The notes beneath the pieces were generated by a model. It ran no database searches and had not been told where the DNA came from. It saw only the letters and a program-made list of their open reading frames with translations. Shown piece by piece: positions 1 to 36,017 of a stretch of DNA of 36,017 nucleotides. The translations under genes and the position numbers were made by a program. This DNA is from a virus. The DNA lies in the IMG/VR virus record IMGVR_UViG_3300020189_000035, positions 1-36,017 of that record; one strand, written 5' to 3'. How positions within the stretch are numbered: the stretch's first letter is position 1; every line of letters begins with the position of its first letter.

Positions 1-319
1 TATTGTCTACTAACTGTTTTGCTAATTGAGCATAAATCCTGCTTTCAAGATTTCTTATAAACTTTGCTAAAATTGTATTATCTGCTTCTCGTTCTGCTGC
101 CTTTCTTGCAGCTTCCATTGCATCTTCAATTTGTTTCTTTCTACTAAATTCTTGGTTCTCAATAGTTAAATAATGAGCACCAGTTCCAATTCCACTAAAA
201 GATGGATTTTTAAATTTTTGTACTATAGGTTCACCGTATGCCTTGCCTGCTGCAAGTAAAAGATATGTAATAAGTATTATCCAACCAATAGTAAGCAAAC
301 CTTTATCATTTGTTTCCAT
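1..319 (-). CDS. CsgF-like curli assembly protein (3'-partial)
   Basis: Start ATG at 317-319; the frame stays open to the window edge, giving 106 residues. Residues 8-24 are hydrophobic and end at an AAG-like site, so a signal peptide or anchor is likely. Right after it comes a stretch resembling mature CsgF: VQKFKNPSFSGIGTGAHYL (residues 33-51) matches the family's F-x-NP-F-G-x(n)-G pattern, followed by an ENQEF segment and a long charged helix. In bacteria CsgF sits on the outer-membrane CsgG pore and couples curli subunit export to the cell surface. Csg-like genes are known, from recall, in pelagimyophages, where a role in secretion or lysis has been suggested. The gene overlaps the 3' end of the upstream small membrane protein gene by 14 nt, so it is probably co-transcribed. 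A CsgG gene would be expected just beyond position 1 but is not visible. Confidence 0.7.
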   Translation of the reverse strand, partial: METNDKGLLTIGWIILITYLLLAAGKAYGEPIVQKFKNPSFSGIGTGAHYLTIENQEFSRKKQIEDAMEAARKAAEREADNTILAKFIRNLESRIYAQLAKQLVDN

Positions 320-578
320 TCTCTTCTTCACCTTTCTTTTTTAATTCCTCGACTTCTCTGTACTTTAATACTACATCTACCTTTTGCTGTAAACGAATAA
401 GGTCTTGATCTAACATTCTCATACGGTCAATTAATCTTATAAGTGCCATATGCTGTTTATCAATTTGAGGCTGCAGCTTCTCATTTATATAATTCCAAAT
501 CCAATAAACAAAATAACCTAAACCTACAACCATCACGACAGGAAATCCATATTCCTGTACTAAATTTGCTATATCCAT
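306..578 (-). CDS. Small single-helix membrane protein, holin-like topology
   Basis: 90 aa. Residues about 12-30 form one hydrophobic helix (FPVVMVVGLGYFVYWIW). The rest is a heptad-like amphipathic region (residues 35-80) and a very charged lysine/glutamate tail. The start ATG lies one base after the stop of the upstream membrane protein gene (stop 580-582, ATG 576-578), so the two are probably translationally coupled; its end overlaps the CsgF-like gene. One N-terminal helix plus a coiled coil is common in phage membrane proteins annotated as holin-like, but nothing in the sequence proves that function. Its neighbour at 580-876 has the same layout and a similar opening, so the pair may be distant paralogues or partners in one membrane complex. 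Confidence 0.75.
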   Translation of the reverse strand: MDIANLVQEYGFPVVMVVGLGYFVYWIWNYINEKLQPQIDKQHMALIRLIDRMRMLDQDLIRLQQKVDVVLKYREVEELKKKGEEENGNK

Positions 579-579
579 T

Positions 580-876
580 TTAATCTCTTCTTACGTCGAC
601 CTTTCCGTCTTCAACAAAATTTTCAGAACGAGCAACTCGTTCAATATCAGGATTTAAACCTAATGCACTACTAACTAAAAGATCTATTTTAATCATCTCA
701 TTTGACATGGTTCTTGCTCTATTTTCAAGGCTTTCACAAAACATGGTTAATGTACCGATACTATCCACAATGCCGTCAAATATTTGCCTTATGATAACAA
801 ATATAAAAAAGCCCATTATCATAGCACCGGCAATAGGCAAGCCAACCTCAGATATTAGCTTGAATATTTCTTCCAT
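580..876 (-). CDS. Small single-helix membrane protein, first gene of late operon
   Basis: 98 aa. A hydrophobic helix covers residues about 12-31 (LPIAGAMIMGFFIFVIIRQI), followed by a helical region (about 37-70) and a charged tail. It is the first of three overlapping or abutting minus-strand genes ending in the CsgF-like gene. A perfect TATAAATA late-promoter motif (882-889) stops five bases before the ATG, so transcription would begin at about the start codon and leave no room for a ribosome binding site. Topology resembles the following gene product. Function is unknown; a role in late membrane events such as lysis is inferred from late expression, membrane location and the Csg-type neighbour. 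Confidence 0.75.
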   Translation of the reverse strand: MEEIFKLISEVGLPIAGAMIMGFFIFVIIRQIFDGIVDSIGTLTMFCESLENRARTMSNEMIKIDLLVSSALGLNPDIERVARSENFVEDGKVDVRRD

Positions 877-881
877 ACCGT

Positions 882-889
882 TATTTATA
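882..889 (-). promoter_or_regulatory. T4-type late promoter (TATAAATA)
   Basis: Exact TATAAATA reading leftward, as used by gp55-directed RNA polymerase in T4-like phages. With the normal spacing the transcript would begin at about position 876, the A of the ATG of the downstream membrane protein gene. Confidence 0.65.
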
Positions 890-1129
890 CAAACTGTCCA
901 TACTGGATGAAATTATTGGTCCTCTGTAGCATCATTCTGGAGGACTCTGGACATACTGACGATTATTACCATTGGAGAGAAATTGGCTTGCCAGAGGGAG
1001 AATCTGGAGGAATAAAAACGTCAGTTTTAGAACAAAAAGTACTAAACAAAATTCCCAATAAAATCAATAACTTATACTCGTAAGGTATAAGTGTTTGATT
1101 TATAAAGGAAAAAAGTTTTCCATGGACTA
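890..1129. other. Divergent intergenic region
   Basis: About 240 bp between the leftward late promoter and the rightward sigma70 promoter. It holds two perfect small hairpins: 7 bp at 1071-1077/1085-1091 with a 7-nt loop, and 6 bp at 1107-1112/1116-1121 with a 3-nt loop. Neither is followed by a convincing T-run on either strand. The only coding candidate is the short minus-strand frame at 966-1067. Confidence 0.6.
966..1067 (-). CDS. Possible 33-aa lipoprotein-like peptide (weak)
   Basis: A minus-strand frame starting at TTG 1065-1067 and ending at TAA 966-968. The product would open with a hydrophobic run (ILLGILFSTFC) ending in Cys12, followed by a Pro/Ser-rich polar tail. This has the look of a tiny lipoprotein such as an outer-membrane spanin subunit, upstream of a possible lysis operon. 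Against it: no ATG, no good ribosome binding site, phenylalanine just before the Cys is atypical of a lipobox, and it lies upstream of the TATAAATA promoter. It could be non-coding. Confidence 0.2.
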   Translation of the reverse strand: MILLGILFSTFCSKTDVFIPPDSPSGKPISLQW

Positions 1130-1158
1130 TTGACTTTACCAGCAATAGTGTATATAAT
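1130..1158 (+). promoter_or_regulatory. Sigma70-type promoter for GNAT gene
   Basis: TTGACT at 1130-1135 and TATAAT at 1153-1158 with a 17-nt spacer, in the context CTATTGAC shared with three other promoters here. Transcription should begin near 1165, giving a leader with a GAGGAAACAGGAA purine stretch. Confidence 0.85.
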
Positions 1159-1205
1159 TATACTATAAATTGAGGAAACAGGAATACCAATTGCGTCGAA
1201 TCGAA

Positions 1206-1757
1206 ATGGCTAAAAGGATCGTATTGCCATCGCGAATACCGGAAGGTAAACGTATCGGCAGTTTTCGTGGAATGGATGTATACGTTGAAGGTGATATTGG
1301 TCAGGATGATTGGTTTTGCGTATATGTATATCGCAGGCTGAAATCCAAAAATACCAAATCTCGTCAAACTATCGCCGAACTGACATTGTCTGACGATTAT
1401 TGTAAAGGCGCTTATCATGTAGATCTGATGCGGATTGACCATCGGTATCAGGGACATGGTATTGCACCAATGCTGTACCGATACCTGATGAAAAAATTAG
1501 GTATTATCCTCCAGGCTGGTACCATGCAATCTGGAGGAGGTCGTCGGTTATGGGCTGAATTGGCCAAGATGAAAGATATCATGGTATATGCTTCCTACAA
1601 GCGTAAACATGAAGCTCACGTTATTGAGCTTGAAAAGGAAGACGAAGAACTGCATCTTGATGGTATTCGTCTTTACGATGGCCGACCGATCTATACCTTT
1701 GCTACTTACTGCAATGATCGGTTGGAAAACGGAGAAAAAAGTTTAGGAAAATTTTAA
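1206..1757 (+). CDS. GNAT-family N-acetyltransferase
   Basis: 183 aa from the ATG at 1206. The signature acetyl-CoA loop R/Q-x-x-G-x-G/A appears as RYQGHGIA (residues 80-87), preceded by a beta strand (VDLMRID) and followed by an amphipathic helix (MLYRYLMKKLG), the usual motif A arrangement. A later GGGRRLW segment (about 107-113) is also common in phage GNATs. GNAT enzymes move an acetyl group from acetyl-CoA to an amine; the substrate cannot be told. The frame is also open to TTG codons at 1191 and 1170. TTG 1191 has a better-spaced AGGAA upstream and is a real alternative start; TTG 1170 lies inside the leader and is unlikely. This gene looks richer in G+C than its neighbours, which may point to separate acquisition. 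Confidence 0.8.
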   Translation: MAKRIVLPSRIPEGKRIGSFRGMDVYVEGDIGQDDWFCVYVYRRLKSKNTKSRQTIAELTLSDDYCKGAYHVDLMRIDHRYQGHGIAPMLYRYLMKKLGIILQAGTMQSGGGRRLWAELAKMKDIMVYASYKRKHEAHVIELEKEDEELHLDGIRLYDGRPIYTFATYCNDRLENGEKSLGKF

Positions 1758-1765
1758 AAAAACTA

Positions 1766-1794
1766 TTGACATTCTCTGAACTATGTGTTATAAT
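1766..1794 (+). promoter_or_regulatory. Sigma70-type promoter
   Basis: Consensus TTGACA at 1766-1771 and TATAAT at 1789-1794 with a 17-nt spacer, again as CTATTGACATT. It starts 8 bases after the GNAT stop codon and drives the 91-aa gene. Confidence 0.88.
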
Positions 1795-1830
1795 TATTGT
1801 ATAAATTGAAATGGAAAAGGAAATTATATT

Positions 1831-2106
1831 ATGTTAACTAAATCTGAAATCGCACAAATCAATACTCTGTTCTCCAAAATGGAAGGCGGAGATTTTCGAA
1901 CTGTTGCTGCTTTGTTTAAGCAAGCACAAACCAATGTTGCTACCATGGCAACAGGAAACTTCTCGAAAGGAGACTCTGTATATTTTATAAGTAGGTCTGG
2001 TGAAAAGATCTCAGGAGTTGTCGAGAAGGTCATGCAAAAGAACATTAAGGTTTCAACCGACCAAGGTATTTGGAGGGTTGCTGCAACCTTGCTAAAGGCT
2101 TCATAG
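1831..2106 (+). CDS. Small protein with possible SH3/KOW-like barrel
   Basis: 91 aa; ATG at 1831 with AAAAGGAAA 7-15 bases upstream. Residues 1-35 look helical (KSEIAQINTLFSKM, RTVAALFKQAQ). The second half (residues 43-90) has alternating short strands with the pattern GDSVYFISRSGEKISGVVEKV, typical of small SH3-like or KOW-like nucleic-acid or protein binding barrels. I do not recognise the family. It is the only gene between its promoter and a terminator-like hairpin, so it seems to be a single-gene unit made early. Confidence 0.8.
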   Translation: MLTKSEIAQINTLFSKMEGGDFRTVAALFKQAQTNVATMATGNFSKGDSVYFISRSGEKISGVVEKVMQKNIKVSTDQGIWRVAATLLKAS

Positions 2107-2127
2107 GACGTTCTGTCCACCTAGGAG

Positions 2128-2156
2128 AGCCTGTCGTCTGATGGGCTTTTCTTTTT
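2128..2156 (+). terminator. Rho-independent terminator
   Basis: 8-bp stem 2128-2135/2140-2147 with a GTCT loop, including two G-T pairs, followed by a T-rich run to 2156. It ends the 91-aa gene transcript and stands only 5 bases before tRNA-Leu. Confidence 0.7.
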
Positions 2157-2161
2157 CTACC

Positions 2162-2246
2162 GCCTCGGTGGTGAAATAGGTAAACACAAGGGACTTAAAA
2201 TCCCTCGCCTTCGGGCTTGTCGGTTCGATTCCGACTCGAGGCACCA
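2162..2246 (+). tRNA. tRNA-Leu (UAA)
   Basis: 85 nt with encoded CCA. The acceptor stem 2162-2168/2236-2242 is fully paired with one G-T, discriminator A2243. The anticodon loop CTTAAAA carries TAA. A long variable arm (CGCCTTCGGGCTTG) confirms a class II leucine tRNA, and the T arm has TTCGATT. UAA reads the UUA codon, frequent in this AT-rich genome. It has no obvious promoter of its own: the preceding terminator ends 5 bases upstream, so it depends on read-through or an unseen start. Confidence 0.96.
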
Positions 2247-2276
2247 ATTCAAAAACTATTCTAACAGAGATTAAGT

Positions 2277-2708
2277 ATGAATAGTAAAATTGTGGAAATG
2301 CTAACACGGTTAGCAATTGACAATCCTGGCATTAGGAATAAGCAATTTAAATTCGGTGCTGGTATTGTATATAAAAACAATTTGGTTTCTACTGGTGTCA
2401 ATAGTTACAAGACACATCCTCTTATGGCACAGTGGGGACAAAATCAAGATAGCATTTGTTTGCATGCAGAAATTGATGCAATCAAAAATGCACTAAGGTT
2501 AATCACGCCTAGTCAATTAACAAAATGTGATATGTATGTTGTAAGGGTAAAGCGTCCTTGGTCTAATTCCAAGAATTGGGTATATGGACTTGCTAAACCT
2601 TGTAAAGGCTGCCGACGAGCAATAGTAAATTTTGGTTTGAAGAATGTATATTATACTACTGATTATCATTGGGACTGTAGCTCAGAGGTTAGAGCATCCG
2701 TCTTATAA
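2277..2708 (+). CDS. Cytidine/dCMP deaminase-fold protein
   Basis: 143 aa. The zinc-binding deaminase signature is complete: HAE at residues 63-65 (His63 zinc ligand, Glu65 proton shuttle) and PCKGC at 108-112 (Cys109 and Cys112 zinc ligands). The family hydrolyses cytosine in nucleosides, nucleotides or nucleic acids. In T4-like phages the usual member is dCMP deaminase, but this protein is shorter and the loops differ, so the substrate is open. The deaminase fold should end near residue 131; the last 11 residues are encoded by the 5' half of tRNA-Ile, and the stop TAA (2706-2708) falls in its anticodon loop. The start ATG lies 30 bases after tRNA-Leu with a weak GAGATTAA upstream, so both tRNAs and this gene are probably on one transcript. 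Confidence 0.85.
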   Translation: MNSKIVEMLTRLAIDNPGIRNKQFKFGAGIVYKNNLVSTGVNSYKTHPLMAQWGQNQDSICLHAEIDAIKNALRLITPSQLTKCDMYVVRVKRPWSNSKNWVYGLAKPCKGCRRAIVNFGLKNVYYTTDYHWDCSSEVRASVL

Positions 2709-2746
2709 GCGGGAGGTCGGTGGTTCAATTCCACCCAGTCCTACCA
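2671..2746 (+). tRNA. tRNA-Ile (UAU)
   Basis: 76 nt with encoded CCA. The acceptor stem 2671-2677/2736-2742 is fully paired with a G-T at the first position. The D arm is normal, the anticodon loop CTTATAA (2702-2708) carries TAT at 2704-2706, and the T loop is TTCAATT. It reads the AUA codon, rare in many bacteria but favoured by AT-rich phages. Its 5' half overlaps the deaminase coding sequence. Confidence 0.95.
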
Positions 2747-2768
2747 ATATATTGTTAAAGGTTAAATA

Positions 2769-2996
2769 ATGTTTGATGTAAAATTAGCAACAGACAAACC
2801 GTATGTTACACTAATATGTAATCCATACGAAGATAAAAGTTCAATCAATACACGAATAACGATTGATGTAATGGAAAAAGATTTGAGTCGTGATGATATG
2901 GTTGGAGTGTTAGAAACTTTTATGAAAGCAATGGGCTATCATTTTTCTCCAGGCGAACATTTAGGATATGAGTATGAAAACAGAGAATCACCCTGA
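2769..2996 (+). CDS. Unrecognised small protein
   Basis: 75 aa; ATG 22 bases after tRNA-Ile with AAAGG about 8 bases upstream. Residues 1-35 look like beta strands (FDVKLATDKPYVTLICNPYE, TRITIDVMEK), followed by an acidic helix (DDMVGVLETFMKAMGYHF) and a Gly/Glu-rich tail. Its last 29 bases overlap the next gene. It opens a tightly packed run of small genes to 4222 with overlapping ends, typical of host-takeover regions of T4-like phages. No family recognised. Confidence 0.75.
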   Translation: MFDVKLATDKPYVTLICNPYEDKSSINTRITIDVMEKDLSRDDMVGVLETFMKAMGYHFSPGEHLGYEYENRESP

Positions 2997-3150
2997 AGGT
3001 ACTAATACGGAAATTAATTTGAGCCGTAATTTAGCTAGTGCCATTTACTGGGCAGTTGAAGAATATATGGAACAACTGCCTGATGGTGTTATGAAGGCGT
3101 ATCTTGAATTGCGTGACCACTATATTGAAAAAGGATTGGTGAATTCGTAA
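2968..3150 (+). CDS. Unrecognised small helical protein
   Basis: 60 aa; ATG at 2968 with TTAGGA 6-7 bases upstream; ATG 2974 is an alternative. After a polar N terminus the rest is predicted helical (NLASAIYWAVEEYMEQL, VMKAYLELRDHYIEKG) with acidic bias. The start overlaps the previous gene and the stop overlaps the next start as TAATG, indicating coupled translation. Function unknown. Confidence 0.75.
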   Translation: MSMKTENHPEGTNTEINLSRNLASAIYWAVEEYMEQLPDGVMKAYLELRDHYIEKGLVNS

Positions 3151-3350
3151 TGACTAAATATATAGTTAGACTTGAAGAGGACCCAAAGACTGGAGAACTG
3201 ATTCTACCTATTCCTGATGAACTATTAGTGCAAGTGGGTTGGGGCGAAGATGATGAGTTAATTTGGGAAGAAACTCTATTGTGTGAAGAACACGGTGAAT
3301 ATATTGGATATACCTTACGAAAGAAGCATGAGCATGATGAGGAAGTGTAA
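3150..3350 (+). CDS. Small acidic protein, possible AbrB/MazE-like barrel
   Basis: 66 aa. The segment GELILPIPDELLVQVGWGED (residues 14-33) followed by DELIWE has the pattern of the swapped-hairpin AbrB/MazE-like fold (strand, I-P-x-x-L, G-W/L-x-x-G-D, strand). Such domains often bind DNA as dimers or act as antitoxins, but the strong negative charge argues against plain DNA binding; mimicry or protein binding is possible. Start codon overlaps the previous stop (TAATG). Its last 17 bases overlap the Cys-rich mini-gene. Confidence 0.7.
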   Translation: MTKYIVRLEEDPKTGELILPIPDELLVQVGWGEDDELIWEETLLCEEHGEYIGYTLRKKHEHDEEV

Positions 3351-3438
3351 ATATTGCGGTAAACAGTTTAAGGTTGTTATCGACTGTCCTACTGTGCTTT
3401 GGTGTAGTTCTAAATGTGCAGAGGCTGACAATGAGTGA
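3334..3438 (+). CDS. 34-aa Cys-rich mini zinc-finger protein
   Basis: ATG-ATG at 3334/3337, stop TGA 3436-3438. It encodes MMRKCKYCGKQF (Cys5, Cys8) and later DCP (Cys18), WCSSKC (Cys24, Cys28). The CxxC...CxxxC spacing is that of a treble-clef or zinc-ribbon knuckle. Both ends overlap neighbours (17 bp with the gene before, 8 bp with the next, whose ATG is at 3431), the same style as the surrounding genes, so it is very likely translated. It is too short for most gene callers. Confidence 0.7.
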   Translation: MMRKCKYCGKQFKVVIDCPTVLWCSSKCAEADNE

Positions 3439-3769
3439 GCAAAACTATTTCCCTGATAACTGGGTTGTTGTAAAAATCAAAGATGGTAAACTTGACCGTG
3501 GATTTTATAAAGTATTAGCAGGATGGTCAGGCGGTTATCTTTCAGGTGATAGTTGGCGTATGAACAGTGGTATCACCAAAGTAACCGAAGAAGGCGACCA
3601 TTTGAAGTTTTGGGGTGAGTCAGGTAGTTGCTATATATGCCATAAAAAAACCTATGGTCTACGTATGAACAACGCTGGTGTATGGAACCAAATGAAAGGT
3701 ATGGAAGGATTTGAAGATCAATTTGTATTATTGCCTGAAGATACTAATTGGATGGAGATCGAGTGGTGA
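3431..3769 (+). CDS. Unrecognised protein, Trp/Gly-rich
   Basis: 112 aa from ATG 3431 (ATGAGTGAG), which overlaps the stop of the mini zinc-finger gene. The frame is open further upstream to 3374, but that part lies in the mini-gene and lacks a ribosome site. The protein opens MSEQNYFPDNWVVVKIKDG and continues with short strands and many Trp/Gly residues (LAGWSGGYLSGDSWRMNSG). One CxxC-type pair (SCYICHKK) could bind metal but has no partner pair. It looks like an all-beta small domain of a type common as unnamed protein in T4-like marine phages. Confidence 0.75.
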   Translation: MSEQNYFPDNWVVVKIKDGKLDRGFYKVLAGWSGGYLSGDSWRMNSGITKVTEEGDHLKFWGESGSCYICHKKTYGLRMNNAGVWNQMKGMEGFEDQFVLLPEDTNWMEIEW

Positions 3770-3966
3770 ACCAAGCCATACTAGCACAAGCGAGACGTTT
3801 ATATCACCATGTGGTCAATGGCGGTAAGTTGAAACCTGAAGATGTTTCTTACATGGTATCTGCTCTAGAGGAAGCCTATACAGACGAACAATCACTTCAT
3901 GACGAGTTGATGAAACTTGGGTGGACTCCTCCTAAAAAAGAGATGAATGATGAAAGCAGAACTTGA
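3766..3966 (+). CDS. Unrecognised small helical protein
   Basis: 66 aa from GTG 3766; the start overlaps the previous stop as GTGA, and GGAG lies 8 bases upstream. GTG 3763 is an alternative. Mostly helical (AILAQARRLYHHVVNGG, YMVSALEEAYTDEQSLHDELMKLG), ending in a Lys/Pro-rich tail. It overlaps the next gene by 20 bp. Function unknown. Confidence 0.7.
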   Translation: MNQAILAQARRLYHHVVNGGKLKPEDVSYMVSALEEAYTDEQSLHDELMKLGWTPPKKEMNDESRT

Positions 3967-4222
3967 AATTGATATGTATACTGATGTAGAGCCTGCCGGC
4001 ATTAAGCGGACATTGTTTATAGGTGAAGGTTCGTGTGAACCAAACTTTCAAGATGTTGAAAGTTGGGAAGAGATTGTTGAACGCACTATTGGATACTACC
4101 GCATTCCTATTTATAACGACACTATCGCACCGGGTGATGCAGAAGAACTTGAAAAAATAGTTGCTGGTTTAGAACATGCTATAGCATTATTTAGAGAGAA
4201 AATAGAACAGCACAAAGCTTAA
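3947..4222 (+). CDS. Unrecognised acidic protein
   Basis: 91 aa; ATG-ATG at 3947/3950. An N-terminal half of strands (KAELEIDMYTDV, KRTLFIGEG) is followed by an acidic C-terminal helix (DAEELEKIVAGLEHAIALFREKIEQHK). It is the last gene before the third promoter. Function unknown. Confidence 0.75.
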   Translation: MMKAELEIDMYTDVEPAGIKRTLFIGEGSCEPNFQDVESWEEIVERTIGYYRIPIYNDTIAPGDAEELEKIVAGLEHAIALFREKIEQHKA

Positions 4223-4233
4223 ATATATATCTA

Positions 4234-4262
4234 TTGACATTCGTTGTGAATTGGTATATAAT
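4234..4262 (+). promoter_or_regulatory. Sigma70-type promoter
   Basis: TTGACA 4234-4239 and TATAAT 4257-4262 with a 17-nt spacer, within CTATTGACATTC. It drives the 73-aa gene starting at 4284, leaving a short leader with a strong GGAGG site. Confidence 0.88.
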
Positions 4263-4283
4263 TGTATTTACTTTGGAGGAATT

Positions 4284-4505
4284 ATGAATTATTCTCTACT
4301 TAAAAGTATTGTGTCCAACATTAAAGGCGTTGGATTAAACGAAGCCTATATCAGTATTGAGTCCTGGTTGGCTCCAGCTGTTATGTCCTATGCAAGTATG
4401 CTAGGATGGTATAGTAGCTTTGTTTATTGGAATTATCCTGAAGGATTGTATATTGGAACTGAAAAAGAACCAAAAGATCTCACAGTAATTTCTTTAAAAT
4501 TTTAG
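4284..4505 (+). CDS. Unrecognised 73-aa protein
   Basis: ATG 4284 is chosen because GGAGGA stands 5-10 bases upstream and the promoter -10 box ends at 4262; the open frame reaching back to 4251 lies in the promoter. The protein is aromatic-rich with one moderately hydrophobic helix (WLAPAVMSYASMLGWYSSFVYW, residues about 28-49) that could be membrane-associated or a buried helix. Function unknown. Its stop overlaps the next promoter region. Confidence 0.75.
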   Translation: MNYSLLKSIVSNIKGVGLNEAYISIESWLAPAVMSYASMLGWYSSFVYWNYPEGLYIGTEKEPKDLTVISLKF

Positions 4506-4534
4506 TTGACATTTAGTTAAACTTGTGATATAAT
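4506..4534 (+). promoter_or_regulatory. Sigma70-type promoter giving a leaderless start
   Basis: TTGACA 4506-4511 and TATAAT 4529-4534 with a 17-nt spacer. The downstream ATG begins at 4542, 7 bases after the -10 box, so the expected transcription start falls on or next to the start codon. Confidence 0.85.
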
Positions 4535-4541
4535 ATACAGT

Positions 4542-5105
4542 ATGAATTTGTTTATTTTAGACGAAGACCCTGTTATCGCTGCTCAATCACAGTGCGATAA
4601 ACATGTTGTTAAGATGATTGTTGAATCTGCACAAATGCTTTCAACAACTCATCGTATGATTGATGGTTATGAAACAAGAAAGCCATCTAAGTCTGGTAAA
4701 ACAATGGTAAAATATTTTGAACTGCCTGGTGAAAAAGAAGATATTCTATACAAGGCATGTCATCACAATCATCCATGTACTATATGGACAAGAGAAAATA
4801 CCGCCAACTACAATTGGCACTATAAACACTTTATTGCGTTGTGTGATGAATATACTCATAGGTATAAAAAAGTACATGCAACCGATACAAAACTAAGACA
4901 AGCATTAAAAACTCCGCCTACAAATATGAGTAGGTCAAATAAAAGAACACCATTCAAACTTGCGATGAAATCAAATCCAGAATGCATGTTTGAAGATGCG
5001 GTAAAATCTTACCGTGCATTTTATCATACAAAGCAAACACGCTTTAGTATGACTTGGTCAAATCGAGATATTCCTGAATGGTGGAATGCAACAGAAGTTG
5101 CCTAA
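4542..5105 (+). CDS. Conserved phage protein of unknown function
   Basis: 187 aa. It opens MNLFILDEDPVIAAQ followed by CDKHVVKMIVESAQML, and has a central HHNHPCTIWTRE segment and a TPFKLAM segment. From memory, close look-alikes with the same opening and NHPC-x-x-W motif occur widely in T4-like cyanophages and related marine phages as unnamed conserved proteins. Several His and Cys residues in conserved-looking positions (CDKH 18-21, HHNHPC in the middle) suggest a metal site or an enzyme, but I cannot name a reaction. There is no ribosome binding site: the promoter -10 box ends 7 bases before the ATG, so translation would be leaderless. Confidence 0.85.
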   Translation: MNLFILDEDPVIAAQSQCDKHVVKMIVESAQMLSTTHRMIDGYETRKPSKSGKTMVKYFELPGEKEDILYKACHHNHPCTIWTRENTANYNWHYKHFIALCDEYTHRYKKVHATDTKLRQALKTPPTNMSRSNKRTPFKLAMKSNPECMFEDAVKSYRAFYHTKQTRFSMTWSNRDIPEWWNATEVA

Positions 5106-5136
5106 ATTATAATTAGTAATATAAGGAGAAATTTTA

Positions 5137-5382
5137 ATGTCACCATTAGCAGAACAGCTACTTCATGACGCGAGGAAAAAGTTTATTGATAAAGATGACC
5201 TTTTAATTGCTTGTCTTAAAAATATGACTGAAGATCAGTTGTATGAAATGGCAATTGATTATGGATTTATTGTGACTGAAGATGAAGACGCAATTCCTCA
5301 CATTGATAATCTTGATGATGATGATTCACGAACAGTACAAGATAAAATTATTGATGCCGTATTAGCAAGACATGGAGAATAA
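5137..5382 (+). CDS. Unrecognised acidic protein
   Basis: 81 aa; ATG 5137 with AAGGAGAAA upstream, a strong ribosome site. Two helices (AEQLLHDARKKF, TEDQLYEMAIDYGF) enclose an acidic core with a DDDD run (NLDDDDSRT). Strong negative charge could mean DNA mimicry or only a small helical adaptor. First of four closely packed genes (to 5982), apparently on the 4506 promoter transcript. Function unknown. Confidence 0.75.
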   Translation: MSPLAEQLLHDARKKFIDKDDLLIACLKNMTEDQLYEMAIDYGFIVTEDEDAIPHIDNLDDDDSRTVQDKIIDAVLARHGE

Positions 5383-5383
5383 C

Positions 5384-5584
5384 ATGGATTATTGGATGTT
5401 TTGGGTTACTGCAGCTATCTTTACTGTATTAGGTTATTATTTTGGAAAAAACGAACCTGTATCATTAGAACATTCTAAAAAAATAACCAAAGAAACAATA
5501 GATACCTTAATTGATATGGGATTTATTAAAACATCCGGTACTGGTGACGATATTAAAATGCTAAAATATTATGAGGATGAATAA
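5384..5584 (+). CDS. Small membrane-anchored protein
   Basis: 66 aa from ATG 5384, chosen because GGAG lies 6 bases upstream and the previous stop ends at 5382; ATG 5372 overlaps the previous gene and is less likely. An N-terminal hydrophobic helix (residues 2-20, DYWMFWVTAAIFTVLGYYF) is followed by a soluble polar tail with a helix (KKITKETIDTLIDMGF). One-pass topology. Function unknown. Confidence 0.75.
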   Translation: MDYWMFWVTAAIFTVLGYYFGKNEPVSLEHSKKITKETIDTLIDMGFIKTSGTGDDIKMLKYYEDE

Positions 5585-5773
5585 GTGGAAATTTCGGCAA
5601 CCTCTCCAGTATCATATACAAACTATTTTCCAAAAATAGAGTATGATACTCGCACAGTTAAAACAACTATTAAAATAAACGACGACAAGCAACAAGAAAC
5701 CGTTTGGACATACGACAAGTATGGTCGTTTACAATCTACAGTAATTCATACGCGTTCTATAGCAGAAGTATGA
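5585..5773 (+). CDS. Unrecognised small beta-rich protein
   Basis: 62 aa from GTG 5585, which directly follows the previous stop (5582-5584); GAGGA lies about 9 bases upstream. The product is polar with a strand-turn pattern and a YDKYGRLQSTV segment resembling single YD-type repeats. Its stop overlaps the next start as ATGA. Function unknown. Confidence 0.65.
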   Translation: MEISATSPVSYTNYFPKIEYDTRTVKTTIKINDDKQQETVWTYDKYGRLQSTVIHTRSIAEV

Positions 5774-5982
5774 TTACAGATTTCACGTTATTTAATGTTC
5801 ATATAATTAATACCCAGACAATGGAATTCATTGACCAAGGTATAATGAGAGCAAGACATGCAATGAATCTTGTAAAAAAGATGGATGCTCAAGGAGTACC
5901 TTGCATTGTTGAAGCAATTGATTCTAGAATAGATCATGATGCTGCTGCTTTTATGGAATATATGTACTCTAAAAATAATTAA
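5770..5982 (+). CDS. Unrecognised small protein
   Basis: 70 aa from ATG 5770, which overlaps the previous stop (ATGA); the frame extends upstream to 5704 but inside the previous gene. A strand-like N terminus (ITDFTLFNVHIINTQTMEF) is followed by a helix (GIMRARHAMNLVKKMDAQG) and a short alpha/beta end (PCIVEAIDSRIDHDAAAFMEYM). Last protein gene before the structured RNA. Function unknown. Confidence 0.7.
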   Translation: MITDFTLFNVHIINTQTMEFIDQGIMRARHAMNLVKKMDAQGVPCIVEAIDSRIDHDAAAFMEYMYSKNN

Positions 5983-6001
5983 ACTTTTTTCATAAAAACT
6001 A

Positions 6002-6030
6002 TTGACATTCATAAAGAACTATAGTATAAT
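6002..6030 (+). promoter_or_regulatory. Sigma70-type promoter of the structured RNA
   Basis: Perfect TTGACA 6002-6007 and TATAAT 6025-6030 with a 17-nt spacer, again preceded by CTA and followed by TTC. Transcription should begin near 6037. No protein-coding start follows for over 700 bases, so it serves an RNA gene, the tRNA-Glu and the 74-aa gene. Confidence 0.9.
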
Positions 6031-6036
6031 AGTTGT

Positions 6037-6669
6037 ATATTGAGGGAAAGGCCCCACCGCGAAAGAGAAAATAGAATTCGCGATTCTATGATCCGGTGAG
6101 TAGATACCTTGAGTCGAGAAGAGGACTTTATCAATCCAAAGGCTCATAACAATAGGTCAAATAACCAGCCTCAGGTTCGCCTGAGACCGAGGAATCGGTT
6201 AAACACATGGTTAAATTGCGAATCAATAGAGCGGGTAGGAAACCCTGTCCGAGCATGAAGAAACGCTCGATGCTATAGTCGGCTAGGAGCCGCGTACTGA
6301 GAACGAGATAGGTTTAGGTCGCAACCTAAACAACACAGAACGGCAGTTCAGGATCTTTCTTCTTTAGGTATAGGAGTAGTTTGCTACTCTCGAGACTGAA
6401 GTTAACAAGTATCAGGTAAATCCGAGACAGGTACCCGCGAATTTCTAAGTTTTTTAGATTGGAATATTACGATTAACAATTCCACATTATTTAACGAATT
6501 GCGTTAACACAATATTTCCAATCACTAAGGTAGTTTGAAATCCCTGAGTAGTCATCAGGTCCTTTAGAAAGGCAGTAAGACCAAATGACGATTGTGACAC
6601 TGAAGTTCAATACCTAGGCGGATCTTGTCATACCTTTGATAGGCGTATATGGAAGGTCCGCCGTTTTTT
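6037..6669 (+). ncRNA. Large structured noncoding RNA (GOLLD/ROOL-like candidate)
   Basis: A gene-free stretch of about 630 nt between a consensus promoter and an intrinsic terminator. It is more GC-rich than its surroundings and dense in perfect hairpins: 6071-6077/6083-6089 (7 bp) enclosed by 6055-6059/6094-6098; 6170-6175/6180-6185 with a UUCG loop; 6186-6190/6195-6199 with a GGAA (GNRA) loop; 6250-6254/6265-6269; 6280-6284/6288-6292; 6312-6319/6324-6331 (8 bp); 6374-6379/6384-6389; 6457-6468/6511-6523 (12 bp with one bulge) enclosing 6491-6496/6502-6507; 6543-6547/6555-6559; 6617-6626/6653-6662. Every frame is broken by stops. I see no tmRNA tag, RNase P core or self-splicing intron core. 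Size, ornate fold, phage origin and position next to a tRNA match the known large RNA classes GOLLD and ROOL, but I cannot align it to either, so it may be a new class. Confidence 0.75.
6617..6669 (+). terminator. Terminator hairpin closing the structured RNA
   Basis: 10-bp stem 6617-6626/6653-6662 (GGCGGATCTT with AAGGTCCGCC, one T-G), with a partly paired 26-nt apical part, followed by G and TTTTTT at 6664-6669. It stands 4 bases before tRNA-Glu, so read-through is needed to make the tRNA; alternatively RNase P cutting at 6673/6674 forms the RNA's 3' end. Confidence 0.75.
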
Positions 6670-6673
6670 ATTC

Positions 6674-6748
6674 GGCCCGTTCGTCTAGTGGTTAGGACAC
6701 ATGGTTTTCATCCATGCAACAGGAGTTCGATTCTCCTACGGGCTACCA
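6674..6748 (+). tRNA. tRNA-Glu (UUC)
   Basis: 75 nt with encoded CCA. Acceptor stem 6674-6680/6738-6744 with G-T at the end, D arm TTCGTCTAGTGGTTAGGAC typical of glutamate tRNA, anticodon loop TTTTCAT with TTC, T loop TTCGATT. It follows the structured RNA terminator by 4 bases. Confidence 0.95.
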
Positions 6749-6787
6749 GATTATGAAAGAGATGATACAATTAATAGGAAGGTATTT

Positions 6788-7012
6788 GTGAAAAAAGAAA
6801 CGAAAAGAATACATAAAGAGACCGCGACTCAAATAGCAACTGGATTGGTCATTAATTACCCCCTAAATCTCTTTCTATTGTATGTTTACATTGAGAGATT
6901 CAATATTACAGATCCAATAATATTGGGTACTATGGTGACCCTGGTGATGACTGTCGTTGCCTATACAAGAATCTTTTTGTTAAGATCATATTTCAGTAAA
7001 AAATATAAATAA
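6788..7012 (+). CDS. Small two-helix membrane protein
   Basis: 74 aa from GTG 6788, with AGGAAG 7-12 bases upstream; the frame extends back into tRNA-Glu, which is not coding. A basic N terminus (KKETKRIHKETATQIATG) precedes two hydrophobic helices (VINYPLNLFLLYVYI and IILGTMVTLVMTVVAYTRIFLL) and a basic tail. This basic-helix-helix-RSYF pattern recurs in small unnamed membrane proteins of marine T4-like phages. Its last codons contain a plus-strand TATAAATA motif. Function unknown. Confidence 0.75.
   Translation: MKKETKRIHKETATQIATGLVINYPLNLFLLYVYIERFNITDPIILGTMVTLVMTVVAYTRIFLLRSYFSKKYK
7004..7011 (+). promoter_or_regulatory. T4-type late promoter (TATAAATA), rightward
   Basis: Exact TATAAATA at the end of the previous gene, with transcription expected near 7017, 66 bases before the ATG at 7083. 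It is the only exact rightward copy I found and would make the 7083 gene late. Confidence 0.6.
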
Positions 7013-7082
7013 ATTAAACGCGCTAATCACGACTAGTTCCTAGCCATGAAACCCCGTATATCATTAAAGGAGTTAGTTTATT

Positions 7083-7781
7083 ATGAAAGGTATACCTTCA
7101 ATTAAGTTCGGTTTGAATACCGAAAGTGGTAATCAATATAAAGCTGGTTTAACAATCATCCATCCAAAAGACAATCCTGTCACCCAACAAGAAGAATGGA
7201 AAGTTGCTTTTAATATCGTAAAAGATTTAATTGAATCCGGTGTCACCAAAATGGGTGAAGGATATTGTATCAGTGTTTCCGATATTTGTCTAAATCTATG
7301 TAAACAAAATGGTCTTTCAGCATCATTGTTAGAAGTTAAATTAAGTATCGTAGATCAAGAAGACGGCACTACTCATATGGTCGGACATGATGTATCTTGG
7401 GAAAAAAATTCTCATACTAAAGTAAGTACTCATGTTGTTGTTGCTATTAATGCAGAAATCCCATTCTTTATGGATCTATCAATTGCTCATAGACTTCCAA
7501 ATCAAATGCAAGCTGTTATGAATGTAATAAAAAATGAAGGAAGTAAAATAATATCTAATTTTGTATTTGGTAAAAAGACAGGATTTTTATATCAAGAAAA
7601 GGTTGATGGTGTTAGCGTTCCAAAATTACATCAAATAAGTATACTTGATAGAATGGCAACTGATAGATTTATTTTTTCTGAAATGAAACAATTAAAGATA
7701 CTCAACATAATCGGTATCGTTATTTCCTCCTTTGCATTAATCAATGTAATGGGAAAAATTCTCCTCGATTGGTACAACTAA
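7083..7781 (+). CDS. Membrane-anchored protein, possible Cys-His-Asp (transglutaminase/NAT-like) enzyme
   Basis: 232 aa; ATG 7083 with AAAGGAG about 9 bases upstream. A soluble N-terminal region holds a Cys in a helix-start context (GEGYCISVSDICLNLCKQNG, Cys62), a later strand THVVVAIN (His117) and PFFMDLS (Asp131). The order and spacing of Cys, His and Asp, with H[VA] on one strand and D on the next, is the pattern of the transglutaminase/arylamine acetyltransferase fold, though I cannot confirm it. A hydrophobic helix at about 207-226 close to the C terminus would anchor it with the enzyme part facing the cytoplasm. It is the last plus-strand gene before convergent terminators. Unnamed in anything I recall. 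Confidence 0.8.
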   Translation: MKGIPSIKFGLNTESGNQYKAGLTIIHPKDNPVTQQEEWKVAFNIVKDLIESGVTKMGEGYCISVSDICLNLCKQNGLSASLLEVKLSIVDQEDGTTHMVGHDVSWEKNSHTKVSTHVVVAINAEIPFFMDLSIAHRLPNQMQAVMNVIKNEGSKIISNFVFGKKTGFLYQEKVDGVSVPKLHQISILDRMATDRFIFSEMKQLKILNIIGIVISSFALINVMGKILLDWYN

Positions 7782-7792
7782 TTTCTTAAGAC

Positions 7793-7822
7793 AAAAAAAG
7801 AAGGAACCCGGAGGTTCCTTCT
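7793..7822 (-). terminator. Terminator for the leftward late transcript (after gp23)
   Basis: Perfect 9-bp stem 7800-7808/7813-7821 with a CGGA loop, extendable by one A-T pair. On the minus strand it is followed by seven T (7793-7799), a strong rho-independent terminator after the major capsid gene. Confidence 0.88.
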
Positions 7823-7826
7823 CAAT

Positions 7827-7846
7827 GATTCCGAAGAATCGTTTTT
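7827..7846 (+). terminator. Terminator for the rightward transcript
   Basis: 5-bp stem GATTC/GAATC (7827-7831/7836-7840) with a CGAA loop followed by GTTTTT. It is short and lies past the longer hairpin at 7800-7821, and probably helps end transcription from the 7083 gene. Confidence 0.55.
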
Positions 7847-7880
7847 GTGGTTAGTTGACCTAACTCTTCTTATACTAAGA

Positions 7881-9200
7881 TTAGAATAAGTTGCTAACAA
7901 TAACTTTTCTGTAGTATCTGTTAAGATCAGCTGTAAGAGCACCAAGGCCTTGGCTAGAAACGTCACCTTGAGCGAATGGGTTTGCGACCATTCCGTAACG
8001 TGTCTTGAATCCAATTTTTGGTTGGAAGCTGTTCTCACCAACCGCACGTACCATTTGTAGAGGAACGTATGGGCAGTAGAATAAACCTGCATCAAATGCA
8101 GATGAACCCTTGTAACCAACTACCATGTAGTTAGAACCTGCGAATGGGTCAACATATACTCTGAATCTACCGTTAAGAACACCAGCAAAAGTATTGCCTG
8201 TGTCATCAACTTCTAAAGTATTTGAGTTAAGAGCAGGTGTGTAATCTAATACACCAGCCATTTGTAATGCAGAAGCCACGTCAGAAGAACAAATAACAAC
8301 GTTACCTTTTCCTCTTCTTGTTCCTTTAGCAATAGCGTTAGCTTCTTGCTCGATTTGGAACATAAGACCTTTGAACTTCTCAACAGACCATCTACCGTTT
8401 GCATCAACGTCTAAGTCGAATGTACCCGGTGTAGCTGCACCTGTTGCGCCTGGAACAGCAACAGCATAAATTGTTCTAACAACTTCTCTATTGATTTCAG
8501 TTAAGATTTCAGTTTGAAGAATGTTAGCCAATTCTGTTTCAGCATCCAAGCCATGAACAGCTTTAAGGTCCTGAGCAAGCTCAGTTGTGTATTCTGCTTT
8601 CAAAGCACGAGTCTTAGCAGAAACGGTTACTTTCTCAATTGAGAAGGCCATTTCAGCATAGTTAGTCCCTTGACCATCACCTAAGGCTTCAGCAGCAGCT
8701 GTAGTCATACCAGTACCAGTTGTAATTAACTGAGTATTAGCATTTGGTAATGTATTAGCGTGAGCTCCTGTACCAGCAAAGCCTGTATCAGCTTCGTTGA
8801 ATAGAGCTTCAGCACCAGCTTGTGAACCATATCTTGCTCTCATCGCGAAGATAAGACCTGTAGGACCAGTCATAGGCTGAACACCACAGATATCATAAGC
8901 GATAAGGTTAGGAACGGCTCTTCTTACTAATGAGATAAGGATTGGGTCATAACCTGCACCAGGACCAGCTGGAGCAGAACCACCTGTAAATCCACCGGTT
9001 GTACCGACGTCATTAGTAGGAGCTTCTGAAAGCAAGCTTGTCATGTTAGCAGATAGATCACCAGTTTCCTTAAGTGCTCTTTCTGTATTCTCAAGAATAG
9101 TAGCAGTTACTGCTTTTCTATGAGAATCGCTAATTGGTGAAAAAGATTCGTGCTCGAGAATGGGCCCCCACTTTTCCACTAGTCTTGAATAGTTATCCAT
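7881..9200 (-). CDS. 23: Major capsid protein gp23
   Basis: 439 aa (T4 gp23 is 521). The opening MDNYSRLVEKWGPILEHE and the LLSEAPTND segment are typical of T4-like major capsid proteins. Prohead protease cuts after L/I-x-E, so cleavage after Glu59 (LLSE|A) is expected and would remove a 59-residue delta domain. The Gly/Pro-rich stretch GGFTGGSAPAGPGAGYDP leads into LVRRAVPNLIAYDICGVQPMTGPTG, the conserved N-arm of the HK97-type fold. The ATG at 9200 has AAGGAG 7 bases upstream. The gene ends the leftward structural operon at a strong terminator. No gp24 vertex gene is adjacent. Confidence 0.98.
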   Translation of the reverse strand: MDNYSRLVEKWGPILEHESFSPISDSHRKAVTATILENTERALKETGDLSANMTSLLSEAPTNDVGTTGGFTGGSAPAGPGAGYDPILISLVRRAVPNLIAYDICGVQPMTGPTGLIFAMRARYGSQAGAEALFNEADTGFAGTGAHANTLPNANTQLITTGTGMTTAAAEALGDGQGTNYAEMAFSIEKVTVSAKTRALKAEYTTELAQDLKAVHGLDAETELANILQTEILTEINREVVRTIYAVAVPGATGAATPGTFDLDVDANGRWSVEKFKGLMFQIEQEANAIAKGTRRGKGNVVICSSDVASALQMAGVLDYTPALNSNTLEVDDTGNTFAGVLNGRFRVYVDPFAGSNYMVVGYKGSSAFDAGLFYCPYVPLQMVRAVGENSFQPKIGFKTRYGMVANPFAQGDVSSQGLGALTADLNRYYRKVIVSNLF

Positions 9201-9245
9201 TTTGGATCTCCTTTATTAATATTAATTTAATTAAAAACCAATTTA

Positions 9246-10238
9246 TTAATTATTCTTTTTTCTAGTGTTGAAAGCTTCAACAAGAGCATTAATAGAAGAG
9301 TAATCAGAAGTTGGTTTAGTTACTTCCTGTTCTTCTAGAATAATTTCGTCATCTTCGTCCTGAACATCTTTCTTTTCAACAAGAGGCTTGTCAGAGAAGA
9401 ATGACTCCTTAATTACTTGAAGATTTTCTGCATAAGCGTCAAGATCTTCAATATCAAGCTTTTCAGACAATACTTTCAATCTTTCTACCTGATTCTCAGA
9501 TAAACCTTCTGAAAGTTCGTCAAATTTTTGTTCTGCTTTGTAAGTAGCAATTTGCTTTTGTAATTCGATATTCTCGTTTACTAAATCATTTGCTTTACCT
9601 TCCAATTCAGAAACTGTTGTCTCTAAGTTTGCTACAACGTCAACTGATTCTTCATCAACTGATACGTTGTGCTCTACGAATAAGTTCTTAAGACCTGACA
9701 TTAATGATTCTGCCATTTCAACTTTAATTCCAGCTTCGATAGCAATTTCATTTTCTGACATCCATTCAGAAACAACGTAGTCTAAATACTTATCAACATT
9801 TTCAGTAATAGTATCTAATTTCTCAGTTACTGCTTCATTCAATGCTTCGTCTAAAGACTTAGTTAATTCTTCACGAATTGTCTCAGTTCTTTTATTTACT
9901 TCTTCGTTTAATGCGGCTTCAAATACAAGACTAATCTTGCCTTTGAACTCTTCGGATAAATCTTCGCCTTCGATGATAGATGCAATTGAAGATTCCACCA
10001 CAACCTCTTCGATTGTTTCGACTTCTTCAGTTGTTTCAACTTCTTCCGCTGTAGGAACTGGCTCTCCAGCTTTACCTTGCTCAGGTGTTACTTTCTTAGC
10101 ATCTACAGGGCCTTTTGGCTCGTCAGTAGTTGTTTTCTTCAGCTTGTCCTTTTTGCCTTCGCCACCCTCAGGTGCCACAGGTTGAGGTACACTAGAAATA
10201 CCATCATCAGCAACGAATGTGTTTTTCTCGTCTGCCAT
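9246..10238 (-). CDS. 22: Prohead core scaffold protein gp22
   Basis: 330 aa (T4 269). Highly acidic and lysine-rich, low-complexity N terminus (EVETTEEVETIEEVVVE), long coiled-coil helices (about residues 205-245, NLETTVSELEGKANDLVNEN) and a typical end (SSINALVEAFNTRKK). It sits between gp21 and gp23 as in T4. It forms the inner core on which the capsid assembles and is then digested by gp21. ATG 10238 follows AAAGGAG. A late promoter stands 66 bases upstream. Confidence 0.92.
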   Translation of the reverse strand: MADEKNTFVADDGISSVPQPVAPEGGEGKKDKLKKTTTDEPKGPVDAKKVTPEQGKAGEPVPTAEEVETTEEVETIEEVVVESSIASIIEGEDLSEEFKGKISLVFEAALNEEVNKRTETIREELTKSLDEALNEAVTEKLDTITENVDKYLDYVVSEWMSENEIAIEAGIKVEMAESLMSGLKNLFVEHNVSVDEESVDVVANLETTVSELEGKANDLVNENIELQKQIATYKAEQKFDELSEGLSENQVERLKVLSEKLDIEDLDAYAENLQVIKESFFSDKPLVEKKDVQDEDDEIILEEQEVTKPTSDYSSINALVEAFNTRKKNN

Positions 10239-10303
10239 TATTTTTCTCCTTTAAATTTGTTATAAATCTACAAATATTTAATTATAATAAACTTGACTGT
10301 TTT

Positions 10304-10311
10304 TATTTATA
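10304..10311 (-). promoter_or_regulatory. T4-type late promoter (TATAAATA) upstream of gp22
   Basis: Exact motif in the gp21-gp22 intergenic region; expected start near 10298 gives a 60-nt leader to the gp22 ATG. It may also supply gp23, which has no exact motif of its own. Confidence 0.7.
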
Positions 10312-10316
10312 AAAAG

Positions 10317-10994
10317 TTAATTTCTCAAAGAACGAACGAATGTTTCAAACATTCTTGTTGCCGTTGCTTCATCAATAGTCCTTACTACTCTATTCACTTT
10401 CTTTTCAACTTCTTCAACAATATTTTCGATAGCCTGAGTGGCTTTCCAATTGCCAGAAGCAATATCGTAGTAATATTCTACATTCTCCATGATACCATTT
10501 ACGAATGCATTTGGTGCTGAAGGGTCAGTGACAATATCAACAGTAGAAAGATGGAAATCCTTTTGAACTTCCATTACTCCATCTCTACCTGCCTTGACCG
10601 AACCAAGACCTCGAGTTGAAACTCCGATCTTTACTCCTTCGTCTAATAGGCTTTTAACGATTTCCCCCATCGGTGTTGATAAGATTTTTGCCTTACCATA
10701 AAAATCGTTGCCATCACGTTTCATTTCAGTAATCAAATGCGAAACGCGATCCCCGTTGATTTGTGGACCATCAGGGTGCCCTAACTCTCCGAGTGCTCTT
10801 TTAGTTTGAATAAATTCTTTATCATAGCGATTCATTTCGCTTTCTAAAGTAGCACTTGGATAAATTCTTCCGTTGCGATTTTTAATATCGCCTTGCATGA
10901 AGATTCCTTCGATAAAGTAATTCTTTTTACCGTCTTCTTTTTGCTCAGTAATTACTTCTACAAAATCTTCTGTGTATTCTGCTATTAATCTCAT
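10317..10994 (-). CDS. 21: Prohead core protease gp21
   Basis: 225 aa (T4 212). Shows the family's catalytic elements: RALGELGHPDG with His73 and IGVSTRGLGSV with Ser126, plus the conserved IVTDPSAPNAFVNG segment (about 154-167). This serine protease of the herpesvirus assemblin-like fold cuts scaffold and capsid proteins after L/I-x-E during head maturation. It lies upstream of gp22 and gp23 as in T4 and has a TATAAATA motif just before it. Confidence 0.96.
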   Translation of the reverse strand: MRLIAEYTEDFVEVITEQKEDGKKNYFIEGIFMQGDIKNRNGRIYPSATLESEMNRYDKEFIQTKRALGELGHPDGPQINGDRVSHLITEMKRDGNDFYGKAKILSTPMGEIVKSLLDEGVKIGVSTRGLGSVKAGRDGVMEVQKDFHLSTVDIVTDPSAPNAFVNGIMENVEYYYDIASGNWKATQAIENIVEEVEKKVNRVVRTIDEATATRMFETFVRSLRN

Positions 10995-11014
10995 ATCTAT
11001 TCCCTATTAAAAAC

Positions 11015-11022
11015 TATTTATA
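11015..11022 (-). promoter_or_regulatory. T4-type late promoter (TATAAATA) upstream of gp21
   Basis: Exact motif in the 34-bp gap between the 84-aa gene and gp21; expected start near 11009, 15 bases before the gp21 ATG. Confidence 0.7.
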
Positions 11023-11028
11023 ATCAGT

Positions 11029-11283
11029 TTATGCCCTATATGCTATCTTTGTCGCCCAGACCGCGGCGGCCGCTCCCGCAGCCGTTAGTGAATGAGACGA
11101 TTCCTTTTCAACATAAATTGTAGCACCAGGACTAACAAAAACTTCTCCTGCAGTTTCTACTACAATAATAGATTCAGGTACTGTACCTGTATTCGTTACC
11201 GAAGCAATAGTAGCATCAAAAATTGTATTTGCTCCACTTGTTATATTAACTGGAACACTTAGTGGTTTAACTATGCTCGGCAT
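11029..11283 (-). CDS. Small virion-type protein between gp20 and gp21
   Basis: 84 aa, all-beta pattern: opens MPSIVKPLSVPVNITSGANT and ends with an Ala-rich hydrophobic stretch (AAGAAAAVWATKIAYRA). T4-like cyanophages also carry small unnamed genes at this position, and the strand pattern suggests a small structural or decoration protein. It sits 12 bases after the Cys-rich gene and is probably on the same late transcript. Family not recognised. Confidence 0.75.
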   Translation of the reverse strand: MPSIVKPLSVPVNITSGANTIFDATIASVTNTGTVPESIIVVETAGEVFVSPGATIYVEKESSHSLTAAGAAAAVWATKIAYRA

Positions 11284-11295
11284 CTTTAATATTCC

Positions 11296-12444
11296 TTATA
11301 CTGTTTTAGCAAAATCTAAAATTTCGTTGTATCCTGCTTCATCAGCAATGAATACACTGTACATTTCATTTTTGTTTGTTTCTGTTAATTCTTCAAACAT
11401 TCTGTTTAAAGTATCTGCATCTTCTTCTGAAATTTCAATTACTTCGTTGTTTTGTAATGTAAAAGAACCCGCTTCGATACTTTCGTATGCCATACCTGCT
11501 TTAGTAAAAATCTTTGAAGCAGATAAAGGTTTAGCATTAACCATTTGATCTCCTTTTGCATAAGCATATAGAGATTTAACATTTGAGAATACTTCTGCTA
11601 ATTTGTTTTGCCACCATTCTTCAGGATCTTGTCCTTCCATTTTCAAATAGGATTGAATTTCTTCTGATGCATAACAAATAAAATGTAATTGTTTCAACAT
11701 CATAGGAATTTCTTGTTGGGGACTTTCAAGCAATTCTTCCTCGGTTGAAACTTTATTTAACATTTCTTTGAATGTCATTTGAATTGTTTTTCCATTTGAA
11801 TCTTTAATGGTAACTTGTGTAGGACTTGTTTTTGGTTTGTCCTCACCTTTTAAAACTTTTTTCTTTTGAACTTCAGGCTCAATAGTTTTAGATGCTTCTG
11901 TATCATCGGCTTCTTTTGTTTCTGCTTTTTTAACAGGTTTCTTTTCTGCTTTTAATACTTTATCATCTGAACAACTACCTTCCTGCATACCTTTAATTTC
12001 ATTGCCGCAGCAAGAACATTCTTTACCAATTTCTTCAACCTTATGTTCTCCGCCACAATGTTCGCAAGATTCGTCACAACCGCAAGAAGCTACCAATTCT
12101 TCTTTTTTAACTTCTTTGCTGTTTGATACTCCAAGAATCTCTACAATTGATTTTCTAATAGGTGTTGTTGATTCTTCAACTTCCTCTTGTGATTTGCCAT
12201 CACCTGTACCTCTATCAGGCAATGTTTGTGATACACGTTTCTTATACGCTTTATCGTAATTTACATCGCCTTTTTGGTCAGCAGGCCTTGCTGCTTCTCC
12301 TTTGCCAGGAATCTCACCTGTGAAGACATGGTCAGGAGCAACAGGATGTTTGATTAACTCAATCGTATGTTGATCCTTAAAGCGTCTTTCTTCAGGTGCC
12401 TTTGGTTGGGCAACTTCTGAAACTAGATCTTTAAAATTTTTCAT
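11296..12444 (-). CDS. Cys-rich, charged protein of the head gene cluster
   Basis: 382 aa. Residues 1-110 are polar and low in hydrophobics, opening MKNFKDLVSEVAQPKAPEER and including DHVFTGEIPG. Residues 121-158 form a cysteine cluster (CGCDESCEHC, then CSCCG, then Cys158) able to hold one or two zinc ions. A Lys/Glu/Ala-rich linker (160-220) leads to an ordered C-terminal domain (about 235-382). The gene sits between portal gp20 and protease gp21, a position where cyanophages have a core-related unnamed gene, so it may be an internal head or core protein. The cysteine cluster is unusual for a phage head-assembly neighbour. It has its own late promoter. Confidence 0.8.
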   Translation of the reverse strand: MKNFKDLVSEVAQPKAPEERRFKDQHTIELIKHPVAPDHVFTGEIPGKGEAARPADQKGDVNYDKAYKKRVSQTLPDRGTGDGKSQEEVEESTTPIRKSIVEILGVSNSKEVKKEELVASCGCDESCEHCGGEHKVEEIGKECSCCGNEIKGMQEGSCSDDKVLKAEKKPVKKAETKEADDTEASKTIEPEVQKKKVLKGEDKPKTSPTQVTIKDSNGKTIQMTFKEMLNKVSTEEELLESPQQEIPMMLKQLHFICYASEEIQSYLKMEGQDPEEWWQNKLAEVFSNVKSLYAYAKGDQMVNAKPLSASKIFTKAGMAYESIEAGSFTLQNNEVIEISEEDADTLNRMFEELTETNKNEMYSVFIADEAGYNEILDFAKTV

Positions 12445-12477
12445 GTTTAGTCCCTAATTTAATTTCTATATTACCTT

Positions 12478-12485
12478 TATTTATA
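12478..12485 (-). promoter_or_regulatory. T4-type late promoter (TATAAATA) upstream of the Cys-rich gene
   Basis: Exact motif immediately after the gp20 stop; expected start near 12472, 28 bases before the ATG at 12444. Confidence 0.7.
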
Positions 12486-12488
12486 TTA

Positions 12489-14015
12489 TTAAAACGGTTC
12501 GTCCTCTTGATGACCGCCTGCTTCCTTTTCAGCCGCAATTTCATCTTCCATTTCTTGTTGTTCTTCTTCAGTCATTTGAAGAATATTTTTCGTAATCCAC
12601 TGATGAGAGAAATACTTACCAGTGTATTCTGAAACATCTCTAAGAGTATTCAATCTTTCTCTTAGAATTTCAGCTTCTTTTAATTCTTCAAAATAATTAT
12701 CTTTAACAAAGTCATAACGAATATCATTTCTAATTTCTGCGAACTCTTCAGGTGTTAATATACCTTTGAGTATCAATTGCTTCTCTAATACCATATTAAA
12801 TATCCATGAGAAGCGAGAACGAATTCTCCTAATAAATTTACCAAACTTTAGTTCATCACGAGTAATCTCAGATGTTCTACCAAAGGTTGCCATAGCTTCT
12901 GGTTCTAAACGGCTTAAAGGTACCTTCAACGCCTTGTATAATTTACGTTGAAAATACTCTAAGTTTTCGTTACCACTCAATCCTGGTGCATTACCTCCTG
13001 CGAGGGTATCAACTTCAGTTGATCTTTCTCCACCACGACGAGGGAACCAAAAGTCCTCGGTCATTGTTAGCATCTTTCGAGAATCGGTAATTTCACCGGT
13101 TGACGAATTATACTGTAACTTGTTTTTATGACGTGCCATCATATCTCTAAGATATTGTTCTGCCTTGTTCTTAGGCAGATTGCCCACGTCAATATAAAAA
13201 ATTCTTCTTTCAGGTGCTCTTGTTAACGTGTAAATAACAACAGCATCTTCCAACATTCTAAGCTGATTTAAAGCTTTTCCTGCTGGATGTAAATGAGATA
13301 ATACTAAACTATTATTCTCATTCATTAAGCCCGATGTTACTCGAGCTATACTATCTTTAGCAATCTTGATTCCTGAAGTACTACTTGCTGGAGAACTTAC
13401 TCCACCTGTACTTGTATTTTGGAACCCTGTTTCAGAATACATGTAATACTCGTTTTTAACTTTCTTAACAGGTATTCCTGAATGCTTGTCCTTTTGTTTC
13501 TTATCAACTTCTCGAATTAATTTTAGTTTTCGAGGATCAACATAACGTAATTCTAATACACCTTTCTTAACATCTTCAGGATCAATAATAATATGATAAT
13601 TTAATCTTCCATCAACATAAAATTTCTGAAACATATCATATGAATTATTAGTAAAGTCAAATAATGCAAGAACGTTATCAAATTCATTAATAATACTTTT
13701 CTTTACTTTATCTGGTAGATCTGTTTCTCCTAAAGAGATTTCAACAACTCTATCATTAGTATCAACACTAATTGCTTCATTAACAATGTCATCAATAGCC
13801 TGAGAAACTTCAGGCTGCATTGCCATATGACGATATCTTGTAATTAATTCAGATTCCGTTTTAGCGGAACCTTCCATATCAAGTATCGTATTATAAAAAC
13901 CACCAAGAGCATTACCAACGGTAATCGCTCCATCATCATTAGAAGGTTCAGCAAAGGAGACTGGAAGTGTAGTCTCCTCTTCTGCCCTCTTTATATCAAA
14001 GCCAAAAATTTTCAA
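12489..14015 (-). CDS. 20: Portal vertex protein gp20
   Basis: 508 aa (T4 524). Typical portal segments include RYRHMAMQPEVSQAIDDIV near residue 65, the VDPRKLK segment, RRIFYIDVGNLPKNKAEQY in the middle and the DFWFPRRGG loop followed by TLAGG. The dodecameric portal is the head vertex through which DNA is packaged by gp17 and to which the neck binds. The C terminus is acidic (EEQQEMEDEIAAEKEAGG). It follows gp19 by 16 bases with no exact late motif between them. Confidence 0.97.
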   Translation of the reverse strand: MKIFGFDIKRAEEETTLPVSFAEPSNDDGAITVGNALGGFYNTILDMEGSAKTESELITRYRHMAMQPEVSQAIDDIVNEAISVDTNDRVVEISLGETDLPDKVKKSIINEFDNVLALFDFTNNSYDMFQKFYVDGRLNYHIIIDPEDVKKGVLELRYVDPRKLKLIREVDKKQKDKHSGIPVKKVKNEYYMYSETGFQNTSTGGVSSPASSTSGIKIAKDSIARVTSGLMNENNSLVLSHLHPAGKALNQLRMLEDAVVIYTLTRAPERRIFYIDVGNLPKNKAEQYLRDMMARHKNKLQYNSSTGEITDSRKMLTMTEDFWFPRRGGERSTEVDTLAGGNAPGLSGNENLEYFQRKLYKALKVPLSRLEPEAMATFGRTSEITRDELKFGKFIRRIRSRFSWIFNMVLEKQLILKGILTPEEFAEIRNDIRYDFVKDNYFEELKEAEILRERLNTLRDVSEYTGKYFSHQWITKNILQMTEEEQQEMEDEIAAEKEAGGHQEDEPF

Positions 14016-14031
14016 AATATCACCTATTTAA

Positions 14032-14565
14032 TTATGTAGTAGGAATACCAGTATTTCCTTCAACTGTCCACATGTCGTAGTCGAAGTCAACTGTGAATTC
14101 CTGAATTGCGTCAGCTCCATCCCATGTCATTGCCATTGTGCTAACTGATGTTGGGAATAATCCCTCAAATTTGTATGATCTCAATGGATCTCCATTTCTA
14201 CTATAATGTGTAATTAATGCATCAGATTTATAATCTTGAGGTAAACCCGAGATGTTAGTTTGATGCGAATTAATTGCATTCATCCAAGCTTCAAATGCGT
14301 TACGAATTTGATAATCTTCATCGTTAATTACAGTTACCTGCCAAGTCGAGAATTTTCTAGAACCAGAATATGCAATCTCTCTTCCAAAATAAGAAACCTT
14401 AAAAGAGGATACATCTGATGACGGTATGTTTGCTGCTTTTACCATAAATGGAACTTTAAAATCAGCAACTGGGTCAACAGGGTTGAGAATCTGAACTTGG
14501 AAAAGGTTAGCACGAGCGCCACCGCCAGTTAACTGGGATTTGAACTCATTAATATTAAATGCCAT
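14032..14565 (-). CDS. 19: Tail tube protein gp19
   Basis: 177 aa (T4 163). Opens MAFNINEFKSQLTGGGARAN and has the family's core FYGREIAYSGSRKFSTWQVT followed by an NAFEAWMNAINSHQTN helix. It polymerises into the inner tail tube inside the gp18 sheath. AAGGAG lies just upstream of the ATG. A near-consensus late motif (AATAAATA, 14589-14596) overlaps the gp18 stop codon. Confidence 0.97.
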   Translation of the reverse strand: MAFNINEFKSQLTGGGARANLFQVQILNPVDPVADFKVPFMVKAANIPSSDVSSFKVSYFGREIAYSGSRKFSTWQVTVINDEDYQIRNAFEAWMNAINSHQTNISGLPQDYKSDALITHYSRNGDPLRSYKFEGLFPTSVSTMAMTWDGADAIQEFTVDFDYDMWTVEGNTGIPTT

Positions 14566-14588
14566 TCTTTTTCTCCTTTATTAAAAAT

Positions 14589-14596
14589 TATTTATT
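14589..14596 (-). promoter_or_regulatory. Possible weak late promoter (AATAAATA) upstream of gp19
   Basis: One mismatch to TATAAATA, overlapping the gp18 stop and 24 bases before the gp19 ATG. The same variant occurs by chance elsewhere (for example 28922-28929, where it would start inside a gene), so this is tentative. Confidence 0.3.
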
Positions 14597-16511
14597 AGGC
14601 TAATGACCCAACAATTTCATCAAACTCAACGCCGCTTCTTGTTGCCACGAAGGTTAATTCAATTACATTAATTGAACGTGCAGGCTTAATAAAGATATTA
14701 GCTCTGAACTTACCTTGGTCAATAATAGACGGTGTATTTACTGTTGTATCAGATACCACTCTGAAATCAACAATACCTCTTTTACCTTGAATGTCTCTTA
14801 AGAATGGTTCAACAATTCCTTTAAATTGAGCTTGAGTAAACTCGTCGTTCAATTCAAATAAGAATGATTCTGCAGCATTGGCAATTGCCTTTTCTACCGC
14901 AATAAACAATCTTCTAACGTTGATACTATCAAATGCGCTATTAGCACCTAATCCTGTCTTATCACCAAATAAAACAATTCCTCGTCCTGTTTGTGCCATG
15001 ACTGGGTTAACATTTGCACTGTATAGTTGATCTCTTTGAGCCTTATTAGGATTAAAGGCAAGTTTAACAACATTCTTGATTACACCTTTACGGAAACCGG
15101 CAGGAGATTCAAAAGGTTCAACTCTTGAAGCAAGACCTGCGATATCACCGTTAAGTGGGGTATATCTGTATACATCATTATATCTGTCATATCTATACTT
15201 ATAACCTGAATCCATTACATAGTAAGAAGAACTTGGTAAGCTATTCTTATATGCAATAATATTTGCTAATTTAGCTTCAGATTTGCTTTCATCAACAACA
15301 TCTGATTTAGCAGGCGAAATAAACGCAACTGCATCTTTTCTGTAATCAGCAATATTTGAAATAAGGTATGTAGCAAGATTACCACTATCGTCACCTTTAC
15401 CTTGTAATACGAAAGATACATCAATCTCATTTGAAGATTTGAATAAATCGTAGGCACCGGCAAGGTCGGCTAATGTTGCTGCAGTTTCTGTTCTACCATC
15501 TGTACCTAATGCTAATGATTCATATTCAGAAGTTTGAGCTTCGAAGTGAGCAGTATTAGCAACAGTAACCCAAGAAGATTCTTGAGCAATTACTTCTTTA
15601 TAGTAATTTGTTTTACCGTTTGATAGTTTTGCACTTTGTGATGTAGAAACATCAGAATAAATTTCTAATACAGTATCTGGTGTTCCGGATATTGAACCAT
15701 CTTCATCAATAACAGCAATATGGAAATTGCCTGTTGCTGGAGCTTTTCCAAATAATCCTGAGAATGCCCATTTCTTTGTAATACTTAATTTATTTAATTC
15801 TGTCTCTGCTAATCTGTATGGTTGACCTAAAGTAATAGTATATCCATATGATGTAACTAAACTGGTGTTAGCAGTTTCATCGCCTGCAGAATCTCTCCAT
15901 TCTTCAACAATTGAAGAAACTGGTATTGATTGATAACCTACTGAATCGTTACCGATGACAAATATATCACCTGCATCAATTGTTGTAGTATCAATTCTAT
16001 ATGCTGGTGCAACTTCAAATTCAACTGAAGTAGCATTAAAAGCAATTGTTTGGTTAATGGAAGTATTACCTGTGATTCTTGATGAAGTAATATTACTTAC
16101 TTCAATAAGATCAGCTTCAAAGTTTGTATCTTTAACATACGCAACCTGTAATGAGTTACCTAACTCTCCAGGATATAATGCATCAAATGCACCATATACA
16201 TGAAGTTGAGTATTTGAGCTTGAAGTATCAGAAGCAGAAGCAGTAACTGCTCCATTATCTGCACGAGCAACCCATAATGCATTTGCATATGAAAGATAAT
16301 CAGCTGCTACAAAGAACGTCTCATAGTTATTATCATTGGGTTCACCAAATCTTTGAACTAATTCATTCTCTGAAGAAACAAGTATTGCTTCACCTACCGG
16401 GCCCCATCTAAATACACCAGCTACTGCTGCAGGTGGTGTTGCGATGGCAGGAACCGATGCTGATGCGTCCACCTCTCGAACAATTACGGAAGGACTTACG
16501 GAAAAAGCCAT
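14595..16511 (-). CDS. 18: Contractile tail sheath protein gp18
   Basis: 638 aa (T4 659). Opens MAFSVSPSVIVREVDASASV, has the VAGVFRWGPVGE segment near residue 30, RWGPVGEAILV and the conserved C-terminal NVIELTFVATRSGVEFDEIVG that donates a strand in the sheath lattice. The middle (about 100-330) is a variable protruding domain. ATG 16511 follows AAAGGAG. A TATAAATA motif stands 64 bases upstream. Confidence 0.97.
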   Translation of the reverse strand: MAFSVSPSVIVREVDASASVPAIATPPAAVAGVFRWGPVGEAILVSSENELVQRFGEPNDNNYETFFVAADYLSYANALWVARADNGAVTASASDTSSSNTQLHVYGAFDALYPGELGNSLQVAYVKDTNFEADLIEVSNITSSRITGNTSINQTIAFNATSVEFEVAPAYRIDTTTIDAGDIFVIGNDSVGYQSIPVSSIVEEWRDSAGDETANTSLVTSYGYTITLGQPYRLAETELNKLSITKKWAFSGLFGKAPATGNFHIAVIDEDGSISGTPDTVLEIYSDVSTSQSAKLSNGKTNYYKEVIAQESSWVTVANTAHFEAQTSEYESLALGTDGRTETAATLADLAGAYDLFKSSNEIDVSFVLQGKGDDSGNLATYLISNIADYRKDAVAFISPAKSDVVDESKSEAKLANIIAYKNSLPSSSYYVMDSGYKYRYDRYNDVYRYTPLNGDIAGLASRVEPFESPAGFRKGVIKNVVKLAFNPNKAQRDQLYSANVNPVMAQTGRGIVLFGDKTGLGANSAFDSINVRRLFIAVEKAIANAAESFLFELNDEFTQAQFKGIVEPFLRDIQGKRGIVDFRVVSDTTVNTPSIIDQGKFRANIFIKPARSINVIELTFVATRSGVEFDEIVGSLA

Positions 16512-16574
16512 ATTATTCTCCTTTAAATATTATCTATTTTAAACCTATTTACTAATTTATAGTTATCACAGTTT

Positions 16575-16582
16575 TATTTATA
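16575..16582 (-). promoter_or_regulatory. T4-type late promoter (TATAAATA) upstream of gp18
   Basis: Exact motif in the 81-bp gp17-gp18 gap; expected start near 16569. It likely gives the abundant sheath, tube and portal transcript. Confidence 0.72.
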
Positions 16583-16592
16583 ATAATTTAAA

Positions 16593-18212
16593 CTACACTT
16601 CAAAAGTTCTTTCAGGTCTGTACTCAATCCATCCTTGTTCATCTGGTAATGGATCCCCTGTATCAATAAATCCGAAAGGTAGTAATTCTTCATCAAGCTG
16701 TTGTTCAGTTTTTTCTTTCAATGCTGCTAATGTATTGATATCTGTTAATTCTCTAAAGAATCGTTGGTCAGATAACCAAGCAAATAATACTAGATTCATA
16801 ACGAGATCATCGTTAGCTCCAGATTCAGCTTCGTAAGAATTACCTTTTTTACTAAAACGTGATAACTCCTGTATTGTATTATAATCTTGTATTATTAACT
16901 GATTTTGTTCAATTAATAATTTCAATATAGAACAACCTTTTGATTTTACTTGTCGGGTTGTTCTTATTCCATGATCTGCTCTCTTCCCTCCAAAACCACC
17001 TGAAACTTGTTTACCGGATCGGCCGGCATTTTCAGTGAAAAGAAGATTTTCATAGCCGTAGTCCATTAAGAGTACATCAGAAACCTGCTCACCGATGTCA
17101 TTGATTTCTATTAATATGGCACTCTCATTATACATCAGCCCTATTCTATATATAACAGAGGCAAAGTCAACTGGACTTATAGTATTGTCCTGAAAGCAAC
17201 ATACTTGTTTGTATGGCATTTCAGTTACATCAATCATAGTAAATGTTGAATAATCAAGGCCTTTACCTCTTGACACATCAACTGTCATAACATATGAATG
17301 ATTAGGTATTGCTTTTTCGTATTGTGTAATACCTTCACTTTCAGTAATTGGTTTGGATGGTGCTAGTTCTTTTAATTTGGCACCACTAATAAGAGTACCT
17401 GAACTACCCAAGAATTGACAACAGTACTCTTGATTAAATTTTTCGTTATCAAAATCTAATGCTTCAAGAGTTTCATCTTTCCATTGTTCGTCTCTACCTG
17501 GAACATCATACCACATAACTTCAACAAACTCATAACCGTTAGTACCTTCTTTGGCACCTTTACAAGTTTTCCAAAAATGGTTCAATCCATTTGGTGTTGA
17601 AGTCATTAATAACTTTGTACTTTGACCTGATGAAATTGTTGGATATACTGAAGCAAAGAATTCATCAAATCCTTCAATAAACGCAACCTCATCAAGATAT
17701 AGAAAAGAAATAGATTTACCTCTAATTGCCGAAGATGTTGTAGTTCCTGCGTATATCTTACAACCATTTTCCAATGTTATATTACCTTTATTCCATTCTT
17801 CAATACCTTGCTGCATCCATTTAGGTAATGCCTCATAGGCAAGCTGAACTCTCCCTAATACTTCTCTAGCCGCATCACCTTTGTTTGCCAATATGGCAAC
17901 GGTCTTAAATTCATTAAATAAGATGTAGTGTAATATAACCGCTACTGCTGTTGTAGTTTTACCTGCCTGTCTTGATGTAAGTACGGCAACTCTTCTATTC
18001 TTTGTAATCTTTTCTGTAATTTCTTTTTGATAATCATACATCTGAATAGGAATTAAGCCTTTATCAACATGTACAATTTTAATATAGTTTTCAGCGAAGT
18101 AAATAGGATCTTCAGCGCATTTCATATACTCCTTCAACATCTCTGGAGTAAATTCGATTTGTTCTCCAACTTTTTTGAGGTATGAATTACCTAAGTACCC
18201 GCGATCTATCAT
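16593..18212 (-). CDS. 17: Terminase large subunit gp17
   Basis: 539 aa (T4 610). ATPase: Walker A TSRQAGKTT (residues 79-87), Walker B ISFLYLDE with catalytic Glu175, coupling motif MTSTPNG (203-209). Nuclease: the first metal-binding Asp is Asp312 in MTVDVSRGKGLDYS, then IEINDIG near 370 and the late GANDDLVMN acidic pair. It pumps DNA through the portal and cuts the concatemer. The ATG overlaps the gp16 stop by 4 bases (ATGA), so the two are translationally coupled. Confidence 0.98.
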   Translation of the reverse strand: MIDRGYLGNSYLKKVGEQIEFTPEMLKEYMKCAEDPIYFAENYIKIVHVDKGLIPIQMYDYQKEITEKITKNRRVAVLTSRQAGKTTTAVAVILHYILFNEFKTVAILANKGDAAREVLGRVQLAYEALPKWMQQGIEEWNKGNITLENGCKIYAGTTTSSAIRGKSISFLYLDEVAFIEGFDEFFASVYPTISSGQSTKLLMTSTPNGLNHFWKTCKGAKEGTNGYEFVEVMWYDVPGRDEQWKDETLEALDFDNEKFNQEYCCQFLGSSGTLISGAKLKELAPSKPITESEGITQYEKAIPNHSYVMTVDVSRGKGLDYSTFTMIDVTEMPYKQVCCFQDNTISPVDFASVIYRIGLMYNESAILIEINDIGEQVSDVLLMDYGYENLLFTENAGRSGKQVSGGFGGKRADHGIRTTRQVKSKGCSILKLLIEQNQLIIQDYNTIQELSRFSKKGNSYEAESGANDDLVMNLVLFAWLSDQRFFRELTDINTLAALKEKTEQQLDEELLPFGFIDTGDPLPDEQGWIEYRPERTFEV

Positions 18213-18697
18213 TCGTTGTTATCGCCTTTAATCATTTTTAATAAATCGGCGGTTGATACAATTAAGTTATTATTCGTAACTTGAGTGGATGGTCCAGATT
18301 CTTCTTTAGCAAATCTTTTCTTTGTAGACATTTCAACATAATCTTTGTTTGCATCAAGCAATGTTTTCATTAGTGTGGATACAACTTCAAATGCTCGAGG
18401 AGATTCTGATTGTTTCGCAATTGCTGTCATTTCTTTAACTGCATCATCACCAAGATTAATAATATTCTCAATATTTTGTTTTGCTAATTCAATGTCTTTT
18501 AAATTTTCTTCAGCTTCTTTTGTAATAGCCGCAATAGGATGTACTACACTTTCTTGCGGTAAATTCTTTAAATTATCTACACTTTCCTGCACCAAAGGAT
18601 CTTCTTTAAGAGTTGCTTCAAATTCAGCCCTTAAATCTTCTTTGGCATCTTCCAAAGGTCTCATATTTAAAGCTTGCGCAATTTTATCATCAGTCAT
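18209..18697 (-). CDS. 16: Terminase small subunit gp16
   Basis: 162 aa from ATG 18697 (T4 164). ATG 18697 has AAGGA 8 bases upstream; ATG 18706 would add three residues but has no room for a ribosome site. The central helical pair (about 90-130, DDAVKEMTAIAKQSES then PRAFEVVSTLMKTLLDANKD) is the T4 gp16-type oligomerisation core. It regulates gp17 and helps initiate packaging. The start overlaps the cytidylyltransferase stop; the stop overlaps gp17. Confidence 0.9.
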   Translation of the reverse strand: MTDDKIAQALNMRPLEDAKEDLRAEFEATLKEDPLVQESVDNLKNLPQESVVHPIAAITKEAEENLKDIELAKQNIENIINLGDDAVKEMTAIAKQSESPRAFEVVSTLMKTLLDANKDYVEMSTKKRFAKEESGPSTQVTNNNLIVSTADLLKMIKGDNNE

Positions 18698-19136
18698 ATT
18701 CACCATCCTTTGCTTTGTATTCCTTATTATTTATTGCGCATGATTTTCGTAATAGGCTGCTACTGAATCTGTGATCTCTTTTATTAAAGTGTAAATCAAT
18801 ATCTCGCTTACGACAGATATCTTTTCCTGTGAAATCTTTATCACGATATTCTTCTCCTAATATACGAACATGAATTGTATATAGTTCTAAAATATCTTCA
18901 AGATCTCTTTCAGTACAATAAGGAATAATTTCGTCAACATATCTTACTGCCTTAAGTTGACTATATCTTTCTACAATAGTTTGAATAGGTGGGTTCTTTA
19001 TATTAGGACGATCCTGTGAAGGATCCATTTGTAATCCTACAATTAAATAATCACATTGTTCTTTTGCTTCTCTTAGCATTTGAACATGGCCAGCATGAAG
19101 CAGGTCAAAACTGCTACAAGTAAATCCAATTTTCAT
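18690..19136 (-). CDS. Cytidylyltransferase-like nucleotidyltransferase (TagD/RfaE-type)
   Basis: 148 aa. The hallmark HxGH is HAGH (residues 14-17) after the strand GFTCSSFDLL; ERYSQLKAVRYVDEII (about 55-70) matches the conserved R-x-x-x-L...VDEVI region; HRFSSSLLR near the end takes the place of the usual ISST-x-x-R. The family joins CTP or ATP to a phosphorylated alcohol or sugar (glycerol-3-phosphate, heptose phosphate). Length fits a stand-alone enzyme. It sits between gp15 and gp16, where T4 has nothing, and overlaps gp16 by 8 bases, so it is made with the packaging proteins. Its substrate and its reason for being there are unknown. Confidence 0.85.
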   Translation of the reverse strand: MKIGFTCSSFDLLHAGHVQMLREAKEQCDYLIVGLQMDPSQDRPNIKNPPIQTIVERYSQLKAVRYVDEIIPYCTERDLEDILELYTIHVRILGEEYRDKDFTGKDICRKRDIDLHFNKRDHRFSSSLLRKSCAINNKEYKAKDGEYD

Positions 19137-19149
19137 AATTTATTTCCTC

Positions 19150-20007
19150 TTAACTAGGTTCAGTATCGGATACTTGCTCGATAAAGTCCCAGTCGTCATC
19201 AAATTCAATTAAACTAAAATCAACGGTTAGTTCAGGATCGGTTGTTGGTGTACCGTTTGCTGTCATACCTGGTTGCATAGTTTGATATTCAACAAACTCT
19301 GTATTCGCAAGTATATCATCAGCATAACGAACATCAATAAATCTGATAATATTCTTATCTCTTTCAGGTCCAAAGAACCAACCTTTCATTGTAAAGTTTA
19401 ATGTATATATTATACTTCTTCTTGTTGTGAATGCTTCTTCATAAACATCTTCACTTGTTACTCCAGATAAAATTAATGGAATATCAAGTGGTTCCAATCC
19501 GTCAATTAATCTTACAGTGCTTGTATGTTCTGGATTAAAGAACGGTAATATTTGTTCTAATATTTTAACGGCATCTTCATTATATTTTGCCATAATGTAT
19601 AAACTGAATCCCATGTTATATGGAGTTCCTGCATACAGAAATTTGCGATATCCGCTTGCTTCATCAACTGCAGTCTTTCTTAATTTTCTTGTAGGAGCAA
19701 CTTTTCTTTCAGTGTCATATGTAAACGATGTAAGTTCAAAAGCCATACGAGGTAATGTCATTGCGTATGGTTGTCCTGCCGAAGGATTACCAGATGCATC
19801 AGTGGAAGCTCCACCTAATAATGCAGGATCTTGGTCAAGACGAGCTAAAATCTTTTGATATGGTCCATAAGAAATAGGTACTATTTGTCTCTGATTAAGT
19901 GTACCATCAGTGCTTGTTCTTCTAACTTCTAATTGATTAAAATATGTACCAAATAAGGCAACATATTTGCGAATCGTAGAATTGTAAAAATAGTTTGCTA
20001 TTGCCAT
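19150..20007 (-). CDS. 15: Proximal tail sheath stabiliser gp15
   Basis: 285 aa (T4 272). Opens MAIANYFYNSTIRKYVALFG then FNQLEVRR; contains VPISYGPYQKILARLDQDP and later AGTPYNMGFSLYIMAKY and LNFTMKGWFFGP, all in the pattern of T4 gp15. It caps the finished tail tube and sheath and joins it to the neck. The start overlaps the gp14 stop (TAATG). Confidence 0.92.
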   Translation of the reverse strand: MAIANYFYNSTIRKYVALFGTYFNQLEVRRTSTDGTLNQRQIVPISYGPYQKILARLDQDPALLGGASTDASGNPSAGQPYAMTLPRMAFELTSFTYDTERKVAPTRKLRKTAVDEASGYRKFLYAGTPYNMGFSLYIMAKYNEDAVKILEQILPFFNPEHTSTVRLIDGLEPLDIPLILSGVTSEDVYEEAFTTRRSIIYTLNFTMKGWFFGPERDKNIIRFIDVRYADDILANTEFVEYQTMQPGMTANGTPTTDPELTVDFSLIEFDDDWDFIEQVSDTEPS

Positions 20008-20693
20008 TATGAGTCACTTATTTGTATGTTTTCACTAAACGGATCTACTTCTGAGAAATCAATAATACCATCTGCTTCAATTTCAAAGTTTAGGTTATTT
20101 GATAGATCATCAGTTTGTGCAAGTGCATTTAGTGTAACTGTATTAGAAACGTATACATCTGTATTGTAATCTGCAAAGTAATTATCAATTTCTGTTCGGC
20201 CTGTATTGAATCTTTGGTTGCTGTATTCAATCAATTCACATGTCATATCAAATACTTGAGTTTTACCCATTTGATAAAATACGCTTTCATGTTCAACGTA
20301 TTTAATTTCAAAAATCTTTTCGTTTAATGGGAAGTAAATTAAATCGCCTTCTCTTGGACGAATAAGTTCAACAACCTCTCGAGTTACATATCTTTCAAAT
20401 GTTCTATTCGCAACGGTAAGTGTTAATTGATCTCTGATTTGTAAACCGAACTTAGATAAGAAATCACCTTCACCTTCAAATCCTTCGTTATTTTTAACAT
20501 AAACTTCAAATTCAAAAGTTTCATTATATTCTGGAAAATCGTCTTCATTAAAGATTACATCACGACCTTTAATTGCTCTACTAATGTAAATGACATCAAC
20601 ACCATACTGCTTGATAGATTCAATTACTAAATCGTCAATCAGTTCTTGTTCAGAAAATCTCTGATAGTTGTTGAAAAATACATTAGTTGCCAT
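20007..20693 (-). CDS. 14: Neck protein gp14
   Basis: 228 aa (T4 256). Opens MATNVFFNNYQRFSEQELID followed by VDVIYISR and EFEVYVKN; a later GDLIYFPLNEKIFEIKYVEH segment matches the family. Together with gp13 it forms the neck that closes the filled head and accepts the tail. It overlaps gp15 by one base and starts 4 bases after the gp13 stop region. Confidence 0.88.
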   Translation of the reverse strand: MATNVFFNNYQRFSEQELIDDLVIESIKQYGVDVIYISRAIKGRDVIFNEDDFPEYNETFEFEVYVKNNEGFEGEGDFLSKFGLQIRDQLTLTVANRTFERYVTREVVELIRPREGDLIYFPLNEKIFEIKYVEHESVFYQMGKTQVFDMTCELIEYSNQRFNTGRTEIDNYFADYNTDVYVSNTVTLNALAQTDDLSNNLNFEIEADGIIDFSEVDPFSENIQISDS

Positions 20694-20696
20694 TAC

Positions 20697-21440
20697 TTAT
20701 CCAATATAGTTATAAGAGAGAGGTTGTAATTCGGATATTGCGTTTTCTTCCATTAATCTTCTCTCTTCTCTCGCATCGGAAAGTATTTGTTCTCCATTGA
20801 ATGATACACCGCCTACAAGTTGCATACCTGTAAACTTAGTTAAGTTTGAACCCCACTGCTCTTTAACTAATGCAGTTGCGTAATTTTGTAACCAACGATC
20901 TGACCACACATCTGAATACGAAGCAGGATCAATTACATCGTATGCTTCAATAATGAGATACTCTCCTTCAGTTAATACACCTTTATCCATGTCAAGATGC
21001 AATCTATTAACGTGTTTATTATAACGAACCATTGGTTTACCTACAAGCATTTCTTGTAAGAATTCTAAATGACTCATTGACATATAATAATTTGTAATAT
21101 TATAACCTGTGATATCTTCAAGATTATTTAAAACGAATTGATACTGAACATTAAAAATACCTGAACCTGTTGAAATACTTGACTGCATATCAAAGATGCC
21201 TGAAATACCAAGGATTGTTGTAGGCAAATCAATATAACCATTTGCTACATCATCTGCAGTAAGTTGGTGTTTTAAATAAATTAATTGACTACCGTTATAA
21301 TGATAATCTCTCCAAAAATCAATCGCTTCATCAAGACGATCATCTACCTGTTCATCGGACACATTAATATCAATGACAGGTGCACCTAGCTTACGGAGTA
21401 CCCATGCTTTGAATTCTTCTCTTGTTGTTGGTTGTGCCAT
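20697..21440 (-). CDS. 13: Neck protein gp13
   Basis: 247 aa, shorter than T4 gp13 (309) but similar to cyanophage versions. Opens MAQPTTREEFKAWVLRKLGA, then INVSDEQVDDRLDEAIDFW, followed by a beta-rich core (YIDLPTTILGISGIFDM) and an R-L-H-L-D-x-D segment. This helical opening is typical of head-completion proteins. Position before gp14 and gp15 supports it. A possible AATAAATA motif lies at 21467-21474. Confidence 0.85.
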   Translation of the reverse strand: MAQPTTREEFKAWVLRKLGAPVIDINVSDEQVDDRLDEAIDFWRDYHYNGSQLIYLKHQLTADDVANGYIDLPTTILGISGIFDMQSSISTGSGIFNVQYQFVLNNLEDITGYNITNYYMSMSHLEFLQEMLVGKPMVRYNKHVNRLHLDMDKGVLTEGEYLIIEAYDVIDPASYSDVWSDRWLQNYATALVKEQWGSNLTKFTGMQLVGGVSFNGEQILSDAREERRLMEENAISELQPLSYNYIG

Positions 21441-21466
21441 TTTAATTGATTTCCATTAATTATTAA

Positions 21467-21474
21467 TATTTATT
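21467..21474 (-). promoter_or_regulatory. Possible weak late promoter (AATAAATA) upstream of gp13
   Basis: One mismatch to the consensus, in the only gap (38 bp) between gp13 and the gene before it; expected start near 21461. Confidence 0.35.
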
Positions 21475-21478
21475 CGGC

Positions 21479-22144
21479 TTATGGTTCAGCCTCAGCATCA
21501 GCCCTACAGTCAACTCTTATTTCCCATATTTTAGTATCATCATATCCAGATACACGTCCCCAAAATTCAACAATCCATGTACAATCTCTAATATTGTTTG
21601 CTACCGGTGCTGCGGACGCACTCGCACCCAAAAAGAGTTGAATATTATCACCGACGCTACTTGTTGTTAACCAAGTATCATTTACATAACTATTTGAATA
21701 TGTTGAATATGAGCTAGAACTTCCAACCACTACGTTATTAGTCAATGTATATTTCATCTTAATAGCGGATGGTGTAAAACCATTAAGCGTAAATACATCT
21801 TGTGCATTATCAAATGCAGCAGTTGTTAAAGTAGAAGAGGTACCACCTACCTCATACCTAAGTACTGATTTAGTTGTAAAATCTCCACTCGCAAAAGAGC
21901 TATCGTCCCTGGCTTCAATTTCAAATCCCAAACTGCCTCTTCTCATTTTAAGTTCTATATATGCAGCTGTAGATGCAGAGTTAGATAAAGAAAAAGCAGT
22001 TGCCAAAGCATCGAGTCCAACTCCATCATCGGAATAACGAACATATTCTATTCCTCCGCCTGTTGGAATAGAATTACCTGAAACTCCGCCAGTACCTCCG
22101 GTTACTGATAATCCTGACATTGTGTTATAAGTATGTGTTGCCAT
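21479..22144 (-). CDS. Virion-type beta-rich protein
   Basis: 221 aa from ATG 22144, which overlaps the previous stop as TAATG; an in-frame upstream start at 22168 lies inside the previous gene. Ser/Thr/Gly-rich throughout, with GLSVTGGTGGVSGNSIPTGG near the N terminus and a WIVEFWGRVSGYDD segment near the end. The composition is that of phage fibre or decoration proteins. It lacks the MAIKV module of its neighbours. Last gene of the cluster before gp13. Confidence 0.7.
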   Translation of the reverse strand: MATHTYNTMSGLSVTGGTGGVSGNSIPTGGGIEYVRYSDDGVGLDALATAFSLSNSASTAAYIELKMRRGSLGFEIEARDDSSFASGDFTTKSVLRYEVGGTSSTLTTAAFDNAQDVFTLNGFTPSAIKMKYTLTNNVVVGSSSSYSTYSNSYVNDTWLTTSSVGDNIQLFLGASASAAPVANNIRDCTWIVEFWGRVSGYDDTKIWEIRVDCRADAEAEP

Positions 22145-22989
22145 TATGCTAACCCTGTCCATGTACATTGATAGTATCCGGTATCAAGAATATTTGAGCC
22201 ACCAGAATCAGATGCAATTTCTATTTTTATTGTTCCTTCCGCGGCCCCATAGGTAAGAAGATCTCTTGAATCTCTAAACCACCATTTTCTTGTTGATGAT
22301 AATGCATGCCATGTATTTAAAGCGGCAGAATCAGATGAAGGTGAAGTAGATGGAGTAAAGCCAGAATAAGAAGATGCTCGAATATAATATGTTGTGCTTG
22401 GTGTAATATTGTTCCATTGAACCGATGAATGTAAGTATCTTCCAGCACCACCTACATTATAAATGCTTTCATATTTGTAAATATTACCGTTAGCATCAAA
22501 TTCCCAGCCCATTATCATATCATTGTTATTACTTGTTGCTCTATCAAAGAAAGTTTCTGGACTACTTGTAGTACCGCTCAATGAAACTGTTTCTGTTGGA
22601 GCTCCACCACCTGTTGCCGTAAACCCAACAGCATTTGCTCTTATTTCAGTTGCAGAAACACAAGTTGCATAAACTTGCCAATGCTGATAATCACCCCATG
22701 TAGGTTCTGTATTATCAGGCCAATTCCAAGAAGAAGGAAAAGTTGGTGTATAATAATTTGTAGATGTATCTAATAAGACAATTGCTGATCTTCCTGCAGC
22801 CATACCAGATTCTGTAAATGTTGTTGCTGCAGTTAAAGTACATGTATGCATCGGTGTAGTAAAATTAACATTATCAGTTATTGCCACTGGAACCGCATGA
22901 AACCCAGTAAAAAAACCTGTAGCATCGGTAATGCTTTTTAATTTCAAAGAATCATTTATAACTTCTGTTCCTGATATTTTAATTGCCAT
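22144..22989 (-). CDS. MAIKV-module virion protein A (with C-terminal extension)
   Basis: 281 aa. Residues 1-120 form a module shared with the genes at 23164 and 23573: opening MAIKISGTEVINDSLKLKSI, then FHAVP, CTLTAATTF, LLDTSTNYYTPTFP and a W-Q-V-Y-A-T-C...IRA ending. The C-terminal part (about 125-281) differs, with a YESIYNVGGAGRYLHSSVQW segment and fibronectin-like strands. The module resembles N-terminal parts of fibre or structural proteins in marine T4-like phages. The start overlaps the previous gene's stop (TAATG). Confidence 0.75.
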   Translation of the reverse strand: MAIKISGTEVINDSLKLKSITDATGFFTGFHAVPVAITDNVNFTTPMHTCTLTAATTFTESGMAAGRSAIVLLDTSTNYYTPTFPSSWNWPDNTEPTWGDYQHWQVYATCVSATEIRANAVGFTATGGGAPTETVSLSGTTSSPETFFDRATSNNNDMIMGWEFDANGNIYKYESIYNVGGAGRYLHSSVQWNNITPSTTYYIRASSYSGFTPSTSPSSDSAALNTWHALSSTRKWWFRDSRDLLTYGAAEGTIKIEIASDSGGSNILDTGYYQCTWTGLA

Positions 22990-23162
22990 TATTCTACACC
23001 TACGTCAAGCTTTCCAGCTAATCTATAAAACAGTTTTTTAATTTGTTCATTCTGTTCATCTTTATCATCATGTTCAGGAATTATATGATACGATTCCACT
23101 TGATTATTACTTGAATCTGTATGAACAACTTTTATTGTAATGTCTTTTCCAGTTTTTGCCAT
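22989..23162 (-). CDS. 57-aa small protein within the MAIKV cluster
   Basis: ATG 23160-23162 begins one base after the stop of the 132-aa gene (23164-23166) and its TAA overlaps the ATG of the following gene (TAATG, 22989), so it is translationally coupled on both sides. The product begins MAKTGKDITIKVVHTDSSNN, has an acidic middle (HDDKDEQNEQ) and a short basic helix (IKKLFYRLAGKL). Too short for most gene callers; function unknown, possibly a small accessory or chaperone of the neighbouring fibre proteins. Confidence 0.75.
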   Translation of the reverse strand: MAKTGKDITIKVVHTDSSNNQVESYHIIPEHDDKDEQNEQIKKLFYRLAGKLDVGVE

Positions 23163-23163
23163 C

Positions 23164-23562
23164 TTACGATCCCCAGCTTGTTGCCACTGCTCTTATAGTA
23201 CTTGAATCCCAACAAGTAAAAACAATTTGCCAATATCTTGCTCCAGTAAATGATGGTGTTGTATCATTTGCCCATTTAACATCTGTATCAAAAGTTGGTG
23301 TATATCCTGTAGAACTAATATCTAAAACAAGCATATGAGTTTTTCCAGCCGCTCGGTTTGTCATATTTGCATTTGCGAATGTTGTCGCTGCAGTTAATGT
23401 ACACTTATTAAAAGTTTTATCAAAATCTATAGTACCTACTCCACCGCCTGGAGTTGTAAATGACAATGGATGAAAATTATTATATTGCCCTTCAGCACCA
23501 GTGATATTAGCAATCTCTCTAAGATTGTTTATTACTTCTGTTCCGCCTACTTTAATTGCCAT
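23164..23562 (-). CDS. MAIKV-module virion protein B (module only)
   Basis: 132 aa, consisting almost only of the shared module: MAIKVGGTEVINNLREIANI, FHPLSF, FDKTFNKCTLTAATTF, LVLDISSTGYTPTFD, W-x-x-D-TTPSF and RYWQIVFTCWDSSTIRAVA. The minimal member of the paralogous trio, which shows where the module ends. Starts 10 bases after the 311-aa paralogue. Confidence 0.75.
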   Translation of the reverse strand: MAIKVGGTEVINNLREIANITGAEGQYNNFHPLSFTTPGGGVGTIDFDKTFNKCTLTAATTFANANMTNRAAGKTHMLVLDISSTGYTPTFDTDVKWANDTTPSFTGARYWQIVFTCWDSSTIRAVATSWGS

Positions 23563-23572
23563 ATCTTATTCC

Positions 23573-24508
23573 TTAAAGCCCAGCTTGTTGTCCATAAGTT
23601 GCATTTAATATTCCACCAGAATTTGGTACTTCTGCAGTTGAATAAAAAGTTCCTTCATTACATACAACTTTAACTCTAAAATCTGGATTCGCCGAAGCAA
23701 AGTTGGTTGTAGTATTTGTTGTCCCAGAGCTTTGATTTGGATCTCTTTGTGCCATCCACCCAAATCTAGTTGTTCCTGGTGTAGTGCTTATATTATAATA
23801 TGTTCCAGAGTTATAACCATTTGAAACTGGAGTTGGACCATACGCGTAATTAGAAGGAGTACAAGTTCCACTACAAGCTTGAGATGAAACATTGTATTGT
23901 GCCTGGACCGAACTAATACCTGTTAATCCAGTATAGTTTATATAAGTTGTGGTTGGAGTACTTGGCGCTGCCGATGTGCCAGAATCAAATACTACAATAA
24001 TTCTATTATTTGCATCATCTCTTTCAAATCTAACATAAGCCCATGCTTCGGGCCAGCCAACTTGTGATGTTTCGGATTCACTAAAATTAATACCTAATAT
24101 ACTAAATGAGCTGTCCATAGTTGCAGATGGTGTACCAGCCGCATCATAAGGAAGTGCTGTTGCTCTAACAGTAGAAGCATCCCAACAAGTTAAAGTAACT
24201 GTCCAAAATCTATTTGAGGACCATGTAATTGCTGTTGGAAATTTAACTTCTGAAGGCCAAGAAGGTGCATAAGGAGTAGTACTAGTATCAAGAAGCAAAG
24301 TTACTTGTTTTCCTACACCTCTATTAGAAGTAGTAAAAGTAACGTTACTGGTCATTGCCAGTGTTTGATAAGTTTTTGTGAAATCTATGTCTGTAGTAAT
24401 TGTGCTAACAATAGGATGCCAATTATCAAAAGTGCCTGCACACTCTTCTATATTTTCTAAAGCACGGCTGTCATTAATTACTGTAAAACTGGATACTTTG
24501 ATTGCCAT
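23573..24508 (-). CDS. MAIKV-module virion protein C (with C-terminal extension)
   Basis: 311 aa. The shared module covers residues 1-125 (MAIKVSSFTVINDSRALENI, then LLLDTSTTPYAPSWP and RFWTVTLTCWDASTVRATA). The C-terminal part has an AWAYVRFERDDANNRIIVVF strand pair and a GTCTPSNYAYGPTP loop, a different extension from protein A. First gene after a TATAAATA late promoter, so it heads the transcript for the cluster and perhaps gp13-gp15. Confidence 0.75.
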   Translation of the reverse strand: MAIKVSSFTVINDSRALENIEECAGTFDNWHPIVSTITTDIDFTKTYQTLAMTSNVTFTTSNRGVGKQVTLLLDTSTTPYAPSWPSEVKFPTAITWSSNRFWTVTLTCWDASTVRATALPYDAAGTPSATMDSSFSILGINFSESETSQVGWPEAWAYVRFERDDANNRIIVVFDSGTSAAPSTPTTTYINYTGLTGISSVQAQYNVSSQACSGTCTPSNYAYGPTPVSNGYNSGTYYNISTTPGTTRFGWMAQRDPNQSSGTTNTTTNFASANPDFRVKVVCNEGTFYSTAEVPNSGGILNATYGQQAGL

Positions 24509-24551
24509 CTTCGTCCTCTCGACTATTAGCAGTTAATTTAATTTATAGTTT

Positions 24552-24559
24552 TATTTATA
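24552..24559 (-). promoter_or_regulatory. T4-type late promoter (TATAAATA) for the virion cluster
   Basis: Exact motif in the gap before the 311-aa gene (ATG 24508); expected start near 24546. It separates the glycan cassette, read from a sigma70 promoter, from the virion genes downstream. Confidence 0.7.
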
Positions 24560-24561
24560 CA

Positions 24562-25311
24562 TTAGTCACGGCGCTCAATGTCATCTTCTGATAAAATATT
24601 GCCAAGCCATACTTCAATTACCTTCGCAGGTTCTGTTCCCACATTTGTTGCTTTATGCCAAACACCTTTTGGGATATCAATACTTTGTCCTGCTACATAT
24701 ACGTCATGGTGTATATGATTTTCTTTTTGTAGAACCATTTTAATAGATCCTTCTACAATATGCCAATGTTCTGATCTATGTTGATGTCTTTGGTCACTTA
24801 AAGATTTGCCTGGATCAAAGGATAATTCTTTTACTTGCCAATTGCCGTTTGAATGTAAAACTGTATATGTTCCCCATGTTCGTTTAACCGTAGGTTGCGA
24901 CCATTCTTTTAATATCCAGCTTGAAGAATTCTTTTTATTTTCTCCACCTATACCAAATTCAAACTCAATACCTTCTACGGTCATCTCAGGGATGTTATCT
25001 GATGTTCTATCACCACCATTTACGAATACAATAGTATCATTGGGGTATAGTGCTTTAACTTGTTCTAAGCAATCTATCGCACTTCCATCTGAATCGTCAA
25101 AAGCCATTACTTCATCAACAAATCCTAACGCTCCTACAATTGCGGCTCGTTCTTCCCAAGGCATAAAGTATCTACCTTTCTTTTGTTTTAACCAAGAGTC
25201 TGAATTTACTCCGACAATTAATCTCATACCACAAGCAGCAGCTTCTTCGAGATATTTAATATGTCCTGAATGAATTGGATCAAATCCTCCAGTAGCTACT
25301 ATGGTAATCAT
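24562..25311 (-). CDS. Nucleotidyltransferase-cupin fusion (sugar-nucleotide enzyme)
   Basis: 249 aa from ATG 25311, which overlaps the previous stop (TAATG); an upstream in-frame start at 25338 lies in the previous gene. Residues 1-137 are a cytidylyl/adenylyltransferase domain: TGGFDPIHSGH with HSGH at 14-17, MPWEERAAIVGALGFVDEV, and NSSSWIL in the position of the ISST motif, closest in pattern to heptose-1-phosphate adenylyltransferase (RfaE/HldE C-domain). Residues about 150-249 are a cupin with RHQHRSEHWHIVEGS, a DIPKGVWHKATN strand and VIEVWLG, as in type II phosphomannose isomerases. So one chain joins an NTP-sugar transferase with a sugar isomerase/epimerase-type barrel. The substrate is not deducible. 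Confidence 0.85.
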   Translation of the reverse strand: MITIVATGGFDPIHSGHIKYLEEAAACGMRLIVGVNSDSWLKQKKGRYFMPWEERAAIVGALGFVDEVMAFDDSDGSAIDCLEQVKALYPNDTIVFVNGGDRTSDNIPEMTVEGIEFEFGIGGENKKNSSSWILKEWSQPTVKRTWGTYTVLHSNGNWQVKELSFDPGKSLSDQRHQHRSEHWHIVEGSIKMVLQKENHIHHDVYVAGQSIDIPKGVWHKATNVGTEPAKVIEVWLGNILSEDDIERRD

Positions 25312-26540
25312 TACAATTCCTCCATGAAATAATCCCACACAAAATTAGAATCTTTATTTGTTTTCATTTCTTTTGGTAAATCAACAAGTTCAGAATGAAT
25401 ATACCAATCTTCGTATGGATGTCCTGGACAAAAAGAAACATTTGGTACTGCTAATACATATCCATGTTTCTTTAATATATTTCTTGCACTGTCTCTTCTT
25501 TCATTTCCTAATCTATAAAAATCGTGTTCAAAAGTAATGATTCTAAACTTAAACCTATTAAACGGTATATTTTTTAAGATATCAATTGACGCATCATCAC
25601 AATCAATTTGTAAGTAATCAATAACAGGTTCCATAGAATGGGCATTTAACATATTTTCAAAAGGAATGACTGTTGCATCAGAACAAATAACAGTATTATT
25701 TCTGTTTTCTTTGAACTTATAACATAAAGCTTCTGAATTATCAATGGAGATACCTTTCCAATTAAAATTGCTTTCAAGCAATGCAGTATTGTTATGAACA
25801 AATGGATCTCCTGAACCAATCTCTAAATATGTACCGTTTTGTTTACCATTAAGAACAGATAAAACAAACATATCTTGAAAATGTTTTGAATGATTCTTAT
25901 GAATATTATATAGACCATTAAAGTTAAATTTAAATCTATCGGCATCATCTGCAATAAAAGGTATAACATCAGGATACCAAATACTATTCATAATTCTATC
26001 AACTTTTTCTTTTAAGCCTGGTTTTAGTTTATGTCTATATTTTAAACTAAAGAATAGTTGTTTACCGTTTTGCTGACCTGAAATATACCATGTTGCTAAT
26101 GCTTGATAATATAATAAGTATTCATAACCAGGAAATCCTAATTCACAATTTTCTTCGAGTGTGTCAGGAAGTTCAGTATTTAAAGCATTTTCTGCATGGA
26201 ATAGACAATGTTTCCATAATGATTTACTTTCGTAATGTTTACATAAATGATAATGTGCTTCAGGTCTATCTGGAATTAATGCAGCCGCATCAAGAAATGC
26301 TCCTTCTACCGTAAAGCCTCGATCTCGTTGTCTATCATAACAACGACCAATACCTATCATACATTTATATTGTAATTCTTTATCATCATTAAATTCTGAA
26401 GAAGATAAATCAGCAGCTTTCAAATATAAAGAAACTGCCATTGCTCCTTGTTCTAACTTATCATATTCTTTTGCCAAGTCATAACATTTTTGAGGATTCT
26501 TTCCATCTAATATATGATCTTCTAATAATTGCTGTAACAT
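25311..26540 (-). CDS. TPR protein fused to FkbM-type methyltransferase
   Basis: 409 aa. The N-terminal half (about 1-200) is helical with TPR-like repeats (KCYDLAKEYDKLEQGAMAVS, GRCYDRQ, AHYHLCKHYE, KHCLFHAENAL). The C-terminal half carries a SAM-binding fold: GTYLEIGSGDPFVHNNTALL (about 237-256), WKGISIDNS, then DYLQIDCDDASIDIL and FEHDFY, the FkbM (Methyltransf_21) pattern. FkbM enzymes methylate sugar hydroxyls of glycans or nucleoside antibiotics. Ends TAATG into the fusion gene; starts 3 bases after the preceding gene. Probably decorates a glycan with its two neighbours. Confidence 0.85.
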   Translation of the reverse strand: MLQQLLEDHILDGKNPQKCYDLAKEYDKLEQGAMAVSLYLKAADLSSSEFNDDKELQYKCMIGIGRCYDRQRDRGFTVEGAFLDAAALIPDRPEAHYHLCKHYESKSLWKHCLFHAENALNTELPDTLEENCELGFPGYEYLLYYQALATWYISGQQNGKQLFFSLKYRHKLKPGLKEKVDRIMNSIWYPDVIPFIADDADRFKFNFNGLYNIHKNHSKHFQDMFVLSVLNGKQNGTYLEIGSGDPFVHNNTALLESNFNWKGISIDNSEALCYKFKENRNNTVICSDATVIPFENMLNAHSMEPVIDYLQIDCDDASIDILKNIPFNRFKFRIITFEHDFYRLGNERRDSARNILKKHGYVLAVPNVSFCPGHPYEDWYIHSELVDLPKEMKTNKDSNFVWDYFMEEL

Positions 26541-26543
26541 AAT

Positions 26544-27578
26544 TTATCCTCTTGCCACAAAATCGAAGAATACCTCTTCAGGCATTTTTAATAAAAAGGT
26601 TCCGTTGTCTTGATAACCAAACGATACTATCATATTTCCATTTAAAAAAGTCATACCTGTGGCAAACTCAATATTATATTCATATCCTGTGGTTGGGTCA
26701 ATCTGTGTACCCATAAAATGGAAGTCGCGAGTTTTATGAATAACATTCCAATCTTTATCCCATACAATAATACGATGATTGTAATGTCCATCTTTACGAT
26801 GGAATACATCTCTTGTTAAATCAACCTCGTGAGTAAATGTTAATCTTCTTCCTTCACCAATTGGATATACCTGAGTACCTCCTCGTAAATCTCTTGGCAT
26901 TTGAACAAAAGATGTTTGATCATGGTGAACAGTTTCAGTTGTTCTATTTTCAATATCGTATTTTACAACTTCTGTAGGATTACACCACTTTACAAAATGC
27001 CAAGGTTCATCTATAATAGGCATCCAATTCTTTTCACAATAAGTTGAATCATCTCCTGGAGCAGGAATTGGGTTACGAGAAATTTCTTTCCATTCTCCAT
27101 CAACAAAATCTATTTCTTGCATTTCCATTCGACCCTTTCCTTTATCGTCGTAACAATCTCTACGAACACCACAAAGGAATAGGCGGTTATCCCAACTGAA
27201 TAAACGACCATCTTCAAGACCAATAAAGTTCCAAGTTGGATCTGTATCAAATTCTGATGTATTAATACGACCTGAATTTAAAACATTTAATTCACTATCT
27301 AACTCACACATAATATTATATGTCGTTAAACTAATGTCGTTTTCTGGATGTAAGTATTGTAAAGGACCCCAGGTATGAGGAAAGCGTTTACCTTCTGAAT
27401 GGTAAAGCGTATAATTAACATGACGAACATTTAAAAGAATCCTTCCATTATGTACAAAAATAGAAGGATTCATAATTCCTGTTTCGCCGGTTAATTCTTT
27501 TGGAAGGGTAATTGGGTGAATACTTCCGCCACGTTTCAATGCGTAGTGCACTAATCCGTGAAGACGTAAATCATGCAT
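26544..27578 (-). CDS. Beta-propeller protein resembling GH43/GH130-type glycosidase or phosphorylase
   Basis: 344 aa. Repeated blade-like segments: MNPSIFVHNGRILLNVRHVN (about 36-55), IGLEDGRLFSWDNRLFLCGV, EKNWMPIIDEPWHFVKWCNP, DLRGGTQVYPIGEGRRLTFTHE and IEFATGMTFLNGNMIVSFG. The N-P-S/E-D-x-R-L-F/E-K-N-W/GGT pattern is that of five-bladed propellers of the GH43/GH130 and related glycosyl-processing group. Catalytic acids are plausibly Asp/Glu in these strands, but I cannot assign them. First gene of the glycan cassette; leader about 28 nt from a consensus sigma70 promoter, GGAG before the ATG. Confidence 0.75.
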   Translation of the reverse strand: MHDLRLHGLVHYALKRGGSIHPITLPKELTGETGIMNPSIFVHNGRILLNVRHVNYTLYHSEGKRFPHTWGPLQYLHPENDISLTTYNIMCELDSELNVLNSGRINTSEFDTDPTWNFIGLEDGRLFSWDNRLFLCGVRRDCYDDKGKGRMEMQEIDFVDGEWKEISRNPIPAPGDDSTYCEKNWMPIIDEPWHFVKWCNPTEVVKYDIENRTTETVHHDQTSFVQMPRDLRGGTQVYPIGEGRRLTFTHEVDLTRDVFHRKDGHYNHRIIVWDKDWNVIHKTRDFHFMGTQIDPTTGYEYNIEFATGMTFLNGNMIVSFGYQDNGTFLLKMPEEVFFDFVARG

Positions 27579-27612
27579 GTGAACTCCATTATATAAATCA
27601 GTTTTATATTAT

Positions 27613-27641
27613 ATTATAACATACTTTCGTATGTTTGTCAA
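27613..27641 (-). promoter_or_regulatory. Sigma70 promoter of the glycan cassette with palindromic spacer
   Basis: Reading leftward: TTGACA (27636-27641), 17-nt spacer, TATAAT (27613-27618). The spacer is a perfect 6-bp inverted repeat (27619-27624/27629-27634) around 4 bases, well placed for an operator or a transcript-independent regulatory element. It is the only sigma70-consensus promoter I found among the leftward genes. Confidence 0.85.
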
Positions 27642-27648
27642 CTATTTA

Positions 27649-27981
27649 TTAAGACCAAGGAACGCTTTTTTCGACTTTGCCTCTGGAATTAATATTCTTT
27701 GCTATCTTTGAATCGTATTTAGCAATTTGGTCAGCAGATATATTAGATTCTAACCAACCAATAACTTGTGCTTCAGTTAAATCAGCAAAAGGAGTAAAGT
27801 CAGCTTGAGCTACATCATCGGCATACACATCTGTATGCCCAACAACTTTTGACGTGTTGCCGTCAGCATCAACTCCAATCCTTCGCCATTTAATTTCAAC
27901 AACAGCATCCGCCAACGATACGCCTTCAGCGTTCGTTACGTCTCTTGTAGATAGCTTAACTATTGACCATGAGTAATTCAT
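27649..27981 (-). CDS. Virion-type protein, paralogue of the next gene
   Basis: 110 aa. Shares with the 27996 gene the pattern W-S/T-W...D-V/Q-x-N-x-EG-x-L-x-x-AVV...W...G-x-D-x-x-GNT, then F-x-DLTE-x-x-V-x-GW. Ends with a KSVPWS tail. Small tandem proteins of this kind flank fibre genes in marine T4-like phages; a virion role is inferred from late context. GGAG stands 8 bases before the ATG. Confidence 0.75.
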   Translation of the reverse strand: MNYSWSIVKLSTRDVTNAEGVSLADAVVEIKWRRIGVDADGNTSKVVGHTDVYADDVAQADFTPFADLTEAQVIGWLESNISADQIAKYDSKIAKNINSRGKVEKSVPWS

Positions 27982-27995
27982 TTATTACTCCAGAA

Positions 27996-28433
27996 TTAAA
28001 TTGCTGCTGGTTCTGGGTCGCTTTCGCCTTCTTCAGGTGCTGCAGCTTCAACTGATGGATCAGGTGTATCTGAAGCAGGTGCCCAAGGCATATCTGCATC
28101 TTCAATACCAGCTTCATCAATTTGAAGTTTAACTCTACCAGAGATATGATCTGCATATCCTTGATCGCCATTTACAACAGCCTTAATCCAACCAAGTACT
28201 GTTTCTTCTGTTAAATCAGAAAAATCAACAAAAGAACCGGCCGGTACGTTTTCAGCGCTGAACGGGGTTGCTCCTGAGAACTCACCTGTATTACCGCTTC
28301 CGTCAGTACCAGTTACTTTCCAATATGTTTGAACAACAGCTCCTTGTAAGGTTGCACCTTCAGAGTTAACTTGATCTTTCTTTTTAAGACCAGTAACTTC
28401 CCATGTCCATGTATAATCTGTGCTAAGTGCCAT
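27996..28433 (-). CDS. Virion-type protein with acidic tail
   Basis: 145 aa. The same core as the 27649 gene (SEGATLQGAVVQTYWKVTG, FSDLTEETVLGWIKAV) plus a longer C terminus rich in Pro, Glu and Ala (PDPSVEAAAPEEGESDPEPA), probably unstructured. The pair looks like a tandem duplication with divergence. It has an exact late promoter 43 bases upstream. Confidence 0.75.
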   Translation of the reverse strand: MALSTDYTWTWEVTGLKKKDQVNSEGATLQGAVVQTYWKVTGTDGSGNTGEFSGATPFSAENVPAGSFVDFSDLTEETVLGWIKAVVNGDQGYADHISGRVKLQIDEAGIEDADMPWAPASDTPDPSVEAAAPEEGESDPEPAAI

Positions 28434-28475
28434 TTCTATTTTTCTCCGTTAATTAATAACATTAAGTTATAGTTT

Positions 28476-28483
28476 TATTTATA
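28476..28483 (-). promoter_or_regulatory. T4-type late promoter (TATAAATA)
   Basis: Exact motif between the 137-aa gene and the 145-aa gene; expected start near 28470, 37 bases before the ATG at 28433. Confidence 0.7.
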
Positions 28484-28507
28484 TATTAAATTCAATAGTA
28501 CAATGTA

Positions 28508-28921
28508 TTAATCGTTAATAGCATCTGCCCAAGTTGGCAGTGTCATTAAATGATCGTAACCTTGTTCTACAACAGTTTTTTCCGATGCCATATCTATAGT
28601 GAAATTCATATTTTGCTCTTGATCTTGCATAATATTAATTTCCATAGAATTGTCTGCAGTAGGAACTTCCGTAGGATACTGTGCATATGCCGCAATAGGA
28701 GCTTTACCAGCTTCTCTTGCTTCTTTACTTGCATATACAACAACAGAAGCTCGACCATAATAACCAGCTCTCCATACGTGATCTGGCGCATTATCAGGTC
28801 TTACTCCTCCAGGATCTTCAGTATCAACAGTCCGCTTAGTTGTTACTACGTTATGTATAACATGATAAGCATTAGGACAATCCAATCCGTTCTTTAATTC
28901 ATAACTTTTTATTAGTGCCAT
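28508..28921 (-). CDS. Small virion-type protein after the giant fibre
   Basis: 137 aa. Opens MALIKSYELKNGLDCPNAYH; contains VWRAGYYGRASVVVYASKEA and a Met/Asn-rich MQDQEQNMNFTIDM segment. Its ATG overlaps the fibre stop codon (TAATG), so it is translated with the fibre. A fibre-tip accessory, chaperone or adhesin-cap role is possible from position alone; no family recognised. Confidence 0.75.
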   Translation of the reverse strand: MALIKSYELKNGLDCPNAYHVIHNVVTTKRTVDTEDPGGVRPDNAPDHVWRAGYYGRASVVVYASKEAREAGKAPIAAYAQYPTEVPTADNSMEINIMQDQEQNMNFTIDMASEKTVVEQGYDHLMTLPTWADAIND

Positions 28922-31900
28922 TATTTATTCCTTTCTCTTTCAATTTTAAGTTCCTCTCTCAATTCATCTACTTCAGATTTAAGATCTTTAATAGCCTGAA
29001 TTAAAAATGGAGTGATTTTATCATAGTTTACTGTTAGGTAGTCTTTGACTTCTTCGCCATCAATGATGACCTTTTCTTTACCGCCGTTACCAGATTTATT
29101 TATAACAACCGCATTAGGAAGTACTTCTTGTGTATCTTGAGCGATAACAGAAACTTCTTCCAATCCACCCTCGATAACACCGGCAGTTACTTGTTCAGCT
29201 TCTTTCTTCCAATTAAATCGACTTGGTTTCAGTTTCATGATTGTATCAAGACCTTCACCTCTTGGAAGTTCTTGAATATTTTCTTTCAATCTTCTATCTG
29301 ACCAGTAAGCAACAACGTTACCTGGTGTATATACTGAACCATCTAGATATAGACGCCATCCATAATATGTACTGTAAAAACCGTGTACAGTTTGATTCAT
29401 CATCAAACAGATGTTACCATCAAACTGCATACCACCCCAACCGTTACGAGAACCTTGAACTCTCCAAGAACCGTAAGAAGCGTTATTTGGATAGAAGTGA
29501 GCGCCGTTAATACCAGAGTAAATACCGTGATATCCAGTTAAGTTGTTCCAAGTATATTGATAACTATAACCAGATCCACCGTTGAACTGCCATCTAATAG
29601 TACCCATTGGATAATCATCATAAATACGAGTACCTTCGTAAGAGGCATTAGCACCTAACTTAATACCAGTGTGGAACGCAATTCTTAAATCAGGATATGG
29701 ATAACCCCAACCACCACCTTCTTGGAATATTCTATAAGCATGGGCTCCGTTACCAGAGTTACCACCAACACCTTTTGGTTCCCACCAACGGGCGTATTGA
29801 CCTTCGTTACTAATAACATTCATGTTTGAAGTTGACGAAGGATCTACATAATAACCGCTGTTATTTGAATCATAGAAGATTGTACCGTAAATAGCACCAT
29901 CACTTCCGAAGTATTTGCTTCCGTTCCAATAGTTCTCTTTCAGAATGGATCTTCCATTCATATACATTTCGTTTACATTGAAATAGAAGTTAGACCTATC
30001 AGTATAGACATGAGCGTGTCCACCGTTAGCAGGACCAAACTGAATCCAACCGTATGGAGTTTGATGTCTCCATCCCCAGTCACCACCTCTGAAGTAATAA
30101 GAACCATTACCGTAATCTATACTTGATAATCTACTTCTTCCATTAGGATCACAGAAATAACCTGTATTATTTCTATCGTAGAATATATAAGCTCTGAAAT
30201 CGGAAGCATATCCATTACCGTAAATTTCAGTCGTACCGTAATTTGTTCTTAATGCCCAACCGCCGCCTGCATTGAGGAAACCGATATTATTACTGTTATC
30301 AGCATATACATAACCACGAGAGTTATTACCTGAAGTTGTAAATAAGATTTGTGAAGTACTTGATGTAGAATACAATCTCCATCTTGAAGAACTGTCAGAG
30401 TACCAATGCATTGCTGTTGATTGGTTATATAATCCTTCACCTGAGTTGTAGTTTCGGAACCAGTTATCAGCATAGAATTCCCAAGCACGTATATTATTAC
30501 CTCTTACATCACCTGAACCTGAACCGAAGTAATAAGCAGTATCATTACGATCATATAGAATATTTGCTCGTATATCATTCATAGAAGATACACCAGCACC
30601 ATCCCAATAATATGAATTATTATCTCTATCGTAAATAAAGTTAACTTGTAGTGTACCGTTAATCCAAGTAGTACCACCTACATACCAGTTAATATATGTA
30701 CCGTATCCTGACCTTGCGTCAATGTGTAAGTTACCGTTAGTTACTGCGACAGAAGCATAAGAACCAGTCCAATGTCCGTTTGTACCAACTGCGAGGTATT
30801 GACCCCAAGATGGGTTAGGTCCATATAATGTACCACCTCTTTGTCTTCCTGCCGCATTACTTGTACTGTTAGGATCGTAATAATATCCAGTATCATTTGA
30901 ATCATAGAAGATTGGAGCGCGGTAAGAACCACGAGCTTGCATATATCCGGGCTGAGCATATTCTTCCCAAGTACCGTTATAGAATAATTCAGTTCTACCG
31001 TTACGACGCCAAATTGTCATCCATTCATTATCAATGTCGTTATAGATACCACATTCATCATTGTTGGCTGACATGAATACATAACGACCGTTAATTGAAT
31101 AACCTTCCCAGCCGCCTTTACCGCCACCGTTAACCTGAATAGAACCATAGTTACCAGTTGGGTAATCTATATAAATTCCAGTGTTATCATTATAGCAAGG
31201 ATAAATCCTGTTAGTAAGTAATGAATTTAAACGAGATGTACCATTAGGATCTACATAATAGTTTGTATCATTCCAATCATAATAGATTGGAGTTCGAACA
31301 TCTGAAGCAAATACCGCTCTACTTGAAATAGCAGCTCTAAATCCACCGTTGTTGATAATCAACATACCGTGATCGTTTAGTTGGTTAGCACCACCTAGTC
31401 CGCCTGCGTTTGGATGCGACCAACCAATACCATACATATTTGCTGTTGAAGTACCTGCAGAGTTAGGTCTATAAGAAGAACCCATTGCGAATACTAATTG
31501 TAATCTTGTAGAAGCGTAAGAACCAGTTACACCAAGACCGTAGTTATTAAATGTATGATATCCGTTTTGGTCTGATGAATTCCATCTAGAATTTGAATGA
31601 CCGTCAAAATAATAGCCTGTATTATTTCTATCGTAATATACATAAGAATAACTATTTCTTGCATATAGATCGTCACCTCTTGCATGGTTACGATTTTGAA
31701 TAACAGTTTGTGGTGTATCAGTTCTTGGAGCAACACCAGATCCGTTACCACCTGGGTCGTATGAACCATAAGAAACTGTAGGTCCGTAATTACGTCCTTT
31801 TACTCTGATGTGATAGATAGCACCACCGCTACCACCACCTCTTAACCAGATTACAAATCCTCTTTGGTTACCGAAGTGAGCAACTTCTGCAGCAATCGTA

Positions 31901-34900
31901 GTATATGTTTCACGGAAATCATCAAACTGAATGTCGTAAGTCGATCCGCCCCAGCCACCGAAGTTTGTTCTGAGTAAGCAAGTCAATCCACCGTGGTGAA
32001 CACCAGTACCAATTGGGTTCCAAGGAGCTTGTTCAGCGTATCCACGATAAATTTCGATCTCAGTGACAATATCCTGGTTGCCACCCCACCATGTTACTGG
32101 ATAGTAAGTATTTTCGTTACCATTGATAACAATATCACCAGCCCAATACTGAGCATTGTTAAAGTCAGATGTATCAATAGAATTAACAGTAAGTTGATTT
32201 AATCTTGTTGTGCCATTAGGATCTACATAGTAATTAGTATCATTGTTATCATACATAATCGGCGTTCTGAATTGACTGAACGCATATACGATACGGTTAG
32301 TGTCAACTCTGAATGATTCATATTGACCAGGTGAGTAAGATCTTGTTCTTCGACCTGAATAATAGTTAAGATAAATATCGTTGCCGCCTTGTGCATCAAT
32401 ATGTAAATTACCACCGAGATAAATTCTACCAGCACCATTTACAGATTCTATTGTTGCAGCGTTTTCAACTCTAAGTTGATTTACTCTTGTATCTCTAAAT
32501 CTTGAATCACCTGAACTTGAACCGAAGTAGTAAGCTGTGTTATTTCTGTCGTAGAAAATATTTGCTCTAACATCGTTCATGTAAGAAGTACCACCGAAGT
32601 CACCGTAGTATGAAGCATTATTTAAATCATAATATACAGGAGCACGCATATGTCTTGTTGCTCTGAATACTTCAGTTGCTACTTCAGCATTATATTCTAC
32701 TTGATCTCCCCAGAATACAAATGTTGCACCTGTACCATCTGGGTTAGCATCAGATACTCTTATCTCTGCATCAAATGCAGTATTAATAAATCCGATTCTA
32801 TTACCACGAAGTGTTAATGTATTGTATCGTGAATCACTTGCTGGGTTTGAATAATATGATGTATCATTTGTATCGTAGAAGATTGGAGCTCTCCAATCCT
32901 GAGAAGCAGTACCACCAACGCCGTGTAATCTACCATCGTTCGCAATATAAGACCTATCAGAACCATCTTGTCTGAACTGAACAATTCTGTTTGAGTTTCC
33001 GTTAGATACAATGTACCAACGGTTACTGTGCATCTGAATCTTACCTACGCCTGCCCCTGGGTTTCCTGTCCAACTTGAATTACCGTCTGAACGAATATCG
33101 GAACTTGTAATATTAATTGCATTTGCACCACCATTAAAGTCCCAGGTACCAGCAAGTGTAGCAGCGTTTAGATTTGATGTACTTGCTGGGTCAACATAAT
33201 ACCCAGTATTATTACTGTCATAATAACGGGCGAAATATGCATTATTACCATACACATTACTTCCGATGATTACTTCACCACTTGTATTGATTCTGAATCT
33301 TTCAGTACCCCAAGATTGATTTATATGACCGTGATTTTGTCTGATTCTGAATTGGTCGTCTACATAACCGAAACCAACTGACCAAGTTGTTGTATTATAT
33401 CCACTTGAGAATAAGATAGAAGGTCGGTCAGTACCACTAGGTACGCTTTGAGCTGATATATCACCAACTCTAAATTCATGAACAATACCCCAAGAGTGAT
33501 TACCGTATTGGTTAATGGTTCTTGCTGCAGTATAGTTTCCTGGTGTTGAACCTGTTCTGTAAACAGAAAGAATATCTTGTGAAGGTCCATCTTGAATATC
33601 TAATTGTTTAATTCTTGAACCTGAGTTAGGATCTACATACCAATTTGTATCGTTTAAATCATAGAAGATTGGAGTACGAAGTTGTCCGCGAATATCTGCT
33701 CGACCAGCATTGGTCAATCTCATTTGATATACGCCGTTTCCACCTCCAGCTGTAAATTGTAAATTACCACCTGAATTTGTACTTAGGTTATCTGGTGATT
33801 CGTAAATTTGCCATTGGTTACCACCGTTCCATTTAATACCTTCTGAAGGACCTGGATCGTTAATAGTTATTGCATTAATATTATTAAGATTATAATTATT
33901 GAAATTCCAGTTACCAGCAACATTACTACCATCTTTAGGATCTACATAATATCCAGTATTATCTCTATCTCTTAATATTCTTGCATCTATAATGTCGGCT
34001 GTAATATCATCAACAGTTAAATCGCCGACAATATTAACATCTCCACCAATTTGTACATCATCAAGTACTTCTAAATCATCAACTAATAAATTAGATTCAG
34101 CATTACGTCTCTTCAACATAATACCAGCAAATTGTCTTAAAGCACCACCTGAGTTGTAGTTCATTAAGATACGAATTCTTACATAGTAACAGCCGCCTCC
34201 GTCAGACCCATTATATGGAGTATGAGATGTTGGAATAGTTGTATGATTTCTGTATGTTGTCCAAGAAGTTCCTGTATAGTTTGCACCGCCAACTACAAAG
34301 TATGTTGTACCTGTATTACCAGCAATTGGTCTCTTCTCACTATCATATCTTTCAATACCATAATAAACTAAACCACCTGAACCTGAAATATACTTAACAG
34401 AAATTTCACCGTATAATTCTTCACCAGGAGCAACAGGAATTAAGTCAGAATAGAATGTTCTATAAGCAGATGTTTGTAATACATAAGAACCTGCGAAAGG
34501 ACCATCTGTTGTTCTAACATATTCTGATGTTGTGGTTGTAAGTGGGCTTTCATTAGGTGCCATTGCTTTAATGACACGCTTATCAAAATATTCTGTTCCA
34601 TCAAATAGTACTAAGTCAGCTCCGCCTGAACCGTATGTCTTAACAAGTTCAATATTTTCATTACCGCCATTAAGTACAATACTGCCTGCAGATAATATAC
34701 CATTAAAGTGAGCATTACCATTATCAAGGTCAATACTTGCTCTTACATTACCAGAACCTACGAATACTAATTCATTTGGATTAGATGAACCAAAGTATGA
34801 ATAAGCAGCATTGTTATTGCCTGCCCAGAAGATACCCCAATTAGTAGCAGTGTTCCAAATCCAATGTGAATAATCTTGAGCTTCTAATAGTTTATTATTA

Positions 34901-36017
34901 TCACCATTGGAACCTGTATCCCAACCTTGTCTATAAATTCGACCATTAATCATTAATGCTCGGTTTGTATTACCTGCAGCTGGATTTAAGTAATATGTTG
35001 TATCGTTTGAATCATAATAGATTGGTGCTCGCATTTGATTTGTTGCGAGGAAATAACCATTTTCTGTTTCAGCTTGTTTATTACCATTATAATAAAAATC
35101 AACACCTGCATTACGATCTGTTCTTATGACCCACTTATTATCGGTGTCGTTGTAAATACCTGCTTCATCAACTCCACTTGCCATGAAATTCCATTGACCA
35201 GCAATAGAATAACCAGCCCAACCATTTCTGGTACCACCAACTTCCATTGTGGCATAATCACCTGAAGCAACATCCATATAATAGTTTGTGCTATGATCTA
35301 AATAATATCTTAATGCTTGAATTGCATTGAATCTTGATGTATTATTAGGATCTACGTAATAGCCTGTATTATTTGAATCATAGAAGATTGGAGTACGTAA
35401 TTGATTATTTGCTAGGAAGTATCCGTTTTCTGTTCTTGCTTGTTCACCGCCATTATACATCAATCTCATTGCGGCCTGACGGTCAGCATACCAGAACCAT
35501 TGATTATTTACATCGTTATAAACACCTGTTCGGTTGGCTCCATCATGCATAAAGACAGAACGATCATCAATACTAAATCCTGAATATCCACTTCTTGCAC
35601 CGCCGCTTACAGCAAGTGAACCAAACGTTCCTGTAGGTTCTCTTAATACAACAGCGTTACCATCAAGCTTAATAGTATCCATTCTGGATTCGCCAGCAAA
35701 ATTGCCAAAGTAAGCAGTATTATCTAGGTCATAATAAATTGGTGAATAGGTAGCAGTATCAACTCTTAACGTACCAAATATTTGAGAAGTATAACCACCG
35801 TTCGAAGCACCTGACGAACCTGTGAAAGTACCCCATCTTTGTAATGGTGACCAAGCATTTGTACCAAGTGTTTGTGAAAGATATATTGGTACTCCACCGC
35901 CGTGGTCAAACTTGTGGAATTTATGAGCCCAGGTATTACTATTGTAATTACCTCTCATCATCAATCCGTTAGTGCTTGAGTTTGCTCCGCCAATATTTTC
36001 ATTACCAACATTGATGT
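28921..36017 (-). CDS. Giant tail fibre protein with S74 chaperone domain (5'-partial)
   Basis: At least 2,365 residues; no start is needed at 35964 because the frame stays open to the window edge. Seventeen copies of a motif like IFYDSNNTGYYVDPNxTSRxN are spread along the chain, joined by Gly/Asn/Tyr-rich strands; a second longer repeat (G-x-R-x-GW-x-GYSI...GIYND-x-DN-x-W...YNG...E-NGYFLA) occurs about four times. The C terminus is an intramolecular chaperone of endosialidase type (peptidase S74): SDRRLKENIQELPRGEGLD, KPSRFNWK, GVIEGGLEEVSVIAQDTQEV, ending in a coiled coil. In this family the chaperone trimerises the fibre and cuts itself off. The protein is likely the host-binding long fibre or adhesin. 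It is followed by the 137-aa gene with overlapping stop and start. Confidence 0.93.
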   Translation of the reverse strand, partial: INVGNENIGGANSSTNGLMMRGNYNSNTWAHKFHKFDHGGGVPIYLSQTLGTNAWSPLQRWGTFTGSSGASNGGYTSQIFGTLRVDTATYSPIYYDLDNTAYFGNFAGESRMDTIKLDGNAVVLREPTGTFGSLAVSGGARSGYSGFSIDDRSVFMHDGANRTGVYNDVNNQWFWYADRQAAMRLMYNGGEQARTENGYFLANNQLRTPIFYDSNNTGYYVDPNNTSRFNAIQALRYYLDHSTNYYMDVASGDYATMEVGGTRNGWAGYSIAGQWNFMASGVDEAGIYNDTDNKWVIRTDRNAGVDFYYNGNKQAETENGYFLATNQMRAPIYYDSNDTTYYLNPAAGNTNRALMINGRIYRQGWDTGSNGDNNKLLEAQDYSHWIWNTATNWGIFWAGNNNAAYSYFGSSNPNELVFVGSGNVRASIDLDNGNAHFNGILSAGSIVLNGGNENIELVKTYGSGGADLVLFDGTEYFDKRVIKAMAPNESPLTTTTSEYVRTTDGPFAGSYVLQTSAYRTFYSDLIPVAPGEELYGEISVKYISGSGGLVYYGIERYDSEKRPIAGNTGTTYFVVGGANYTGTSWTTYRNHTTIPTSHTPYNGSDGGGCYYVRIRILMNYNSGGALRQFAGIMLKRRNAESNLLVDDLEVLDDVQIGGDVNIVGDLTVDDITADIIDARILRDRDNTGYYVDPKDGSNVAGNWNFNNYNLNNINAITINDPGPSEGIKWNGGNQWQIYESPDNLSTNSGGNLQFTAGGGNGVYQMRLTNAGRADIRGQLRTPIFYDLNDTNWYVDPNSGSRIKQLDIQDGPSQDILSVYRTGSTPGNYTAARTINQYGNHSWGIVHEFRVGDISAQSVPSGTDRPSILFSSGYNTTTWSVGFGYVDDQFRIRQNHGHINQSWGTERFRINTSGEVIIGSNVYGNNAYFARYYDSNNTGYYVDPASTSNLNAATLAGTWDFNGGANAINITSSDIRSDGNSSWTGNPGAGVGKIQMHSNRWYIVSNGNSNRIVQFRQDGSDRSYIANDGRLHGVGGTASQDWRAPIFYDTNDTSYYSNPASDSRYNTLTLRGNRIGFINTAFDAEIRVSDANPDGTGATFVFWGDQVEYNAEVATEVFRATRHMRAPVYYDLNNASYYGDFGGTSYMNDVRANIFYDRNNTAYYFGSSSGDSRFRDTRVNQLRVENAATIESVNGAGRIYLGGNLHIDAQGGNDIYLNYYSGRRTRSYSPGQYESFRVDTNRIVYAFSQFRTPIMYDNNDTNYYVDPNGTTRLNQLTVNSIDTSDFNNAQYWAGDIVINGNENTYYPVTWWGGNQDIVTEIEIYRGYAEQAPWNPIGTGVHHGGLTCLLRTNFGGWGGSTYDIQFDDFRETYTTIAAEVAHFGNQRGFVIWLRGGGSGGAIYHIRVKGRNYGPTVSYGSYDPGGNGSGVAPRTDTPQTVIQNRNHARGDDLYARNSYSYVYYDRNNTGYYFDGHSNSRWNSSDQNGYHTFNNYGLGVTGSYASTRLQLVFAMGSSYRPNSAGTSTANMYGIGWSHPNAGGLGGANQLNDHGMLIINNGGFRAAISSRAVFASDVRTPIYYDWNDTNYYVDPNGTSRLNSLLTNRIYPCYNDNTGIYIDYPTGNYGSIQVNGGGKGGWEGYSINGRYVFMSANNDECGIYNDIDNEWMTIWRRNGRTELFYNGTWEEYAQPGYMQARGSYRAPIFYDSNDTGYYYDPNSTSNAAGRQRGGTLYGPNPSWGQYLAVGTNGHWTGSYASVAVTNGNLHIDARSGYGTYINWYVGGTTWINGTLQVNFIYDRDNNSYYWDGAGVSSMNDIRANILYDRNDTAYYFGSGSGDVRGNNIRAWEFYADNWFRNYNSGEGLYNQSTAMHWYSDSSSRWRLYSTSSTSQILFTTSGNNSRGYVYADNSNNIGFLNAGGGWALRTNYGTTEIYGNGYASDFRAYIFYDRNNTGYFCDPNGRSRLSSIDYGNGSYYFRGGDWGWRHQTPYGWIQFGPANGGHAHVYTDRSNFYFNVNEMYMNGRSILKENYWNGSKYFGSDGAIYGTIFYDSNNSGYYVDPSSTSNMNVISNEGQYARWWEPKGVGGNSGNGAHAYRIFQEGGGWGYPYPDLRIAFHTGIKLGANASYEGTRIYDDYPMGTIRWQFNGGSGYSYQYTWNNLTGYHGIYSGINGAHFYPNNASYGSWRVQGSRNGWGGMQFDGNICLMMNQTVHGFYSTYYGWRLYLDGSVYTPGNVVAYWSDRRLKENIQELPRGEGLDTIMKLKPSRFNWKKEAEQVTAGVIEGGLEEVSVIAQDTQEVLPNAVVINKSGNGGKEKVIIDGEEVKDYLTVNYDKITPFLIQAIKDLKSEVDELREELKIERERNK
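29820..35745 (-). repeat. 17 interspersed YYD-N-NTGYYVDP motif repeats in the fibre
   Basis: Counted in the translation: variants include YDLDNTAYFG, YDSNNTGYYVDP, YDSNDTTYYLNP, YDRNNTAYYFGS, YDWNDTNYYVDP and YDSNNSGYYVDP. Spacing is irregular, roughly 80 to 250 residues. At DNA level the copies are diverged but keep similar strings, so recombination between them could change fibre length. Confidence 0.85.

Follow-up and report, generated by a model that had tools for sequence, protein, structure and literature searches.

We conclude that positions 6037-6669 of the window almost certainly hold the gene for a conserved, structured noncoding RNA, and that this RNA belongs to an uncatalogued family of large phage RNAs. 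The window is the whole 36,017-base stretch of DNA that we analysed, the record of an uncultivated T4-like virus of bacteria. It encodes the major capsid protein gp23 (Pfam Gp23, E 3e-146) and a large terminase, which is 58-59% identical to those of its best-listed isolate matches, the Sinorhizobium phages phiN3 and phiM12; judged by these head genes, it is a contig of a T4-superfamily phage. The gp23 gene and the RNA gene lie on opposite strands and converge; the RNA gene is 1.2 kb past the 3′ end of gp23. Direct support exists for a conserved promoter, a covarying core with optional modules, the lack of any kept reading frame, and a patchy presence at several genomic addresses. As read from the alignments, the RNA is a conserved 5′ core of ~400 nt followed by exchangeable, optional 3′ modules, a cassette that is patchily distributed. 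A preliminary description had taken the locus for a single RNA gene of ~630 nt; its structured, noncoding character held up, but the gene is not uniform.

Relatives, boundaries and strand

The preliminary description proposed that homologues be gathered and their base pairs examined for covariation. Using nhmmer, we found the core, module A (6039-6440, + strand), in 55 viral contigs besides the window. This count starts from 58 loci that match the module A profile; removal of the window and of repeated contigs leaves 54, to which one partial copy is added. The first relatives came from loci fetched via neighbouring proteins. When viral contigs were scanned with module A patterns, the stretches returned proved to be relatives in 19 of 20 and 49 of 50 cases and, with a pattern free of promoter elements, in 30 of 35; the remaining five of the 35 show no match beyond the pattern. 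These counts may lack close relatives of the window's own record. The 51 copies with a readable 5′ end reduce to 27 representatives at 97%, 23 of them full length, and alignment A3 is a plain MAFFT alignment of 23 distinct full-length module A sequences, window included.

A perfect sigma-70-type promoter, TTGACA-17-TATAAT with 12/12 consensus matches, occupies 6002-6030 on the + strand, as first described. It is one of five such perfect sequences in the window and lies 8 nt 5′ of the conserved start ATTGAGGG. Among the copies with a readable 5′ end, TTGAC[A/T]-17-TATAAT stands 8-9 nt before ATTGAGGG in 51/51, a figure that includes the window and counts one contig twice. The presence of the -10 element is partly selected, because TATAAT was in the main search pattern, from which 49 of the 51 copies came; the -35 element was in no pattern. 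The 30 relatives returned by the promoter-free scan were all already known as promoter carriers, and that scan of viral contigs yielded no relative beyond those known.

At the other end, the terminator claimed at 6617-6669 (+ strand) is borne out as a structured module, E, that combines the stem GGCGGATCTT/AAGGTCCGCC, a conserved insert CATACCTTTGATAGGCGTATATGG and a T run. Its outer stem covaries among relatives (0/2000 in the arm-swap test described below). A consensus scan missed this terminator because its loop is long. The insert is kept in the relative L146, where no T run comes straight after the stem.

Between these boundaries we found no coding frame, in agreement with the preliminary description: the stop-free maxima within 6037-6669 are 35-60 codons over six frames. 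Across 23 module A sequences, the longest stop-free run of the + strand falls in differing frames and is mostly shorter than 60 codons. Six relatives have longer runs (L132, 107 codons; L146, 105; L097, 102; L134, 81; L110, 80; L137, 74), and the closely related L132, L146, L110 and L137 share one open frame that is not kept in the others. Because this frame is not shared across the RNA family, we read the long runs as chance; in the L132/L146/L110/L137 sub-group the stop-free runs of 74-107 codons are probably fortuitous, and a short protein product may exist there. Conserved coding potential had been named at the outset as something that would argue against an RNA gene, and no frame is kept across the family.

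Folding energy was dropped as proof of an RNA, since it fails to choose a strand. The minimum free energy z-score is -2.83 on the + strand and -5.16 on the - strand (0/20 shuffles as good on each), so that the - strand of 6037-6669 folds with a stronger score than the transcribed one. As energy picks no strand, both the strand and the reality of the RNA rest on the promoter, the T run, an excess of G-U pairs and covariation. Over 25 column pairs, 33 cells hold G-U and 7 hold A-C, which supports the + strand.

The core and its 3′ modules

The locus had drawn attention through a density of hairpins thought to exceed chance. Density alone is only moderate evidence, and it is covariation that supports the structure. 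For 34 pairs tested on A3, 88.5% of 740 cells are paired, against 72.9% in shuffles; the covariation score is 0.413 against a shuffled 0.168 (0/500), with slid controls at 0.139 or below; and 118 cells are changed on both sides, against 40.2. Pairs that show a both-side change number 22, against 17.0 in shuffles (2/500), and a measure of further pair types on A3 is not above shuffles (115/500). These comparisons with shuffles overstate significance, because we picked the pairs with the alignment already in view, and among sequences that are related.

We also applied an arm-swap test, in which the 3′ arm of each sequence is compared with the 3′ arms of its relatives for pairing with its own 5′ arm, over 2000 permutations. 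Eleven of 14 module A helices gave 7/2000 or fewer, and P7 (108/2000), PKa and P12 did not pass. The test scores whichever ungapped stem between two segments pairs best, so that for P2, P3 and P13 different helices are scored in different sequences. Counts from this test are given in brackets below; all features lie on the + strand.

The 5′-terminal hairpin P1 (6044-6055), closed by GGG/CCC, is invariant in the alignment and therefore uninformative for covariation. P2 (6056-6059/6094-6097, region 6055-6098; 2/2000) encloses P2a (6071-6079/6082-6089; 0/2000); both show both-side changes, P2a is deleted in some relatives, and C6055 could close either P1 or P2. P3 (6110-6146; 0/2000) has an inner hairpin and a UUAUC loop, and its best stem differs among relatives. 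P4 (AACCA/TGGTT, 6163-6212; 0/2000) closes P5, a UUCG hairpin (6170-6185; 0/2000), and P6, ACCGA-GGAA-TCGGT (6186-6199; 0/2000). The GGAA of P6 is present in 23/23 sequences; the loop has 4 nt in 16 of them and 5 nt in the other 7. A GGAA kept on a varying stem is as expected of a docking tetraloop. A candidate contact between the P3 loop UUAUC and a GAUAA after P6 can be seen by eye in many A3 rows and is absent in the window.

Further along the core, the PKb hairpin AGCAT/ATGCT (6252-6256/6270-6274, region 6250-6274; 0/2000) surrounds GAAGAAACGCTCG, with 113/115 cells paired in eight fully paired versions. A proposed pseudoknot, PKa, in which the loop CTCG would pair with an upstream CGAG, overlaps PKb in the window; with a swap count of 536/2000, that claim was dropped. 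P9 (CGGCT/AGCCG, 6280-6292; 1/2000) is followed by P12 (GAGAT/ATCTT, 6305-6309/6353-6357), which is 93.9% paired and shows both-side changes at 3/5 pairs, yet is not significant in the swap test (456/2000). P12 encloses P10, the 8-bp stem GTTTAGGT-CGCA-ACCTAAAC (6312-6331; 0/2000), and P11, GAAC-GGCA-GTTC (6338-6349; 1/2000). P13, GAGTAG-TTTG-CTACTC (6374-6389; 7/2000), has a purine-rich 5′ arm that looks SD-like by eye. The hairpins named in the preliminary description, with the UUCG loop of P5, the GNRA-type GGAA loop of P6 and the 8-bp stem of P10, are thus present, as is the long outer stem that it noted in module B.

For searches we built a core model, R1, of 141 positions. Since alignment A4 misaligns P10, the model leaves out P10 and P7, which makes it weaker than a complete one would be. 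R1 scores full-length true copies at E 2e-20 or better, and the end-cut copies L130 and L140 at 2e-16 and 5e-4.

Along the + strand of the window the order is promoter, module A, B, C, E and then tRNA-Glu. Module B (6458-6522) has a variable outer stem (6458-6468/6511-6522; 0/2000, n=17) around a core, ACGATTAACAATTC...GAATTGCGTTAACA (6469-6509), that is near-invariant in the alignment; a nearly fixed core on a changing outer stem would be like a binding site on a changeable stalk. The closing stem of module C, GGTAGTTTGAA/TTCAATACC (6529-6614), has weaker support (78/2000) and holds the hairpins C1 (6543-6559; 2/2000), C2 with a UAGA loop (6561-6572; 0/2000) and C3 (6573-6602; 11/2000). The outer stems of B and E and all three C hairpins thus give 11/2000 or fewer. 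The inner stems of B (1568/2000) and E (925/2000) are beyond the reach of the test because they hardly vary. By eye, module D seems to be a variant of module B, with ACGA and CACUAUUUAAC in common.

The modules occur in several combinations over 54 contigs: A+B+E or A+B+C+E in 24, A+B+C in 1, A+B in 8, A+D in 10 and A alone in 11. The tally relied on short motifs, and the C motif missed the window's own variant, so that A+B+E in the tally stands for A+B+C+E in the alignment; the 11 contigs counted as A alone include three truncated by the end of a contig or locus (L027, L130 and L140) and one, L120, whose B escaped the motif. Conversely, three contigs (L006, L007 and L014) carry B-C-E without A; in L006 a tRNA-Glu gene lies downstream. 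Modules B and E are present near the locus end of L149, and L123 has lost the 3′ half of module A. Because its modules are naturally shuffled, the RNA family offers built-in deletion and swap experiments.

Genomic addresses and possible roles

The RNA is found at several addresses. At the first, beside gp23 (the window, L109, L111, L120, L134, L096 and L027, with several capsid genes named by eye), it is followed by tRNA-Glu or hemC and, in several loci, then by the same small membrane-protein-like gene. The window's tRNA-Glu (TTC) gene at 6674-6748 (+ strand) begins 4 bases 3′ of the RNA gene and is a neighbour, not part of the RNA. The same slot holds the porphobilinogen deaminase gene hemC in L109 (1373-2215), L120 (1223-2062) and L138 (1031-1867, in reverse-complement coordinates), recognized by Pfam in L120 (E 3e-56) and by eye in L109 and L138. 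Glutamyl-tRNA and hemC both serve tetrapyrrole synthesis by the C5 route, and their alternation here may be a coincidence. Across 25 loci scanned, tRNA-Glu lies directly downstream in 8, six of them with module A; in L137 the tRNA is cut by the locus end. Also near the RNA in L137, 1363-2310 (- strand) encodes a TET-associated glycosyltransferase (Pfam TAGT, E 2e-47), a sign of DNA base modification, and another L137 neighbour is GIY-YIG-like by eye, yet without a Pfam hit.

At the second address the RNA lies between a staphylococcal-nuclease-like gene (SNase, E 4e-8) and the gene for ribosomal protein bS21 (Ribosomal_S21, E 4e-17). All ten bS21-bearing loci of an initial set have bS21 on the same strand as the RNA, 173-633 nt downstream of it. 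The nuclease and bS21 genes are 838-1470 nt apart in eleven loci with the RNA, some of which also hold one or two small ORFs in this gap, and 68-113 nt apart in ten loci without it (L198, L200-203, L205-207, L210 and L212). Since relatives show this site without the RNA, we regard the RNA as an accessory cassette. By eye, the RNA-free gap of L200, L202 and L206 contains a promoter-like sequence, and this bS21 promoter resembles the RNA promoter of L117 and L121. This resemblance points to recombination at repeated early promoters as the means by which cassettes are exchanged. A third address is represented by L142, where an Hsp20 gene and an unidentified ORF flank the RNA.

Presence at these addresses is patchy. 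We found module A in 2 of 80 capsid-neighbour loci (L017 and L027), many of which have short flanks; of 14 capsid loci inspected closely, L017 has module A and five have <1 kb of downstream flank. L015 begins within the RNA and shows the E module only, and the flanks of L015 and L016 are <1.3 kb. Module A is upstream of bS21 in 12 of 57 bS21 loci of viral contigs, and the other 45 have no visible module A, although L209 and L224 among them begin <160 nt upstream of bS21 and are too short to tell. A bS21 link as a general rule was dropped on this count, and the adjacency amounts to one locus in one lineage. Elsewhere, bS21 is encoded away from the RNA in G001 (156 kb, with the RNA) and G002 (137 kb, with B-C-E), was found in 0/5 RNA-negative records of 106-164 kb (G003-G007), and was not seen in four shorter RNA-positive records of 23-55 kb (G013, G014, G022 and G023). 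It is encoded by 2/8 isolates, HTVC008M and Melnitz-3, both without the RNA. These co-occurrence counts are small and confounded by kinship.

The genes behind the RNA thus vary, from tRNA-Glu, hemC, hsp20 or bS21 to a plain terminator. Because they differ, we favour action in trans, and by analogy we incline, by a little, towards an RNA scaffold that works like GOLLD, ROOL and OLE. The host RNA polymerase would transcribe the RNA abundantly and early in infection, and the transcript would fold by itself into a stable particle, whether a monomer, a homo-oligomer or an RNP. In trans, it would then scaffold or sequester other molecules, as has been proposed for GOLLD, ROOL and OLE. We take the window to contain a founding example of this uncatalogued family of multi-domain RNAs, which T4-superfamily phages carry as a promoter-headed cassette.

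Two other roles deserve consideration. The RNA might be a sponge, decoy or antisense regulator whose exposed loops bind host or phage nucleic acid or an RNA-binding protein. In modules B and C the loops vary less in sequence than the stems do, as expected of a binding site, but module B is missing from part of the family. A comparison of the 156-kb record with its own RNA gave no outside match at E<=0.001, a search that short antisense stretches would escape; we consider this role rather improbable. A cis-acting leader, controlling transcription or translation of the next gene (tRNA-Glu, hemC, bS21 or the small membrane protein), would fit the same-strand gene that is usually next in the loci read, including bS21 in the ten loci above. 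It would also fit L117, where the core runs into a small ORF and no terminator is visible, so that a leader role is possible there. Yet the genes behind the RNA are unrelated to each other, a terminator or T-run module stands between RNA and gene in many members, bS21 has its own promoter-like sequence where the RNA is absent (L200, L202 and L206), and 400-630 nt is long for a leader; for the family we judge this unlikely.

Comparison with known RNAs and a possible partner

To our knowledge, few RNA classes have such size and complexity. We searched 4227 Rfam models, as the preliminary description had suggested for GOLLD, ROOL, tmRNA, RNase P and introns, and no family, mundane classes included, was matched. 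The window gave no match at gathering cut-offs, the 901 bases at 5900-6800 gave no GOLLD, ROOL, OLE, intron, RNase P or tmRNA at E<=10, and seven homologous loci gave no GOLLD, ROOL, OLE, group I or II intron, RNase P or tmRNA at E<=3. ARAGORN found no tmRNA in the window. At low thresholds the window returned PreQ1 and a microRNA (opposite strand) and a CRISPR repeat, and the homologous loci returned snoRNA-like and other noise, all far below gathering scores; we ascribe the window's matches to chance.

Searches of genomes gave a similar picture. BLASTN of four queries against 50,697 phage records found no relative: matches to the window RNA covered no more than 7% of the query, chiefly near its promoter, with a best listed E of 0.2; neither the L134 nor the L096 module A had any match; and the 3′ modules matched over short stretches only (E 0.8). 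A scan of GTDB genomes with one pattern returned 4 stretches, none a relative by profile HMM or R1. With R1, the 156-kb record G001 gave a single copy of the RNA, and nothing above noise came from ten isolates (phiM12, phiN3, XG4, RHph_I1_18, Melnitz-3, S-CAM9, ICP1, phage K, HTVC008M and P-SSM2). We regard as noise the R1 matches at E 0.003-0.83 in XG4, S-CAM9, phage K, HTVC008M, P-SSM2 and G002/G003, and those at E 0.018-0.63 in L006, L033 and six other loci. No description of the window's RNA was found in the open-licence literature searched.

The patchy presence at several addresses might recall what is left of a mobile element, such as a decayed intron or ribozyme, but this is highly improbable given that no intron, RNase P or tmRNA family is matched, that the RNA is intergenic with its own conserved promoter, that its structure is maintained by compensatory change and so is not decayed, and that no transposase or reverse transcriptase was identified among twenty proteins scanned (ten plus ten others).

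GOLLD is described as a large, phage-encoded RNA of unknown function with many covarying helices, often near a tRNA (PMC12286853). The window RNA is likewise phage-encoded, large and covarying, with a tRNA nearby and variability at one end. The two differ in which end that is: in GOLLD the 3′ region is reported as universal and the 5′ region as less conserved (PMC12286853), whereas here the 5′ end is commonest (module A in 54 contigs), modules B, C, D and E are optional, and three contigs carry B-C-E without A. GOLLD also exceeds 800 nt, about twice the core of the window RNA. The solved ROOL measures 659 nt (PMC12286853), close to the 633 nt of the window RNA, which shares the phage setting and, in the window, a tRNA neighbour, but exchanges its 3′ modules between relatives. 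GOLLD and ROOL are RNA-only cages of unknown purpose (PMC12286853), a 14-mer and an octamer respectively. Descent from an ancestor shared with GOLLD or ROOL, with extreme divergence and the same cage retained, would accommodate the length, phage origin, window tRNA, dense helices and GNRA loop, but we think it very improbable in view of the failure of their covariance models to match and of the reversed arrangement of conservation.

On the same grounds the earlier tentative placement in the GOLLD or ROOL class is not upheld. Of the length and setting on which it drew, size, complexity and phage setting do resemble those RNAs, and the tRNA neighbour proved optional in the family. The idea that this is a structured phage RNA of a new type finds support in the homologues, the covariation and the conserved promoter. 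The RNA is long, noncoding and phage-encoded, has its own promoter and shows a covarying fold, as befits the kind of large structured phage noncoding RNA. The sequence comparisons therefore support a new family that is of the kind of GOLLD and ROOL and a member of neither, and the resemblance in size, complexity and phage setting makes a similar mode of action a fair hypothesis. Long noncoding RNAs of ICP1 (~800 nt) and phage K are reported as abundant lytic transcripts that their authors compare with GOLLD and ROOL (PMC7567579, PMC9241854); R1 found nothing at E<=1 in ICP1 and reached chance level in phage K (best E 0.445).

OLE, an ornate RNA of ~600 nt found mostly in Bacillota, is reported to bind ribosomal protein bS21 by means of a stem that is SD/anti-SD-like (PMC12054373); in one of the lineages studied here the RNA lies upstream of a phage bS21 gene. 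No OLE model matches the window RNA, for which bS21 binding is a hypothesis. Ribosome binding by GOLLD has been reported from a pull-down (PMC12286853). These two reports, and the position of the RNA upstream of bS21 in one lineage and of tRNA-Glu in another, are the reasons to consider the translation machinery, such as ribosomes or phage bS21, as its partner, a link that we hold to be doubtful. Less probable still is the fuller scheme in which a modular, self-folding RNA would grip the host ribosome or phage bS21 early, with cassette swaps retuning host translation. Phage bS21 can enter ribosomes (PMC6375957), but its expression has been linked to late-stage replication (PMC9723584), and an early RNA fits such a partner poorly for that reason. 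If the scheme were true, viruses would have in this RNA their own equivalent of the OLE-bS21 particle, and the bS21 neighbourhood provides a concrete binding lead toward function for RNAs of this kind. A further family without detectable kinship to GOLLD or ROOL, carried by T4-superfamily phages, suggests that phages have invented ornate RNAs repeatedly.

Elsewhere in the window, a deaminase-like ORF (dCMP_cyt_deam_1) at 2277-2708 shares 38 bases with the tRNA-Ile gene at 2671-2746. A 2347-residue ORF at 28921-35964 contains many near-repeats of the type YDxNNTxYYVDP and a C-terminal SDRRLKENI stretch; judged by eye, it is probably a tail fibre with an intramolecular chaperone.
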